A DNA stretch of 64,000 nt from positions 62,001 to 126,000 of the forward strand of contig NZ_JAQSIO010000005.1 of NCBI RefSeq assembly GCF_028649455.1, read 5' to 3'. The translations under genes were made by a program, and so were the position numbers. Positions 1-64,000 of this stretch are shown piece by piece; position 1 is the stretch's first letter, and the number at the start of each line of letters is the position of its first letter. This DNA is from Curvibacter microcysteis (lineage in GTDB: Bacteria; Pseudomonadota; Gammaproteobacteria; Burkholderiales; Burkholderiaceae_C). The notes below the pieces were generated by a model. It was given only the letters and a program-made list of their open reading frames with translations. It was not told the origin of the DNA and did no database searches.

Positions 1-173
1 TGCCCGCGGTCACGCCCGACACGCACCTGCGCCAGGCCGCCCGGGTGCTGCTGGACATGGGCCTGCCCGGCCTGCCGGTGACGCAAGACAGCGGCCAGGT
101 CGTGGGTTTTTTGTCGCGCGCCGACATCTTGCGCGCGGTGGTCGCCGACCCGCCGCTGGACCTGTGGACCTGA
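1..173 (+). CDS. CBS-domain protein, C-terminal fragment
   Basis: The window opens inside a gene whose last 57 codons run in frame from base 3 to a TGA at 171-173. The peptide contains VLLDMGLPGLPV followed by GQVVGFLSRADILRAVV, which is the usual end of a CBS domain (ligand-binding beta-alpha-beta-beta-alpha unit that often senses adenosine nucleotides). The rest lies outside the window, so it is unknown whether this is a stand-alone CBS protein or the tail of a larger transporter or kinase. It converges on ispH. Confidence 0.7.
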   Translation, partial: PAVTPDTHLRQAARVLLDMGLPGLPVTQDSGQVVGFLSRADILRAVVADPPLDLWT

Positions 174-203
174 CGTCCACCCGGTCCCCGGGCGGGTGCA
201 GCC

Positions 204-1166
204 TCAGGCCTGAGGCTCGATGCGCAAGCCCTTGGGCAGCGGGAACTTCAGGGTTTCTTCAATGCCGTTCATCTTGCGCACCGACACCGCGCCATAGGCC
301 CGGATGCGCTCAATGACCTGGTTGACCAGCACTTCGGGAGCCGAGGCGCCCGCGGTCAGGCCGACCCGGCTCTTGCCCTCGAACCAGGCGGCCTGCAGCT
401 CGTCTGCGTTGTCCACCATGTGGCTTTCGGTGCCCAGCTTTTGCGCCAGCTCGCGCAGGCGGTTGCTGTTGGAGCTGGTCGGGCTGCCGACCACGATCAC
501 GATGTCCACCTGCGGGCTGAGCACCTTGACCGCGTCCTGGCGGTTTTGCGTGGCATAGCAAATGTCTTGCTGCTTGGGCTCGCGCACCTTGGGAAAGCGC
601 TGGCGCACGGCCTCGGCGATCTCGGCAGCGTCGTCCACGCTCAGCGTGGTCTGGGTGACCACGGCCAGCTTGTCGGTCTGGGCCGGCTGCACGCGGGCCA
701 CATCGGCCACGTCTTCGACCAGGTGGATGCCGCTGTCGAGCTGGCCCATCGTGCCCTCGACCTCGGGGTGCCCCTTGTGGCCGATCATGATGAACTCAAA
801 GCCCTCCTTGGCCAGCTTGGCCACCTCGACGTGCACCTTGGTGACCAGCGGGCAGGTGGCGTCAAAGATCGAAAAGCCACGGGCGCGCGCCTCGTCCTGC
901 ACGGCGCGGCTCACACCGTGGGCGCTGAACACCAGGGTGGCGCCAGGGGGTACGTCGTCCAGCTCTTCGATGAAGATGGCGCCTTTTTGCTTGAGGTCGT
1001 TCACCACATAGGTGTTGTGCACGATCTCATGGCGCACGTAGATGGGCGCGCCAAACTTTTGCAGCGCACGCTCCACGATCTCGATAGCACGGTCCACACC
1101 GGCGCAAAAACCGCGCGGCTCGGCCAGGGTGATTTCCGACAGGGTCGGCACCACGGGGGTGCTCAT
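204..1166 (-). CDS. ispH: 4-hydroxy-3-methylbut-2-enyl diphosphate reductase (IspH/LytB)
   Basis: Last enzyme of the non-mevalonate (MEP) isoprenoid pathway. It reduces HMBPP to isopentenyl and dimethylallyl diphosphate with a [4Fe-4S] cluster in the cytoplasm. The 320-residue length is normal. The three cluster cysteines are visible at residue 21 (RGFCAGV), residue 105 (DATCPLV) and about 204 (DICYATQ). The stop codon sits in a 16-bp palindrome (201-216). The gene follows the FKBP isomerase gene with 1 bp between them, so the two are almost certainly co-transcribed, a pairing common in proteobacteria. Confidence 0.97.
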
Positions 1167-1167
1167 C

Positions 1168-1629
1168 TCACAGCACCCCGATCAGCTGCACTTCAAAGGT
1201 GACGGGCTGGCCGGCCAGCGGGTGGTTGAAGTCAAACAACACCGCCTCGTCACTGAGCTGCTGCACCGCACCGGCGTAGCTGCCCGTGCCGTCGGGGGTG
1301 GGGAACTGCACCACGTCACCGACGTGGTACTGCTCGTCCGGGTCGCCCAGCTGCACCAGCAGCTTGCGCGCCACCCACTGCAGCATGTCGGGGTTGCGCT
1401 CGCCAAAGGCCTCGCCGGCGGCGATCTCGAACTGGCTGCGCGTGCCCTCGGCCAGGCCGATCAGCCGCTGCTCCACCGCAGGCGACAACTCGCCGGTGCC
1501 CAGCGACAAAGTGGCAGGCTTGTCCTCGAAAGTATTGATGATGTCCCCAGCCGGACCGGAGAGCCGGTAATGCAGCGTGAGAAAGGAGTCCGACTTGACG
1601 ACGGAAGCTTGAGTGGGCGTTGTTGACAT
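1168..1629 (-). CDS. fkpB: FKBP-type peptidyl-prolyl cis-trans isomerase, SlpA/FkpB type
   Basis: Small cytoplasmic prolyl isomerase/chaperone of 153 residues. An FKBP half ([37 protein letters not shown]) is interrupted by the insert-in-flap domain ([15 protein letters not shown]), as in SlpA/SlyD. There is no histidine-rich SlyD tail, which favours SlpA/FkpB. I start at MSTTPTQ (1629) rather than at an upstream in-frame codon at 1683, because the extra 18 residues are not conserved-looking and overlap the divergent promoter space. It lies directly upstream of ispH on the same strand. Confidence 0.88.
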
Positions 1630-1839
1630 GGAAGTCCCGATAAACTGGCCGCTATTGTAAAAAACCGGCCAGAGTCCCTTCACATGACGGGTCCACTGTT
1701 GCTTTTTCCGTTCCCTCCTGCGGGGTGTTGCAGTGCCTGGGAACCCAGGCGCCGCCGCCCTCGCAGCCGCCCCACGAGCCGCGTTTTGTCATCACCCTTC
1801 ACCTGGATGGGGCCCACCCGATGGGTCCTGACCGCCCCC

Positions 1840-2517
1840 ATGAGCCTGCAGGATTTGCCGCCTGATGCCCGCCCGCGCGAGAAGCTGATCGCGCGTGGCC
1901 CCGGCGCGCTCAGCGACGCCGAGCTGCTGGCCCTGCTGCTGCGCACCGGGCTGGCGGGCAAGAACGTGCTGCAACTGGCGCAAGAGCTGCTCGACCGCTT
2001 TGGCGGCCTCAGCGGCCTGCTGCACACCGGCCTGGACGAGCTCAAAAGCATCAAGGGCCTGGGCGGCAGCGCCAAGCGCGCGGAGCTCAGCGCCGTGCTC
2101 GAACTGGCGCGCCGGGCCCTGGCCCAGCAGTTGAGCGAGCGCCCGGCGTTCACCAGCCCCCAGGCCGTGCAGGATTACCTGCAACTGCACCTGGCGCACA
2201 AGGGCCACGAGGTGTTTGCCGTGTTGTTTTTGGACAGCCAACACAAGCTGCTGGCCTTTGAAGAACTGTTTCGCGGCACCCTGAGCCAGACCAGCGTCTA
2301 CCCGCGCGAGGTGGTGCTGCGCGCCTTACACCACCGCGCTGGCGCCGTGGTGCTGGCGCACAACCACCCCAGCGGCACGGTGCAGCCCTCGCGTGCCGAC
2401 GAGGCCCTGACCCAGCACCTCAAAGCCGCCCTGGGCTTGGTCGACATCCGGGTGCTGGACCATTTCATCGTGGCGCCAGGCCAGGCCTTGTCCATGGCCG
2501 AGAAAGGTCTGCTGTGA
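1840..2517 (+). CDS. radC: RadC family JAB-domain protein
   Basis: RadC (UPF0758) protein of 225 residues. An N-terminal helix-hairpin-helix-like region ([29 protein letters not shown]) is followed by a JAB/MPN metal-binding domain with the VLAHNHPSG motif and a later DHFIVA. The family was named for DNA repair, but its biochemical role is not settled. I start at MSLQDLPPD (1840); a longer frame back to 1684 encodes an unconserved proline/arginine-rich stretch. The stop overlaps the start of the Smr gene (TGATG), so they form an operon. Confidence 0.92.
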
Positions 2518-3212
2518 TGCGCGCCAAACCCACGCCCCTTGGCGCCCAGGCGCTGCCCGCCGGCTTGGTGGTGCGTTCGCTGCAAGACCTGAAGCTGGTG
2601 CAAAAGCGCCTGGCCCAGCAGCGCGCCGAGGCCGAAGCCCTGGCGGTGGCCCGACGCGAGGCCGAAGTCAAACGCCAGCAGGCCAATCGCCTGTTTGAAC
2701 TGGCCGTGGGCCCGGTGACCCGGCTGCACCCGCCCAACAAGGTCTTGCTCAACAACGACCCGCCGCCCCCCATTCCCGTGCAGCACCAGTTGGACGAGCA
2801 GCGCGTGCTGCTGGAGTCCATCAGCGACGATTTCGACGTCAGCTCACTGCTGGACACCGACGACGCGCTGAGCTTCCGCCGCCCCGGCATCAGCGTCGAA
2901 GTGACGCGCAAACTGCGGCGTGGCGAGTGGAGCATCCAAAGCCAGCTGGACCTGCATGGCCTGCGCACCGACGAGGCGCGCGAGGCCCTGGGCCAGTACA
3001 TCCGCGAAGCGCACAAGCTGGGCCTGCGCTGCGTGCGCGTGGTGCACGGCAAAGGCCTGGGCTCACCCGGCAAGAGCCCGGTGCTCAAGGGCCGGGTGCA
3101 AAGCTGGCTGGTGCAGAAAAACGATGTGCTGGCCTTTGTGCAGGCCCGCCCCGCCGAAGGCGGCGCCGGCGCCTTGGTGGTGCTGCTGCGCCCCTCGCCG
3201 GGCGGGCACTGA
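2517..3212 (+). CDS. Smr/MutS2-type endonuclease domain protein
   Basis: A 231-residue protein with a charged coiled-coil-like N-terminus (QQRAEAEALAVARREAEVKRQQ, residues about 37-58) and a C-terminal Smr domain. The two Smr signatures are visible: LDLHGLRTDEARE and VVHGKGLGS. Small stand-alone Smr proteins such as E. coli SmrA/SmrB are nucleases; SmrB cleaves mRNA at collided ribosomes. The substrate here is unknown. The start is ATG at 2517, or GTG one codon earlier. It overlaps radC by one base and is convergent with the acetyltransferase gene. Confidence 0.88.
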   Translation: MRAKPTPLGAQALPAGLVVRSLQDLKLVQKRLAQQRAEAEALAVARREAEVKRQQANRLFELAVGPVTRLHPPNKVLLNNDPPPPIPVQHQLDEQRVLLESISDDFDVSSLLDTDDALSFRRPGISVEVTRKLRRGEWSIQSQLDLHGLRTDEAREALGQYIREAHKLGLRCVRVVHGKGLGSPGKSPVLKGRVQSWLVQKNDVLAFVQARPAEGGAGALVVLLRPSPGGH

Positions 3213-3231
3213 GGTGAAGGCCAACCGGCCT

Positions 3232-3738
3232 TCAGCCCGCTGAGCCCAGGCGCTGCAGCGCCTCGCCGGTGACGCGGCAGATGCGCCAGTCGGGCATGAC
3301 GGTGGCGCCCATGGCCTGGTAGAAGTCGATCGCGGGCTGGTTCCAGTCCAGCACCGACCACTCAAAACGGCCGCAACCGCGTTGCACGGCCAAAGCGGCC
3401 AGGGCCTGGAGCAAGGCCTTGCCAATGCCCAGGCCGCGCCGTTCGGGCAACACAAACAGGTCTTCGAGGTACAGACCCGGCTGGGCCAGGAAGGTCGAGT
3501 AGTTCGGGAAGAACAGCGCGAAGCCGGCCGGCTCGCCCTGCCATTCGGCCAGCAAGGCTTCGGCTGCCGGGCGCTCACCGAACAAGGTGGCGCGCAGCTG
3601 CTCGGGCGTGGCCGCGACGCGGTCAAGCAAGTGCTCGTACTCGGCCAGGCCGCGGATCAGGCGCAGCAAGGTGTCGCAGTCCTCGGCCGTGGCCGGGCGC
3701 AGGCGCAAGGCGCTGTCAGGGGTGTGGAGGGGGTTCAT
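3232..3738 (-). CDS. GNAT family N-acetyltransferase
   Basis: A 168-residue single-domain GNAT protein. N-terminal LRPATAEDCDTLLRLIRGLAEYE and the acetyl-CoA-binding block LYLEDLFVLPERRGLGIG, whose R-R-G-L-G-I-G is the pyrophosphate loop, are followed by a typical C-terminal DFYQAMGA strand. It resembles the diamine/thialysine acetyltransferase branch (LEDLFV motif), but the substrate cannot be fixed from sequence. It is 1 bp downstream of the group II hemoglobin gene, so both are likely read from one transcript. Confidence 0.9.
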   Translation of the reverse strand: MNPLHTPDSALRLRPATAEDCDTLLRLIRGLAEYEHLLDRVAATPEQLRATLFGERPAAEALLAEWQGEPAGFALFFPNYSTFLAQPGLYLEDLFVLPERRGLGIGKALLQALAALAVQRGCGRFEWSVLDWNQPAIDFYQAMGATVMPDWRICRVTGEALQRLGSAG

Positions 3739-3739
3739 G

Positions 3740-4159
3740 TCAGCTCACACCTTTGTTGCGCATCCAGTCGGCCGTGCCGTGAAAGCTTTCTTTGAGGCGG
3801 GCGCGCAGGTCCTCGGGCACGCCGGTCTCGCCCATGGCCTGGTCCATGCAGGCGACCCACTGATCGCGCTCCTTGATGCCAATCGGAAACGGCAGGTGAC
3901 GCGCGCGCAGCATGGGGTGGCCAAAGCGGTCGGTGTAGTACGACGGCCCACCCAGCCAGCCGCACAGAAACCAGAACAGGCGCTGGCGTGCGTTGGCCAG
4001 GTCAGGACCGTGGGCGGCGCGCAGCGCGTGGTAGCCGGGCTCCAGGTCCATGAGGTCGTAAAAGCGCTCGGTCAGGGCGAGCACACGGGCTTCGCCGCCG
4101 ATCCATTCAAACGGGGTGGCGGGGGCGGCGCTGCCGCTGGGGGTGTCTTCGGTGTCCAT
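3740..4159 (-). CDS. Group II truncated hemoglobin (trHbO type)
   Basis: A 139-residue cytoplasmic 2-over-2 globin. Family features are visible: WLGGPSYYTDRFG around the CD region, proximal His in MLRARHLPFPI, and the conserved Trp at position G8 in ERDQWVACMDQAM. Group II truncated hemoglobins bind oxygen and can support NO or peroxide chemistry. A second truncated hemoglobin of group I, with a signal peptide, lies far away at 48.8 kb. The start codon is followed by a short acidic/alanine-rich leader before the globin begins at FEWIGG. Confidence 0.93.
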   Translation of the reverse strand: MDTEDTPSGSAAPATPFEWIGGEARVLALTERFYDLMDLEPGYHALRAAHGPDLANARQRLFWFLCGWLGGPSYYTDRFGHPMLRARHLPFPIGIKERDQWVACMDQAMGETGVPEDLRARLKESFHGTADWMRNKGVS

Positions 4160-4198
4160 GCGCTATTTTCACCGCAGCCAGCGCCCCCCGGCAGGCGC

Positions 4199-6718
4199 TC
4201 AGGCGCTGGCGCGGCGCAGGGTCTCCACCACTGGGCGGCGCAGCACCTCGCGCAAGCCCCACCAGCCCGCGGCCAGGGCCAGCACGGCCCCCGCCACGGC
4301 GCCGCCCAGCAGCACCCAGGGCGAGGCGTTCCACGCAAAGTCAAACACAAAGCGCGCCAGGCCCCAGCCCACCACGGCCGCGACCGCGCTGGCCAGGCTG
4401 CCTGCCAGCAGGCCCACGCCCACCAACTCGGCCGCCTGCACCTGGCGCAGCAGGCGCGCACTGGCCCCCACCGCACGCATGATGGCGAACTCGCGCGAGC
4501 GCTCCTCACGCGTGGCCGTGACGGCCGCAAACAAGACCACCAGGCCCGCCGCCAAGGTGAAGGCAAACAAGAACTCCACCGCCCGCACCACCTGCTCCAG
4601 CACGCGCTGCACCTGGTTCAGGGTGCTGCTCATGTCGACATTGGTGATGTTGGGAAACTGCCGCACCAAGGCGTTGTCAAAACCGGGCTGGGCCGGGGCG
4701 CGGAAGGCGGCCAGGTAGGTCACCGGCACATCCTTCAACTGGCTGACCGGGTAAATGACAAAGAAGTTGGCGTGCAACGACCCCCAATCCACCTTGCGCA
4801 GCGAGCTGATGCGCGACTCGGTTTGCAGACCGCCGATGTCAAAGCGCAGCACATCGCCCAGCTTCAGGCCCAGGGTTTGGGCCAGCCCCTCCTCCACGCT
4901 GATGGCGCCGGCCTCTTCGGGCGTCCAGCGCCCGGCGACCACGCTGTTGTGCGGCGGCTGCTCGGCGGCGTTGGAGAGGTTGAACTCCCGGTCAACCAGG
5001 CGCTTGGCGCGGTCGCTGGCGAAGTCGTCCGGGCTGATGGCTTTGCCATTCACCGCCAGCAGGCGGCCCCGGATCATGGGGTACCAGTCGTAGTTCGTGA
5101 CCCCCGCCTGCTTCAGCGTGGACTGGAAGTCCGCGCCCTGCTCGGGCAGCACATTGATGACAAAGCGGTTGGGCGCGTCCGGCGGCGTGGCCTGGCGCCA
5201 GCTGCTGATCAGGTCGGTGCGCAACAGCACCAGCAGCACCAGGGCCAGCAGGCCCACGGCCAGGGCGCTGACCTGCACCACCGCGTAAGCCGGGCGGGCC
5301 GAGATCTGCCGCGTGGCCAACACCAGCCAGCGCGGGGCGGTGTTCTCGTTGACACTGCGCCGCAGCAGTTTGACCGCCACCCAACTCAGGCCGGCAAACA
5401 AGAGCACGGCGCCGGCAAAGCCGCCCACGGCGATCAAGCCCAGCAGGCGGTCGCTGCTGACCGCCATCAACAAGGCGGCAAAGCCCAGCACGCCCAGGCC
5501 CAGCACCAGCAGCGAGGCCGGCTTGAGCCCGCCCAGGTCGCGCCGGATGACACGCAACGGGGGCACCTGGGCCAGTTGCAGCACCGGCGGCAGGCCAAAG
5601 GCCAGCAGCAGGGTCAGGCCCATGCCCAAGCCCAGCAGGGCCGGCCAGGCGCTGGCGGCCGGCAGGGCCGCGTCCACCAAACCGGCCAGCAAGAACACAA
5701 AAGCGTGGTGCACGCCCCAGCCCAGGGCCACGCCCAGGGCGCTGGCCCACAGGCCCGCCAGCACAAATTCGACGCTGTAGGCCAGGGCGATGGTGCGCTG
5801 GCTCAGGCCCAGCACGCGCAGCAGGGCGCAGTCGTCCAGGTGGCTGGCGGCAAAGCCGCGCGCGGCCAGGGCCACGGCCACGGCACTGAGCAAGGCCGCC
5901 AGCAGGGCCACCAGGTTGAGGAATTTTTCGGCTCGGTCCAGGGTCTGGCGCATTTCGGGGCGGCCGCTCTCCAGCGATTCCAGGCGCAGGCCGCGGCGCT
6001 CGCCGCCTTGCAGCTCGGTCGTGGCCCAGCGGGTGTACGCCTGCACGGCCGGGGCCTCGCCGGCCACGGCCAGTCGGTAGCTGATGCGGCTGGCGGGTTG
6101 CACCAGGCGGGTGGCGGCCAGGTCGCGCTCGTTGATCAGCACGCGCGGCGCAAAGGACATGAAACCGGCCCCCCGGTCGGGCTCCAACACCAGCACCCGG
6201 GCCACACGCAAGCGGCTGTCCCCCAGCAGCAGCGGGTCGCCCACCTGCAGGCCCAGGGCCTCCAGCAAGGGGGCATCGACCCAAGCCTCGCCCGGCGCAG
6301 GCACGGCGCGGGTGCTTTGTTCGGGGGCGCCAGGGCGCTCGGCCACGACCAGTTGGCCGCGCAGCGGGTAGCCCACCCCCACGGCCTTGAGGGCCACCAG
6401 GCGGCTGGCGCCGCCTTGCTCGTCGCTGGCGCGACCCATGGTCGGGAAACTCAGCGTGCCGGCCACCTGCAAGCCCAGGCGCCGGGCTTCGGCCTCGAAC
6501 GCGGGCGGCGCTGGGTTGTCGCTGGCCAGGACCACGTCGCCGCCCAGCAGTTGGCGCGCATCGCGCTGCAGGCCGCCCTTGAGCCGGTCAGAGAAAAATC
6601 CCACCGCCGACAGCGCGGCCACCGCCAAGGTGACGGCCACGATCAGCAAGCGCAGTTCACCGGCGCGCAGGTCGCGCCACAGGGTGCGCCAGCCCAGGCG
6701 CCAGAAAGAGTGCTTCAT
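4199..6718 (-). CDS. FtsX/MacB-type ABC transporter permease (YbbP-like)
   Basis: An 839-residue membrane protein. One N-terminal helix (LLIVAVTLAVAALSAVGFF) is followed by a large periplasmic MacB-like core, a bundle of helices at about 250-500 including a FtsX domain, a second periplasmic domain and a terminal FtsX domain of three to four helices (FLFAFTLAAGLVVLFAAVTA to the end). This double-FtsX layout matches E. coli YbbP, which pairs with ATPase YbbA and lies near lysophospholipase TesA. No ATP-binding partner gene lies next to it here, so its partner must be elsewhere. Substrate unknown; lipid or lipoprotein handling is likely from the family. Confidence 0.88.
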   Translation of the reverse strand: MKHSFWRLGWRTLWRDLRAGELRLLIVAVTLAVAALSAVGFFSDRLKGGLQRDARQLLGGDVVLASDNPAPPAFEAEARRLGLQVAGTLSFPTMGRASDEQGGASRLVALKAVGVGYPLRGQLVVAERPGAPEQSTRAVPAPGEAWVDAPLLEALGLQVGDPLLLGDSRLRVARVLVLEPDRGAGFMSFAPRVLINERDLAATRLVQPASRISYRLAVAGEAPAVQAYTRWATTELQGGERRGLRLESLESGRPEMRQTLDRAEKFLNLVALLAALLSAVAVALAARGFAASHLDDCALLRVLGLSQRTIALAYSVEFVLAGLWASALGVALGWGVHHAFVFLLAGLVDAALPAASAWPALLGLGMGLTLLLAFGLPPVLQLAQVPPLRVIRRDLGGLKPASLLVLGLGVLGFAALLMAVSSDRLLGLIAVGGFAGAVLLFAGLSWVAVKLLRRSVNENTAPRWLVLATRQISARPAYAVVQVSALAVGLLALVLLVLLRTDLISSWRQATPPDAPNRFVINVLPEQGADFQSTLKQAGVTNYDWYPMIRGRLLAVNGKAISPDDFASDRAKRLVDREFNLSNAAEQPPHNSVVAGRWTPEEAGAISVEEGLAQTLGLKLGDVLRFDIGGLQTESRISSLRKVDWGSLHANFFVIYPVSQLKDVPVTYLAAFRAPAQPGFDNALVRQFPNITNVDMSSTLNQVQRVLEQVVRAVEFLFAFTLAAGLVVLFAAVTATREERSREFAIMRAVGASARLLRQVQAAELVGVGLLAGSLASAVAAVVGWGLARFVFDFAWNASPWVLLGGAVAGAVLALAAGWWGLREVLRRPVVETLRRASA

Positions 6719-6859
6719 AGCCCAGACCTTAGCGCAATCCGATGTCAGTCACGCGAGCGCCGCGCAATGGCCCCTGCGCCCCAGTCCCCCCCAGAGGGTC
6801 TTGGCGCCGCGCCACCGGGGAGTCGAGGGGCTTGCGGGCTCGGGTCCGTCGGCCTGGTC

Positions 6860-8398
6860 TCAGCGCTTGTCCAGGCGCTGCTCCAGCTCGGCCAGCACCG
6901 GGCGCAAACGGGCACCCGTGCTGATTTGGGGGTTGGAGGGGCCGTCCGACTTTTGCGCTTGCTTCTCGCGCAACGCGATCACCGGCAAGGCCTTGGCGAA
7001 GGCCTGGGTGAAGGAGTGGGTCTGTCGCAGTTGCTCGTCAAACACCGCACGGCCGAAAAAGGTCAGTTCCGAAGCGCTACCGCAGCCATAGGAGGTTTGG
7101 GTGGCGTCGGCGGCGGTCATCACCAGGCTGCTGTCGCTGGCCAGGGGCTCGACCCAGCCGCCTGAATAACAGGCCGAAATGGCGATGACGCGGTTCTGGA
7201 TGCCGGCCTCGTCCAACAGGGCCCGCAAGCCCTGAGGGTCGATCGGGTCGACCTCCAGCGGCCAGTGGCTGGCCGCCAGCTTGAAGTCCTGCGCGCCGTG
7301 CGAGCTGAGGTAGAGCACCAGCACGTCGTGCTCGCGGTCCATTTTTTGCGCCAGCAGGCCGATGGCTCGGCGCAGGTTCTGCGGTGTGGCCCAGGGCAGG
7401 CTGGTCGCCGTGTCGGGATGGTTGAGCAGGGTCAGCACCCGGCCTTCAGCGTCAAAGCGCTGGCGCAGCACCTCCCCCACCATGTGGCTTTCGCGGCGGA
7501 ACACCTCTTCTTCGGCGTAGGGCGCAAAGACCAGGCCGTAGACCTCGATCAGGCCTTCGCGCTGGGGCAGCAACTCGCGCTCAAGGGCCGGCCACAGCGC
7601 CTGCTGGGCCTCGAAAGTGGCCTGGCTCAGGCGCAAGCGCGGGGGTTCAGGGGCGTCGGCCGCCAGGGCGGCGCTCTCGTCGGGCGCCCAAGGGCGGTCG
7701 GGGAATTGCCAAACCGCCAGGCCTGACAAGCCGCCCAGCACGAGGCTGAACACGACCAGGCGCCAGCGCGGGCCCGCAAAGCGCGCGGTCAGGCGCACCA
7801 CCGCGAGCAAGGCCCACAGCAACATCACCAGGAACGCGCCCCAGTAGAGCTGCTGTGAACGCGGCCCCTCAAAGGACAGCCACTCGCGCAGCACCGACAG
7901 GGCCAGCCCTTGCAGCGCCAGTTGTGCCGGCAGGGTGGCCCAGGTGCTGAGCGCGAACCAGGAGCCCAGGCCGCGCAGGTGCCAGGGGTCGGGGTCTTGC
8001 TCGGCCTCCCTCAAGGGCGGCAGGGCAAACCAGGCGGCCCACAGCACCAGGAGCGTCATCCACCATGGCACCAGCCAGGCACGCCAGTCAAAAATGGCGG
8101 GACCCAGCACTTCGAGCCGGGCAAAAGCCAGCTGCAGCCCGGCACTCAACAGGGTCAGCAGCAGCACCTGCCAAGGTGAGGGCTGGGCGTGCCCCACTTC
8201 GGGCGACATGAAAAAGGCCGCGCGCCAGCCGCCCAGCACCCAACGCCACCAGGGCAGGCGTTCGGGCGGCACGGGCTTGGCCTCTCCCAGCGCCCAGACC
8301 GGACTGGCGGGCGCGGGCTCCAGGGCCAGCGGGGTGGTGTCTTCGTCATCGATGGCGACCGTATCGTCCCAATCCACGGGATGCTGACTTTTGCTCAT
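6860..8398 (-). CDS. Membrane-anchored C13 (legumain-like) family peptidase
   Basis: A 512-residue protein. An acidic cytoplasmic N-terminus is followed by about four to five hydrophobic segments (residues roughly 65-235) and a soluble C-terminal clan CD cysteine peptidase domain. The catalytic pair is visible: His367 in LSSHGAQ after a hydrophobic strand ([10 protein letters not shown]), and Cys410 in [11 protein letters not shown]. This is the clan CD arrangement seen in legumains, caspases and gingipains; the family match is Peptidase C13. I start at [12 protein letters not shown] (8398); the frame stays open to 8497 but without conserved sequence. Target and trigger are unknown. It stands alone, divergent from the aldolase gene. 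Confidence 0.85.
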
Positions 8399-8545
8399 CC
8401 CGACATGATGCCAGCGCACCAGGGGGGCTCGCCAGTGCCCAGGGCGCCAGCGCCGCCCTGCCGCGGTCCTCGCCGCCGAGGAGGCCTGGGATTTCATCGC
8501 ACAATGGGCGCCGATTTGACTTGTTTTTCAGGACTGGAGACCTGC

Positions 8546-9352
8546 ATGCCGGTGACCCCCACCAACCCGTTCAAGCGCGCTTTGCAAAACAAGGAGGCCC
8601 AAATTGGCCTGTGGCTGTCCATGGCCTCGCCCTACCTCAGCGAGGTCAGCGCCACCGCTGGTTTTGACTGGCTGCTGATCGATGGCGAACACGCGCCCAA
8701 CACCTTGCAAAGCACACTGCAGCAGCTGCAGGTGGTGGCGCCCTACCGCGCCCAACCGGTGGTGCGGGCCGTGGAAGGCCAGGTGGCCCTGGTCAAGCAG
8801 CTGCTGGACATCGGCGCTCAAAACCTGCTGATCCCGATGGTGGATACGCCCGAGCAGGCGCGCTTGATGGCCTCGGCCGTGCGCTACCCGCCCGAGGGCA
8901 TCCGGGGCGTGGGCAGCGCCATCGCCCGGGCTTCGCGCTGGAGCCTGCATGCCGACTACCTGGACACGGCCAGCGACAACATCTGCCTGCTGGTGCAGGC
9001 CGAGACCGTGACGGCCCTGGCCAACCTGAAAGAGATCGCGGCGGTGGACGGCGTGGACGGCGTCTTCATCGGCCCGGCCGACCTGGCCGCGTCCATGGGG
9101 CACCGGGGCCAGCCGGGCCACCCTGAAGTGCAGGCCGCCATCGAAGGCGCAATCCGCACCATCGTGGCCGCGGGCAAGGCCGCCGGCATCCTGACCTCGG
9201 ATGCCGCGCTGGCGCACCGCTACCTGGCACTGGGCGCCACCTTTGTCGCCGTGGGCGTGGATGTGTCGCTTTACGCGCAAGCCGCGCGCAAGCTCGCGGC
9301 CGACTTCTTGGGCAGCGACAAGCCCGCTTCGGCCCCGGGCGCCGCTTACTGA
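8546..9352 (+). CDS. hpaI: HpcH/HpaI aldolase, 4-hydroxy-2-oxoheptanedioate aldolase type
   Basis: A 268-residue class II (metal-dependent) pyruvate aldolase. Signatures run in order: [57 protein letters not shown], and [17 protein letters not shown]. Conserved Arg, Glu and Asp residues bind metal and pyruvate. It closely resembles E. coli HpaI, which splits 4-hydroxy-2-oxoheptanedioate to pyruvate and succinic semialdehyde in homoprotocatechuate degradation. No other hpa genes are nearby, so it may act on other 2-keto-3-deoxy acids. The start at 8546 ([10 protein letters not shown]) matches the family; the longer frame does not. Confidence 0.85.
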
Positions 9353-9365
9353 TCGAACGAAGAGG

Positions 9366-9403
9366 CCTGACCCTGCAGCAGGGGCGCCGCGGCCGGGGTC
9401 AGG
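9366..9403. terminator. Hairpin between convergent hpaI and fdsD
   Basis: CCTGACCC (9366-9373) pairs exactly with GGGTCAGG (9396-9403), with a 22-nt GC-rich loop, midway between two convergent genes. There is no T-run on either side, so it is at best a weak or factor-assisted bidirectional terminator. Confidence 0.35.
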
Positions 9404-9428
9404 GCCCGCAGCGGGTGACGGCGGCGAC

Positions 9429-9683
9429 TCAGGTTGGGGCCGGCAAGGCCTCGCACAGCAGGGCGCGGTGGGCGTTCCAGGCCTGGCGCACGATGTCACG
9501 CACCTCGGGCTGGGCCGGGTCGTCCATCAGGCGCTGAAACTCGGCGCGCATGCGCGGTTCCCAGAACTTGCGGATGTGGTTGGCAATGCCCTGCAGGGCC
9601 TCGGGCCGATCGGGCATGGACTCGAAGAACTGGCCAATGCGGTTGGCCATGACGATCAGGTTGGAAGTGTGGTGTTCGCTCAT
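9429..9683 (-). CDS. fdsD: NAD-dependent formate dehydrogenase delta subunit
   Basis: Small 84-residue FdsD protein (SNLIVMANRIGQFFESMPD, then IANHIRKFWEPRMR). In Cupriavidus necator and related bacteria FdsD is encoded last in the fds operon and is needed for a fully assembled soluble formate dehydrogenase; its exact structural role is debated. I start at MSEHHTSN (9683); the upstream in-frame extension overlaps fdhD and is not conserved. It follows fdhD with 4 bp between them and ends the operon. Confidence 0.9.
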   Translation of the reverse strand: MSEHHTSNLIVMANRIGQFFESMPDRPEALQGIANHIRKFWEPRMRAEFQRLMDDPAQPEVRDIVRQAWNAHRALLCEALPAPT

Positions 9684-9687
9684 GCTC

Positions 9688-10539
9688 TCAAGCCTCCCCA
9701 GCCACGCGGTGGCCCTGGGTGTAAACAGAAAAATCAGCGCCCCGGGCAAAGCCCAGCAGGCTCAGGCCCGCCGCTTCGGCCGTGTGCAAGGCCAGGGCGG
9801 TGACGCCGGACACGGCCGCCAGCAGGGGCACGCCAGCGGCTGCGGTTTTTTGCACCATCTCGTGGCTGGCGCGGCTGGTCACCACCACAAAGCCACTGGC
9901 CTCGGGCTGGCCCTCGCGCTGGCTGGCGGGGCGGCGCAGCAAAGCGCCAATCAGCTTGTCCAGTGCGTTGTGCCGACCCACATCTTCACGCACCAGGTGC
10001 AGCTGACCTTGGGCATCGCACCAGCCGGCCGCGTGCGTGGCGCCCGTGGCTGCCAGCAGGGGCTGGCGCGCCCGCAGCTGTCCCATGCCCGCCACCAAAG
10101 CCTCCGGGGTGTAGAGGCCTTGTGCCGGCAAGGGCGCCACCGGGCGCACGGCTTGGGACAAGCTTTCGGCGCCGCACAGGCCACAGCCGGTGCGGCCCGC
10201 CAGGCTGCGCCTCCGGTCCTTGAATTGGGCAAAGCACGAGGCGGCCACTTCCAGGCGCAGGGTGATGCCCTCGGCGCTGGGGTCGGCCTCGATGGCATAC
10301 ACCTGGCCCGCGTGCTGGACCAGGCCTTCGCTGAGGCTGAAGCCCAAGGCAAAGTCTTCCAGGTCAGCCGGGGTGGCCAGCATGACCGCGTGGGTCACGC
10401 CGTTGTACTCCAGCGCCACCGGCACCTCGTCGGCCAGCACGTCTTGCGCGCTGTGCCACTGGCCGGCACGGTAGCGCCGCACCGGGGTGGCACGGCTGCC
10501 TTCGGGCAGGGCACAGGGGACGGCAGGGTGGGCGTCCAT
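9688..10539 (-). CDS. fdhD: Formate dehydrogenase accessory sulfurtransferase FdhD
   Basis: FdhD carries sulfur from the cysteine desulfurase IscS to the bis-MGD molybdenum cofactor before its insertion in formate dehydrogenase; without it the enzyme is inactive. The 283-residue protein shows the cysteine pair in GRTGCGLCGAESL (residues about 121-133) that accepts the persulfide, and the later VGRHNALDKLIG and TSRASHEMVQK blocks typical of the family. I start at MDAHPAVPC (10539), 11 bp after the fdsA stop. It is part of the fds operon (often called fdsC). Confidence 0.95.
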   Translation of the reverse strand: MDAHPAVPCALPEGSRATPVRRYRAGQWHSAQDVLADEVPVALEYNGVTHAVMLATPADLEDFALGFSLSEGLVQHAGQVYAIEADPSAEGITLRLEVAASCFAQFKDRRRSLAGRTGCGLCGAESLSQAVRPVAPLPAQGLYTPEALVAGMGQLRARQPLLAATGATHAAGWCDAQGQLHLVREDVGRHNALDKLIGALLRRPASQREGQPEASGFVVVTSRASHEMVQKTAAAGVPLLAAVSGVTALALHTAEAAGLSLLGFARGADFSVYTQGHRVAGEA

Positions 10540-10550
10540 GGTCTGCTCGC

Positions 10551-13487
10551 TCAGGCGCTCTGCCCTGCCGCTTGCAGGTGCTCCAGCTGGGCCTGGTTGA
10601 ACTCGCTGTAGTCCCGCTGCCACGGCGACTGGTGAACCGCCGGGGTGCTGGACTCGGCAGTGCCCAGGGCGGGTTGGGCCACCAGGCTCACGTTGACGGC
10701 GGTCACCTTGTACTCCGGGCAGTTGGTGGCCCAGTCGCTGCTGTCGGTGGTGATGACGTTGGCGCCCGACTCGGGGAAGTGGAAGGTGGTGTAGACCACG
10801 CCCGGGGCCACACGCTCGGTCACGGTGGCGCGCAGCACGGTTTCACCCGCGCGGCTTTGGATGCCCACCCAGTCGTCCTCGCGGATGCCGCGTTCTTCGG
10901 CGTCGTGGGGGTGGATTTCCAGACGGTCCTCGCTGTGCCACTGGTTGTTCTCGGTGCGGCGCGTCTGGGCACCCACGTTGTACTGCGACAGGATGCGCCC
11001 CGTGGTGAGCAGCAGCGGGAACTTGCGCGTGACCTTTTCGTCCGTGGGCACGTACTGGGTGATGATGAAGCGGCCCTTGCCACGCACGAACTTGTCGACG
11101 TGCATGATGGCGGTGCCGGCCTCGTCGGTGTGGTCGTTGCAAGGCCACTGCACGCTGCCCAGGCGCTCGATCTTCTCGTAGCTGACACCGGCGAAGCTGG
11201 GGGTCAGCGCCGCGATCTCCTGCATGATCTCCTCGGGGTGCTGGTAGTTCATGGGGTAACCCAGCGCGTTGGCCAGCTTTTGCGTGACCTCCCAATCGGC
11301 ATAACCGGCCAGCGGCTTCATGACGCGGCGCACGCGGCTGATGCGGCGCTCGGCGTTGGTGAAGGTGCCATCCTTTTCAAGGAAGGACGAGCCCGGCAGG
11401 AACACATGGGCGTACTTGGCGGTTTCGTTGAGGAAGATGTCCTGCACCACCACGCACTGCATGGCCTTGAGCGAGTCGGTGACGTGCTGGGTGTTGGGGT
11501 CGCTTTGCACGATGTCCTCGCCCTCGCAGTAAAGGCCCAGGAAGGTGCCTTGCTGCGCGGCGTCGAACATGTTGGGAATGCGCAGGCCCGGCTCGGGGTT
11601 GAGCGTGACGCCCCAGGCCGACTCGAACAAGGTGCGCGTGGTGCTGTCGCTGATGTGGCGGTAGCCCGGCAGCTCGTGCGGGAAGGAGCCCATGTCGCAC
11701 GAGCCCTGCACGTTGTTCTGGCCGCGCAACGGGTTCACGCCCACGCCTTCGCGGCCGACGTTGCCGGTGGCCATGGCCAGGTTGGCAATGCCCATGACCA
11801 TGGTCGAGCCCTGGGCGTGCTCGGTCACACCGAGGCCGTAATAGATGGCGGCGTTGACCTGGCGGCCGGTCTTCACGCCTTCGCTGTTGCCGGTGGCGTA
11901 CAGGCGGGCGGCGGCGCGCAGTTCCTCGGCCGGCACGCCGGTGACGAGCGACATGGCTTCAGGCGAGTTCTCAGGCCGGGCCACGAACTCGCGCCATTCC
12001 CGGAAGGACTTGTCGTCACAGCGCTCGGCGATGTAGGCCTCGTCCAGCAGGCCTTCGGTGACCACCACGTGGGCCAGCGCGCTGATGACGGCCACGTTGG
12101 TGCCGGGCTTGAGCTGCAGGTGGTGCTGGGCCGAGATGTGCGGCGACTGCACCAGGTCAATGCGGCGCGGGTCGACCACGATCAACTTGGCCCCTTCGCG
12201 CAGGCGCTTCTTCATGCGCGAGCCGAACACCGGGTGGGCATCGGTCGGGTTGGCACCGATGACCAGGATGACGTCGGCCTTCTCCACCGACTTGAAGGTC
12301 TGCGTGCCGGCCGAGGTGCCGTAGGTCTGGCCCAGGCCGTAGCCAGTGGGCGAGTGGCAAACGCGGGCGCAGGTGTCGACGTTGTTGTTGCCAAAAGCGG
12401 CCCGGATCAGCTTTTGCACCAGGTAGGTTTCTTCGTTGGTGCAGCGCGAGGAGGTGATGCCACCGATCGAGTCGCGGCCGTGCTCGGCCTGGATGCGGCG
12501 GAACTCACTGGCCGCGTAGCCAATGGCCTCGTCCCAGCTGACTTCCTGCCACGGGTCGTTGATGCTCTTGCGGATCATCGGCGTGGTGATGCGGTCCTTG
12601 TGGGTGGCATAGCCCCAGGCGAAACGGCCCTTGACGCAGGCATGGCCTTCGTTGGCCTTGCCGTCCTTCCAGGGGACCATGCGCACGACTTCAGTGCCCT
12701 TCATCTCGGCCTTGAAGGCGCAGCCCACGCCGCAGTAGGCGCAGGTGGTGATGGTGCTGTGCTCGGGCTGGCCCAGGTTGATGATGGACTTTTCTTGCAG
12801 CGTGGCAGTGGGGCAGGCTTCGACGCAGGCGCCGCAGCTGACGCACTCGGAGTCCATGAAGGACTCGCTCTGGCCCGGCGACACGCGCGACTCAAAACCC
12901 CGGCCGCTGATGGTCAGCGCGAACGTGCCCTGGGTTTCTTCGCAGGCGCGCACGCAGCGGTTGCAGACGATGCACTTGCTGGCGTCGTAGCTGAAATAAG
13001 GGTTGGAGTTGTCGATGGCGGGCTTGCTGTCGCCACGGAAGTGGTTGGCACCGTCGAGGCCATAGCGCACCTCGCGCAGGCCGGTGACGCCAGCCATGTC
13101 CTGCAATTCGCAGTTGCCGTTGGCCGAGCAGGTCAGGCAGTCCAGCGGGTGGTCGGAGATGTACAGCTCCATCACGCCCTTGCGCAGCGCTTGCAGCTTG
13201 GGGCTTTGGGTGAGCACCTTCATGCCGGCTTCGGCCGGCGTGGTGCAGGACGCGGGGTAGCCCTTGCGGCCTTCGACCTCGACCAGGCACAGGCGGCAGG
13301 AGCCAAAGGGCTCCAGGCTGTCGGTGGCGCAAAGCTTGGGCACGCGCACACCGGCGTCGACCGCCGCACGCATCAGCGAGGTGCCCGCGGGCACGCTGAC
13401 GCTGACGCCGTCGATCTCGAGCGTCACTTCTTTTTCAGACACCCGCAACGGGGTGCCGTAATCGGTTTGTTTCAGGTGGTCCAGCAT
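10551..13487 (-). CDS. fdsA: NAD-dependent formate dehydrogenase alpha (catalytic Mo) subunit
   Basis: Catalytic subunit (978 residues) of the cytoplasmic, oxygen-tolerant formate dehydrogenase that oxidises formate to CO2 and passes electrons to NAD. Domains in order: N-terminal [2Fe-2S] domain (CATDSLEPFGSCRLC), a His/Cys-ligated [4Fe-4S] site (HPLDCLTCSANGNCE), two ferredoxin-type [4Fe-4S] motifs (CIVCNRCVRAC, CVSCGACVEAC), a further [4Fe-4S] motif at the start of the molybdopterin domain (CAYCGVGC), then the bis-MGD domains. The molybdenum-ligating Cys is in ARVCHSPTGYG, about residue 375; a Cys rather than Sec. All metal ligands appear intact. Organisation matches the C. necator FdsA. 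Confidence 0.97.
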   Translation of the reverse strand: MLDHLKQTDYGTPLRVSEKEVTLEIDGVSVSVPAGTSLMRAAVDAGVRVPKLCATDSLEPFGSCRLCLVEVEGRKGYPASCTTPAEAGMKVLTQSPKLQALRKGVMELYISDHPLDCLTCSANGNCELQDMAGVTGLREVRYGLDGANHFRGDSKPAIDNSNPYFSYDASKCIVCNRCVRACEETQGTFALTISGRGFESRVSPGQSESFMDSECVSCGACVEACPTATLQEKSIINLGQPEHSTITTCAYCGVGCAFKAEMKGTEVVRMVPWKDGKANEGHACVKGRFAWGYATHKDRITTPMIRKSINDPWQEVSWDEAIGYAASEFRRIQAEHGRDSIGGITSSRCTNEETYLVQKLIRAAFGNNNVDTCARVCHSPTGYGLGQTYGTSAGTQTFKSVEKADVILVIGANPTDAHPVFGSRMKKRLREGAKLIVVDPRRIDLVQSPHISAQHHLQLKPGTNVAVISALAHVVVTEGLLDEAYIAERCDDKSFREWREFVARPENSPEAMSLVTGVPAEELRAAARLYATGNSEGVKTGRQVNAAIYYGLGVTEHAQGSTMVMGIANLAMATGNVGREGVGVNPLRGQNNVQGSCDMGSFPHELPGYRHISDSTTRTLFESAWGVTLNPEPGLRIPNMFDAAQQGTFLGLYCEGEDIVQSDPNTQHVTDSLKAMQCVVVQDIFLNETAKYAHVFLPGSSFLEKDGTFTNAERRISRVRRVMKPLAGYADWEVTQKLANALGYPMNYQHPEEIMQEIAALTPSFAGVSYEKIERLGSVQWPCNDHTDEAGTAIMHVDKFVRGKGRFIITQYVPTDEKVTRKFPLLLTTGRILSQYNVGAQTRRTENNQWHSEDRLEIHPHDAEERGIREDDWVGIQSRAGETVLRATVTERVAPGVVYTTFHFPESGANVITTDSSDWATNCPEYKVTAVNVSLVAQPALGTAESSTPAVHQSPWQRDYSEFNQAQLEHLQAAGQSA

Positions 13488-13497
13488 GGCGAACTCC

Positions 13498-15054
13498 TCA
13501 AGCAGCTTGGGTTTCAGGCACGGCCAATCCGAAGTCCTGGGGGTAATGGTTCAAGGCGGAGAGCACGGGGTAAGGCGTCATGCCGCCCATGGCGCACAGC
13601 GAGCCATGCAGCATGGTGTCGCAGAGGTCGCGCAGCAGCTCGACCTGCTGCGGCTGCGCCGCGCCACCGGCGCGGATCTGGTCGATCACCTCGACACCGC
13701 GCGTGGAGCCGATGCGGCACGGGGTGCACTTGCCGCAGGATTCCAGCGCGCAGAACGCCATCGCGTAGCGGGCCAGCTGCGCGAGGTTGGCGCTGTCGTC
13801 GTGCACCACGATGCCGCCGTGGCCGACCACGCCGCCAAACGCGGCATAGGCTTCGTAGTCCAGGGGCACGTCCCATTTGTCTTCGGGCACATAGGCGCCC
13901 AGCGGGCCGCCCACCTGGATCGCCTTGATGGGCCGGCCCGAGGCGGTGCCGCCGCCGAAGCCGTAGACCAGCTCGCGCAGGGTCAGGCCAAAGGCTTTTT
14001 CAACCAGGCCGCCATGCTTGATGTTGCCAGCCAATTGGAAGGGCAAGGTGCCGTGCGACCGGCCCACGCCGTAGTCGCGGTAGAACTGCGCGCCCCGCGC
14101 CAGGATGATGGGCGTGGAGGCGAAGGTGATCACGTTGTTGATCACGGTGGGTTGGCCAAACAGGCCTTGCAGGGCCGGCAGCGGCGGCTTGGCGCGCACG
14201 ATGCCGCGCTTGCCTTCGATGCTTTCGAGCATCGCGGTTTCTTCACCGCACACATAAGCCCCCGCGGCCTTGCGCACTTCCAGGTGAAAGCGCTGGCCCG
14301 AGCCGAGTACCGAGTCGCCCAGAAAGCCCGCCTCGGTGGCGCGCCGGATGGCCTCGGTCAAGGTCGCGATGGCATGCGGGTACTCGGAACGCACATACAC
14401 ATAGCCTTGGGTGGCGCCCACGGTGACGGCGGCAATGGTCATGCCCTCGATCAGCATGTAGGGGTCACCCTCCATGGTCATGCGGTCGGAGTAGGTGCCG
14501 GAGTCGCCTTCGTCGGCATTGCAGACCACGTACTTCTGGGCGGCTTGGGCACCCGCCACGGTCTTCCATTTGATGCCGGCCGGGAAGGCGGCACCGCCCC
14601 GACCACGCAGGCCGGAGTGGGTGACCTCCTGGATCAGCGCGGCGCTGTCCAGGGTCAGCGCGCGGCGCAGGCCGGCCCAGCCTTCGTGGGCCTCGTAGTC
14701 GGCCAGGCTCAGCGGGTCGGTCACGCCCATGCGGCGGAAGGTCAGGCGCTCTTGCAGCGCCAGGTAGGGGATTTGTTCCGTCACGCCTTGGCGCAAGGGG
14801 TGGTCGCCGCCCTGCAACAGGCCGGCAGCCAGCAGGCCAGGCACGTCTTCCGGGGCGACTGGGCCGTAGGCGATGCGGCCTTGCGGCGTTTGCACCTCGA
14901 CCAGGGGCTCGAGCCAGAACAGGCCGCGCGAGCTGTTGCGCACAAGTTCAATGGATTCACCTGCCGCGCCTTGCAGGGCTTGGGCCACCTCGTCGGCCCC
15001 GACGGCCAACGCGGCGGAATCACGGGGAATGTAAACACGCACAGGGTTGCTCAT
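13498..15054 (-). CDS. fdsB: NAD-dependent formate dehydrogenase beta (FMN/NADH) subunit
   Basis: A 518-residue NuoF-like flavoprotein that receives electrons from the FdsA iron-sulfur chain and reduces NAD. An N-terminal thioredoxin-like region precedes the FMN/NADH-binding block (GLRGRGGAAFPAGIKW, then VCNADEGDSGTYSDR). The C-terminal [4Fe-4S] motif ESCGKCTPCRIG is intact. It lies 10 bp upstream of fdsA and 3 bp downstream of fdsG, so the three subunits are translated from one message. Confidence 0.96.
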   Translation of the reverse strand: MSNPVRVYIPRDSAALAVGADEVAQALQGAAGESIELVRNSSRGLFWLEPLVEVQTPQGRIAYGPVAPEDVPGLLAAGLLQGGDHPLRQGVTEQIPYLALQERLTFRRMGVTDPLSLADYEAHEGWAGLRRALTLDSAALIQEVTHSGLRGRGGAAFPAGIKWKTVAGAQAAQKYVVCNADEGDSGTYSDRMTMEGDPYMLIEGMTIAAVTVGATQGYVYVRSEYPHAIATLTEAIRRATEAGFLGDSVLGSGQRFHLEVRKAAGAYVCGEETAMLESIEGKRGIVRAKPPLPALQGLFGQPTVINNVITFASTPIILARGAQFYRDYGVGRSHGTLPFQLAGNIKHGGLVEKAFGLTLRELVYGFGGGTASGRPIKAIQVGGPLGAYVPEDKWDVPLDYEAYAAFGGVVGHGGIVVHDDSANLAQLARYAMAFCALESCGKCTPCRIGSTRGVEVIDQIRAGGAAQPQQVELLRDLCDTMLHGSLCAMGGMTPYPVLSALNHYPQDFGLAVPETQAA

Positions 15055-15057
15055 GGC

Positions 15058-15579
15058 TCAGGCCTCCACGGGGTTGAGTCGGGCCAGCAGGCCATCGAAG
15101 CGCGCGGTGCTGAGCCGGGCATGCACCTGCTCGTCCACCGCCATGGCCGGCGAGGACGCGCACAGGCCCAAGCAATACACCGGGCTCAGGGTCAGGCGGC
15201 CATCGGCGCTCAAACCACCGTGCTCGGTGTCAGAGCACCCCAGGCGGGCACAGGCATGGGCCCACAAGGCTTCGCCACCGCGGGCCTGGCAGGCCTCGGC
15301 GCGGCAGACCTGCAGCACATGCTGACCCGGCGGCTGGGTGCGGAAGTGGTGGTAGTAGCTGAGCACCCCGTGCACCTCGGCGCGCGACAGGTTCAGGGCC
15401 TGCGCGACCAGAGGCACGCCCTCGGCGGGCACGTAACCGAGCTGGTCCTGGATGCCGTGCAGGATGGGCAGCAAGGCACCGGGCAGGTGGCTGTGCTCGG
15501 CAATGGCTTGCCGCACGGCCTGCAAGGCCAGGTCCTCGCCGGGCTGGGCGGGGTTCGCGTCGGGGGTGGGGGTGCTCAT
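15058..15579 (-). CDS. fdsG: NAD-dependent formate dehydrogenase gamma subunit
   Basis: A 173-residue NuoE-like protein with a thioredoxin fold that binds one [2Fe-2S] cluster. The cluster cysteines are seen in VCRAEACQARGG and further on in YCLGLCASSPA. The N-terminal half has the helical bundle typical of the family (LLPILHGIQDQLGYVPAEGV). It is the first fds subunit gene after the transporter and is 3 bp from fdsB. Confidence 0.95.
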   Translation of the reverse strand: MSTPTPDANPAQPGEDLALQAVRQAIAEHSHLPGALLPILHGIQDQLGYVPAEGVPLVAQALNLSRAEVHGVLSYYHHFRTQPPGQHVLQVCRAEACQARGGEALWAHACARLGCSDTEHGGLSADGRLTLSPVYCLGLCASSPAMAVDEQVHARLSTARFDGLLARLNPVEA

Positions 15580-15617
15580 GGGGTCCTCTTCAATCAGGGT
15601 TCAGCAGGTGGGCGGCC

Positions 15618-17246
15618 TCAGGCAAACAGCTTGGCCACGCTGAGCAAGGTGCGGTAGACGCCCCAGGCCAGCGGGATGCCCACGGCGGCCCAGGCCAGCG
15701 CCACGACCACGGGGCTCACGCCGTCGTTGCCCGCGCCGCTGCCACCCACTTCGGAGGCCGAGGCCTTTTCGTGGGCCAGGCGTTTTTCTTCGGCCAATTC
15801 GGCGTCGTTCATGAACCACTTGTCCGCCACAGGGCGCACCAGCAGGTTGCAGATCAGGCCGATGACCAGCATGCCAGTCAGGATGTACATGGTCTGGTTG
15901 TAGACCTGCTCACGCGGGATGCCCAGGCTCAGCTGGTACTCGCGCATGTAGTTCACCACCACCGGGCCCAGGATGCCGGCGGTGGCCCAGGCGGTGAGCA
16001 GGCGGCCGTGGATGGCGCCCACGAACTGGGTGCCGAACAGGTCGGCCAGGTAGGCGGGCACGGTGGCAAAGCCGCCGCCGTACATGCTCAAGATGATGCA
16101 GAAGGCGCCCACGAACAAGAACACGCTGCCGGCGGCCGCGCTGCCCGGGATGCCGAAGTACAGCACGCCGCCCAGCACGAAGAACACCACGTAGGTGAGC
16201 TTGCGGCCCAACTTGTCGGACAGGCTGGCCCAGAAGAAGCGGCCACCAATGTTGAACAGGCTCAGCAGCGCGGTGAAGCCTGCGGCCACGCCGGCAATCG
16301 CCGCCAGCTGGGTCTTGTCGAGTTCACTGAACTTGGCCGACACCCCGATCAGGGAGCCACCAAACACCTCTTGCAACATGGGCGAGGCCATGCCGATCAC
16401 GCCAATGCCGGCGCTCACGTTCATGCACAGCACCATCCAGACCAGCCAGAATTGCGGGATCTTGAAGGCGTTCTTCACGTGCACGTGGCGCTGCGTGATC
16501 ATGGTGTTGGCCGCGTTGATGGCCGGCGGGGTCCAGCCGGCGGGCTTCCAGCCGGTGGCCGGCACCCGGTAACCCAGGGCGCCCGCCATCATGAAGACGA
16601 AGTAGATCAGCGCCATCACGATGAAGGTGGGCATCACGCCCACGCTTTCGGGGGTGGCAAAGACCTTCATCAGGTCCGCCGCCAGCGGCGAGCCGATCAT
16701 GGCGCCGCCCCCAAAGCCCATGATGGCCATGCCGGTGGCCATGCCCCGGCGGTCCGGGAACCACTTGATCAACGTGGACACGGGCGAGATGTAGCCCAGG
16801 CCCAGCCCGATGCCCCCGATCACGCCGGAGCCCAGCAGCATCATCCAGAACTGGTGCAGGTAAATGCCCAGCGCCGAGAACAGCATGCCGCCGCACCAGC
16901 ACAGGGCCGACACGACGCCGGCTTTGCGCGGGCCTGCGCGCTCCAGCCAGCCGCCCCAGATGGCGGCCGAGGAGCCCAGGAAGACGAAGAACAAGGTGTA
17001 CATCCAGCCCAGCGTGGAGATCTTCCAATCGCAGCTGGTGGTGAACATTTCTGCGAAGAAGCCCACTTCAGGGCCGCATTTGATGCTCTCTTTGATGCCC
17101 AGCGCCTTGGAGAGCGGCAGCCAGAACACCGAGAAGCCATAGGCCATGCCGATGCACAAATGAATCGCGAGCGCCGCCGGCGGCACCAGCCACCGATTGA
17201 AGCCGGGGCCCGCAATGATGCGTTCCTTGTCCAGAAAACCAGCCAT
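15618..17246 (-). CDS. OFA (oxalate/formate antiporter) family MFS transporter
   Basis: A 542-residue major facilitator with about 12 membrane segments. It has the OFA-type start (CIGMAYGFSVFWLPLSKALGI), the MFS loop between helices 2 and 3 (GGWLERAGPRKAG) and a long insert (residues about 50-75) containing two cysteines, as in many proteobacterial OFA members. OxlT exchanges oxalate for formate. Placement as first gene before fdsGBA suggests that it brings in formate, or exchanges formate, for the dehydrogenase. The substrate is inferred only from context. About 38 bp separate it from fdsG. It is led by a structured 5' region. Confidence 0.88.
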   Translation of the reverse strand: MAGFLDKERIIAGPGFNRWLVPPAALAIHLCIGMAYGFSVFWLPLSKALGIKESIKCGPEVGFFAEMFTTSCDWKISTLGWMYTLFFVFLGSSAAIWGGWLERAGPRKAGVVSALCWCGGMLFSALGIYLHQFWMMLLGSGVIGGIGLGLGYISPVSTLIKWFPDRRGMATGMAIMGFGGGAMIGSPLAADLMKVFATPESVGVMPTFIVMALIYFVFMMAGALGYRVPATGWKPAGWTPPAINAANTMITQRHVHVKNAFKIPQFWLVWMVLCMNVSAGIGVIGMASPMLQEVFGGSLIGVSAKFSELDKTQLAAIAGVAAGFTALLSLFNIGGRFFWASLSDKLGRKLTYVVFFVLGGVLYFGIPGSAAAGSVFLFVGAFCIILSMYGGGFATVPAYLADLFGTQFVGAIHGRLLTAWATAGILGPVVVNYMREYQLSLGIPREQVYNQTMYILTGMLVIGLICNLLVRPVADKWFMNDAELAEEKRLAHEKASASEVGGSGAGNDGVSPVVVALAWAAVGIPLAWGVYRTLLSVAKLFA

Positions 17247-17295
17247 GAGTTTGTCTCCGTTTCTTGATCAGAGTGTCTTGTCGATCTTGTTATCT

Positions 17296-17349
17296 GGCGC
17301 TCCGCCCAGGCTTGCAAAAAGCCTGAGCTCAGGGGCGTGCCGGAGCGCC
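17296..17349 (-). promoter_or_regulatory. Nested stem-loop in the leader of the transporter-fds operon
   Basis: A perfect 9-bp outer stem, GGCGCTCCG (17296-17304) with CGGAGCGCC (17341-17349), encloses a second perfect 7-bp hairpin, CAGGCTT (17307-17313) with AAGCCTG (17319-17325). With the promoter proposed just upstream, the mRNA would start at about 17350 and fold at its very 5' end. It could stabilise the message or act in attenuation; no T-run follows. Confidence 0.45.
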
Positions 17350-17356
17350 GGACGCG

Positions 17357-17385
17357 AGTGTGTTCGGCCTGGGTAAGCCGGTCAA
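17357..17385 (-). promoter_or_regulatory. Candidate sigma70 promoter of the transporter-fds operon
   Basis: Reading the minus strand, TTGACC (17385-17380) is a near-consensus -35 box; 17 bp later is CACACT (17362-17357), a poor -10 box. A good -35 with a weak -10 fits an activator-dependent promoter, and the operator-like repeat lies directly upstream. Confidence 0.4.
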
Positions 17386-17386
17386 A

Positions 17387-17412
17387 TTGAATCGGCGTAT
17401 GCCGAGATTCAA
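17387..17412. promoter_or_regulatory. Candidate LysR-type operator of the formate operon
   Basis: An imperfect inverted repeat: TTGAATCGGC (17387-17396), four bases, then GCCGAGATTCAA (17401-17412), which is the exact complement apart from a 2-base insertion. It touches the proposed -35 box, the usual position of a LysR activation site, and lies between the LysR gene and the operon it would control. Function is inferred from position. Confidence 0.45.
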
Positions 17413-17481
17413 AAAAGAAATGTACCCCTGGGAATACCCGCGATCGGGCAAGTCCAAAGGCTTTTTGAGGGGATGAAAGGC

Positions 17482-18438
17482 TTAGACGCCCGCCGCCGGG
17501 GCGCCACTGTGCTGGGCCGCATGGGCCAGCCAGGAGGGCTGGCGCGCCAAGGCCAGCGCGGCCTCCAGCGCGCGTGAGGGGCGCTCGGCCTGGGTCAGCA
17601 TGAAGCCGATCGGGGTCTGCACCTCGGGGCTGATCAACGGCAGCGCTTCCAGCTCGCCGTAGCCCCGCGCCGCACCCACCAAGGCGCCGGGCAGCACCGC
17701 ACACACCTCGCCGGCCACCACGCTGAGCGACAGGGTGAGGATGGAGTTGGTTTCGATCACCGGCTTGACTTCGGCCCCGGCCAGGGCGAAAGCGCTGTCG
17801 ACGATGGTGCGGTTGTGCATGTCAGGGGTGAGCAGGCACAGAGGCAATTCGGCCGCGGCCAGCCAGCTGATGGCCTGGCCGCGCTGCAGGCCCAGGGTGC
17901 CGGGCGGCGGGCGCAGCGGGCTGCGCCGCACGAGGAAATAGTGTTCGGTGTACTGGGGCAAAGCCTGCACCGCCGGGTTGCGGCCCAAGCGGTCGGTGTA
18001 GCCCAGGCCCAGGTCCAGGCTCAAGGCTTCCAGCCCGTTCTCAATCTCGGGCGAGGACAGGGACAGCACCACGGGCCGAATGCCTGGGTACAGCGCCTGC
18101 AATCGCGCTGCAAACCGCGCCACGATGGGCATGGCCGTGGGCACAGCCCCGATGCGCAGCGTGCCTCGGGGCCGGTCCGCTTCGCTTTCCAGGTCCTGCT
18201 GCAGCAGCTCATGCTCGCGCAACATGCGGCGCGCCGTGACCAGCACGCGCTCGCCCTCCGCCGTCAAACCCGCGTATTGACGCGTGCGCTTGACGATGAC
18301 CACACCGAACTCCGACTCCAGCGCTCGCAAGGCGTTGGACAGGGCCGGCTGGGTGATGTGGCAGGCCTGGGCCGCGCGCCCGAAGTGCTGGTGCTCGCTC
18401 AGCGACACCAGGTAGCGCAGGGAGGCCAGGATGTTCAT
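17482..18438 (-). CDS. fdsR: LysR-type regulator, probable formate operon activator
   Basis: A 318-residue LysR protein with an N-terminal winged helix-turn-helix (FGRAAQACHITQPALSNALRALE, residues about 19-41) and a substrate-binding domain. It lies directly upstream of the transporter-fds operon on the same strand, 235 bp away. C. necator FdsR is a LysR protein that controls fdsGBACD, so this is the likely counterpart, although in that species the gene is divergent. The symbol is therefore inferred from context. Downstream of mrp by 19 bp. Confidence 0.8.
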   Translation of the reverse strand: MNILASLRYLVSLSEHQHFGRAAQACHITQPALSNALRALESEFGVVIVKRTRQYAGLTAEGERVLVTARRMLREHELLQQDLESEADRPRGTLRIGAVPTAMPIVARFAARLQALYPGIRPVVLSLSSPEIENGLEALSLDLGLGYTDRLGRNPAVQALPQYTEHYFLVRRSPLRPPPGTLGLQRGQAISWLAAAELPLCLLTPDMHNRTIVDSAFALAGAEVKPVIETNSILTLSLSVVAGEVCAVLPGALVGAARGYGELEALPLISPEVQTPIGFMLTQAERPSRALEAALALARQPSWLAHAAQHSGAPAAGV

Positions 18439-18457
18439 GCGCGGGCGCGGAGCGGTC

Positions 18458-19546
18458 TCAGGTGCCTTGGCTGACCGTGATGGTCGGGAACTTGGAGGAG
18501 AAGTCCTTGGCCTGCTCGGCCACCTTCAGCGCCACCTTGCGGGCCACGGTCTTGTAAAGGCCTGCGACCTCGCTGTCGGGCGCGGCCACCACGGTGGGGG
18601 TGCCGCTGTCGGCTTGCAGGCGGATGTTGATGTCCAACGGCAAGGCGCCCAGGTAGTCCATCTTGTAGTCCAAGGCCATGCGCTGGCCGCCATCGGCACC
18701 AAAGATATGCTCGACATGGCCGCACTGGCTGCAGACGTGGACCGCCATGTTTTCGACGATGCCGAGGATGGGCACGCCCACCTTCTCGAACATCTTGATG
18801 CCCTTGCGTGCGTCCAGCAGGGCGATGTCCTGCGGCGTGGTCACGACCACGGCGCCGGTGATGGGCACGCGCTGCGACAGGGTCAGCTGGATGTCGCCGG
18901 TGCCGGGCGGCATGTCCACAATCAGGTAATCCAGGTCTTTCCAGTTGGTCTGACGCAGCAGTTGCTCCAGCGCCTGGGTGGCCATGGGGCCGCGCCAGAT
19001 CATGGCTTCATCCGGGGCCACCAGGAAACCGATCGACATCACCTGCACGCCGTGCTTGACCATGGGCTCCATGGTCTTGCCGTCGGCGCTCTCGGGCCGG
19101 CCCTCGATGCCCATCATCATGGGCTGGCTGGGGCCGTAAATGTCGGCGTCGAGCAGACCGACGCTGGCGCCTTCAGCCGCCAGGGCCAGGGCCAGGTTGG
19201 CGGCCGTGGTGCTCTTGCCCACCCCGCCCTTGCCCGAGGCCACGGCAATGATGTTGCGCACCTGCGGCAGCAGAGGCACGCCGCGTTGCACCGCGTGCGG
19301 CACCACCCGGGTGTAGACCCGGGCGCTGACCTGGTCCACGCCGGGCACGCTGCGCGCGGCGGACTCCAGAGAGGCCGTCAGGCTGGGGATCACCGAGCGG
19401 GCCGGGTAGGCCAGCTCCACATCGAACGACACCGAGGCGCCTTGCACCTGGAGGTTTTTCAGGGCCTTGGTGGAGACGAAATCTTTGCCGGTGTGGGGGT
19501 CAATGACGGTCTGCAGGGCCTGGAGCAGGGCTTCGGTCGTGGGCAT
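18458..19546 (-). CDS. apbC: Mrp/ApbC iron-sulfur cluster carrier ATPase
   Basis: A 362-residue P-loop protein that binds and hands over [4Fe-4S] clusters. An N-terminal MIP18/DUF59 domain ([18 protein letters not shown]) precedes a deviant Walker A ([15 protein letters not shown]), a Walker B region ([13 protein letters not shown]) and a CxxC cluster site (HVCSQCGH). The presence of an iron-sulfur carrier upstream of an operon for a many-cluster formate dehydrogenase is suggestive, but mrp often sits next to metG in proteobacteria, as it does here (divergent), so the pairing may be coincidental. Confidence 0.94.
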
Positions 19547-19743
19547 GGGCGGTTATGAGGTGTGAATTTTTGACAGGCGCCGAGTTTAGGCCTGTCTGTC
19601 CCCCAGAACCGCCACGAGGCCAGCAATCGCCGCTGCACCCAGGGGTTTTGTGCTCAGAGGCGAGCCGCCCCCAGCGCTGCGCGGGCCCTGGCGAACGCGG
19701 CGCCGCACCAGCACCTAAAATCAGGGATTCGTCTGGAACCCCA

Positions 19744-21822
19744 ATGACCGCCATGTCCGCCCCACGCAAGCTTTTTGTCACCACCGCCCTGCCCTACGCC
19801 AACGGCAACTTCCACATCGGCCACATCATGGAATACATCCAGGCCGACATCTGGGTGCGGACGCAGCGCATGCTCGGCCACCAGGTGAACTTTGTCGGCG
19901 CCGACGACACCCACGGCGCGCCCATCATGATCGCGGCTGAAAAAGCGGGCAAAACGCCGCAGCAGTTCGTGGCCGACATCGCGGCCGGCCGCAAGCCTTA
20001 CCTGGACGGCTTTCACATTGCTTTTGACAACTGGCACAGCACCGACGCGCCCGAAAACCACACCCTGGCGCGCCAGATTTACCTGGACCTGCAGGCTGCC
20101 GGCCTGATCGAGACCCGCGTGATCGAGCAGTTCTTCGACCCCGAGAAGAACATGTTCCTGCCCGACCGCTTCATCAAGGGCGAATGCCCGAAGTGCCACG
20201 CCAAGGACCAGTACGGCGACAACTGCGAAGTCTGCGGCGCGGTTTACGCCCCCACCGATCTGATCGAGCCCTTCTCGGCCCTGTCGGGTGCCAAGCCGGT
20301 GCTCAAGAGCTCGGAACACTTCTTCTTCAAGCTCTCCGACCCGCGCTGCGTGGCTTTTCTTGAGCAGTGGACCCAGGACGGTCGCCTGCAGCCCGAGGTG
20401 GCCAACAAGGTCAAGGAATGGTTCACCGTGCGCACCAACCCCGATGGAACCCAGAGCGAAGGCCTGGGCGACTGGGACATCAGCCGCGACGCGCCCTACT
20501 TCGGCATTGAAATCCCCAATGCGCCCGGCAAGTACTTTTACGTCTGGCTGGACGCCCCCGTGGGCTACCTGGCCTCGCTGAAGAACCTGCTCGATCAGCG
20601 CGGAGAGAGCTATGACGACTACATGGCCGACCCGGCGCTGGAGCAGTTCCACTTCATCGGCAAGGACATCGTCACCTTCCACACCTTGTTCTGGCCCGCC
20701 ATGCTGAAGTTCAGCGGCCGCAAGACGCCGGACTCGGTGTTTGTGCACGGCTTCCTGACCGTGAACAACGGCGAGAAGATGAGCAAGAGCCGCGGCACGG
20801 GTCTGGACCCGCTGAAGTACCTGAGCCTGGGCATGAACCCGGAGTGGCTGCGCTACTACCTGGCCGCCAAGCTCAGCGCGCGCAATGAGGACGTGGACTT
20901 CAACCCCGACGACTTCATGGCCCGCGTCAACTCCGACTTGATCGGCAAGTACGTGAACATTGCCTCGCGCGCCGCGGGCTTCATCCACAAGCGCTTTGGC
21001 GGGCAGCTGGGCGCGGTGTCGGCCGACGGCCAGGCCCTGCTGGCACCGCTGCAAAGCGCCTGCCCCGCCGTCGCGGAATTGCTGGCGGAGCGAGAGTATG
21101 GCAAGGCCCTGCGTGAAATCATGCTGCTGGCCGACCGCATCAACGAGTACGTGGACCAAAACAAGCCCTGGGAACTGGCCAAGCAAGAGGGCATGGACGC
21201 CCGCTTGCAAGACGTTTGCAGCACCTGCATCGAGGCGTTCCGCCTGCTCAGCATCCTGCTCAAACCGGTGATGCCGAGCCTGGCCCTGCAGGTCGAGGCC
21301 TTCTTGAACGTCGCGCCTTTGGACTTTGCCAGCGCGCAAAGCCTGTTGGGCGCAGGTCACCGCATCAACGAATACAAGCACCTGATGCAGCGCGTGGACA
21401 TCAAGCAGCTCGAAGCCCTGTTTGAACCGCCTGCCGCACCCGAACCCGAGCGACTGGTGCCCGGCGGCGAGGAACTGGCCCCGACGATCACCATCGACGA
21501 CTTTGCCAAGATCGACCTGCGCATCGCCCAGATCGTGAACTGCGAAGCCGTGGAGGGCTCGACCAAGCTGCTGCGCCTGACCCTGGATGTGGGCGAGGGC
21601 CGCCACCGCAATGTGTTCAGCGGCATTGCCAGCGTCTACCGACCTGAAGACCTGGTGGGCAAGCTGACCGTGATGGTGGCCAACCTGGCCCCGCGCAAGA
21701 TGAAGTTTGGCGTCAGCGAGGGCATGGTGCTGGCCGCCAGCCATGGCGACGAAAAAGCCAACCCCGGGATTTACGTGCTGAGCCCCGGCCCCGGCGCATT
21801 GCCCGGCATGCGCGTGCGCTGA
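19744..21822 (+). CDS. metG: Methionyl-tRNA synthetase
   Basis: Class I aminoacyl-tRNA synthetase of 692 residues. It shows the HIGH-type motif (NFHIGHIM), the zinc-binding insert ([17 protein letters not shown]), the KMSKS motif ([11 protein letters not shown]) and a C-terminal tRNA-binding OB domain ([19 protein letters not shown]), so it is the dimeric long form. I start at [10 protein letters not shown] (19744); a second in-frame ATG at 19753 is also possible. The frame remains open upstream to 19555 without conserved sequence. Its 3' end overlaps the convergent GGDEF-like gene by 52 bp. Confidence 0.96.
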
Positions 21823-23651
21823 GGCGGCGTGATCTGATCACTCCAGCGAGGCGAGGCCTCCTCGCTGGCGGCGCTGCCCCCCTGACCCGCGGAGGGCACG
21901 CCCGGCAACTGCCCCGGTCCGAGCATTTGCAGGGCACGCCCCCCACCAGGGGTGGCCGCACTGCCTTGGCCCATCTGGGACAACAGGGCATCAAGCCGGT
22001 TGAGCAGTGCCTGCGCATCGCAGCCAGGGTAGAAGCCGGCCGTGCAACTCACATGCAAACGCAAACTGATGCCTGAGGGCAGGCGCTTGGAGTGCGCCAG
22101 CCCGCGCGCGATGATGAGCTGGGCCAAATCCTGCACCCCCTGGGGTTTGAACTCGCCCTCCACCAACAAGACAAAATCCCCATTGCCCAGGCGCGCCAGG
22201 GTGTCGCCACTGCGGCGCACCACCTGCGAAATGCAGTAGCTGGCATGCAGGGTGGCGGCTTCCAGCGCCTGCGGGCCAAAGGTCCGGAAGATGGCTTTGA
22301 GGTTGCTGATGCGGATGCGCATCACCCCGCCCAAACGGTGTTGCCGGTGCTGGCGCAAGATCAGGTGGTCCAGGCGCTCCAGCAAGACGCGTTCGCTGCA
22401 CAGGCCGGTGAGCGCATCGATGCGGGTCAGGGCGCGGCGCCGCACCCATTGGTCACGACGCTGCCGCCCCCTCAGAAACAAAGCCACCATCATCAAAGGG
22501 ACCACGCCCAAGCCCGCCGATTGCGCAGCCAGTTGGGAGAATTGGGCCAAGGGGCCCAGTCCCAAGCCACGCATCCAAGGCAAGAGGCCACTGATCACCA
22601 GCACTGCAAAGCCAGCCAGGAGCCAACTGCCCACGCGTGGATCGCGCCGGGCAAAGCGCCAGCTGGCATAGGCGCCCAGCACCAGCACCAACAGGTCATA
22701 GACCCAGGCGGCTTGGCCCAGCAGATCAAGCCCCCACACGCCCAGCGCCAGGGCCAAAGCTCCCCCCAAAGCCGCCACCAACACCAGGGCGGCGCACCAG
22801 CGAGGCGGAAGCTCCTGACGGGTCAACTGCCCCAGGAACAACAGCACCAAGGCCATCGCCAAGGTCGGCAAGGCCAGGACGGCATGCTGGCTCCAGAGCG
22901 GGTGGTCGGGCCACAGGTACTCGGCCGTCAAGCCCCACTGGGTGAGGAAGGAGCCCCCCAGGGCCAACACGCTGGCCGCAAAAAAGAGGGGCAAGGCATC
23001 GCGCCACAAAGCCGCCAAAACGACACAGATCAGGGCCACCAGCAAGATCGACCCCAGGTAGCCGCCCAGGGCCAGGTGCCAGAGGCGGCTGCTGTCGTCA
23101 AAGCGCTCGCGGCTCCAGAAGCGCCAGCCCAGGGCGGTGGGCTGGCGCCCCTCCACGGCCAAGTACACCCGGCTTTGTCCTGGGTGCAGCGTCCAATCAA
23201 AAGCGGGATGCAGGTAGGCCATGGGCCAGCGGCTCACTGGCAGCTGCTGGCCGGCGGAAGCGCTCAGCCAGTGGGCATCGTCGCCCTGCCAGTACAAAGT
23301 GACCCGGTCCAAACCCGGCTGCGGCAAGGTCAACACCACTTTGCGCGGCGCGTTGACCTCCGGCAAATCCAGGGCCAGCCAGAGGACCTGGCCAGGCGCC
23401 AGCGGCAGGATGTCCCGGGCCGTGATCGGCATGCCCTCGCCGGCCAAAAAGCGCCCGCCCATGCGTGACAGAGGTGAAGCACCGCCCACATCGATCAGGC
23501 GCTGGCCCGGTGGCATCACGCCGCCCCAAGCTCCACCCGCCTGGGCCAGCGTCGCATGGCCCCAGCCGGGCAAGAGCAGGCCCAGCAGCAAGCCCAGCCA
23601 AGCGCGCGCCAGGCGCCCACGGAGGGCGCCAAGCGCCCCTGCGAGTGTCAT
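21771..23651 (-). CDS. 7TM sensor protein with degenerate GGDEF domain
   Basis: A 626-residue membrane protein. Signal peptide, then an extracellular 7TMR-DISM type-2 beta domain (residues about 30-165), seven hydrophobic helices (about 170-390), and a C-terminal GGDEF-like domain starting at [19 protein letters not shown]. The active-site loop reads LGNGDFVLL instead of GGDEF, and other catalytic positions are not obvious. It is therefore probably not a diguanylate cyclase but may bind c-di-GMP or GTP or act as a scaffold. I start at MTLAGALGA (23651), which gives a clean signal sequence. The end overlaps metG by 52 bp in convergent orientation. Confidence 0.78.
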
Positions 23652-23788
23652 TTTCAGGGGTTTGGCCCCGACTTTTGAACAAAGCTCCCTCATAGAGCGA
23701 GGACTCTAACCATTTTGTGGGCGCTGCAACATCCCGCAAAAGGATGAACACTGGACGGCCTGTGCGCTGCGGGCCAGAATCGCCAACC

Positions 23789-25441
23789 ATGTCAAATGCC
23801 TGGACCCTGGCCCGCTTCCACCCCCGCCTGCTGGACAGCTGCCGAGGCTACAACCGCCAGCGACTCTGGAAGGACGCTGGCGCCGGCGTGACGGTCGGCA
23901 TCGTGGCCCTGCCCCTGGCCATGGCCTTTGCGATCGCCTCGGGCATGAAGCCCGAGGCCGGGCTCTGGACGGCCATCATTGCGGGCTTTTTGATCTCCCT
24001 GCTGGGCGGCTCCAGTGTTCAGATTGGCGGGCCTGCGGGGGCCTTCATCGTGGTGGTCTACAGCATCATCGAGCGCTACGGGTTGCCGAATCTCTTGATC
24101 GCCACCGCCCTGGCCGGCGTGCTGCTGTTTGCCATGGGTTTGCTGCGCCTGGGCACCCTGGTGCGCTACGTGCCGGTCACGATTGTGGTGGGCTTCACCA
24201 ATGGGATAGCGGTGCTGATTGCCCTGTCCCAGGTCAAAGACCTGCTGGGCCTGCAAGTGCCGCACATGCCGGCCGACTTTTTCTCCCAGCTGCAGACCTT
24301 GTGGCAACACCGGCATAGCTTCAATGCCGCGGCCTTGGGGCTGGGCCTGAGCTGCGTGGTCGGGTTGTTTGTCTGGCCCTGGCTGTGGGGGCGGCCGCAC
24401 CGCTTCCAGCAAGCCCTTGATGTGCCCGGCATGCGGCGCGCCATGCGCACGGCCGCGCGGCTGCCTGGCCCCGTGGTCGCCCTGGTCACGCTGACGTTGC
24501 TGGCCTGGCTGCTGGATCTGCCGGTGGACACCATTGGCAGCCGCTTTGGCGACATCCCCAGCGGGCTGCCCCAATGGGCCTGGCCCGACCTGTCCTGGGA
24601 CAGCGCCAAGCACCTGCTCAATCCCACCTTGACCATCGCCCTGCTGGGGGCTGTTGAGTCCCTGCTGTGCGCGCGCGTAGCGGACCAGATCGGCGACCAA
24701 GCCCGGCACGACCCCAACCAAGAATTGATGGCCCAAGGCATTGCCAACCTGGTCAGCCCCTTCTTCGGCGGCATGCCGGCGACGGGGACCATTGCGCGCA
24801 CCGTGACCAACATCCGCTCGGGCGCCACGTCCCCCGTGTCGGGCCTGGTGCACGCGCTGGTGCTGGCGGTGATCGTCCTGATGGCGGCGCCCCTGGCCCT
24901 GCGCATTCCCTTGCCTGTGCTGTCGGGCATCTTGCTGTTTGTGGCCTGGAACATGGGCGAGTGGCATGAATTCGTGCAGCTGCGGCACTACTCCGGCCAC
25001 TACCGCCTGGTCATGCTGGGCACTTTTTTCCTGACCGTGGTGTTTGACCTGACGGTGGCCATTGAGGTGGGATTGGTGCTGGCCTGCGCGCTGTTCATAC
25101 GCCGCATGAGTTCGCTGTTCACGGTGGCGCCGGTCAGCGAGGGCCTCCCTGCCCAGGAGCACCATTACCGCCTGCATGGGGCCCTGTTCTTTGGGGCCGT
25201 GGACCGCATCGACGGGCTGCTGTCCGACGTGGAAAACAGCCCCGCCGGGCTGACCGTGGTGCTCGATGCGCAGTACCTGGTCGCCCTGGACACGACGGGC
25301 CTGGACGCCCTGCGCCAGTTGCACCGGGTGATCCGACAACGCGGCGGTCGACTGCGCCTTGAACAGCTGCAGCCCCAACCCCAGGGCTTGGTACAACGCT
25401 CGGGTTTTGCCGCCGAACTGGCGCTCGACGGAGTGCCTTGA
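23789..25441 (+). CDS. SulP family inorganic anion transporter with STAS domain
   Basis: A 550-residue SLC26/SulP-type protein. The N-terminal block DAGAGVTVGIVALPLAMAFA and the conserved GGSSVQIGGPAGAFIVVVY mark the family; about 12-14 membrane segments follow. A C-terminal STAS domain (LYRLH-type strand in HYRLHGALFFGAVD; TVVLDAQYLVALDTTGLDAL) spans about residues 440-550. Substrate may be sulfate, bicarbonate or a dicarboxylate and cannot be told from sequence. I start at MSNAWTLARF (23789). Confidence 0.9.
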   Translation: MSNAWTLARFHPRLLDSCRGYNRQRLWKDAGAGVTVGIVALPLAMAFAIASGMKPEAGLWTAIIAGFLISLLGGSSVQIGGPAGAFIVVVYSIIERYGLPNLLIATALAGVLLFAMGLLRLGTLVRYVPVTIVVGFTNGIAVLIALSQVKDLLGLQVPHMPADFFSQLQTLWQHRHSFNAAALGLGLSCVVGLFVWPWLWGRPHRFQQALDVPGMRRAMRTAARLPGPVVALVTLTLLAWLLDLPVDTIGSRFGDIPSGLPQWAWPDLSWDSAKHLLNPTLTIALLGAVESLLCARVADQIGDQARHDPNQELMAQGIANLVSPFFGGMPATGTIARTVTNIRSGATSPVSGLVHALVLAVIVLMAAPLALRIPLPVLSGILLFVAWNMGEWHEFVQLRHYSGHYRLVMLGTFFLTVVFDLTVAIEVGLVLACALFIRRMSSLFTVAPVSEGLPAQEHHYRLHGALFFGAVDRIDGLLSDVENSPAGLTVVLDAQYLVALDTTGLDALRQLHRVIRQRGGRLRLEQLQPQPQGLVQRSGFAAELALDGVP

Positions 25442-25490
25442 AAGGGCGTCGGGCCAAGCCCGCTAAAATCGCGCCCAAAGGATTCCTGTC

Positions 25491-25697
25491 ATGTCGATCT
25501 TCGCCCGTCCCCACTACACCTCTGAAGCCACTCAGTTCATCGATCAGCTCAAGGCCAGCAAGCCTGAGCTGGAGCGCCAACAAGTGGCTGGCCGCGCCCT
25601 GCTGTGGGACCGCGACCAAGACCGTGACGCCCAGGCCGCCTTCGACCAGGCCCGTGTGTCCCAAAAACCCTACGTGTACCAAACCAGCGGCCAATGA
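25491..25697 (+). CDS. DUF3460 family protein
   Basis: A 68-residue soluble protein beginning MSIFARPHYTSEATQFIDQL, recognisable as the DUF3460 family, which is restricted to betaproteobacteria and has no known function. An AAGGA ribosome site precedes the ATG. It sits just before scpA, a conserved neighbourhood in Burkholderiales, which hints at a link with chromosome segregation or simply a stable gene order. Confidence 0.88.
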   Translation: MSIFARPHYTSEATQFIDQLKASKPELERQQVAGRALLWDRDQDRDAQAAFDQARVSQKPYVYQTSGQ

Positions 25698-25748
25698 GCC
25701 CCCGGCGGTGCCACCGCCTGCTGCGGCGCACCTCCACACCCCAATCCC

Positions 25749-26618
25749 ATGAGCGCCCACACCACCGCCTCGCAGGCGGTGCTGCCGCCGGCCCCTGAAG
25801 GCGCCAGCACCGACGCCGTGATGCCCCAGGTGGTGGATCACGTTGCGGTCGCTCGCCTGTATGGCGAGCCGCTGTTCGCGATGCCCAGCGACCTGTACAT
25901 CCCGCCGGATGCGCTGGAGGTGTTTCTGGAGGCCTTTGAAGGCCCGCTGGACTTGCTGCTCTACCTGATCCGCAAGCAGAACTTCAACATCCTCGACATC
26001 CCCATGGCCGGGGTGACGCGCCAATACCTGGTGTATGTGGACGAGATCCGCAACCACAACCTGGAGCTGGCCGCCGAGTACCTGCTCATGGCCGCCATGC
26101 TGATCGAGATCAAGTCGCGCATGCTGCTGCCCCCGAAACCGGTGCCCGAGGGCGAGGAGCCTGAAGACCCGCGCGCCGAGCTGGTGCGACGCTTGCTTGA
26201 ATACGAGCAGATGAAGCTGGCGGGGGCCCGACTCAACGCCATGCCTCATTTCGGTCGCGACTTTCTGCGCGCCCAGGTCTACATCGAGCAAAGCCTGCAA
26301 CCTCGCTTTCCTGAGGTGCATGTGGTGGAGCTGCAAGAGGCCTGGCGCGACATCCTCAAGCGCGCCAAGCTGGTCCAGCACCACCGCATCACCCGCGAAG
26401 AGTTGAGCGTGCGCGAATACATGAGCAAGGTGCTGCGCGCGCTGCAAGGGCGGCGCTTTGTCGAGTTCGAAGAGCTTTTTGAGCCTGAAAAAGGCTCGAC
26501 CGTGCTGGTGGTGACCTTCATTGCGCTGCTGGAACTGGCCAAAGAAACCCTGATCGAAATCACCCAGGCCGAGGCCTTTGCCCCCATTTACGTGCGCCTG
26601 GCCTACACGCCCGCCTGA
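25749..26618 (+). CDS. scpA: Segregation and condensation protein A
   Basis: ScpA is the kleisin that bridges the SMC heads and, with ScpB, organises and separates chromosomes. The 289-residue protein contains the family block FEGPLDLLLYLIRKQNFNI (residues about 65-83), LAAEYLLMAAMLIEIKSRML, and a C-terminal winged-helix region (VVTFIALLELAKE). An N-terminal extension of about 50 residues is poor in conserved sequence, so a later start is possible. Confidence 0.94.
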   Translation: MSAHTTASQAVLPPAPEGASTDAVMPQVVDHVAVARLYGEPLFAMPSDLYIPPDALEVFLEAFEGPLDLLLYLIRKQNFNILDIPMAGVTRQYLVYVDEIRNHNLELAAEYLLMAAMLIEIKSRMLLPPKPVPEGEEPEDPRAELVRRLLEYEQMKLAGARLNAMPHFGRDFLRAQVYIEQSLQPRFPEVHVVELQEAWRDILKRAKLVQHHRITREELSVREYMSKVLRALQGRRFVEFEELFEPEKGSTVLVVTFIALLELAKETLIEITQAEAFAPIYVRLAYTPA

Positions 26619-26692
26619 GAGGCGCGCTGGGGCCCCTGGTGCTTTGAGCGCCCGGCCTGCCTGGTGAGCCCTGTTTTTCTGAAAGTCCCCGC

Positions 26693-27331
26693 ATGACCTA
26701 CAGCGTCAAAGAAATTTTCTACACCCTGCAAGGCGAAGGCGGCCAGGCTGGCAGCCCCGCGGTGTTCTGCCGCTTCAGCGGATGCAACCTCTGGAGCGGC
26801 CGCGAAGAAGACCGTGCCAGCGCCGTGTGCCGTTTCTGCGACACCGACTTCGTGGGCACCGACGGCACGCTGGGCGGCAAATACGCGCAAGCTGAGGCCC
26901 TGGCCGCGCAGATCGAGGCCCAATGGCCTGCCGGCGACACCCGCCACCGCCTGACCGTGCTGACCGGGGGTGAGCCCCTGCTCCAGGTCGACGCGGCCCT
27001 GATCGACGCCTTGCACGCACGCGGCTTTCGCATCGCAGTCGAGACCAATGGCAGCGTGGTCGCCCCACCCGGCATCGACTGGCTGTGCGTCAGCCCCAAG
27101 GCAGGCGCGCCCTGGGTGCAACAAAGCGGGCAGGAGCTGAAGCTGGTCTGGCCTCAGGTGGGCCTGGACCTGGACACGCTGGAGCGCACCGGCACCTTCG
27201 ACCACCGCTTTCTGCAGCCCATGGACAGCCCGGCCCAGGCCCAGCACATCGCCCAGTGCATTGAACTGTGCCTGCAGCGCCCCACCTGGCGCCTGAGCCT
27301 ACAAACCCACAAGCTCACCGGCATCCGCTGA
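26693..27331 (+). CDS. queE: 7-carboxy-7-deazaguanine synthase
   Basis: Radical SAM enzyme of the queuosine/7-deazaguanine pathway, which converts 6-carboxytetrahydropterin to 7-carboxy-7-deazaguanine. The 212-residue protein begins with YSVKEIFYTLQGEGGQAGSP. The cluster cysteines are in FSGCNLWSG and, after a short insert, VCRFCDTDF: an expanded CX14CX2C spacing typical of one QueE branch. The LTGGEPLLQ motif binds SAM. It is followed after 22 bp by queD, so consecutive steps are encoded together. QueC is not in the window. Confidence 0.94.
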   Translation: MTYSVKEIFYTLQGEGGQAGSPAVFCRFSGCNLWSGREEDRASAVCRFCDTDFVGTDGTLGGKYAQAEALAAQIEAQWPAGDTRHRLTVLTGGEPLLQVDAALIDALHARGFRIAVETNGSVVAPPGIDWLCVSPKAGAPWVQQSGQELKLVWPQVGLDLDTLERTGTFDHRFLQPMDSPAQAQHIAQCIELCLQRPTWRLSLQTHKLTGIR

Positions 27332-27353
27332 GCCCGAACCTCGTCACCGCCCC

Positions 27354-27740
27354 ATGTCCCAAGCCCTCTACACCGTCAGCCAGCGCTTCTTTTTCGATGC
27401 CGCCCACACCCTGCAACGCGACATCGAAGCCGAAGGCAGCCGCCGCATCCATGGCCACACCTACCACGCCGAGGTGTCGGTGCAAGGCCCCTTGAACCCG
27501 GACAGCGGCATGGTGATCGACCTCGGCCACCTGCGCGTGCACCTGGCCGGCGTGCGCGAACAACTCGACCACCACCTGCTCGACGAGGTGCCCGGCCTGG
27601 GCAAGCCCACGCTGGAGAACCTGTGTGCCTTCATCGCCCGGGCCCTGTCGGGCATGAACCCGCCGCCCAGCCGGGTGCGGGTCTGGCGCGAAGCACTGGG
27701 CGACAGCTGCGTGCTGGACCTGCCAGGCCGCAGCGCCTGA
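27354..27740 (+). CDS. queD: 6-carboxy-5,6,7,8-tetrahydropterin synthase
   Basis: QueD converts 7,8-dihydroneopterin triphosphate to 6-carboxytetrahydropterin. The 128-residue protein shows the zinc-binding histidines in FDAAHTLQ and RIHGHTYHAEV and the C-terminal TLENLCAFIAR / VRVWREALGDSC blocks of the PTPS family. It supplies the substrate of the preceding QueE. The gene converges on pabB. Confidence 0.94.
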   Translation: MSQALYTVSQRFFFDAAHTLQRDIEAEGSRRIHGHTYHAEVSVQGPLNPDSGMVIDLGHLRVHLAGVREQLDHHLLDEVPGLGKPTLENLCAFIARALSGMNPPPSRVRVWREALGDSCVLDLPGRSA

Positions 27741-27763
27741 GCGCCCGGCCAGGCTGCGCGGCC

Positions 27764-29563
27764 TCAGTCCGCCGCCGGCGCAGGCGCCCAACGGGCCGGA
27801 ATCAAGCCCCGCAGGCTGTTCACAAAAGCCAGCGCCTCCACACGCGGCAAATCCTCCCGGCGCAGCACCGCCTCGCGAAGCCAGCCCTCGCTGAGCGCCA
27901 CCTCCCGCCCCACACCGTCGAGCAAACCGCAATGCAACGGCGGCGTGAACCAGTGCCCCGCCAGCAGGAAGGCCACGTTGCCCCGGGTGCACTCGGTCAG
28001 CTCGCCTTGCGGGTTCCACAGCAAGGTGTCATAGACCCCAGGCGTCTTCGAGGCGTGCGCCTCGTAGTGGGCCCGGCGCGTGGTTTTGAAACGGGTGAAT
28101 TCGCTGTGCGCCTCATCAAAAGGTCGTACGTCGAGTTCCAGCAGCACCGACGCCGGCGAATCCTCCAGGGCAAAGGCTTCGGCATGGGCCAGGCCTTGGG
28201 CATCCAGCAGCAAGCGCAAACGCCAGCGCCCCTCGGGGTGACGCTGCACTTGCTGGGCCAGCACTTTCTGCACATGGACTTCGTCCCATTGCACGTTGAA
28301 GTGCGCCGCGGCCCGTGCCAGTCGCGCCAAGTGGCGCTGGCCGTTGCACAGCGCGCCATCCTGCAGGCGCAGGGTCTCCAGCAAGGAAAACGGCAGGCTG
28401 GCACGGCGTAAAAAGGCTTGTTTGTGCTGCCATTCCTGCCACTCACCCTGGGCATGGGCGCCCGAGGTGATGCCGCTGCCAATGCCGCAGCGGGCCCGGC
28501 CATCGGGCAGGAGGCCCACCGTGCGGATGGGCACGTTGAAGGTCGCCGCGCCGCCCGGGCGCAAGACACCCATGGCGCCGCAGTAAACGCCACGCGGCTC
28601 GGGCTCCAGGGCCTGGATGGCCTTCATGGCCTGCACCTTGGGTGCCCCGGTGACCGAGCCACACGGAAACAGCGCCCCAAACACCTCGGCCAAGGTGCAG
28701 CCCTCGCGGGTCCGGGCTTGAACGTCCGAGGTCATCTGCCACACCGAAGGCAGGGCCTGGGTGCGAAACAGCTGCGGCACGCTGACACCATGGGGCTGGG
28801 CAATGCGGGACAGGTCATTGCGCAGCAGGTCCACGATCATCACGTTTTCGGCCTGCTCCTTGGCGCTGGCGCGCAGGGCTTGCTCGCGCAGCGCGTCCTC
28901 GGCCGCGTCGCGGCCGCGCGGCGCCGTGCCCTTCATGGGCCGGGTCAGCAAGACGCCCTCCCGCCAGTCAAAAAACAGCTCGGGGGAGACCGACAGCCAC
29001 TGCTCCTCGCCCGTGTTGATCCAGGCGGCATAGCCCCCAGGCTGGGCGCGCTGCAGGGCGTCGAACAGGGCGCGACCCGCTTCGGCCACCGTCACCTGCA
29101 GTTGCGGATCCGGCTGCGCCAGCTGGCCATGGCAGGTGGCCGTGAAATTGACCTGGTAGCACTCCCCGTCCGCAATGCGCCGGTGCAAATCGGCCAGGGC
29201 CTGGTCAAAGCGTGCCCGGTCCAGCAGAGGGCCCCAATCGACCTGGGCAGGCAGGGCCTCCCCCTGATCGGGCGCGGGCCAAACCTGGGGACGATCGAAC
29301 ACGGCAAACCAGGCCAGCGGTCCGTCGGCCGCGTGCGTGGGCAGCGCGGCATCAAAAGCAGGCGCGGCTTCGTAGCGCACAAAGCCCAGGCACCAGTGGC
29401 CGGCTTCAGCGGCGGCCTGGGCGGCACTCAGCACCGCGCCCACCTGGGCCAGGCTGCTCGCTTGCAGCACCTGCAAAGGGTCGCTGAAAGCGTGGCGCCA
29501 GCGCGGGCCTTCGGGCTGTCGGGGGTCGGCAAAGTCCAGCAGGACCTGGACACGCGAACTCAT
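27764..29563 (-). CDS. pabB: Aminodeoxychorismate synthase component I fused to aminodeoxychorismate lyase
   Basis: A 599-residue PabB-PabC fusion for p-aminobenzoate, hence folate, synthesis. Residues about 1-340 are chorismate-binding PabB; LLTRPMKGTAPRGRDA carries the lysine that separates aminodeoxychorismate synthase from anthranilate synthase, and GSVTGAPKVQAM is conserved. Residues about 360-599 are a class IV PLP aminotransferase-fold lyase (PabC), with the candidate PLP lysine in FTRFKTTRRAHYE. The glutaminase PabA is not nearby. Transcription is divergent from panC. Confidence 0.92.
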   Translation of the reverse strand: MSSRVQVLLDFADPRQPEGPRWRHAFSDPLQVLQASSLAQVGAVLSAAQAAAEAGHWCLGFVRYEAAPAFDAALPTHAADGPLAWFAVFDRPQVWPAPDQGEALPAQVDWGPLLDRARFDQALADLHRRIADGECYQVNFTATCHGQLAQPDPQLQVTVAEAGRALFDALQRAQPGGYAAWINTGEEQWLSVSPELFFDWREGVLLTRPMKGTAPRGRDAAEDALREQALRASAKEQAENVMIVDLLRNDLSRIAQPHGVSVPQLFRTQALPSVWQMTSDVQARTREGCTLAEVFGALFPCGSVTGAPKVQAMKAIQALEPEPRGVYCGAMGVLRPGGAATFNVPIRTVGLLPDGRARCGIGSGITSGAHAQGEWQEWQHKQAFLRRASLPFSLLETLRLQDGALCNGQRHLARLARAAAHFNVQWDEVHVQKVLAQQVQRHPEGRWRLRLLLDAQGLAHAEAFALEDSPASVLLELDVRPFDEAHSEFTRFKTTRRAHYEAHASKTPGVYDTLLWNPQGELTECTRGNVAFLLAGHWFTPPLHCGLLDGVGREVALSEGWLREAVLRREDLPRVEALAFVNSLRGLIPARWAPAPAAD

Positions 29564-29659
29564 GCGAGCCCCTCACAGGCTGCAAGCTTGGGGGTCTCAT
29601 GACCCGTGGGGACCGGGCAGCGCGGAGCCTGGCTCCCTCGCAAAAACGCAGTGAAATAA

Positions 29660-30688
<1,029 letters not shown>

Positions 30689-30748
30689 ACCGGGCCCGCC
30701 CACCTGGCCAAGCCGGGACGCGGCCCGGACGGCGTCAGCCCCCCAGGC

Positions 30749-31768
30749 TCAGACCATTTCGCCCTTGGGGCCGCGCCCCATGAGGCGGCCGACGGCGTCG
30801 CGGGCCTGGACTTGGCCGTCCAGCAAAGCCACCACGCACTCGGAAATCGGCATTTCGACGCCGAGCAGACGTGCCCGCTGCACGACGGTGCGCGCGCTGT
30901 AAACGCCCTCGGCCACATGGCCCAGCGAGTCCACGGCCTGCTGCAAGGTGTGCCCCGCCGCGAGCAGCTGGCCGACCTGGCGGTTGCGGCTCAGGTCGCC
31001 GGTCGCCGTCAACACCAAGTCGCCCAGGCCGGACAAGCCCATGAAGGTGTCGGCACGGGCGCCCAAGGCCAACCCCAGGCGGGTCATTTCGGCCAAGCCC
31101 CGGGTGATCAAGGCGGCGCGGGCGTTCAAGCCCAGATTCAGCCCATCGCACAGGCCGGTGGCAATGGCCAACACGTTCTTCACAGCCCCGCCCACCTCCA
31201 CCCCAACGATGTCGTCATTGGCGTACACGCGCACCGCAGGGCCGTGCAAGGCCTCTACCAAGGCCTGGCGCACCGAGGCCGAGGCGCTGGCGGCCACCAG
31301 GGCGGTCGGCCGGCCTTCGGCCACCTCGCGCGCAAAACTGGGTCCACTCAGGGCGCCCACCGCCAACTGCGGCGCCACTTGGCTGGCGATTTCGTGGCCC
31401 AGCAGGCCAAACAGGGCTTGGTCGCAGGCGGCTTCAGGCACACGCTCAAAACCCTTGCACAGCCAGGCCAGGGGCGCCGTCGAATCGGCCAACTGGCGCA
31501 GGCATTCGCGCAGGCCCGCCATCGGCGTGGCCACGATGATCAAATCCGCCGCCAGAGCCGACAAACGCAAGTCACCCGACGCCAACGCCAGTGGCTCGGG
31601 CAGAGGGTTGTGCGGCAAGTAGCGCTGATTGCGACCGCTGGCCCGCATCTGTTCCATCTGGGCTGGATCGCGCCCCCACAAAGTGACTTGGTGGGCGGCA
31701 GGCGCGGCACAAGCGCCCATGGCCAATGCCGTGCCCCAGGCGCCAGCACCGGCAACGAGAATTTTCAT
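30749..31768 (-). CDS. gpsA: Glycerol-3-phosphate dehydrogenase [NAD(P)+]
   Basis: GpsA reduces dihydroxyacetone phosphate to sn-glycerol 3-phosphate, the backbone of phospholipids. The 339-residue protein starts [16 protein letters not shown] (dinucleotide-binding GxGxxG). It also shows [15 protein letters not shown] with the catalytic lysine and [14 protein letters not shown]. It lies 69 bp downstream of secB on the same strand; secB-gpsA is a common operon in proteobacteria. Confidence 0.96.
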
Positions 31769-31837
31769 TCGGTCAAAAGAAAGGGCTTGCCGGACCGGCC
31801 TCAGCACAGGCTCAGGCGGGGTCCGGCTCAGCGCCAG

Positions 31838-32284
31838 TTACTGGGCCACTTGGCCAGCAGCCTGGGCTTGTTGTTGCTCGTACATGGCCTGGAAGTTGAT
31901 TTCAGCCAGGTGCACCGGCGGGAAGCCGCCACGCTGGATGATGTCGGCCACGTTGCCACGCAGGTAGGGGTACACGATTTGCGGGCAAGCGATGCCCAGA
32001 ATGGCACCCATTTGGTCTTCCGGCAGGTTGCGGATTTCGAAGATGCCGGCTTGCTTGGCTTCGACCAGGAACACGGTGCGGTCCTTGATCTTGGTCTGCA
32101 CGGTGGCGGTGACGGTCACTTCCACAATGCCGTCAGCCACCGGGGTGGCGTCCACGCCCAGTTGGATGTCGACGCTGGGCTGCTCTTGCTCGAGCAGGAT
32201 GGCGGGCGAATTCGGTTGCTCAAGCGACAGGTCCTTGAGGTAAACGCGCTGGATCTGGAAAACGGGATCTTGTTGCTCGGCCAT
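31838..32284 (-). CDS. secB: Protein-export chaperone SecB
   Basis: A 148-residue homotetrameric chaperone that keeps preproteins unfolded and brings them to SecA. Family features: [19 protein letters not shown] at the N-terminus and [20 protein letters not shown] near the C-terminus. I start at MAEQQDPVF (32284); the upstream frame to 32338 is not conserved. A terminator-like hairpin lies between grxC and this gene, so secB probably has its own promoter. Confidence 0.97.
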
Positions 32285-32332
32285 GGTGGTTCTCAATTCA
32301 CAAAAACAAATCACCGTCTCTGGACGGTGCTT

Positions 32333-32374
32333 CGACAAAAGAAAGCCCGCCGGGGAATCGTTCCCACAGCGGGC
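32333..32374 (-). terminator. Rho-independent terminator after grxC
   Basis: On the minus strand a stem GCCCGC / GCGGGC (32374-32369 with 32350-32345) encloses an inner GGGAA / TTCCC stem and is followed by a T-rich run (TTTCTTTT). It sits between grxC and secB and would end transcripts from the rhodanese-grxC pair. Confidence 0.75.
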
Positions 32375-32420
32375 ACTCGGGCACCATTATCTCAGGAGAA
32401 AAAGGCGCTCCGAAGGCAGC

Positions 32421-32681
32421 TCAAGCACCCGCCAGCAAAGGCAGCAAGCCCCCGCGGCTGTCGAGCGCCATCAAATCATCACAACCCCCGACATGGGTGT
32501 TGCCGATGAAGATCTGCGGCACGGTGCGCCGGCCGGTGGTCTGCATCATCAGATCACGCTCGGCAGGGTTGGTGTCGATGCGAATTTCTTCGATCTCGGC
32601 CACCCCTTTGGACTTGAGGATTTGCTTGGCGCGAATGCAATAGGGGCAGACCGCCGTGGTGTACATCTTGACTGGTTGCAT
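32421..32681 (-). CDS. grxC: Glutaredoxin 3
   Basis: An 86-residue cytoplasmic dithiol oxidoreductase with the active site CPYC ([15 protein letters not shown]), the TVPQIFIG cis-proline loop and [10 protein letters not shown] glutathione-binding segment. It reduces protein disulfides with glutathione. I start at MQPVKMYTT (32681). It follows the rhodanese gene by 71 bp, and the two are usually next to secB in betaproteobacteria. Confidence 0.95.
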
Positions 32682-32752
32682 CTGGAAATTCCTGGGCTTG
32701 GGTTTCAGCGCGTCCGGGGGGGGCGGCAAGTGTCCGCCACGCACACCCGGAA

Positions 32753-33160
32753 TCAGGCCGTTTCAACCGGCAGATTAGCTTCTTTCCAGGCTTTGAGTCC
32801 GCCGCTCAGGGCTTGGGCCTGCTGGTAACCCAGTTTTTGCGCTGTCTTCACCGCCGGGCCGCCGCGCGAGCCCTTGGCGCACACGAAGATCACCGGCAGG
32901 GCCTTGTTTTTGACCACTTCAGGCAAGCGGGTTTCCAGCTGATCCAGGGGCACGCTGCGCGCACCGCTCACGTGGGCGGCAGCGTAATCAGCGGCGTCAC
33001 TGACGTCCACGACCACGGCTTTTTCGCGGTTGATGAGCTGCACCGCCGCATTGGGCGACAAGCCCACGGCAGAGGCGCCCTTGAGGGTGGGCCACAGCAG
33101 CATGGCGCCCGAACTGAGGGCGATCAGGAGCAGCGTCCAGTTGTCGAGAATGAATTTCAC
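32753..33160 (-). CDS. Membrane-anchored rhodanese-like protein
   Basis: A 135-residue protein with one N-terminal hydrophobic helix ([19 protein letters not shown]) and a rhodanese domain carrying the active-site Cys in [12 protein letters not shown] (the loop C-A-K-G-S-R). It probably faces either side of the membrane as a sulfurtransferase or thiol carrier. The start is likely GTG at 33160 (first residues MKFILDNW); the longer open frame upstream runs into gpmA and is not conserved. Same strand as grxC and secB. Confidence 0.88.
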
Positions 33161-33235
33161 AAGGTTCCTTGGGTTGGCAAACCCGACAATTTTAGAATGC
33201 TGGGTTTCGCACTGAAAAAAATTGAGGCCCTCAGC

Positions 33236-33979
33236 ATGTACAAACTCGTTTTGATTCGCCACGGCGAGTCCACCTGGAACCTGGAAAACCGCTTCACCGG
33301 CTGGACCGACGTCGACCTGACCCCCACGGGCGTCGAACAAGCCAAGACCGCCGGCCGGCTGCTCAAGGCCGAAGGCTATGACTTCGACCTGGCCTACACC
33401 AGCGTGCTCAAGCGCGCCACCCGCACGCTGTGGCACACCCTTGACGAGATGGACCGCACCTGGCTGCCCGTGGTGCACAGCTGGCGCCTCAACGAACGCC
33501 ATTACGGCAACCTGCAAGGCTTGAACAAGGCCGACATGGCCAAACAATACGGCGATGCCCAGGTGCTGGTCTGGCGCCGCAGCTACGACACCCCGCCGCC
33601 AGCACTGGAAGCGACCGATCCGCGCAGCGAGCGTGGCGACCGCCGCTACGCCAAGCTCAAAGCCGAGGACGTGCCGCTGACCGAGTGCCTGAAAGACACC
33701 GTGGCCCGCGTGCTACCTTTCTGGAACGAAGCCATCGCTCCCGCCATCCAGGCCGGCAAGCGCGTGGTGGTGGCCGCCCACGGCAATTCGATCCGCGCCC
33801 TGGTCAAGTACCTGGACAACATCGGTGACGACGACATCGTGAGCCTCAACATCCCCAACGGCATCCCACTGGTGTATGAACTCGATGCCAACCTCAAGCC
33901 GATCCGCCACTACTACCTGGGCGACGCCGAAGCCGCAGCCAAGGCCGCCGCGGCCGTGGCGTCTCAAGGTAAAGCCTGA
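33236..33979 (+). CDS. gpmA: 2,3-bisphosphoglycerate-dependent phosphoglycerate mutase
   Basis: Glycolytic enzyme interconverting 3- and 2-phosphoglycerate. The 247-residue protein begins [20 protein letters not shown], with the phosphohistidine in RHGES, and has the second catalytic His in [14 protein letters not shown] start at 33236; the longer frame back to 32813 is antisense to the rhodanese gene. The C-terminus is alanine-rich. Confidence 0.96.
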
Positions 33980-34088
33980 GTAAAACCGGGCCTGAAACGG
34001 GGGAATCCCCGCGCCGGGCCCGGGGACTGAGGAACCTGGGCCGGCGCGCTCCGTCCAAGGTGTATATTGCGTCGCAAAAGGTGACTCT

Positions 34089-35525
34089 ATGGGCGAAAAA
34101 CTCCGTATCGCAGGTTGGATTTCCGTGGGTGTAGTGGCTGGCGCGCTGACCACGGTGTCTCTGCAGACCGTGGCCAGGGGCAGCATGTCCCCGTTGCCAC
34201 TTGAAGAACTGCAGCAGCTCGCTGCGGTTTTCGACATGGTCAAGACCGACTATGTCGAGCCCGTGGATGAAAAGAAGCTCATCACCGACGCCATCTCCGG
34301 CATGGTGGCCAGCCTGGATCCGCACTCCCAGTACTTTGACAAGAAGTCCTACAAGGAATTCCGCGAAGGCACCACCGGCCAATTTGTCGGTGTGGGCATC
34401 GAAATCACCCAGGAAGATGGGCTGATCAAGATCGTTTCCCCCATCGAAGGCTCCCCGGCCTACCGTGCAGGCCTCAAGACCAATGACCTGATCACCAAGA
34501 TTGACGACACCGCCGTCAAGGGCCTGGCCCTGAACGAAGCCGTCAAGCGCATGCGCGGCGAGCCCAACACCAAGGTGGTGTTGACGGTGTTCCGCAAGGA
34601 CGAAAACCGCACCTTCCCCGTGACCATCGTGCGCGAACAAATTCGCACGCAATCCGTGCGCGGCAAGGTGATTGAACCCGGCTACGCCTGGGTCCGCTTG
34701 AGCCAGTTCCAAGAGCGCACGGTGGATGACTTCGTGGCCAAGATCGAAGACATCTACAAGCAAGAACCCAACCTCAAGGGCTTGGTGCTGGACCTGCGCA
34801 ACGACCCGGGCGGCCTGCTCGACGCGGCCGTGGCCGTGTCCACCGCCTTCCTGCCAGAAAAGGTCACCGTGGTGTCGACCAACGGCCAACTGGCCGAAAG
34901 CAAATACACCTTCAAGGCTTCGCCTGAGTTCTACCAGCGCCGCAGCGGCCCGGATCCACTCAAGAAGCTGCCAGCAGCGCTCAAGAACGTGCCCCTGGTC
35001 GTGCTGGTGAACGAAGGCTCGGCTTCGGCCAGTGAAATCGTGGCCGGTGCTTTGCAAGACCACAAGCGCGCCACCATCATGGGCAGCCAGACTTTTGGCA
35101 AGGGCTCGGTGCAAACCGTGCGCCCCCTGGGCCCGGATACCGGTCTGAAGCTGACGACTGCGCGCTACTACACCCCCAGCGGTCGCTCTATCCAAGCGAA
35201 GGGCATCGTGCCCGATGTGATGGTGGATGAGACCGAAGAGGGCAGCCCATTCGCCGTCTTGCGCATGCGTGAGGCCGACCTGGAGAAGCACCTGAACAGC
35301 GGTCAAGGCGATGAAAAGCCAAACCCCGAGCGTGAAAAAGCCCGCGAAGAAGCCCGCAAGCGCCTGGAAGAAGAGGCCAAGAAGCCGGCCGCTGAACGCA
35401 AAGCCCCCGAACTGGGCAGCGACAAGGACTTCCCACTGGTGCAGGCGCTGAACAAGCTCAAGGGTCGCCCCGTGCTCGTCAGCAAAACCCTGACCGAACG
35501 CAAGGAAGACAAGGCCAGCAACTGA
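34089..35525 (+). CDS. ctpA: C-terminal processing protease (S41 family, PDZ domain)
   Basis: A 478-residue periplasmic protease anchored or exported by an N-terminal hydrophobic segment (IAGWISVGVVAGALTTVSL). The PDZ domain spans about residues 90-180 (FVGVGIEITQEDGLIKIVS). The S41 domain carries the catalytic Ser in LVNEGSASASEIVAGAL and Lys in GSQTFGKGSVQ. A charged tail (about 410-450) is rich in Glu, Lys and Arg. Such proteases trim cell-wall hydrolases or lipoproteins. A strong terminator follows. Confidence 0.94.
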   Translation: MGEKLRIAGWISVGVVAGALTTVSLQTVARGSMSPLPLEELQQLAAVFDMVKTDYVEPVDEKKLITDAISGMVASLDPHSQYFDKKSYKEFREGTTGQFVGVGIEITQEDGLIKIVSPIEGSPAYRAGLKTNDLITKIDDTAVKGLALNEAVKRMRGEPNTKVVLTVFRKDENRTFPVTIVREQIRTQSVRGKVIEPGYAWVRLSQFQERTVDDFVAKIEDIYKQEPNLKGLVLDLRNDPGGLLDAAVAVSTAFLPEKVTVVSTNGQLAESKYTFKASPEFYQRRSGPDPLKKLPAALKNVPLVVLVNEGSASASEIVAGALQDHKRATIMGSQTFGKGSVQTVRPLGPDTGLKLTTARYYTPSGRSIQAKGIVPDVMVDETEEGSPFAVLRMREADLEKHLNSGQGDEKPNPEREKAREEARKRLEEEAKKPAAERKAPELGSDKDFPLVQALNKLKGRPVLVSKTLTERKEDKASN

Positions 35526-35596
35526 TGTTCACGGACCGTGGCCCGCTGCCCCTGGCAGCCCCACTGCTCGACCCATCGGCAAGCCCCTTTGAACAC

Positions 35597-35619
35597 AGCG
35601 CCCTGCGGGGCGCTTTTTT
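35597..35619 (+). terminator. Rho-independent terminator after ctpA, touching the moeB start
   Basis: AGCGCCC (35597-35603) pairs with GGGCGCT (35608-35614) around a 4-base loop, and the stem runs into six T residues (35614-35619). It ends only 3 bases before the moeB ATG at 35623, so it occupies the place of the moeB ribosome-binding site. Confidence 0.85.
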
Positions 35620-35622
35620 GTC

Positions 35623-36399
35623 ATGAACGACGATCAACTGCTGCGCTATTCACGCCACATCCTGCTCGACGAGATCGGCATCGAGGGTCAGGAGCGACTG
35701 CTTCAGGCCCATGTTGTGGTGGTGGGCGCTGGTGGGCTGGGCTCGCCCGCGGCGCTGTACCTGGCCACCGCTGGTGTGGGCCGGTTGACCTTGATCGACC
35801 CGGATCAGGTGGATCTGACCAATCTGCAACGCCAGATTGCCCACAGCATGAACCGCATCGGCCAAGCCAAGGTCACGTCGGCGCAAGAGGCCATCCAGTC
35901 CCTGAACCCCGACGTGCAGGTCCAGCCCCTGGCCCAAAAAGCAAATGACGAATTGCTGGACCGGTTGCTGCCCACCGCCGACGTGGTGCTGGATTGCACC
36001 GACAACTACCGCACACGCCAGCTCATCAACGCGGCCTGTGTGCGACACCAGCGGCCCTTGGTGTCGGGTGCGGCGATCCGTTTTGACGCCCAAATTTCAG
36101 TGTTCGATCCGCGTCAGGCGCACAGCCCTTGCTACGCCTGCCTGTTTGACCCGGCCGCCCCTCCGGAAGAAGCCCAATGCGCCACGATGGGTGTGTTTGC
36201 GCCCCTGGTGGGCATTGTGGGCAGCTTGCAGGCGGCCGAAGCGCTGAAGTTGATCAGCCTGGCGGGGCCATCGCTGGCAGGGCGGCTGCTGATGCTGGAT
36301 GCGCGCAGCATGGAGTGGACCCAAATGAAGCTCAAACGCCAGTCGGCATGCCCTGTGTGCGGCGAAGCGGCAAATCGGCATCCAAAACCGCAGGTTTGA
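35623..36399 (+). CDS. moeB: MoeB/ThiF/HesA family adenylyltransferase
   Basis: A 258-residue E1-like enzyme that adenylates the C-terminus of a sulfur-carrier protein (MoaD or ThiS). The ATP-binding motif GAGGLGSPAALYLATAGVG and DLTNLQRQI are present. The zinc cysteine pairs are CYACLF (about residue 170) and CPVCGEA (about 245). MoeB type is preferred because the window carries a molybdoenzyme, but ThiF cannot be excluded. No Shine-Dalgarno motif is visible, because the ctpA terminator lies there. Confidence 0.88.
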   Translation: MNDDQLLRYSRHILLDEIGIEGQERLLQAHVVVVGAGGLGSPAALYLATAGVGRLTLIDPDQVDLTNLQRQIAHSMNRIGQAKVTSAQEAIQSLNPDVQVQPLAQKANDELLDRLLPTADVVLDCTDNYRTRQLINAACVRHQRPLVSGAAIRFDAQISVFDPRQAHSPCYACLFDPAAPPEEAQCATMGVFAPLVGIVGSLQAAEALKLISLAGPSLAGRLLMLDARSMEWTQMKLKRQSACPVCGEAANRHPKPQV

Positions 36400-36519
36400 C
36401 AGCGCTCATTTTTGTAGGCGTTCGCTGACATCCGAGTTCCTTTTTCACTGGCACAATTTTAAAAACGACCGAACGGCATTGTTTTCAATGTCAGACGGTT
36501 GTAGCGAGGCCGCCCTGAG

Positions 36520-36960
36520 GTGCGGCTCGCCACCAAGGCCAGTGATTTGGGACACAGAACTTACCTCGTTGAAGACAATGCGCTGATCCGTGAGAACCTT
36601 GAAGGGACTCTGGAGGAGCTCGCCGGAGCGCGCGTGGTGGGTTTTTCTGAAACAGAAGACGATGGGGTTCGGTGGCTGCACAAACATCCCAATGATTGGG
36701 ATCTGGCCATCGTCGATCTGTTCCTGAGGGAAGGCAGCGGACTGGGCGTGGCCTCGGCATGCCAACAGCGTCAACCTCACCAGAAGCTGGTCATGCTGAC
36801 CAACTACGCCACTCGGGACATCCGCGCCCGCTGTGCCTCGCTGGGGGTGGATGCCGTGTTCGACAAATCCAATGAGATCGAAGACCTCATGGACTTTTGC
36901 GTGAAATGCCGCCTGGCCATGGCAGCTGCCCCGTCGCTCAGTCAATCAGGCGATTCTTGA
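36520..36960 (+). CDS. Single-domain response regulator (receiver only)
   Basis: A 146-residue CheY-like protein without an output domain. Receiver residues are intact: acidic pair in TYLVEDNALI, phospho-acceptor Asp in LAIVDLFLREG, Thr in VMLTNYAT and Lys in VFDKSNEI. The start appears to be GTG at 36520; a shorter TTG start closer to the receiver is possible. It overlaps the end of the convergent NarL-type regulator by 23 bp. It probably receives or drains phosphate in the same relay as the kinase at 37717. Confidence 0.8.
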   Translation: MRLATKASDLGHRTYLVEDNALIRENLEGTLEELAGARVVGFSETEDDGVRWLHKHPNDWDLAIVDLFLREGSGLGVASACQQRQPHQKLVMLTNYATRDIRARCASLGVDAVFDKSNEIEDLMDFCVKCRLAMAAAPSLSQSGDS

Positions 36961-37570
36961 GTGCGTAGTACGTCAAGTCGCTGTTCGACGCCAACCCCAT
37001 CTTCTCCATCAAACGAGTGCGGTACGTGCTGACCGTCTTCACACTCAAGGACAAAGACTTGGCGACATCACCGGCCGTTTCGCCCCGTGCCAGCTTCAGA
37101 AACACCTGAAATTCACGCTCGGACAACTGCTCATGCGCAGGCACATCTTCTTTGCGCCCCAAATGCTGAGCCAACAAATCAGCCACCGTGCGCGTGATGT
37201 AGCGCTTGCCCAGTGCGATGGTGCGAATGGCCTCGACGATCTCGGCTGGATCACATTCCTTGTTGAGATAACCACTGACCCCTTGGCGGATCAAACTCAT
37301 CGCGTAGTGCTCTTCGGGGTAGCCCGAAAGGATCAAAATGCCCACGTCTGGCACCTTGGCACGGATCATCGCCAACACATCCAGACCCGACTGCCCTGGC
37401 ATGGCGAGGTCCATCAACAGGACATCCATTTCAACCGCGCGCACCAAGTCAATGGCTTCTCGGCCACTGGCAGCTTCGCCCACCACGCGAAGGTCCACTT
37501 GGTCGGAGAAGAAATTACGCAAGCCAGCACGCACGATGGCGTGGTCATCCACGATGCCAATTCTGATCAT
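36938..37570 (-). CDS. NarL/FixJ-type response regulator
   Basis: A 210-residue two-domain regulator. The receiver starts MIRIGIVDDHAIVRAGL, with the phospho-acceptor Asp in DVLLMDLAMPGQSG. The C-terminal LuxR-type helix-turn-helix is LSEREFQVFLKLARGETAGDVA / LSLSVKTVSTYRTRLMEKMG. It is divergent from the CHASE3 kinase (146 bp apart), its likely partner, and convergent with the receiver-only gene. Targets are unknown. Confidence 0.92.
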   Translation of the reverse strand: MIRIGIVDDHAIVRAGLRNFFSDQVDLRVVGEAASGREAIDLVRAVEMDVLLMDLAMPGQSGLDVLAMIRAKVPDVGILILSGYPEEHYAMSLIRQGVSGYLNKECDPAEIVEAIRTIALGKRYITRTVADLLAQHLGRKEDVPAHEQLSEREFQVFLKLARGETAGDVAKSLSLSVKTVSTYRTRLMEKMGLASNSDLTYYALKNRLID

Positions 37571-37716
37571 TTCAGCGCTTTCTTCGGTTCTCAGCTTGTT
37601 CTTCTTGCCGTCACAATACTCGAACTTTTGACCGCCTCACCGCTGATCGTGCCGCTCACCAGGATTCAGGTGGCGCTCGTTTTGCGGTGCCAACGGCGAG
37701 TCTGCGGAGACATTTC

Positions 37717-39159
37717 ATGACCAGTTTGTCCTCTCAGCTTGCCTCCTGGGCGGGGCTGATCAAACACTACCTCCCCACCTCACGCATGGCCATCAGCCTG
37801 CCCTTGGCGCTGGCGGCGGCCTTGCTGCTGATCGGCATCAATGAGCTGGGCTATGAGCGCTCCGCCAGCGCCGTCAAAGGGATTGCGGCAGCGCACGACA
37901 CTCGCAACGCTCTTAACAAGCTCTTACAACAAATGTTGGACGCGGAGACGGGACTTCGAGGCTACCTGCTCACAGGTGACGAGCGGTATTTGGAACCGTA
38001 CAACACTGCTGTCAACGAAGTCAACCAAACCCTCGATGGCTTAAGAACCTTCTACCTCAGCGATGGTGGCAACCTGGTTCCGGTCACCATGCTGTCGCGC
38101 CATGTCTCGCGCAAGCTCGCAGAAATGGACCTCAGCCTCAAACTGAGAAAACAAGGCAATGAAGAGGCCTGGAGGTTTGTCATGCGCACCGATGTGGGCA
38201 AAGAACACATGGATGCCATCCGCGATCAATCGGCAACCTTGATCCGGGAAAGCAGTGCGCAGGTGAGAGCCAGTGAACAGCAAATCATGCACTCCCTGCA
38301 GGTCTCCAGGTTGGGCATTGCGATCACTGCGGCCATCGGGCTGATTGCTTTTTACCTCTACCTGCAGCAGTCCAACGCGCTGAAGTTGGCGGTGCTGCGC
38401 GAGCAACTGGTCCTGGAGCGTGAACGCGATCGGCTGGAAGACCTGGTGCGGGATCGCACCGCCTCGCTGGCCAAACTGGCGACTTACCTGCAGCAGGTGC
38501 GCGAGAACGAACGTGCTCACCTGGCGCGCGAGCTGCACGATGAACTGGGGGCGCTCCTGACCGCCGCCAAATTGGATGTGGCGCGCATCAAGTCCCGCCT
38601 GGGAGACAACGCACCCGAGGCCACACAAAGACTGCAACACCTGACAGAAACACTGAACAGCGGCATTGCCCTGAAGCGCCGCATCGTGGAGGACCTGCGC
38701 CCCTCTTCCTTGTCGAATTTAGGCCTTTTGCCCGCCCTCGAAATCCTGACCCGCGAATTCGCCCAGCGGGCTGACCTGGAGATCAACACCGAGTTCGACG
38801 AGGTCGACCTGCCTGCAGCCACCCAACTGACCCTGTACCGCATGGTGCAAGAAGCCCTGACCAACATCAGCAAGTACGCGCAGGCGCAGCAGGTGAACGT
38901 GCTGCTGCAGAACATGGGCTCCCATGTGGTGCTGCAGGTCAACGACGATGGCAACGGCTTCAACCCGCAGGAGGTGGGTGCCAGCTCCCATGGGCTGGAT
39001 GGCATGCGCCACCGTGTCGAAGCGGAGGGCGGACGCCTGCATGTGGACTCGGCCCTGGGCCAGGGTACCCGTATCACGGCCACGCTGCCCAGCCTACCGC
39101 CAGTCCATCAAACAATCACAGAGGCCGCCGTCTCACCGGCCGCTGCAAGTCAGACGTGA
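37717..39159 (+). CDS. CHASE3-domain sensor histidine kinase (NarX/DegS type)
   Basis: A 480-residue kinase with two membrane helices (about 24-44 and 200-222) around a CHASE3 periplasmic domain (NKLLQQMLDAETGLRGYLLT). A short coiled coil leads to a HisKA_3 dimerisation domain with the phospho-His in LARELHDELGALLTAAK, and a HATPase domain with DDGNGFNPQEVG. The HisKA_3 type pairs with NarL-type regulators, so the divergent gene at 36938 is its probable partner. I start at MTSLSSQLAS (37717). Confidence 0.92.
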   Translation: MTSLSSQLASWAGLIKHYLPTSRMAISLPLALAAALLLIGINELGYERSASAVKGIAAAHDTRNALNKLLQQMLDAETGLRGYLLTGDERYLEPYNTAVNEVNQTLDGLRTFYLSDGGNLVPVTMLSRHVSRKLAEMDLSLKLRKQGNEEAWRFVMRTDVGKEHMDAIRDQSATLIRESSAQVRASEQQIMHSLQVSRLGIAITAAIGLIAFYLYLQQSNALKLAVLREQLVLERERDRLEDLVRDRTASLAKLATYLQQVRENERAHLARELHDELGALLTAAKLDVARIKSRLGDNAPEATQRLQHLTETLNSGIALKRRIVEDLRPSSLSNLGLLPALEILTREFAQRADLEINTEFDEVDLPAATQLTLYRMVQEALTNISKYAQAQQVNVLLQNMGSHVVLQVNDDGNGFNPQEVGASSHGLDGMRHRVEAEGGRLHVDSALGQGTRITATLPSLPPVHQTITEAAVSPAAASQT

Positions 39160-39292
39160 CCTACACCAAGGCGAGGCGCAGGCGCACAAACGCCCGCCCA
39201 TCTCGCCGACGATCCATTCATCTGGCAAAGACTACCCTCGATCCCAGTCCATCGCCCTGCGTGGCGGGCCATTTTGAGATCAGGAGCTAGGC

Positions 39293-39592
39293 ATGTCTTT
39301 TCACTTCCGCGACGATGAACCCCGGGCAGCGCTGACCAAGGAACCTCCGCCCTTGCAACCGCCCAGCCCGCATCAACCGGAGTTCGTGGGCAGCCGCCCC
39401 AGCCAGCGCCCCCCGCACCCTCTGGACTTCCTCGCACCGACCATGCAGGCGGCGCCTCCTGCGCCAGGCCAAGTGCCCTGGAAGCATGTGTCATGGCCCT
39501 GGGCCAGGCTCGCCAGCCCGCCCAGCCCAGCGGGCTTGCGGCCCACGCCGGCCCCAGCCAGTCCTGGGGCGGACACCAACGCCCCGCCCTGA
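39293..39592 (+). CDS. Hypothetical proline-rich small protein
   Basis: A 99-residue reading frame starting MSFHFRDDEPRAALTKE and rich in proline, alanine and serine, with no recognised domain or signal peptide. A good AGGAG ribosome site about 8 bases before the ATG is the main support for a real gene. In GC-rich DNA such frames also arise by chance, so this call is uncertain. It lies between the kinase and the hydrolase gene on the same strand. Confidence 0.4.
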   Translation: MSFHFRDDEPRAALTKEPPPLQPPSPHQPEFVGSRPSQRPPHPLDFLAPTMQAAPPAPGQVPWKHVSWPWARLASPPSPAGLRPTPAPASPGADTNAPP

Positions 39593-39670
39593 CGCTTGGC
39601 ATGGCCCCGCCGGGCCTCCTCGCGATCTGCGGCATGATTTGCGTTTTGACCTGGGAAAGCAACGCAGACC

Positions 39671-40402
39671 ATGAGCACCCTGATCCTCTTGCCCGGCCTG
39701 GCAGCCCGAGAGACGCTTTGGCTTGATCAACTCAACGCACTTCCGCCGGATTTGCCGTGTGCCGTCAGCGATGTGCATTTCCGGCACGCCAGCATCCCCC
39801 ACATGGCCAGAGCCTTGCTCGAGGAGCATCCCGGGCCGCTGGCCTTGTGTGGGGCCTCGATGGGCGGCATGGTGGCCATGGAAGCCGCCAGGCAAGCCCC
39901 CGAGCGAATCCGTGCCCTGGCGCTGCTGGGCACCAACGCCCAGCCCGAAAGCGCCGCCATGCACGCCGTGCGAACGCAGGCGCTGGCGCGCTTTCGCAGC
40001 GGTCAATGGCGTGAAGTGATTGAACCCAACCTGGCCCTGGCCTTCCATGCAGATGGCTTGGCGCAGCCGGCCTTGGTGGCTCGCTACTGGGCTTTTCTGG
40101 AGGCTGCAGGCCCTGAGGCGTTGGCGCGGCAAAACGAAGCCGTGATGACCCGCCCCGACGCGCGCCGCGATCTATCAACCCTGCACTGCCCCACCTGGGT
40201 GCTGTGCGGCGAGGACGATCAACTCACACCCCCAGCCTGCGCCCAGGAAATTGCCGATCTGGTGCCTGGCGCCCAACTGGACTGGCTGCCACGCTGCGGC
40301 CACATGCTGACCTGGGAACGGCCCAAAGAGGTGAACGAGTGGCTGCTGAAATGGATCGCGCTGTGGCACCGGCCTGGCGGCCATCAGGGGTCAGTTCGGT
40401 AA
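39671..40402 (+). CDS. Alpha/beta fold hydrolase
   Basis: A 243-residue cytoplasmic hydrolase of the MenH/BioH-like size class. The catalytic triad is visible: Ser in LALCGASMGGMVAMEAA (nucleophile elbow), Asp in VLCGEDDQLTPP, and His in LPRCGHMLTWERP. There is no signal peptide. The substrate is unknown, and the gene is not in an evident operon; it converges on coaD. Confidence 0.9.
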   Translation: MSTLILLPGLAARETLWLDQLNALPPDLPCAVSDVHFRHASIPHMARALLEEHPGPLALCGASMGGMVAMEAARQAPERIRALALLGTNAQPESAAMHAVRTQALARFRSGQWREVIEPNLALAFHADGLAQPALVARYWAFLEAAGPEALARQNEAVMTRPDARRDLSTLHCPTWVLCGEDDQLTPPACAQEIADLVPGAQLDWLPRCGHMLTWERPKEVNEWLLKWIALWHRPGGHQGSVR

Positions 40403-40467
40403 AGGCGAAGGCACTCGATCGCCAAGGCCTCCCGCTTGGGCTCAAGTGCAGGCCCTGGCCCGGCGAG

Positions 40468-40968
40468 TCAGTCGCGGCCCAGGCTGCGCACCTTCTCGGC
40501 CAGACGTTCCTGGACCAAGGGCGAGACGAACTTATTGACCTCGCCGCCCAGCACCGCGATCTCACGAACGAAGGTACTGGAGATGAATTGAAACTTGTCG
40601 CTGGGCGTGAGGAACACGGTCTCCACGTCAGGCATCAGGCTGCGGTTCATGCCGGCCAACTGGAACTCGTAGTCGAAGTCGGTGACCGCGCGCAGACCGC
40701 GCACCATGGCCTTGCCACCCCGCGCCACCACAAAGTCACGCAACAAGCCCGAGAAAGTGGCCACTTCGACTTGGGGGAAGCGCACCACCGCCTCACGCAC
40801 CATGTCGACGCGCTCTTGCAGGCTGAACAGGGTCTTCTTGTGGTGGCCTGCGGCCACCGCCACGATGACGTGATCAAACAACTGGGTCGCACGGCGGACC
40901 ACGTCTTCGTGGCCCAAGGTCATGGGGTCAAAAGTACCCGGATAAACAGCAATCACGTTCTGGGCCAT
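40468..40968 (-). CDS. coaD: Phosphopantetheine adenylyltransferase
   Basis: CoaD transfers AMP from ATP to 4'-phosphopantetheine, the penultimate step of coenzyme A synthesis. The 166-residue protein has YPGTFDPMTLGHEDVVRRA (nucleotidyltransferase T/HxGH) and FISSTFVREIAVLGG. I start at MAQNVIAVY (40968). It follows rsmD on the same strand by 145 bp, a gene order found in many bacteria. Confidence 0.96.
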   Translation of the reverse strand: MAQNVIAVYPGTFDPMTLGHEDVVRRATQLFDHVIVAVAAGHHKKTLFSLQERVDMVREAVVRFPQVEVATFSGLLRDFVVARGGKAMVRGLRAVTDFDYEFQLAGMNRSLMPDVETVFLTPSDKFQFISSTFVREIAVLGGEVNKFVSPLVQERLAEKVRSLGRD

Positions 40969-41113
40969 CGGTCTGCGTCTCCTGCAGGGGTGGGTGGGTT
41001 TTGCTCGCCGACCTGATGACCAGGTCGGGGCGCCGATCACAGTGACGGCCCCCTTGGGGCGCATTATGCATGGCCCCTACCGCCCCCCGAGCCAGGTCAG
41101 CGTCGCGCTGGCA

Positions 41114-41749
41114 TCAGGCCGGTTGGCCGATCCGCCCCAGCAAATGAGCGTGGACGGCACCCGCCTTGAGGTGCCGGTGCAACACCAGGCCCAAGGGCGC
41201 CAGCAAGGCCTCATCCCATGCGCTGGGAGACTCCAGGTAGATGCGGCCATCCGGCGCCAGGGCCTCGGCGGCGGCGCGCAAGGCGGGCTCGAACAAGGCG
41301 GCGCCAAAGGGGGGATCCAAGAACACCAGATCCAGGTTATCGCCCCGGCGCTGGGCCAACTGGGCCACGCCATCCCCGCGCAACACCTGCACCCGGTCGG
41401 CCTTCAGGCGCAGGGCCACACCTTGAAGGTTGGCGACCAAGCCGGCGTCCTGCTCAATCAGGTAGACGTCACGGGCGCCGCGCGAGGCGGCCTCCAGGCC
41501 CAGAGCGCCAGTGCCCGCAAACGCGTCCAGGCAGCGCCAGCCACCCAGGTCCTGTCCCAGCCAGTTGAACAAGGTCTCACGCACCCGGTCGGGGGTCGGG
41601 CGCAGTCCTGCGCGGTCCGGCACTTGCAGCCGGGTGCGCTTCCATTGCCCACCGATGATGCGCACCTCGCCCGTGGCGCGGGCCACAGGTGCTCGCGTCG
41701 GCTTGACGGCGGGGGAGGAACGGGAAGAGGACGAGGAAGTACGGGTCAT
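41114..41749 (-). CDS. rsmD: 16S rRNA (guanine(966)-N(2))-methyltransferase
   Basis: A 211-residue SAM-dependent methyltransferase that modifies G966 of 16S rRNA. It shows EVRIIGGQWKRTRLQVP, the SAM motif CLDAFAGTGALGLEAASRG and the catalytic DPPFG motif. A serine/alanine-rich N-terminal leader of about 25 residues precedes the domain. Its ATG overlaps the stop of the upstream M16 gene (ATGA), showing translational coupling. Confidence 0.95.
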   Translation of the reverse strand: MTRTSSSSSRSSPAVKPTRAPVARATGEVRIIGGQWKRTRLQVPDRAGLRPTPDRVRETLFNWLGQDLGGWRCLDAFAGTGALGLEAASRGARDVYLIEQDAGLVANLQGVALRLKADRVQVLRGDGVAQLAQRRGDNLDLVFLDPPFGAALFEPALRAAAEALAPDGRIYLESPSAWDEALLAPLGLVLHRHLKAGAVHAHLLGRIGQPA

Positions 41750-43101
41750 GGTTGGGCTCCTACGGTGACAGTCACCAAGCGATCGGGTTGCAGATGACGG
41801 GCCAGCGCGGCGCGGATGTCGCTCAATTGCACTTGTTCCACCTGTTGGGTCCAAGTGTCGAGGTAATTCAAGGGTAATTCGCTCCAGGCGATGTTGGCCA
41901 CGTTGTCGAGCAGTTTTTTATTGCTGTCGATGCGCAGCGCGAAACCGCCGACCAGGTTGTCCTTGGCCGCCTTCAGTTCCGCCTCGGTGGGGCCTTCGGC
42001 CACGTACCGGGCCAAGACCTCGCGCACCACCTTCACCGCCTCCGCGGTCTGGTCAGGCCGGGTTTGCAGCCCCACCGTGAAGGCACCTGCGTGCAGGCCC
42101 GGGGAGAAATAGCTGTAGACGCTGTAGCTCAGCCCACGCTTTTCGCGCACCTCGCTGGTCAGGCGCGACACAAAGCCGCCCCCGCCCAGGATGTAGTTGC
42201 CCACCAGCAGGGCAAAGTAGTCGGGGTCGGCCCGGCGGATGCCAGGCTGGCCGATCAGCACATGGGCTTGGGCCGAGCTGAATGGCAGCGCTTGCTCACT
42301 GGCGGCCTTCAAGGGGGGCACTTCAGGCACGGCAGGCGCAGTGCTGCAGGCGGCGTTGGGCAGCCGTGACAGCAGGGTGCTGGCCAGCGTGTCGGCCTGA
42401 GCGCGGCTCAAGGCCCCGACCAAGCTGACGCGGGCCGAGCACGCCTGGACGGAACGCTGAAGGTAAGCCCGCATGTCAGCCACGCTGATGGCGGCCAGGG
42501 TCTGGGCCGTGATCTGCGCGCCGTAGGGGTGCCCGCCATAAACCGCCTCGGCAAAGGCTTTCCCCGCCAACGTGCCGGGCCGGGTATCGGCTTCTTTGAG
42601 GGAGGCCACCAGGCGTTCACGATCGCGGCGCCAGATGGCCTCGGGCAGGCTGGCCTCGGCCAGTTGGCGGCTGGCCAACTGGGCCGCACGGGCCAGCAAA
42701 TCAGGCTCGGTCAGGGAGCGCAAGCCAAAGGTCAGGCGATCCGCGCTGGCACTGGCGCCAAAGCTGGCGCCCAGATCAGCCCAGGCCTCGCCCAGGGCGT
42801 TTTCGTCCAGCGCAGGCAGGTTGGCGCTGGCGCGCACGCCTCGCCCCGTCATGGCGGCGCTCACCGCGGCCAGTCCGGCCTGGGCGGCGGGATCACGGCG
42901 CGACCCGCCGTCAAAGTCGATTTGCACGTCGACCATGGGGATGCCGGGGCTTTCCACCAAGTAAACCCGGGCGCCGCTGGGCTGGGTCCAGTGTTGGATG
43001 GGCAGCGCGGCCTGGGCACCCAGGCTGCACACCAGAGCCCCCAGCGCCAAACCCGCCGGACGGGGCCAGGAACACAAGCTCAAGGCTTTGAAAATAAACA
43101 T
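41746..43101 (-). CDS. M16 family peptidase-like protein, non-catalytic partner
   Basis: A 451-residue exported protein with a signal peptide (LALGALVCSLGAQAAL). It has the M16 fold (QIDFDGGSRRDPAAQAGLAAV, later VGNYILGGGGFVSRLTSEVREKRGLSYSVYS), but the zinc motif HxxEH expected after the first strand is absent. It is therefore most likely the inactive half of a heterodimer with the preceding M16 gene, whose product keeps the motif. It is 135 bp after that gene and overlaps rsmD by 4 bases. Confidence 0.9.
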   Translation of the reverse strand: MFIFKALSLCSWPRPAGLALGALVCSLGAQAALPIQHWTQPSGARVYLVESPGIPMVDVQIDFDGGSRRDPAAQAGLAAVSAAMTGRGVRASANLPALDENALGEAWADLGASFGASASADRLTFGLRSLTEPDLLARAAQLASRQLAEASLPEAIWRRDRERLVASLKEADTRPGTLAGKAFAEAVYGGHPYGAQITAQTLAAISVADMRAYLQRSVQACSARVSLVGALSRAQADTLASTLLSRLPNAACSTAPAVPEVPPLKAASEQALPFSSAQAHVLIGQPGIRRADPDYFALLVGNYILGGGGFVSRLTSEVREKRGLSYSVYSYFSPGLHAGAFTVGLQTRPDQTAEAVKVVREVLARYVAEGPTEAELKAAKDNLVGGFALRIDSNKKLLDNVANIAWSELPLNYLDTWTQQVEQVQLSDIRAALARHLQPDRLVTVTVGAQP

Positions 43102-43236
43102 GAATTCACCTGCAGGTCAAACCTGGAGTCAGTCCTGGTGGACCGCTCCCATTCCATTTAAAAACGACGGCCGCCGGGGCGAGAGGCCTGACTCGGCATC
43201 CCGTGGTGCCCGCTGGCCCGCCCCAACAACACGGAC

Positions 43237-44685
43237 TCAAGAACCGCCATGCCGCCCCACAGGCTTGGCCGCGCGGGGGCGTTGGGGGTCCAGGGGCTGA
43301 GGCCGCAAGATGGCGACGGTCAGCTGGTCATCGCCAAAATAGCGCGCAGCCACCGACTGCACCTGAGCCGCGCTGACTTGGCGCAGGCGCTGGATCAGGC
43401 GTTCACTGGCGTCCAGGGGCATGCCCTGCACCCAGTAGCGACCCAGCTCGTTGGCCTGATTGAACACCGAGTCGAGTTTGTAGACCTCACTGGCCACCCA
43501 TTGGGTCTTGACCCGCTGCAACTCAGCCTCGCTGATGCCCTGCTCGGCCACCCGCTTCACCTGGGCGCGCAAAGCAGCCTCAACGGCTTCGGGGCTCTGG
43601 CCTGGGGCCGGCACGCCATCCAGGACAAACATCTGCGGGCCACGCCCCATCAAACCGTTGTAGGCCCCTGCGCTGTCGGCCACGCGCCGCTCCCCTTGGG
43701 TCAGGGTGCGCTCCAGGCGAGCGCCCGGGTAGCCGTCCAGCACGGCGGCCAGCACGGTCAAGGCCAGGGCGTCGTCGTCGGGTGCACCGGCCTGCTCAAT
43801 CGAATTGAGCTGCGGCACTTTGAAGGCCAGCGCCACATAGGCCTGCTCGGCTGGGGCTTTGTAGTCCAGACGACGCAGACCGACCTGGGTGGGCTCCAGC
43901 CGCGGTTTGCGCGCAGGCAATGCGCGGCTGGGCACGGGCTCGTAGTAGCGCCGGGCCAGGGCCAGGGCCTGCTCGGGCGTCACATCGCCAGCGATCACCA
44001 CAGCCGCGTTGACGGGGCTGTACCAGGTGCGCCAGAACTGGCGTACGTCGTCTGCGGTCATGGCGTCGAGGTCGCTCATCCAGCCCACCACGGGACGGTG
44101 GTAGGGCGAGGCCACGAAAGCGGCTGCGTTCAAGGCTTCGTAGAGGCGAGCCCGCGGGTTGTCATCAGTGCGCATGCGCCGCTCTTCTTTGATGACTTCG
44201 ATCTCACGCCGGAACTCATCATCGGCCCACTGGTTGTTGGCAAATCGATCGGCCTCCAGCTGCATCACCTCTTCCAGCCGCGCCGCGGGGATCTGTTGGT
44301 AATAGCCGGTGTAGTCGCGGGTGGTGAAGGCATTCTCGCGCCCGCCCAGGGCCGCCACCCGGCGAGAAAACTCCCCCGGGGCCAGGTTGGGCGTGCCTTT
44401 GAACATCATGTGCTCCAGGGCATGGGCCACGCCGCTGGTGCCATCCACCTCGTCCATGGAGCCCACCCGCACCCACAGCATGTGGGCCACGGTGGGGGCA
44501 CGGTGGTCGGGCTTGACGATCAAGGTCATGCCGTTGCTGAGCGTGAATTGCTGCACCCCCGTGCTGTCTTTCTGCGGGGCTGCGACCTCAGTTGCCGCAG
44601 CGGCAGGAACCGCTGTGGGCTGGGCCTGGAGGGAGGGCGCTGACCAAAAGGACAGCATGGCCAGAAGGGGTAGGTAGCGTTTCAT
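43237..44685 (-). CDS. M16 family zinc peptidase, catalytic partner
   Basis: A 482-residue periplasmic insulinase-type metalloprotease. Signal peptide MKRYLPLLAMLSFWSAPSLQ, then the inverted zinc motif HALEHMMFKGT (HxxEH) and the third ligand Glu about 75 residues later. The true start is ATG at 44685; the open frame continues upstream to 45411 only because it runs antisense to the repetitive 5' part of ftsY. The start is 28 bp from the divergent ftsY. Confidence 0.93.
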   Translation of the reverse strand: MKRYLPLLAMLSFWSAPSLQAQPTAVPAAAATEVAAPQKDSTGVQQFTLSNGMTLIVKPDHRAPTVAHMLWVRVGSMDEVDGTSGVAHALEHMMFKGTPNLAPGEFSRRVAALGGRENAFTTRDYTGYYQQIPAARLEEVMQLEADRFANNQWADDEFRREIEVIKEERRMRTDDNPRARLYEALNAAAFVASPYHRPVVGWMSDLDAMTADDVRQFWRTWYSPVNAAVVIAGDVTPEQALALARRYYEPVPSRALPARKPRLEPTQVGLRRLDYKAPAEQAYVALAFKVPQLNSIEQAGAPDDDALALTVLAAVLDGYPGARLERTLTQGERRVADSAGAYNGLMGRGPQMFVLDGVPAPGQSPEAVEAALRAQVKRVAEQGISEAELQRVKTQWVASEVYKLDSVFNQANELGRYWVQGMPLDASERLIQRLRQVSAAQVQSVAARYFGDDQLTVAILRPQPLDPQRPRAAKPVGRHGGS

Positions 44686-44702
44686 AGAATCATGGGATTC
44701 TA
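44685..44702. promoter_or_regulatory. Palindrome made of two opposed -10-like boxes between the M16 gene and ftsY
   Basis: TAGAAT (44685-44690) and ATTCTA (44697-44702) form an inverted repeat around six bases. Each half reads TAGAAT on its own strand, close to the sigma70 -10 consensus. They would serve ftsY (ATG at 44714) and the M16 gene (ATG at 44685, nearly leaderless). No clear -35 boxes were found, so activity is inferred. Confidence 0.35.
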
Positions 44703-44713
44703 AGAACCCGCCA

Positions 44714-46237
44714 ATGTTCAGCTTTTTCAAGAAAAAACCACCTTCGCCTGCGCCCGCTCCGGCTGACGCACCTGCCACCTCGGCCCAGGCCGCCCCTGCG
44801 ACGGCCCCCGAGGCGGTCTCTGCACCGCCTGTCGTGGCCCCAACGCCCGCGCCTGCTCCGGCCTCTGGCGGTGGCCTGAGTTGGTTGCGCAATCCCTTTG
44901 GCAGCAAGAGCAGCGCGCCCGCACCGGTCACCCCGCCTGCAAGTGCCCCAACGGCCAGCCCTGTCGCCCCAGCGGTCAGCGTGCCCGCTGCGCCGGTGTC
45001 GACGCCTGCCCCGGCCCCACAGGTCCCAGCCCCTGCCCCATCGGTAGCGGCTGCGACCGCACCGCTCAGCGCATCGACGGCACCGCCGCCAAGTCCTTCG
45101 ATTCCCTTGGCTTCGGTGACGACACCCCCGCTAGCGGCCGCCCCGGCGACAAACCCGGTCGCTGCACCAACGGCGGCCCCCATCGCAGCGACCGTACCCA
45201 GCAGCGCCCCGGCGGTCACCACGGCGCCGGCGCCTACTGCTGCGCCTGTTCCTGCGCCCGTGCCAGCACCGGCCCCCGTACCCGTGCCGGCCCCTGCGCC
45301 AGTGGCTCCGGCACCGGTGACTGCCCCCGCGCCCGCCGCCCGCCAAGGCTGGCTGGACCGCCTGAAAGCCGGCCTGCGCAAGACCGGCTCCAGCCTGGCG
45401 ACGGTGTTCACCGGTACCCAGATCGACGACGCGCTTTACGAGGAACTGGAAGAAGCCCTGCTGATGGCCGACACCGGGGTGAAAGCCACCGAGCACCTGC
45501 TCAAGGACCTCAAGCGCCGCGTCAAGGAAGCCAAGACCACCGAACCCGGCCAGGTCAAGGCGCTGCTGGCCGAAGCCATCGCCGACCTGCTGCGTCCGCT
45601 GGAAAAGGCCTTGGTGATCGGCGAGTTCACCCCCACCGTGATCATGGTGGCTGGCGTCAATGGCGCGGGCAAAACCACCTCCATTGGCAAGCTGACCAAG
45701 CACCTGGCGAACGAGGGGGCCTCGGTGCTGCTGGCAGCGGCCGACACCTTCCGCGCCGCGGCCCGTGAGCAACTGGGCGTCTGGGCCGACCGCAACACGG
45801 TGGAAATCGTCAGCCAAGAAGGCGGTGACCCCGCCGCCGTGAGCTTTGACGCGGTGACCGCTGGCAAGGCGCGTGGCAAAGATGTGGTGCTGGTCGACAC
45901 CGCGGGCCGCTTGCCGACCCAGTTGCACCTGATGGAAGAGCTCAAGAAGATCAAGCGCGTGGTGACCAAGGCGGACGGCAGTGCCCCGCATGAGGTGCTG
46001 CTGGTGATCGACGGCAACACGGGTCAAAACGCGCTGGCCCAGGTCCGCTCTTTTGACGATGCGCTGGGTCTGACCGGCCTGATCGTGACCAAGTTGGACG
46101 GCACGGCCAAGGGTGGTGTGCTGGCCGCCATCGCCCAAGAACGCCCGATTCCGGTGTACTTCATTGGCGTCGGTGAAAAGCTCGAAGACCTGGAAACCTT
46201 CAACGCCCGCGAGTTCGCCCAGGCCCTGCTGTCCTGA
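44714..46237 (+). CDS. ftsY: Signal recognition particle receptor FtsY
   Basis: SRP-receptor GTPase that docks ribosome-nascent chain complexes at the membrane. Residues about 1-205 are a low-complexity alanine/proline-rich region, far longer than in most FtsY proteins; about 210-290 is the N domain (GWLDRLKAGLRKTGSSLATVF), and the remainder the G domain with GVNGAGKTTSIGKLTK, DTFRAAAREQL, DTAGRLPTQLHLMEEL and TKLDGTAKGG. A terminator follows. The gene is divergent from the M16 peptidase. Confidence 0.96.
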   Translation: MFSFFKKKPPSPAPAPADAPATSAQAAPATAPEAVSAPPVVAPTPAPAPASGGGLSWLRNPFGSKSSAPAPVTPPASAPTASPVAPAVSVPAAPVSTPAPAPQVPAPAPSVAAATAPLSASTAPPPSPSIPLASVTTPPLAAAPATNPVAAPTAAPIAATVPSSAPAVTTAPAPTAAPVPAPVPAPAPVPVPAPAPVAPAPVTAPAPAARQGWLDRLKAGLRKTGSSLATVFTGTQIDDALYEELEEALLMADTGVKATEHLLKDLKRRVKEAKTTEPGQVKALLAEAIADLLRPLEKALVIGEFTPTVIMVAGVNGAGKTTSIGKLTKHLANEGASVLLAAADTFRAAAREQLGVWADRNTVEIVSQEGGDPAAVSFDAVTAGKARGKDVVLVDTAGRLPTQLHLMEELKKIKRVVTKADGSAPHEVLLVIDGNTGQNALAQVRSFDDALGLTGLIVTKLDGTAKGGVLAAIAQERPIPVYFIGVGEKLEDLETFNAREFAQALLS

Positions 46238-46256
46238 GCCCGGCCAGCGCCACGCC

Positions 46257-46283
46257 AGCCCGCGCCTGCCGCGGGCTTTTTTT
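46257..46283 (+). terminator. Rho-independent terminator after ftsY
   Basis: AGCCCGCG (46257-46264), a 5-base loop and CGCGGGCT (46270-46277) form a perfect 8-bp stem that runs directly into seven T residues (46277-46283), 20 bp after the ftsY stop. Confidence 0.92.
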
Positions 46284-46405
46284 CGCCTTCGCTCGCGGTT
46301 GGCGGCGGCTGCGCCGTGCCCCACGAGCAGCCCAAGGCTTTTTAGCTTACTCCGAACAGCCCCCCAAGACAAAAGACCAAGGGCAGATTCAGTAGACTCG
46401 GCGGC

Positions 46406-47680
46406 ATGAGAACCACCTCCCCCCTCCCCCTTCCCGGTTGGCGCGTGCTGGCCTTGAGCGGCCTGTTACTGATCAGCGCCTGTGGTGGCGGCGGTGGCGG
46501 TGGGTCCAGCAGTTCCAGTTCCAGTTCCAGTTCCAGTTCCAGTTCCGGGGCGGGCGCCGGCGCAAGCAGTAGCAGTGGGGGCAGTGGCACGGGTGGCAGC
46601 AGCGTGGTCGTCGACGGGCATACCGCCATCCAACAAGCGGCACTGAGCCAACGGGCGGGCGTGCTGGCCAAGGCCTTGGGTCGCAGCCAACGGCTGCTGG
46701 TCGGGCTGGGGACGGTGGACATCGCGCCCATCCAAGCCCAGGGCCTGCTGCCCGACATCTATGACCAGTACTTGGTGGGGGTGGGGCCGAGCTCCTGGCC
46801 GAGTTGGAACAGCCCCTCAGGCGCCTATGTGAAGCTGGTGGCCCAGCGCGCCGACCAGATCGGCGCCGTTCCCATGTTCACGCTCTACCAAATGGCCACG
46901 CGCGGCGACGGTGTGTTGACCGGCCTGGCCGACACCAATTACATGACCGATTACTGGAACAACGCGCGCCTGTTGTTCCAGCAACTGGCAAGCTACGGCA
47001 AACCGGCCCTGGTCAACCTGGAGCCTGACTTCTGGGGCTATGCGCAGCGCGTCAACGCCGACCCGACCCAGATGCTGGCCTACGTCAACATCAACCCCGA
47101 TTGCGCCAGCCTGCCCAACACCGTGGCCGGCATGGCGGCCTGCCTGGTGCAAAGTGCTCGGCAGATGGCGCCCCAGGCTTATGTAGGCTTTCCGCCGTCC
47201 TTGTTTGAAGACCTGCGCCCCACCGAGGTCGCGTACATGAAAAAACTGGGCGCAGACCAGGCTGACTTTGTGGTCATGCAGACCCTGGACCGCGATGCCG
47301 GTTGCTTCGAAGCGCGCTCACTGGCCGGCGAGTGCACTCGCGCAGGCAAAAACTGGTACTGGGATGAGAGCAACACCACCTCGCCCAACTTCAACGAGCA
47401 CTTCGCGCTGGCCAATGGCTATTTCCAGGGCCTGGGGCGGCCCTTGCTGTGGTGGCAGACCCCCTTGGGCGTGCCCGCCGCCAGCCCCAGCACCAACAGT
47501 CCCTGGCGCGACAACCGGGTGCGCTACTTCATGACCCACACAGCACAACTGGTGGCCAATGGCGGCGTGGGCGTGGTGTTCAGCCCAGGGCAGTCGGCCC
47601 AGACCACCATCCAAACCGACGGCGGACAGTTCCAGAGTCATGCCAAAGCCTATTGGGCCAGCCCAACCACGCTGCCCTGA
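46406..47680 (+). CDS. Hypothetical lipoprotein with glycine/serine linker
   Basis: A 424-residue exported protein. A lipobox is clear (LLLISACGGG, modified Cys about residue 26), followed by seven glycines, a run of 14 serines and more Gly/Ser up to about residue 68. The remainder is a single globular domain with many aromatic residues (VDIAPIQAQGLLPDIYDQYL, LVNLEPDFWGYAQR, LLWWQTPLG). The FxxLEPDFWG and YVGFPPSLFED segments suggest a TIM-barrel glycoside-hydrolase-like fold, but I do not recognise the family. It probably extends from the membrane on a flexible stalk. It stands alone between two terminator-like sites. Confidence 0.8.
   Translation: MRTTSPLPLPGWRVLALSGLLLISACGGGGGGGSSSSSSSSSSSSSSGAGAGASSSSGGSGTGGSSVVVDGHTAIQQAALSQRAGVLAKALGRSQRLLVGLGTVDIAPIQAQGLLPDIYDQYLVGVGPSSWPSWNSPSGAYVKLVAQRADQIGAVPMFTLYQMATRGDGVLTGLADTNYMTDYWNNARLLFQQLASYGKPALVNLEPDFWGYAQRVNADPTQMLAYVNINPDCASLPNTVAGMAACLVQSARQMAPQAYVGFPPSLFEDLRPTEVAYMKKLGADQADFVVMQTLDRDAGCFEARSLAGECTRAGKNWYWDESNTTSPNFNEHFALANGYFQGLGRPLLWWQTPLGVPAASPSTNSPWRDNRVRYFMTHTAQLVANGGVGVVFSPGQSAQTTIQTDGGQFQSHAKAYWASPTTLP
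46511..46546 (+). repeat. Six tandem copies of hexamer AGTTCC in a serine linker
   Basis: Six exact copies of AGTTCC encode 12 consecutive serines of the lipoprotein linker. Because the unit is 6 bp, slippage would change linker length by two serines without breaking the frame. Confidence 0.95.
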
Positions 47681-47691
47681 GGCGCTGGATC

Positions 47692-47718
47692 GGACTCAAG
47701 CCGAAGTCCCTTTTTTTT
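47692..47718 (+). terminator. Possible terminator after the lipoprotein gene
   Basis: A short stem GGACT (47692-47696) / AGTCC (47705-47709) is followed after one base by eight T residues (47711-47718). The stem is only 5 bp, so strength is doubtful, but the T-run and position suit a terminator. Confidence 0.5.
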
Positions 47719-47780
47719 GCTGACCGCTTTCTCGTTTTGGCGTAAAAATGCGTCAAGTTTGCGACTTTTATTGAGCTGCC

Positions 47781-48728
47781 ATGACCTTCAAGCCCACTCC
47801 TCGGATGCGATCGATGCCGCCCCTGCTCGCGGCGCTCTGCCTGGTGGCCGGGCTGGCTCAGGCGGAAACCGGCAAATTGCGGCTGACGGGTGGTGTGTCC
47901 TCGGTTGAAGCCACGGCGGGCGGTGGCATCACCCCTTGGGCGGTGCTGGGCACGCAAGCCACCGATGGCGAAATTGGCGTCAGCGCCAACCTGAACCGCC
48001 TGTCCACCAACGACTATGGGCTCAGCACCTATGGTGTGGCCTTGAACCTCAAGAACACCCTGGAGCTGTCCCTGGGCCGGCAAGACCTGTCAGCCCAACC
48101 CGCCACAGCGCTCAATGCACTGGGCTTTTCTGTCAGCCCCAACCCTCACCTGAAGATGGACATCGTGGGCGCCAAGTTACACCTGATGGGCAATGCCGTG
48201 TTGGACTCGGACAACTGGCTGCCCGAAGTGGCCGTCGGGCTGCAGTACAAAAGCACGCAGGCGGGCTCGCTCAAACCCGTGCTCGACTTCCTGGGCGCCA
48301 AGACCTCGGGCACCGATGTCTACGTGGCCGCCACCAAGCTGTTTCTGGAGCAAGGCCTGCTGCTCAACGCCACCCTGCGTTACACCAATGCCAATCAGGG
48401 CGGCCTGTTGGGGTTTGGCTCGGCCGCGCCAGGGCGCAACAGCCGCAGCTTGAACCCCGAACTGGCCGTGGCCTACCTGCTGCGCAAGGACTTGGCCATT
48501 GGCGCTGAATACCGCTTCATGCCCAACAACCTGGAAGCCCTGGGCCGGGCCGCCGGCCTGGGCAGCGGTCTGCGCCAGGACGACTGGAAAGACATTTTTG
48601 TGGCCTGGGCACCGACCAAGAACGTGTCGCTGACGGGCGCCTATGTCGATTTGGGCCAGGTCGTGCCCGGCGTGACGGGTGGCCGCAAACAGCGTGGCCT
48701 GTACCTGTCGGGCCAAGTGGCCTACTGA
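47781..48728 (+). CDS. DUF3034 family outer-membrane-type protein
   Basis: A 315-residue exported protein with signal peptide (LLAALCLVAGLAQAETGK) and a mature part of alternating hydrophobic strands ending in an aromatic residue (YLSGQVAY), as expected of an outer-membrane beta barrel. GKLRLTGGVSSVEATAGGGITPWAVLGT at the N-terminus is characteristic of DUF3034, which has no assigned function. It is 69 bp upstream of an exported truncated hemoglobin, probably in one operon. Confidence 0.85.
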   Translation: MTFKPTPRMRSMPPLLAALCLVAGLAQAETGKLRLTGGVSSVEATAGGGITPWAVLGTQATDGEIGVSANLNRLSTNDYGLSTYGVALNLKNTLELSLGRQDLSAQPATALNALGFSVSPNPHLKMDIVGAKLHLMGNAVLDSDNWLPEVAVGLQYKSTQAGSLKPVLDFLGAKTSGTDVYVAATKLFLEQGLLLNATLRYTNANQGGLLGFGSAAPGRNSRSLNPELAVAYLLRKDLAIGAEYRFMPNNLEALGRAAGLGSGLRQDDWKDIFVAWAPTKNVSLTGAYVDLGQVVPGVTGGRKQRGLYLSGQVAY

Positions 48729-48797
48729 TGACCCTGTGGTGGCCCGCTGGATCCACTCCGAGACTGGCCACAGCCCTCCCTCTGCCAGAGACTGACC

Positions 48798-49268
48798 ATG
48801 AAGCCCCTCACCCCACTGGCCCCCTGGGCCATGCTTTGCGCCCTGCTCCTGGCCCCGGTGGCCCAGGCCGAGCCTGATCGCTACACGCCGCCAAAAGCCA
48901 GCGACGCCTCGCTCTACCAAGCACTCGGCGCCAAAGAAGGCATCAGCCGGGTGGTCGAAGGCCTGATCCAACGCAGCACGACCAACCCACGCATCGCCGA
49001 CAAGTTCAAAGACACCAACCTGAAGAACCTGCGTGAGCAACTGGTGGACCAGATTTGCGAACTGTCCGGTGGCCCCTGCCGCTACGAAGGCAACCCCATG
49101 CGGGCCGGTCATGAAGACCTGAACCTGAACATGGGCCACTTCAATGCCCTGGTCGAGGACCTGCAACAAGCCATGGACCAGGAAGGGGTGCCGTTTCGGC
49201 AGCAAAACCGCCTGTTGGCCCTGCTGGCCCCCATGTACCGGGACGTGGTGAAAGCACCTGGGCGCTGA
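48798..49268 (+). CDS. Exported group I truncated hemoglobin
   Basis: A 156-residue globin with a signal peptide (MLCALLLAPVAQAEPDR), so probably periplasmic. The globin part starts SLYQALGAKEGISRVVEGLI and includes FKDTNLKNLREQLVDQICELSGGPCRYEG, with the proximal His in MRAGHEDLNLNMGHFNALVEDL. Two cysteines lie within eight residues (ICELSGGPC) and could form a disulfide after export. It follows the DUF3034 gene, a pairing that points to a shared envelope role, perhaps NO or oxygen handling near the outer membrane. Confidence 0.9.
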   Translation: MKPLTPLAPWAMLCALLLAPVAQAEPDRYTPPKASDASLYQALGAKEGISRVVEGLIQRSTTNPRIADKFKDTNLKNLREQLVDQICELSGGPCRYEGNPMRAGHEDLNLNMGHFNALVEDLQQAMDQEGVPFRQQNRLLALLAPMYRDVVKAPGR

Positions 49269-49340
49269 GGCGGACCCAATGGATCACTCGCCGCAGACCG
49301 AGCAGACCCCAGCGCCCCAAACGTTGCCGTTGCCCAAACC

Positions 49341-49787
49341 TCAAGCCTGAAGGTCGGGCTCCACCAGTGCCGCCAACTGGACCAGGGACTCCTGCCAGCC
49401 CAGGTAACACATCTCGAGCGGAATCACTGGCGGGATGTTCTCTTGCACGACGCTCAGGTCGGTCCCCCCCAACACGGGGCGGAGTTCAACCCTGACTTGG
49501 AGAACGCCGGGCAAGTTCGGATCGTCGAACCTGTCGGTGTATCGAATCAACTCGTTCGGAACGAGCTCCAGGTACTCTCCGTCAAATGAATGGGCCTGGC
49601 CCGTCGTGAAATTGCGGAAAGACATCTTGAATGATCCCCCGACTTGGGGCTGATGGTGGTGAACCGTGCAGGTGAAGCCATAGGGGGGAAGCCATTTGGC
49701 CAGGGCCTCCGCCTCTAAAAAGGCACGGTAGACCTTGTCGGGCGGGCTTCGAAGAACCCGGTGGAGGTGAACTCGGCGAGCAGACAT
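49341..49787 (-). CDS. SRPBCC family protein (AHSA1-like)
   Basis: A 148-residue START/Bet v1-fold protein: RVLRSPPDKVYRAFLEAEALAKWLPPYGF near the N-terminus and a C-terminal amphipathic helix (CYLGWQESLVQLAALVEPDL). Such proteins bind hydrophobic ligands or act in stress responses; no specific role can be given. It is the last complete core-type gene before the island and is transcribed away from it. Confidence 0.88.
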   Translation of the reverse strand: MSARRVHLHRVLRSPPDKVYRAFLEAEALAKWLPPYGFTCTVHHHQPQVGGSFKMSFRNFTTGQAHSFDGEYLELVPNELIRYTDRFDDPNLPGVLQVRVELRPVLGGTDLSVVQENIPPVIPLEMCYLGWQESLVQLAALVEPDLQA

Positions 49788-49900
49788 GGACGTTCCTGTG
49801 AAGCTTGGGGTGGGGGGATTTTGAATGCATCGTCCACTTTCTTAAACCCTGCTTGGTTGGCGACCCGAACAGTCCGACAGGCACTGATCTGTGTGTCGGT

Positions 49901-50028
49901 TCTCATTAAATTTTGAACTGCAGGTCACGGCACATCAACAACTTACCCCCTGACCAACCAAGCAGTCTTGAACTCTCGTCTCACTGAGTTTTGAACTTTC
50001 TGGAAGTCGTCTCATTGAATTTTGAACT
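49901..50028 (+). repeat. Three direct copies of a 19-bp motif
   Basis: TCTCATTAAATTTTGAACT (49901-49919), TCTCACTGAGTTTTGAACT (49979-49997) and TCTCATTGAATTTTGAACT (50010-50028) differ at few positions and lie 78 and 31 bp apart. Several short direct repeats at one end are typical of some IS families, such as IS21, so these are probably remains of an insertion-sequence terminus. The identification is an inference. Confidence 0.8.
49964..49993 (+). repeat. Left copy of island-flanking inverted repeat
   Basis: AGTCTTGAACT (49964-49974), four bases, TCTCACTGAGTTTTG (49979-49993). The reverse complement of 59554-59581 matches 10 of 11 and 14 of 15 bases of these two blocks, with a spacer of two instead of four bases. 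Confidence 0.75.
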
Positions 50029-50161
50029 TTTCGTTTGTGCGCGCCGGATGCGGAGGTGCTCCTCAACTAACGACGCTCCTCCAGGCTGAGCGGCTAGTTG
50101 TGAAGCTTCAATAGGTTGTTGCGGGTGTTCACCCTGAGAGGTTTTGAGAGACTGGGAATCG

Positions 50162-50173
50162 CCCCCCCCCCCC
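50162..50173 (+). repeat. Homopolymer of 12 C
   Basis: Twelve consecutive C residues lie 22 bp before the transposase start codon. Such a tract is prone to slippage, and to sequencing error. Confidence 0.9.
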
Positions 50174-50195
50174 TCAAACCAAAGCCGGAGTCCGG

Positions 50196-51148
50196 ATGAA
50201 CACCCATAAGAATGCCCGATTGACGTACCTGCGGCGAGTCGAGATGGTTCAAGACATCACTGAGCGTGGCATGAGCGCCTCACAAGCTGCTGCCCGGCAC
50301 GGCGTGAGTGCCGTGACCGCACGCAAGTGGCTCGCTCGCTATCTGGCCGACGGACCTGCCGGTCTGATGGACAAGTCCTCCCGACCAGAGCGTTCGCCGC
50401 GAGCCATTGAGCCCAGCGTTACATTGACCATCGTCGAGCTGCGTCGCAAGCTGTTTCTGCAGTCCCGGATCGCCTCGTACACGGGCGTCTCCAAGGCGAC
50501 TGTCAGCCGGGTGTTGCGTCGCGCAGGTCTGTCCAAGCTTACCGATCTCGGCCCCGCTGAGCCAGTGCAGCGCTACGAACGCGAGACGCCCGGCGAGTTG
50601 CTCCACATCGACATCAAGAAGCTGGGGCGCTTCGGCAAGGTCGGACACCGCATAACGGGCGACCGCACCCAGCGAGCACACGCAACATCGGCTGGGAGCA
50701 CGTCTTCGTGGCCATCGACGACCACAGCCGAATCGCCTTCACCCGGATGTACCCCGACGAGAAGAAGGAGAGCGCAGTGGACTTCCTCCGCGAGGCCACA
50801 CGGTACTTCGCCGGGCTACGAATGCCGATCCAGCGGCTGATCACCGACAACGGTCCTGCATTCCACTCAGCCGCATTCGGCCAGACGTGCCTGGAACTGG
50901 GCATCACTCAAAAGTTCACCCGTGCCTATCGACCTCAGACCAACGGCAAGGCCGAGCGCTTCATCCAGTCAGCACTGCGTGAATGGGCCTACGGGCGCGT
51001 ATGCCAACACTCCGATGAACGTCGCGCCGCCTTGCCTGCCTGGAACCACTTCTACAACTGGCACCGACCGCACAACGGCATCGGTTGCCTGCCGCCCATG
51101 TCTCGCCTCTCGGCCTCACGCAAGAACCTCTTGACTCTTCACACCTAG
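50196..51148 (+). pseudogene. IS481-family transposase, frameshifted
   Basis: Two overlapping frames encode one DDE transposase. The first frame (from 50196) has an N-terminal HTH (SASQAAARHGVSAVTARKWL) and the first catalytic Asp (ELLHIDIKKLGRFGKVGHR). The second (to 51148) has VAIDDHSRIAF, the second Asp (RLITDNGPAFHS) and the Glu (QTNGKAERFIQSALREW). The shift lies at about 50676-50681, where GCACAC replaces the expected GCAC: a CA duplication. Removing two bases restores a continuous protein through RNIGWEHVFVAIDDH. It is inactive unless frameshifting or a sequencing error is involved. Confidence 0.9.
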
Positions 51149-51201
51149 GTCCTGCTTGTGCGGGCGGTGAAAAGGGCGGGGTTTATTGACCGCATACTAA
51201 C

Positions 51202-51315
51202 TGGCTTGACTCTCACGAACACCTGCGAGATGTGCTGATCCGGCTGCCCACGTAAAAGGCAAGTCGAATTGCGGAGTTTCTGACCCACAGATGGGCTGGT
51301 GTGCGTCAACGCTGA
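51202..51315 (+). pseudogene. IS66-type transposase C-terminal relic
   Basis: Read in one frame, the segment gives HLRDVLIRLPT, a stop at 51253-51255, then KASRIAEFLTHRW, ending at a TGA at 51313. This resembles the C-terminus of IS66 TnpC proteins (pattern YLKDVLxRLPTxxxxxIxELLPHRW), with the residue after LPT turned into a stop. Only about 30 codons remain. The assignment is from remembered family sequence. Confidence 0.5.
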
Positions 51316-51641
51316 ATTCAAGACAGAAATTGAAAGGGACTCGTGTCCGCGCTGATTTGCGTGTACATGAATACTATATGGCGCTCATTCCGGATAGATG
51401 ACTTGGCCGGTTGCGTACGACGGGTGTTAACGGCGATAGAGTTGGATCCCGCCAGCGAGAACATCACGGCGCTGTTGCTGCTCAATCTCACACAGAGCTT
51501 GCATTGAAGTACTGGATACAAAGCGTGAGTGGCTCGAATAACCAATTCAGATAATGGGTCGCTGAACTCGAAAATCGCCGATAGAGCCCAGGTGAGGGTA
51601 TGGATTGAAATCTGCGTCCATCGAACCGTTTAACGGCATGA

Positions 51642-51671
51642 CTCCTGACTCAGCTTTGGCTGAGTCAGGAG
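51642..51671. promoter_or_regulatory. Perfect 13-bp inverted repeat
   Basis: CTCCTGACTCAGC (51642-51654) and its exact complement (51659-51671) surround a TTTG loop. A run of seven T begins 14 bp later (51686), too far for a standard terminator. It may be a remote activator site, since it shares CTGA/TCAG half-sites with palindromes nearer the promoter, or a hairpin of a vanished element. Confidence 0.5.
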
Positions 51672-51843
51672 CAGCGTGGATCTTCTTTTTTTGCTCTTAA
51701 AACTGTGCCCAAGGGGGCACTCGTCGGATGATGGCAGCATTTGCAAATGCCTTGTTCTTGAAGTCTTATCCGTATCGGACCACATCGTTCTCTCATTATC
51801 CACACCCACTAGTTGCTAAAGTTTTTTAGAGACGACGAGTAGT

Positions 51844-51914
51844 CTGACACGGGTCAGTCTGGAATCCATCCGATGAGCCGGATTGATCGATCAGTAGGAT
51901 TCTGAAATTTCAGA
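51844..51914. promoter_or_regulatory. Candidate upstream activator sites for the sigma54 regulator
   Basis: Three palindromic sites: CTGAC-4-GTCAG (51844-51857), TGATCGATCA (51884-51893) and TCTGAAATTTCAGA (51901-51914, perfect). The last is centred about 120 bp before the predicted transcription start, a normal distance for an NtrC/DctD-type enhancer. The first and last share CTGA/TCAG ends. Binding is inferred. Confidence 0.5.
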
Positions 51915-51960
51915 CAACTTAGCGATCAATAAGAAGATGATCTCAAGGCTTTTCCAATTA

Positions 51961-51973
51961 AATCAATAGCTTA
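51961..51973 (+). promoter_or_regulatory. IHF-binding consensus
   Basis: AATCAATAGCTTA matches the IHF consensus WATCAA-N4-TTR at every defined position. It lies between the palindromic sites and the -24/-12 promoter, where IHF bends DNA to bring the activator to sigma54 polymerase. Confidence 0.6.
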
Positions 51974-52001
51974 CATCTATAGGGTTTTTCCTAGGGTTTT
52001 C

Positions 52002-52017
52002 GGGCACAACAATTGCA
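52002..52017 (+). promoter_or_regulatory. Sigma54 (-24/-12) promoter of the DUF6351 operon
   Basis: GGGCAC, five bases, TTGCA (52002-52006 on, ending 52017). The invariant GG (52003-52004) and GC (52015-52016) are separated by exactly 10 bases, as sigma54 polymerase requires; only the first T of TGGCAC differs. Transcription would start near 52028, giving a leader of about 100 nt. The operon itself encodes a sigma54 activator. Confidence 0.7.
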
Positions 52018-52126
52018 GCCCTCCATCCAAGCCCACCTCTGTATGGGCTGTCGTCAACCTGAGATGCTTCAAGCGGCGACTGGGCAATCGGAATGGCCGG
52101 TCATCCCACTTTCAATGGAGATAAAC

Positions 52127-54415
52127 ATGAAAAACCTTAACCCTAAGTCTGTAACCTGGGTGCTATCCCTCTGCACTTGCGCGGTGATCACCGCCTGCGG
52201 TGGGAGCGACAGCCCGGCGATCAATGCGCCCAGCCTGCAAGTCCTTTCTTCCAAACCAGAATTTGTGAGCGGTGGCGATGCGTTGATTGACATCGCACTG
52301 CCCCCGGTGCACGAGACTTTATCGGCCAAGCTCAACGGAGCTGACGTCTCTGCTCTGTTCAAGGTCGATCCGCTGCGGCCCGGGCACCTACTGGGCCGGC
52401 TCACTGGACTGAGCACTGGCGACAACACATTGACCGTCAATGTCGGTGGGCCTGACAGCAAACTGGTGTTGACCAATTACCCCATTTCAGGTCCCATCCT
52501 GTCGGGCCCGCAGATTTCCCCCTACAACTGCCAGACCGAGGCCTTTTTGCTGCCTGATGGCACCCTCTTGGGTAAGGCCAGCGACGTCAAATGTTCAGTG
52601 TCTACCAAGGTGCAGTACCTTTACCAGTCAACAGCCGGTGGCGCGCTCAAGCCCTTGCCCAGCACCACGTCCCTGCCGGGTGATGTCGCAACCACGACCA
52701 CGACCGCTGGCGCTACTGTGCCATTTGTCGTGCGGGTAGAAACGGGCTCAATGAATCGAGGCATATACCAAAATGCGATCCTTCACGATCCCACCAAGGA
52801 CGCTGCCCCCTCACCGACTACACCGCCGAAAGGATGGAACCGAAAATTGATCGCGGTTCATGGCACTGGGTGTGCTGGCGGTTGGTACATCCAGGGCGCA
52901 GCCATGGGGGTCAGCCCCTACACCGGTACCAACCTCAAGAGGTTGGGAGAGGGTTATGCCGTGTTCACAAACACGTTGAATCACCCGACCAACAGCTGCA
53001 ACGCTACGGTGGCCGGTGAAACCACGATGATGGGTAAAGAGCACTTCATCGAGACATTCGGCGTGCCGACTTACACCGTCAGCGTAGGCACTTCGGGCGG
53101 CGCCTACACCAGCCTGCAGGTGGGTGACGCATTCCCTGGGCTGTTTGATGGGGTGTACATCGACGCGACCTTCCCCGACGCATTGGCCATCGCCATGTCC
53201 GCGATGGATGGGAAATTGCTCAACCGCTATCTGACCGGCAACAACAACAGTGCCATCACAGACGCCCAAATGGTCAAGGTCTCGGGCCACAAATCAGCGC
53301 GCGCCTGGTATGACCTGGCAGTGCAGTCTGGACGGACCGACCCTGTTTCTGGCAGGACCGAGACAATTCCTGTGGCGGGGTCTTTTGGTGGTGCCTATGC
53401 GGCTGGCCTCTTCAATGCGGCTGTGCCTGCGAGTCAACGCTGGAATGCATCCACCAACCCCACCGGAGCCCGCGCCACGGTGTTCGATGTCAATCGCAAT
53501 GTATTCGGGGTGGATGCCAGCGGCTACGGCCTGCGTCCTTTCGACAATGTGGGCGTGCAATATGGCTTGGCACAGCTCAACGACGGAACCTTGTCCAAGG
53601 ACCAGTTTCTGGACCTGAACGAAAAGATCGGAGGCTATGACCGGGATGGCAACTACACCAGCAGCCGCACAATCGGAGATGCAGGGGCGATTGCCAGGGC
53701 TTACCAGTCCGGCTTGATGTTGGGCGGCAACGGGGGCTTGGCTTCGATCCCTGTATTTGACACTTCCAACTTCTATGATGAAGACAACTTTTACCACTAC
53801 CAGTGGTTCCATTTTGCCGTGCGGGAACGCCTGCGAAAGGTCAATGGTGACGTGAGCAACCACGTGATGTGGCGCGGCGGGGTGAGCTTTGCGGACCTGT
53901 TTGGTGTGGTGACTCCAGGCAGAACAGAGCGTGCTGCCGTCAGTGCCAAGAGTTCCGCTGATGGCTGGGCCGCGTTTGTTCAATGGATCGATGCTTATAC
54001 CGCAGACACATCCACCAAGACCCAAAAGGACAAAGTGATAGTCAACAAGCCCGCACAGGCTGTTGACGGTTGTTTCACGCAATCCACCACCCCTCAATTC
54101 TTGGCCGAAACTCAGACTCCGGCCACCTCAGGTGCGGCCGGCAGTTGTAACGCGATCTATCCAACCTGGACCTACCCCCGGGCTCAGGCGGGCGCATCCA
54201 TCGCTGCAGACAAACTGAAGTGTCAGCTGAAGCCGATCCAGACCAAGGACTACAACGTGACATTCACGACCGCTGAAATGGCTCGCCTGAGCGCGATCTT
54301 TGCAGGCGGTGTCTGCGATTGGTCCAAGAACGGCGTTGGCCAATCCTCAATGGTCCCCTATGCCTCATTTGGTCCGTCCCCAGTAAACCTGGTGTTCGAC
54401 GTCACCAAGCCTTGA
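52127..54415 (+). CDS. DUF6351 family exported lipoprotein, probable alpha/beta hydrolase
   Basis: A 762-residue protein with a lipoprotein signal (LCTCAVITAC, lipid Cys24). Sequence blocks of the DUF6351 family are recognisable: LLGRLTGLSTGDNTLTV, YPISGPILSGPQISPYNCQ, VPFVVRVETGSMNRGIYQ, MMGKEHFIETFGVP. YTVSVGTSGGAYTS gives a GxSxG nucleophile elbow at Ser323, which suggests an esterase or related hydrolase like tannases. Eight further cysteines could form disulfides. Substrate unknown. I start at MKNLNPKSV (52127), preceded by GGAG at 52117-52120. First gene of a four-gene operon behind a sigma54-type promoter. Confidence 0.85.
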   Translation: MKNLNPKSVTWVLSLCTCAVITACGGSDSPAINAPSLQVLSSKPEFVSGGDALIDIALPPVHETLSAKLNGADVSALFKVDPLRPGHLLGRLTGLSTGDNTLTVNVGGPDSKLVLTNYPISGPILSGPQISPYNCQTEAFLLPDGTLLGKASDVKCSVSTKVQYLYQSTAGGALKPLPSTTSLPGDVATTTTTAGATVPFVVRVETGSMNRGIYQNAILHDPTKDAAPSPTTPPKGWNRKLIAVHGTGCAGGWYIQGAAMGVSPYTGTNLKRLGEGYAVFTNTLNHPTNSCNATVAGETTMMGKEHFIETFGVPTYTVSVGTSGGAYTSLQVGDAFPGLFDGVYIDATFPDALAIAMSAMDGKLLNRYLTGNNNSAITDAQMVKVSGHKSARAWYDLAVQSGRTDPVSGRTETIPVAGSFGGAYAAGLFNAAVPASQRWNASTNPTGARATVFDVNRNVFGVDASGYGLRPFDNVGVQYGLAQLNDGTLSKDQFLDLNEKIGGYDRDGNYTSSRTIGDAGAIARAYQSGLMLGGNGGLASIPVFDTSNFYDEDNFYHYQWFHFAVRERLRKVNGDVSNHVMWRGGVSFADLFGVVTPGRTERAAVSAKSSADGWAAFVQWIDAYTADTSTKTQKDKVIVNKPAQAVDGCFTQSTTPQFLAETQTPATSGAAGSCNAIYPTWTYPRAQAGASIAADKLKCQLKPIQTKDYNVTFTTAEMARLSAIFAGGVCDWSKNGVGQSSMVPYASFGPSPVNLVFDVTKP

Positions 54416-54424
54416 GACGGAGGG

Positions 54425-54456
54425 CGAGGCGGCATGGCCCATGCTGCGCCGCCTCG
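54425..54456 (+). promoter_or_regulatory. Hairpin between the DUF6351 and Bug genes
   Basis: CGAGGCGGC (54425-54433) pairs perfectly with GCCGCCTCG (54448-54456), with a 14-base loop, in the 82-bp gap. No T-run follows, so it is more likely an mRNA-stability or partial-readthrough element than a full terminator. Confidence 0.55.
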
Positions 54457-54497
54457 ACCTTGCTCAGCCGTATTTCCATTCAAACTCAGTTTCGGTC

Positions 54498-55499
54498 ATG
54501 AACTTCCTCGCTTCCGTATCTCGAACGCTGCTCTCCCAAGCCAAGCTGGGCATCGCCATCCTCTTGACCAGTGCCACGGTCGCCCAGGCACAGGATTTTC
54601 CAAGTCGTCCCATCACGGTGATCGTGCCGTTTTCTGCCGGAGGCCCCACAGACAAAGTCGCGCGCGACATCGCACAAATCATGGGCAAGCAACTTCAAAA
54701 GCCCTTGATCATTGAAAATGCAGCGGGGGCAGGCGGTACCATAGGCACTAAGAAAGTGGTGCTGGCCAAAAATGATGGCTATACCGTCTTGATCCACCAC
54801 ATCGGGATGGCAACGGCTCCCAGTCTGTACCGTCACCTAGGCTTTGATCCGCTTAAAGACCTTGAGATGGTGGGCGAAATAGCGGACGTGCCCATGGTGC
54901 TTCTCGGGGCCAAGGCATTTCCACCGGCAAGCGCCAATGAGCTTCCGGCATATCTAAAGGCCAATGCCTCCAATATCTCCCTGGCCAATGCCGGGATTGG
55001 CTCGGCCTCCCACCTGTGCGGCTTGCTTCTGCAAAGCGCATTGCAAACCGAGCTGACGACCGTGCCCTACAAGGGGACTGCTCCCGCGCTGTCCGATCTC
55101 ATGGGGGGCCAGGTCAACCTCATGTGCGACCAGACCACGAATGTGTCGGGTCAGATCAAGAGCGGAGCAGTGAAGCCCTATGCGGCCATGCAGACCCAGC
55201 GCATCCAGGCCTTCAAGGACATCCCGACAGCGCAAGAGGGTGGGCTGCCGCCGATCGAGGTCAAAATCTGGCATGCCATGTATGCGCCCAAAGGCACACC
55301 TGCGGCGATCATCGACAAGCTGTCCGCTGCGTTACAGGCTGCGGTTCAAGAGCCTGGTTTCAAGAGCAAAATGGCGGACCTTGGCGCTCAAGCCGTGACA
55401 CCTGCTCGTGCTCAGCCCGCTTCCCTGCGCACCCATTTGGGACATGAGATCGACAAATGGACACCCATCATCAAGAAGGCTGGCATCTACGCAGATTGA
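54498..55499 (+). CDS. Bug/TctC family periplasmic solute-binding protein
   Basis: A 333-residue exported binding protein: signal peptide ending AQAQDFPSR, then PITVIVPFSAGGPTDKVARDIAQ and NAAGAGGTIGTKKVV, hallmarks of the tripartite tricarboxylate transporter receptor (Bug) family. Members bind carboxylates such as citrate, nicotinate or aromatic acids. No TctA/TctB membrane genes are present, so transport must use a distant partner, or the protein may serve as a sensor for the kinase encoded 7 bp downstream, as described for Bordetella BctC. I start at MNFLASVSR (54498). Confidence 0.92.
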   Translation: MNFLASVSRTLLSQAKLGIAILLTSATVAQAQDFPSRPITVIVPFSAGGPTDKVARDIAQIMGKQLQKPLIIENAAGAGGTIGTKKVVLAKNDGYTVLIHHIGMATAPSLYRHLGFDPLKDLEMVGEIADVPMVLLGAKAFPPASANELPAYLKANASNISLANAGIGSASHLCGLLLQSALQTELTTVPYKGTAPALSDLMGGQVNLMCDQTTNVSGQIKSGAVKPYAAMQTQRIQAFKDIPTAQEGGLPPIEVKIWHAMYAPKGTPAAIIDKLSAALQAAVQEPGFKSKMADLGAQAVTPARAQPASLRTHLGHEIDKWTPIIKKAGIYAD

Positions 55500-55506
55500 C
55501 GGAATC

Positions 55507-57393
55507 ATGAGCCGCAGAGCCCCCCGGCGCATTCTGGCAAGCCTTGGATTTGCCCTCGCCCTGCTGACGGTGGCGTGGGCAGCTTACGAGGTGGCCGAGC
55601 GCTTTGGTGTCTCTGCGCTCAGTCAAAACACCGCCCATCGCTTCGAACTCTACAGCTCCAGCCTGCAAAACGAGTTGCGGCGCAATGAACACTTGCCGAC
55701 GTTGGTTTCGTTGAACGCGGATGTCAAGGCCCTGATGCTGAAGCCCCAGGACGCTGCGCTTCGCTTCCAGGTGAATCGCTATCTGCAAACCGTGAGTGAG
55801 CGCACTGGCGTGGCGGCCATCTATGTCATGAACCGGCAGGGGCTGACCCTGGCGGCGAGCAACTGGAACCAGGCAGTAAGTTTCATTGACATGAATTTCG
55901 CTTACAGGCCCTATTTCCAGCAAGCCTTGATGGGGCAACCAGGCCGCTTCTATGGCATCGGGACAGTGAGTCGGGAGGCGGGCTTTTACTTTGCCCGAGG
56001 CATTGAGCGGGGCGATCAAATCGAGGGTGTCGTGGCCGTCAAGGTGAACCTCGACAAGCTGGACAGCTCCTGGCAACAGCCTGGCGAGAAAGTGCTGGTG
56101 GCGGATGGCAGCGGCGTGGTTTTCCTGGCCTCTGAGCCCGCATGGAAATTCAAGACGGTGGGCCCGCTCTCTCCAGACACCCTGAAGCGGCTCGAAGCCA
56201 CGCGCCAGTACACAGAGGCGGGGGCGCTGGCGCCATTGGGCTTGATCGAACAAGAGGTGTTTCAGGACGGAACCTCCCTGGTCAACTTCGTTGACGCACG
56301 TGACGATGGACCGCCGCATTACACGACGATGGGGCGCGCCTCCTACCTGTCCAGACGGCAACCCATTCCAGGCACCGACTGGTTTCTGTACGTCTTTTCC
56401 GAGACCGCCTACTCACGGGTACTGGCAGAGATCTGTGCGGCCGTGGCGGCGCTCACATTCACTTTGTCTGTGGTCGTTTTCCTCTATTTCTTGCAGCGGC
56501 GCCGCTTCATGCGTGATGAACTCTTGGCCAAGGCGGCTTTGCAACGTGCCAATGATGAGTTGGAGGAAAAAGTCGAGTTGCGGACCGAAGACCTGCTGGA
56601 CGCCAACAGTCAGTTGCAAACAGAAATCACAGAACGCAAGCGTGCAGAAGAGACCTTGAAAGCCACGTTGGACGAACTGGTGCACGCGGCCAAGATGGCC
56701 GCATTGGGGAAAATTGCGACAGGCATCACGCACGAGTTGAACCAGCCCTTGGCTGCATTGCGCACCCTGTCTGCAAACACCCGGGTCTTCATGGAACGAG
56801 GCGACCAGGCCACTGCCGAGTCCAATCTTGAAATGATCGAACACCTGGCGGAGCACATGGGCAAGATCACTTCACAACTCAAGCGCTTTGCTCGCAAGTC
56901 CCTGGCAGAGAGCCGGCCCATCAATGTGGTGACCGCCATGAACAACGCTGCGTTTTTGCTGGCCCAGGTGACGCGCGAGCGTCAAACGGAAATCAGTCTG
57001 CAAAGCGAATCCGAAGTGTTGCTGGCCCTGTGCGACAGCAACCGGTTGGAGCAGGTGCTGGTCAATTTACTGAGCAATGCCTTGGATGCAGTTGCCCGGT
57101 GCGATCACCGCCTCATCGAAGTTCGGGCCCACCGCGAAAACGAGGGGGTCACCCTTGAAGTGCACGACAGTGGCGAGGGGCTGTCCGAACAAGCAATCCA
57201 GCATCTGTTTGAACCATTTTTCACCACCAAGGAGCAAGGCGCCGGATTGGGATTGGGGCTGGCCATCTCCGCTGATATCCTGCGCGAGTTCGGCGGCATA
57301 CTCACGGCAACGTCCAGTCCCTTGGGGGGCGCCATGTTCATCATTAATCTACCGGGGGCGAACTTGTCCCGTGACGAGGCATTGCATGTCTGA
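55507..57393 (+). CDS. DctB-like sensor histidine kinase
   Basis: A 628-residue kinase: helix at about 8-28, a large periplasmic double-Cache region (about 35-305), second helix (about 310-335), a coiled-coil linker, then HisKA with phospho-His409 (TGITHELNQPLAALRTLS) and HATPase (LVNLLSNALDAVARC, VHDSGEGLSEQ, GAGLGLGLAISADIL). The sensor contains NFAYRPYFQQALMGQPGRFYGIGT, very like the ligand-binding segment of rhizobial DctB, so a carboxylate ligand is likely. The final codons overlap the regulator gene by 8 bases, which couples their translation. Confidence 0.93.
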   Translation: MSRRAPRRILASLGFALALLTVAWAAYEVAERFGVSALSQNTAHRFELYSSSLQNELRRNEHLPTLVSLNADVKALMLKPQDAALRFQVNRYLQTVSERTGVAAIYVMNRQGLTLAASNWNQAVSFIDMNFAYRPYFQQALMGQPGRFYGIGTVSREAGFYFARGIERGDQIEGVVAVKVNLDKLDSSWQQPGEKVLVADGSGVVFLASEPAWKFKTVGPLSPDTLKRLEATRQYTEAGALAPLGLIEQEVFQDGTSLVNFVDARDDGPPHYTTMGRASYLSRRQPIPGTDWFLYVFSETAYSRVLAEICAAVAALTFTLSVVVFLYFLQRRRFMRDELLAKAALQRANDELEEKVELRTEDLLDANSQLQTEITERKRAEETLKATLDELVHAAKMAALGKIATGITHELNQPLAALRTLSANTRVFMERGDQATAESNLEMIEHLAEHMGKITSQLKRFARKSLAESRPINVVTAMNNAAFLLAQVTRERQTEISLQSESEVLLALCDSNRLEQVLVNLLSNALDAVARCDHRLIEVRAHRENEGVTLEVHDSGEGLSEQAIQHLFEPFFTTKEQGAGLGLGLAISADILREFGGILTATSSPLGGAMFIINLPGANLSRDEALHV

Positions 57394-58729
57394 CGGCCCG
57401 CTGATTCTTTATGTGGAGGACGACCCGGCCGTGCGCTTGGGCAGCACCCAAGCGCTTCAGATCGCGGGGCACCGGGTACGTTCGGTTGGTACGGCGGAAC
57501 AAGCGATTCCTCACCTCGCGCCAGGTTTTCGCGGCGTGGTTGTCACGGATGTCCGGCTGCCAGGCAAGGATGGCTTGCAACTGCTGGCGGATGTGCAACG
57601 CGTCGACAGCGGTATTCCGGTCATCCTGGTCACGGGCCATGGCGACATTTCCATGGCGGTTCATGCCATGCGGCAGGGCGCTTACGACTTCATCGAGAAA
57701 CCTTTCTCTTCCGAGCAATTGAACGAGGTCGTTGGCCGTGCTTTGGAAAAGCGCCAGCTCAGTCTGGAGGTGGATGCTCTGCGCGGCAGGCTGGCTAACT
57801 TTCAGTCGATTGAAGCCAAGCTGGTGGGCCGGTCCAACGCTATCGTTGAATTGCGTCGGGCCATCCTGAACGTCGCGTCCACATCTGCCGATGTGCTGAT
57901 CACCGGAGAAACGGGAACCGGCAAGGAGTTGGTAGCCCGCTGCCTACACGACTTCAGCAAGCGGGCTACCGGGCCCTTCGCGGCGCTGAACTGTGGCGGT
58001 ATGCCAGAAGCACTGTTTGAAAGCGAAGTGTTTGGGCATGAGGCTGGGGCGTTCACGGGTGCCGCTAAGCAGCGAATTGGCAAAATCGAGTTTGCGGCAG
58101 GCGGCTCCCTGTTTCTGGACGAGATCGAAACCATGCCCACGAACTTGCAGGTCAAGCTGCTGCGCACCTTACAGGAGCGGCAGTTTGAGCGCTTGGGCTC
58201 GAACGCACTGCACCCCATGGATTGCCGAGTGATGGCCGCGACCAAAACAGATCTTCTGAACCCACCCAGGGATCACCCGTTTCGCAGCGACTTGTACTAT
58301 CGTCTCAGCGTGGTTGTGTTAGAGGTACCGCCACTGCGAGAACGACGCGAGGACATCCCCATCTTGCTGTCTCACTTCATGCTACAGGCCGCCTTGCGTT
58401 ACGAAAGAGAAGTGCCTGAAATCGAGGGCAGCACAATGACGGATTTGCTAAGCCGCCCCTGGCAAGGCAACGTGCGAGAGTTGCGCAACATGGCAGATCG
58501 CCTCGTGCTCGGCATTCCTACTCAAGCCACCAGCGGCGCTCGAAGCATGAGCCATGCGCGCTTAGATGAGCAACTCCACCAGTTCGAGCTTTACTTAATC
58601 AAGGATGCCTTGGCTGTCAGCGCAGGCCGTGCTGCTGCAGCCAGTGAGCGCCTTGGAATTCCCAAAAAAACCCTCTATGACAAGATGAAACGCTTCGGAC
58701 TTTCCCCGCAGGACTACAGGGCGGAGTAA
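57386..58729 (+). CDS. DctD-like sigma54-dependent response regulator
   Basis: A 447-residue NtrC-family activator. Receiver domain with Asp55 (VVVTDVRLPGKDG); AAA+ domain with Walker A ITGETGTGKELVARCLHD, the sigma54-contacting GAFTGA at 221-226, and Walker B GGSLFLDEIETMP; C-terminal Fis-type HTH (AAAASERLGIPKKTLYDKMKRFGL). I start at MSDGPLILYVEDD (57386), overlapping the kinase gene. It should activate a -24/-12 promoter, and one lies in front of this operon, so autoregulation is likely. It closely resembles DctD. Confidence 0.95.
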   Translation: MSDGPLILYVEDDPAVRLGSTQALQIAGHRVRSVGTAEQAIPHLAPGFRGVVVTDVRLPGKDGLQLLADVQRVDSGIPVILVTGHGDISMAVHAMRQGAYDFIEKPFSSEQLNEVVGRALEKRQLSLEVDALRGRLANFQSIEAKLVGRSNAIVELRRAILNVASTSADVLITGETGTGKELVARCLHDFSKRATGPFAALNCGGMPEALFESEVFGHEAGAFTGAAKQRIGKIEFAAGGSLFLDEIETMPTNLQVKLLRTLQERQFERLGSNALHPMDCRVMAATKTDLLNPPRDHPFRSDLYYRLSVVVLEVPPLRERREDIPILLSHFMLQAALRYEREVPEIEGSTMTDLLSRPWQGNVRELRNMADRLVLGIPTQATSGARSMSHARLDEQLHQFELYLIKDALAVSAGRAAAASERLGIPKKTLYDKMKRFGLSPQDYRAE

Positions 58730-58792
58730 AGAGCCTGAGAGTGAGTCTCCACCTATCTGCCTCCCGGAGACGGCTGCGCTTATCAATGAGCA

Positions 58793-59172
58793 ATGTCAGC
58801 CATGCCGGTAGCATTGACTGAAGTCCTGCAGCAACAGCCCCTCATACGCCAGCTAACGTTTGCCGAAGCGTGGCCAGGGTGGCGAGAGGGGGAAGGCCTT
58901 TCCGATGTCATTCCAGAGTCTCACTCAGTTGCTGGTCTGCGCTATGCATTGCTATCGATGGCCCTCAAAGGTGCTGTTCGGGGACGCGGGGTAGCGTTGC
59001 TGCCGAACTTCATTGCTCATACTGCGTTGGCGAAAGGGAGTTGCTGCACCTCAGTCCACAGGCCTGGGTCGCCCCGTATGCCTATTACCTGCTTTGGCCA
59101 GCTGATCGAGTGGAGACACCTGTAATGCAGACGTCTTCGGGGTGGCTTGATTCGCAGGAGCGTCAGCCGTGA
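58793..59172 (+). pseudogene. LysR-type regulator fragment, truncated and frameshifted
   Basis: Only the end of an effector-binding domain remains. Frame one gives FAEAWPGWREGEGLSDVIPE, then LSMALKGAVRGRGVALLPNF, which resembles the GcvA-type LysR pattern. After a shift near 59030 another frame continues ELLHLSPQAWVAPYAYYLLWP and SGWLDSQE, the usual LysR C-terminus. No DNA-binding domain is present. It marks the decayed right side of the island. Confidence 0.75.
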
Positions 59173-59640
59173 TGGTTCGAGTTGAGGTTCGAGTAGCAAC
59201 GCAACGGTGAACCGACTGATGTATTGCCTGCGCTTCTTTGCTCATTCAATCCGTAAGGGGCGGTGCTCTTGCCTTCCCAGCAGGCTAGATGCGGGGCGTA
59301 ACAAGTGGGTATCAGTGAGCCCAGGGTAATGGCGACCTTGTGGAGTCTGTGTGTGGCAGGCAGAGCACGGCTAAGGCTTGCGTGACCGTTCTTACCCTTG
59401 AATTCCTGGACCTGCCAAAACACAAACGTGCTGCCGTTCACCAGCCTCATTGGCTTTTAGGTTCGAGACCTCCTCGCAAATCGACCGCCTGGTGGGGAGG
59501 TCTGGTCAAGACTCACGAGGACTCGATAGCTGGCCCGCTGAGGGCCAGCAATACAGAACTCAGTGAGAAAAGTTCAATACTCGCGCGGACTCGACATCAA
59601 CCAAGAACCTCACCCCTCAAATGGTCAGGGAACTTTGCGC
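59173..59640. other. Gene-free right margin of the island
   Basis: About 470 bp between the LysR relic and the rpoH operator with no credible gene. It contains a perfect 8-bp hairpin (GCTGGCCC 59529-59536 with GGGCCAGC 59542-59549), followed immediately by the right copy of the inverted repeat. Open frames here have no recognisable sequence. Confidence 0.7.
59554..59581 (-). repeat. Right copy of island-flanking inverted repeat
   Basis: The reverse complement reads AGTATTGAACT, two bases, TCTCACTGAGTTCTG, matching the left copy at 49964-49993 in inverted orientation with two mismatches and a 2-bp shorter spacer. Confidence 0.75.
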
Positions 59641-59670
59641 TTAGCACTCACTCACAGAGAGTGCTAATAT
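59641..59670 (+). promoter_or_regulatory. Perfect CIRCE operator with overlapping -10 box, upstream of rpoH
   Basis: TTAGCACTC (59641-59649), nine bases, GAGTGCTAA (59659-59667) is an exact CIRCE element, the binding site of the heat-shock repressor HrcA. A -10-like TAATAT (59665-59670) overlaps its right arm, so bound HrcA should block this promoter. The start of rpoH is 25 bp downstream. Confidence 0.93.
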
Positions 59671-59694
59671 CGCCTCATGAAAAGGATTTCTGGT

Positions 59695-60633
59695 ATGAAA
59701 TTTCAAACTGGAGTCAATGCTACGGCCCTCGCCCCGGTGAACCCGTGGGGCATGGTCCCGGCACTGGGTAACCTCGACGCCTACATCACGGCCGTCAACC
59801 GCTTGCCCATGCTCACGCTGGAAGAAGAACAACGCTACGCCCGAGATCTGCGCGACCACAACAGCGTGGACGCAGCCGGCCGCCTGGTGTTGTCGCACCT
59901 GCGCCTGGTGGTGTCGGTGTCGCGCCAGTACCTGGGCTACGGCTTGCCACAAGGCGACCTGATCCAGGAAGGCAATGTGGGCCTGATGAAGGCCGTCAAG
60001 CGCTTTGACCCTGAGCAAGGCGTGCGCCTGGTCAGTTACGCGCTGCACTGGATCAAGGCCGAGATCCACGAATACATTTTGAAGAACTGGCGCATGGTCA
60101 AGGTCGCCACGACCAAGGCCCAACGCAAGCTGTTCTTCAACCTACGGTCAATGAAGCAAGGCTTCAAGACCGACGCCATGGAAGAAGGCGCGACCCACCG
60201 CGACACCCTGAGCAACGCTGAAATCGACATGATGGCGGAGCAACTCAAGGTCAAGCGCGAAGAGGTCATGGAGATGGAAACCCGGATGTCCGGTGGCGAC
60301 GTGCTGCTGGACCCCTCGCCTTCCGATGACGGTGAGCAAGCTTTTGGCCCCATCGCCTACTTGGCCGATGCCGCCCATGAACCGACGGCCATGATCGAGT
60401 CCCATCAGCGCGACGTGTTGGCCAGCGATGGCATTGCTGCCGCACTGGAAGGCCTGGATGAGCGCAGCCGCCGCATCGTGGAAGAGCGTTGGCTCAAGGT
60501 CAATGACGACGGCTCGGGCGGCATGACGCTGCATGAGTTGGCGGCTGAATACAAGGTCAGTGCCGAGCGGATCCGCCAGATCGAGGTCGCGGCCATGAAA
60601 AAGATGAAGAAGGCCTTGGTCGAATACGCCTGA
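59695..60633 (+). CDS. rpoH: RNA polymerase sigma factor RpoH (sigma32)
   Basis: Heat-shock sigma factor of 312 residues. Region 2 (LRLVVSVSRQYLGYGLPQGDLIQEGNVGLMKAV), the RpoH box (QRKLFFNLR) that sets this class apart, and region 4 (LAAEYKVSAERIRQIEVAAMKKM) are all present. I start at MKFQTGVNA (59695), which has an AAGGA site at the right distance; an ATG at 59677 falls at the predicted transcription start. A CIRCE element lies 27 bp upstream, so HrcA probably controls it, linking the two heat-shock circuits. A terminator follows. Confidence 0.96.
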   Translation: MKFQTGVNATALAPVNPWGMVPALGNLDAYITAVNRLPMLTLEEEQRYARDLRDHNSVDAAGRLVLSHLRLVVSVSRQYLGYGLPQGDLIQEGNVGLMKAVKRFDPEQGVRLVSYALHWIKAEIHEYILKNWRMVKVATTKAQRKLFFNLRSMKQGFKTDAMEEGATHRDTLSNAEIDMMAEQLKVKREEVMEMETRMSGGDVLLDPSPSDDGEQAFGPIAYLADAAHEPTAMIESHQRDVLASDGIAAALEGLDERSRRIVEERWLKVNDDGSGGMTLHELAAEYKVSAERIRQIEVAAMKKMKKALVEYA

Positions 60634-60661
60634 ATGGCGGCGCCGACCTTGTTCCCACCCC

Positions 60662-60684
60662 AAGCCGGCTTGTCCGGCTTTTTT
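60662..60684 (+). terminator. Rho-independent terminator after rpoH
   Basis: AAGCCGG (60662-60668) pairs with CCGGCTT (60674-60680) around a 5-base loop and runs into six T residues (60679-60684), 28 bp after the rpoH stop. Confidence 0.92.
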
Positions 60685-60803
60685 CTTGCCTGGGCGAAAG
60701 CACTTGGCCTCCCCTGACGAACCCTGGCGCCAAACAGCCGCGCTTTGATGCACACTCAGCCGGTTCATCTTTCAGCCTCTTTTGACCGCCCGGAGCGAAT
60801 GTC

Positions 60804-61817
60804 ATGCCTTTCACGCCCACCCGCCGCCAGACCCTTGGCAAGATCTTGCTGAGTTCATTGACCCTCGCCAGCGGCTTGGGCATGGGCAGCGCCCAAGCCG
60901 ACCTGGCCACGCCAGGGTGGCCCAGCAAGACGGTGCGCATCGTTGTCGGTTTCCCGGGCGGGTCCTCACCAGATCTGGTGGCACGCACCCTGGCAGAACC
61001 TTTGTCCAAGGCCCTGGGACAGCCCGTCATTGTGGAAAACCGCGTCGGTGCCGCCGGCAACATTGCGGCCCAACTGGTGGCCCAGGCCACCGACCAGCAC
61101 ACCCTGGGCCTGATGATCAATGGCAACATGACGGTGGCGCGTCTGCTCAACCCCAAACTGGGCTTTGATCCACTGAAGGACTTCGCACCGATCAGCCTGA
61201 TCGCCACGGCGCCCCTGGTGCTCGCGACCCCAGCCTCGCCATCGACAAGTGCTTTGAGCGCCAAGGCCGCGCTGGACAGCGCACGCCAAGCGGGATCGCA
61301 ATGGAGCTACGGCAGCCCCGGCGTGGGCACCGTGGCCCACATCGGCATGGAAGCCCTCAAAGGGCGAGCCAAGATGGAAGCCGTTCACGTGCCCTACCCT
61401 GGCAATCCTCAGGTCATCACCGGCATGATCGGCGGGCAATTGCAGTTGGCCCTGTTGCCGCCCGGCCTGGCCCAGGCCCAGATCAAAGCGGGCAAGCTGC
61501 ATGCCATCGCGGTGACGTCCAGCACGCGCAGCACCTTGGTGCCTGACATCCCCAGCCTCAGCGAAGCGGGCTTGCCGGGCTTCAACCTGGAGATTTGGGA
61601 TGCCCTGGCAGCACCGGCGTCGATGCCTGCACCCATCGTGGCGCGCTTGTCGGCCCTGGTCAGCGAGATCAGCCGCTCACCCGACGTGCGGGCCAAGCTG
61701 TACCAGCAAGGTTGGCAGGTGGTGGGCTCGTCTTCAGAGGGCCTGGCCAATCGCATCCAGTCAGACTTGAAGAGCCTGGGTGAAGTGGTTCAGCGTCAGG
61801 GCATCAAAACCGACTGA
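60804..61817 (+). CDS. Bug/TctC family periplasmic solute-binding protein
   Basis: A 337-residue exported protein. An N-terminal RRQTLGKILLSSLTL stretch with twin arginines suggests Tat or Sec export, with cleavage after AQA. The mature domain carries TVRIVVGFPGGSSPDLVARTLAE and ENRVGAAGNIAAQLVA, diagnostic of the Bug family. No TctA/TctB genes accompany it, so it is one of the many orphan Bug receptors typical of Burkholderiales. The ligand is unknown. It differs clearly from the island copy at 54498 and is convergent with the sco gene. Confidence 0.92.
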   Translation: MPFTPTRRQTLGKILLSSLTLASGLGMGSAQADLATPGWPSKTVRIVVGFPGGSSPDLVARTLAEPLSKALGQPVIVENRVGAAGNIAAQLVAQATDQHTLGLMINGNMTVARLLNPKLGFDPLKDFAPISLIATAPLVLATPASPSTSALSAKAALDSARQAGSQWSYGSPGVGTVAHIGMEALKGRAKMEAVHVPYPGNPQVITGMIGGQLQLALLPPGLAQAQIKAGKLHAIAVTSSTRSTLVPDIPSLSEAGLPGFNLEIWDALAAPASMPAPIVARLSALVSEISRSPDVRAKLYQQGWQVVGSSSEGLANRIQSDLKSLGEVVQRQGIKTD

Positions 61818-61921
61818 CGCCTGGGCGTTGAGCCGCGCGTCAGCGCGGTGACCAAGCCTGGGTCCCGCTCAGGGAGTGCTCAAGGGATGAACAGGCCTCC
61901 GGCAGCGGGGCCTGTCAGGGT

Positions 61922-62533
61922 TCAAGAACTTTTGAGCAGGATCTTCAGGTCCGACAGCAAGGCCTGCGGGCCTGAGCCGTAGCGCGCGAACAGGCGCAGA
62001 CGCCCTTGGGGGTCGTACAGGTAGGACCCCGCTGAGTGGTCCATGGTGTAGCTGGTGGGGGTCTTGCCCTCGACCTTCTTGTAATAAATCTTGAAGTCCT
62101 TGGCCAAAGCCGTCAGTTGCTCGGGACTGTCGGCACGCAAAGCAATGAAGCTGGGGTCGAAATTGGCCATGTAGGCCTTCAACAGCTCAGGCGTGTCCCG
62201 CGGTGGGTCGATGGAGATGAAAATGCCTTGCAGGCGTTCACCATCGGCGCCCAATTGACGCTTCACCTCCGCCAATTCGGACATGGTGGTGGGACACACG
62301 TCCGGGCACTGGGTGTAGCCAAAGAACACCACCACAGCCTTGCCTTTGAAATCAGCCAGGGTGCGAATCTGGCCGTTCTGGTCGGGCAGGCTGAAGTTGC
62401 GCGCGTACTCGGCCCCCGTGATGTCCACCGCCTTGAATTCGGTCTTGGCGGGGGCGCAGGCGGTGAGCACAGCAGCGCCTGCTGTGACGGCCAAGGCACT
62501 GAGGATGAGGCGAAGGGCGTGGCGTTTGTGCAT
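61922..62533 (-). CDS. sco: SCO1/SenC family copper chaperone lipoprotein
   Basis: A 203-residue membrane-attached thioredoxin-fold protein that delivers copper to, or reduces, the CuA site of cytochrome c oxidase. A lipobox (AAVLTAC, Cys about 26) precedes the copper motif FGYTQCPDVCPTTM (CxxxC) and the distant His in SYTMDHSAGSYLYD. It lies 4 bp after cyoE in a ctaA-cyoE-sco operon, which fits assembly of an aa3-type oxidase. Confidence 0.94.
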   Translation of the reverse strand: MHKRHALRLILSALAVTAGAAVLTACAPAKTEFKAVDITGAEYARNFSLPDQNGQIRTLADFKGKAVVVFFGYTQCPDVCPTTMSELAEVKRQLGADGERLQGIFISIDPPRDTPELLKAYMANFDPSFIALRADSPEQLTALAKDFKIYYKKVEGKTPTSYTMDHSAGSYLYDPQGRLRLFARYGSGPQALLSDLKILLKSS

Positions 62534-62537
62534 GGCG

Positions 62538-63434
62538 TCAGAACAGGTAGTGGTCGATCAACAAGGCCGCAAACAGCAAGCTCAGGTGAATCAGAGAAAA
62601 GCGGAAGGTGCGGCGCGCCAGCTCATCCGAGTACGAGCGCCACAGGGCGAAGGCGTAACCAATGAAACCCAGGCTCAGCACCACGGCGGCGGCCAGATAG
62701 AACCACGAGCTCATGCCGTAGACAAAAGGCATCAAGCAGGCAGCCAAGAGCACAAAGGTGTAGAGCAAGACCTGCAAACGGGTGAATTCATTCCCGTGCG
62801 TGACTGGCAGCATGGGCAGGCCCGACTTGCGGTAGTCCTCGACCCGATACAAGGCCAAGGCCCAGAAATGGGGCGGGGTCCACAAAAAGATGATCAGGAA
62901 CAGGATCAAGGCTTCGGGGCCGACATCCCCGGTCATGGCGGCCCAACCCAGCACTGGCGGCATGGCGCCCGAGGCGCCACCAATGACGATGTTCTGGGGT
63001 GTCAGCGGCTTCAGGATCACGGTGTACACCACCGCATAGCCGACAAAGGTGGCAAAGGTCAGCCACATGGTCAATGGATTGACCCACACGTAAAGCAACA
63101 CCGAGCCCGCCGAGCACAGCAGCGCTGAGAAGATCAGCGCCTGGCGGTCGCTCAACTCGCCACGCGCCGTGGGCCGCCAGGAGGTGCGCTTCATCTTGGC
63201 ATCGATGCCTTTTTCAACCAGGCAATTGAAAGCGGCAGCTGCGCCCGCCACCAACCAGATGCCTGCGCAGGCAATGGCCGCCAATCGCAGGTCGTCCAAG
63301 TTGGGCAGGCCAGGGACGGCCAGCACCATGCCGATCAAGGCACAGAAGACGATCAGTTGCACCACACGGGGCTTGGTCAGGGCATAGAACTGCCGCACCA
63401 GGGAGGGGTAGGAAACAGGGGTGGCGACACTCAT
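62538..63434 (-). CDS. cyoE: Protoheme IX farnesyltransferase (heme O synthase)
   Basis: A 298-residue UbiA-family integral membrane enzyme that attaches a farnesyl group to heme B. The prenyl-diphosphate site is [21 protein letters not shown], and [19 protein letters not shown] is the second conserved loop. About nine membrane segments are expected. Its start overlaps the ctaA stop (ATGA). Its product, heme O, is the substrate of CtaA. Also called ctaB. Confidence 0.96.
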
Positions 63435-64000
63435 GCGGACAGTCTCGATGCGCTCGGGGGAACAGGTTGAATTTCAGCTGGGGCCCACGGTGTGCACAGC
63501 ACCCGTGTCAGCACCAGAACCAGGGCGGCGGCTCCACCGGTGTGGGCCACAGCAGCCAACAAAGGCCAGCCCAGCACCACGTTGCTCAGACCGGTCAGCA
63601 ATTGCAGCAACAGCAAACCCGCCAGCCAGTGAGCCAGGCCTTGCAGACCAGACGTCTTTTTCAAGCGCCAGGCCAGGTAGCCCAGCACGACAAACACGAG
63701 GCAAGCTGATAAACGGTGGACGTAATGGATGCCCGTCAAGGCAGCAAATGAGATGTGCTCGCCGTTGGACAACAAGCCCAGGGGTCGCCACAACTCAAAG
63801 CCCTGGGCCAGGTTCATCTCAGGCCACCATTGGCCTTGGCATTGGGGAAAACTGGTGCAAGCCAGCACCGCGTAATTGGTGCTGACCCAACCGCCCAAAA
63901 GGATCTGAATGGCAAGCACCAACACGCCAAGCCAGACCCAAGGCAGCAAGTTGCGTGGCAGTCTCACTGGGGTCGGCATCGTCCACTGGGCCAGCCGGGC
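63431..64000 (-). CDS. ctaA: Heme A synthase (CtaA/COX15), C-terminal part
   Basis: The gene enters from the right edge; 189 codons remain, with the frame open to base 64000. It oxidises the heme O methyl group to a formyl group, making heme A. Visible features: [21 protein letters not shown], where the two cysteines lie in the periplasmic loop, the heme-ligand histidines in [10 protein letters not shown] and [10 protein letters not shown], and four membrane segments. An ATG at 63979 lies within the protein, not at its start. Overlaps cyoE by 4 bases. Confidence 0.92.

Follow-up and report, generated by a model that had tools for sequence, protein, structure and literature searches.

A candidate sigma54 control region of DctD type ahead of a DUF6351 operon in Curvibacter microcysteis

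In the window analysed here, a 64,000-nucleotide stretch of a Curvibacter microcysteis contig, a gene for a DUF6351 protein is followed on the + strand by genes for a TctC-type binding protein, a DctB-like kinase and a DctD-like regulator, in that order. An earlier note on this DNA had proposed, from palindromes, an IHF consensus and a sigma54 element upstream of the first gene, that the operon is controlled by its own kinase/regulator pair. The locus therefore raises the question of whether it is so controlled, and through which sites. The sequence comparisons below make it highly probable, in our judgement, that this is an autoregulated sigma54 operon of the DctBD type, whose regulator would activate at two dyads, 51868–51883 and 51900–51915. 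The features referred to are the following.

51868–51883, no strand assigned: UAS1, the dyad ATCCG-N6-CGGAT in ATCCGATGAGCCGGAT, proposed as the distal activator site; dyads of its kind are spaced by 32 in related promoters
51900–51915, no strand assigned: UAS2, proposed proximal activator site TTCTGAAATTTCAGAC, the third palindrome of the earlier note plus one base each side
51961–51973, + strand: IHF-like site AATCAATAGCTTA, exact match to WATCAAN4TTR
52002–52017, + strand: putative -24/-12 sigma54 promoter GGGCACAACAATTGCA, GG and GC 10 bases apart, conserved in orthologous operons
52025–52029, + strand: expected transcription start, ∼52028, placed by promoter type 12 nt past the -12 GC
52030–52049, + strand: possible hairpin (6-bp arms) where the 5' leader begins, from the palindrome list
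52127–54415, + strand: DUF6351 gene (profile match PF19878, E 4e-219); predicted lipoprotein, α/β-hydrolase fold, Ser323 in GTSGG
54441–55499, + strand, start 54441 or 54498: TctC/Bug-type periplasmic binding protein (PF03401, E 1e-58)
55507–57393, + strand: DctB-like sensor kinase (dCache, HisKA, HATPase) by domain search, start read from the sequence
57386–58729, + strand: DctD-like sigma54 activator (receiver, AAA+ with GAFTGA, Fis HTH) by domain search

The operon and its promoter

The genes for the binding protein and the kinase are separated by 7 nt, and the regulator gene overlaps the kinase stop by 8 nt. The two-component pair is of the DctBD type, a dCache kinase beside a DctD-type regulator, and the latter unites in one protein the receiver, AAA+ domain and Fis-type HTH of the activators that act in DctD/NtrC control, with the GAFTGA motif present as the earlier note had read it in the last gene. 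The operon contains no dicarboxylate transporter gene, only those for DUF6351 and TctC ahead of the pair, while an SDF-linked paralogue is located elsewhere in the genome. One rpoN (profile match E 2e-64) and a single DUF6351 gene are found in the genome. Since 1 of 9 genomes searched in the genus holds a DUF6351 gene, the operon is accessory there. Around it lie an IS481-type transposase that is divided between two overlapping frames (50196–51148), ∼700 bp before the control region, and a second TctC binding-protein gene (60804–61817), adjacent to a gene for a sigma factor of the sigma70 family (59677–60633); proteins similar to this second TctC/sigma factor pair are found in G718, a genome of the same genus, near its relative of the kinase.

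The motifs of the earlier note are all where it had placed them: a sigma54 element at 52002–52017 with GG and GC exactly 10 bases apart, an exact IHF consensus at 51961–51973, and the palindromes CTGACACGGGTCAG (51844–51857), TGATCGATCA (51884–51893) and TCTGAAATTTCAGA (51901–51914). Their individual frequencies are ordinary. The sigma54 element makes one departure from TGGCAC-N5-TTGCW, at the first base; KGGCAC-N5-TTGCW at ≤1 mismatch is matched 10 times in the window (10.3 expected), 52002 being the only exact match in the 64 kb, and a genome-wide search of both strands with TGGCAC-N5-TTGCW at ≤1 mismatch returned 286 matches against 98 for a reversed control pattern. The exact IHF consensus occurs once in the window, compared to 0.45 times expected and at least one occurrence in 40 of 100 shuffles. 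Palindromes, counted with arms of at least 5 and spacers of at most 8, number 4 in the 185-bp interval, where 185-bp tiles average 2.15 and 20% of them have as many, and perfect 14-mer palindromes number 10 in 64 kb where 3.9 are expected; by themselves the palindromes are not above chance level. Two further elements lie immediately before the control region, a hairpin whose 13-bp arms pair perfectly (51642–51671) and a perfect 14-mer palindrome GCATTTGCAAATGC (51737–51750), both equal in quality to the noted palindromes. A search of 51100–59600 gave no sigma70-like promoter, compared to 2.9 expected from shuffles, and no Rfam match at the gathering score.

Related operons

The same four-gene operon was verified in 12 places, the window included, which are effectively three lineages. 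The others are a Polaromonas locus (L041, its four genes at 71, 76, 54 and 71% identity), full operons in G285 (L123), on a Variovorax boronicumulans replicon (L176, where the regulator is absent from the gene table and was found by translated search) and on a V. paradoxus replicon (L177), and full operons in seven more genomes of G285's genus. That genus and Variovorax are probably one and the same, the match from G876 agreeing with the V. paradoxus record. A Rhodoferax contig that ends inside DUF6351 (L079) carries a probable further operon. The V. boronicumulans plasmid also has a second DUF6351 gene (L176:31-2367), divergent from a Crp/Fnr-type regulator.

Absence of the control elements from orthologous operons, an outcome the earlier note had named as counting against it, did not occur for the sigma54 and IHF-like sites: every one of the 12 verified operons has both of them upstream of its first gene, each with 0–1 mismatch. 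The IHF-like site starts 41 nt before the sigma54 site in the window and in L041, and 29 nt before it in the other ten, so the distance is fixed within lineages and not uniform across them; in the truncated L079 both sites have 0 mismatches and are 40 nt apart. DUF6351 genes without an adjoining regulator provide the comparison, with up to 560 bases scanned per locus and L010–L016, L018 and L019 set aside as duplicates. In this set, which omits L047, L058, loci with little upstream DNA and matches starting beyond residue 60, a sigma54 site is found at 2 of 69 loci at ≤1 mismatch and 5 of 69 at ≤2, and at none of the nine unlinked loci whose protein is at least 60% identical to that of the window (≤2 mismatches). 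Because it occurs in 12 of 12 verified operons and 2 of 69 unlinked loci, the sigma54 site accompanies the regulator and not the enzyme gene, an association that gives a Fisher's P of 1.7e-4 when three lineages are counted instead of 12 operons. This pattern supports the proposal that the operon would be controlled by its own kinase/regulator pair.

In a gap-free alignment of ten promoters from Variovorax and G285's genus, the UAS1, UAS2, IHF and sigma54 blocks carry 1.55–1.69 bits per column, compared to 0.76 outside them. It is this conservation across related operons, and not single motifs, that lifts the control region above chance, and it also supports the order of activator sites, IHF site and sigma54 promoter that the earlier note had likened to NtrC/DctD-regulated promoters. 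On these comparisons the sigma54 promoter ahead of the DUF6351 operon is very probably real, with the IHF-like motif placed between candidate activator sites and promoter as the DctD/NtrC type requires. A further conserved block, CGGGAAAACC, lies ∼66 nt before the sigma54 site in L123, L176, L177, L193, L195, L196 and L198–L201; none was seen by eye in the window promoter.

The regulators of these operons fall in a clade of 15 rows (support 100/99) made up of the 12 verified DUF6351-linked ones, two cut by contig ends and L197. With the two cut loci (L192, L194) provisionally entered as DUF6351-linked, the label count on the tree is 2 changes, one of them made by L197. This last locus (in G794) has kinase and regulator, and gave no DUF6351 or TctC match in the 9.2 kb covered, part of which reads N.

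Paired activator sites and rival readings

The palindromes had been taken as the activator sites. That role survives for 51901–51914, as the core of the 16-bp UAS2, while 51844–51857 and 51884–51893 are not conserved as such, and the likelier distal site, the dyad ATCCGATGAGCCGGAT at 51868–51883, had been missed. In a model built from the orthologues, the 16-mer centred on 51844–51857 ranks 63,855 of 63,985 (11,254 of 63,985 when shifted one base left, to 51842), and 51884–51893, which sits between the two proposed sites, has no well-scoring register among those tried. By itself UAS2 ranks 2 of 63,985 in the orthologue model and 501 in a model built from paralogues only, UAS1 ranks 605 of 63,985 and 26, respectively, and the pair ranks 1 and 2 of 63,953. 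We therefore regard UAS2 as a well supported candidate activator site, and UAS1 as a likely one, whose support comes mainly from the fixed spacing.

A scan with the dyad first noticed between the window and L123 found two 16-bp sites 32 bp apart in each of the six promoters covered, at -132/-100 in L041, -131/-99 in L079 and -123/-91 in L123, L176 and L177. Seven promoters were added later, and six of these have both dyads at -123/-91 with ≤3 mismatches each, L193 exceeding this at one site. With a leave-one-lineage-out matrix 0 of 2000 shuffles reached the window pair, a test that is not blind, as the spacing of 32 had been seen on all six promoters beforehand, and whose rank is carried mostly by UAS2. 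On leaving one out, none of the 64 spacings outscores 32 in four of the six promoters, and a single one does so in each of the other two, the window (43) and L079 (28). The paralogue-only model, a cleaner but weaker test, returns the proposed pair, at 32, as the best at spacings 31–33 in all six promoters; the pair was reached by 17 of 1000 shuffles for the window and by 2, 5, 24, 24 and 142 (L177) of 1000 for the others. In a motif-free search for dyads only, the combination of gap 6 and spacing 32 comes first only with the window included. These results point to paired upstream activator sites on a conserved spacing, with the distal site the weaker in the window, and because that site is ambiguous our confidence in the preferred explanation is slightly lowered.

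A similar layout is found in paralogous systems. Of 18 paralogue loci, the seven in which one site had been found close to a sigma54 site were looked at for a tandem arrangement, and these have GTTCGG-N4-CCGAAC-like dyads with a second dyad at 31–33 bp, together with an IHF-like site in four; mismatches in the weaker dyad of a pair range from 1 to 4 of 12, and are 3–4 of 12 in four of the seven. Both of the paralogous systems checked for an SDF dicarboxylate symporter gene, L130 in the window genome and L171, come after such a gene. According to two reports (PMC7386598, PMC7962211), AauS/AauR combines TTCGG-N4-CCGAA sites of 5-4-5 dyad geometry with RpoN dependence and glutamate/aspartate transport; the geometry and RpoN-type promoter are like those of the window, whereas AauR regulates an ABC transporter and its half-sites have another sequence. 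In a scan with the AauR consensus, the fewest mismatches in the region were 3 of 10, a value reached by UAS1 among others; the 64 kb as a whole holds 204 such matches. Since the paralogues share the tandem layout, and the 5-4-5 geometry is as published for AauR, the control region can be read as a DctD-type one with altered half-sites. The window sites differ from the GTTCGG-N4-CCGAAC-like sites at no fewer than 5 of 12 positions, which would fit the difference in recognition helix between the seven paralogues (AKTTLHDK/AKTTLFDK) and the orthologues (PKKTLYDK/PRKTLYDK); four other paralogue rows (L136, L138, L141, L178) share PRKTLYD.

The closest comparison within the genome is the dctA promoter under DctB/DctD (contig C3, L130), which shares with the window operon the families of kinase and regulator, a pair of 16-bp dyads at a spacing of 32 bp, an IHF-like site and a -24/-12 promoter. 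Its half-sites and recognition helix are unlike those of the window operon, and its target is a dicarboxylate symporter where the window has a hydrolase and an orphan binding protein. The shared dyad geometry, and the presence of six other strong sigma54 activators in the window genome, give some grounds for supposing that a genuine sigma54 promoter is here driven by another activator (the DctD of the dctA locus, NtrC or other) and that the operon's own regulator acts elsewhere. We consider this unlikely, as the sigma54 sites go with the neighbouring regulator and the paralogues differ in both sites and recognition helix as described; as for NtrC, a consensus scan found no convincing site, the best match in the region having 4 mismatches.

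It is also rather improbable, in our view, that the operon's regulator binds a different set of sites, either 51844–51857 and 51884–51893 with 51901–51914, or 51857–51872 with UAS2. The palindromes are certainly present, the third being the core of UAS2, but their density is ordinary and the first two score poorly in the orthologue model; in the same model the pairing of 51857–51872 and UAS2, spaced by 43, has a slight lead over the proposed pair (16.8 vs 15.7 at spacing 32), but 43 is not the best spacing in any other promoter. The agreement of single-motif counts with chance would suit a reading in which the motifs are accidental and an ordinary promoter serves the operon, which we nevertheless judge very improbable given the recurrence of sigma54 and IHF-like sites throughout the verified operons, at spacings fixed within lineages, and the empty sigma70 search.

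Gene products and a possible sensing circuit

DUF6351 is, by Pfam's own name, a family of unknown function, mentioned only in passing in the literature searched. The structure model of the window protein (pLDDT 92) has an α/β-hydrolase fold, and Ser323 in GTSGG is invariant in 40 of 40 aligned proteins (L082, with a stop codon, was left out), so that an α/β-hydrolase fold with a nucleophilic serine is predicted, the fold by model and the serine by conservation. A lipobox, ITAC-G, was read by eye from the sequence, and the product is predicted to be an extracytoplasmic, esterase-like lipoprotein. Pfam places the family as tannase-like. Foldseek ranks MHETase and feruloyl esterases first, at ∼10–14% identity and with poor superposition (rmsd mostly 15–20), while VIA-align puts S9 acylaminoacyl peptidases first (Z ∼16, residues 139–625) with many α/β hydrolases close behind; the likeness to MHETase, feruloyl esterase and tannase thus lies in the tannase-like Pfam call and the top Foldseek ranks, whereas VIA-align favours other α/β hydrolases. 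A sequence search of the PDB found no significant relative. Polymalate or polyaspartate was considered as substrate, and the polymalatase papers found, judged by titles and the beginnings of abstracts, include none on an enzyme of the DUF6351 family; nor did a keyword search find literature joining tannase-family esterase, tripartite tricarboxylate, sigma54 and two-component themes in Variovorax.

The best solved relative of the TctC-type binding protein is BugD (2f5x, E 2e-98), which is described as binding aspartate in a review (PMC5812351). Both copies of TctA in the genome are on other contigs and none is in the operon, which does not show the TTT grouping of TctC with TctA/TctB. The same review describes BctC of Bordetella, a TctC-type binding protein, as needed for two-component signalling in the citrate system BctC/BctDE. 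Both systems tie such a binding protein to a two-component system, although BctC also serves a transporter, BctBA, and the window operon has no transporter gene. Because BctC is needed for signalling, the orphan binding protein could plausibly take part in sensing. The nearest relative of the kinase (55%), in G718 and cut by a contig end, follows a Peripla_BP_6 binding protein (L170:14628-15842) that ends 61 nt upstream; there is no DUF6351 or TctC match directly upstream of it and no + strand sigma54 site within the 660 bases scanned. This neighbourhood would fit a kinase that works with binding proteins.

For the autoregulated operon of DctBD type that we favour, we infer the following sequence of events. 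The DctB-like kinase would detect, perhaps with the TctC binding protein as intermediary, a ligand in the periplasm, which is probably a carboxylic acid set free by the esterase-like DUF6351 lipoprotein. Once phosphorylated, the DctD-like regulator would bind the two 16-bp dyads 32 bp apart, at 51868–51883 and 51900–51915, and IHF would bend the DNA at 51961–51973, bringing the regulator onto RNA polymerase-sigma54 at 52002–52017. The four genes would be transcribed on a single transcript from ∼52028 and, as these include the kinase and regulator, a positive loop would result. The region would accordingly resemble known DctD control regions set on a new target, with a lipoprotein hydrolase and an orphan binding protein apparently taking the place of a transporter.

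A more speculative extension, possible in our view if somewhat doubtful, is that the BugD-like protein, without a transport partner, is a ligand-loaded co-sensor of the DctB-like kinase and that the product of the DUF6351 hydrolase reports on the enzyme's own substrate, in a circuit for sensing a polymer or ester that arose from DctBD when the transporter was exchanged for a hydrolase and a sensor protein. The Peripla_BP_6 protein ahead of the kinase relative in G718 makes this slightly more probable. The regulator clade, for its part, suggests that a DctD-type regulator has changed its half-sites while keeping the 32-bp layout. For the enzyme family, the question of the DUF6351 substrate becomes an inducer screen, in which a compound that switches the promoter on is likely to be the substrate or the product, and if the co-sensor reading is true, the kinship with BugD and DctB would point to a C4-dicarboxylate-like product.
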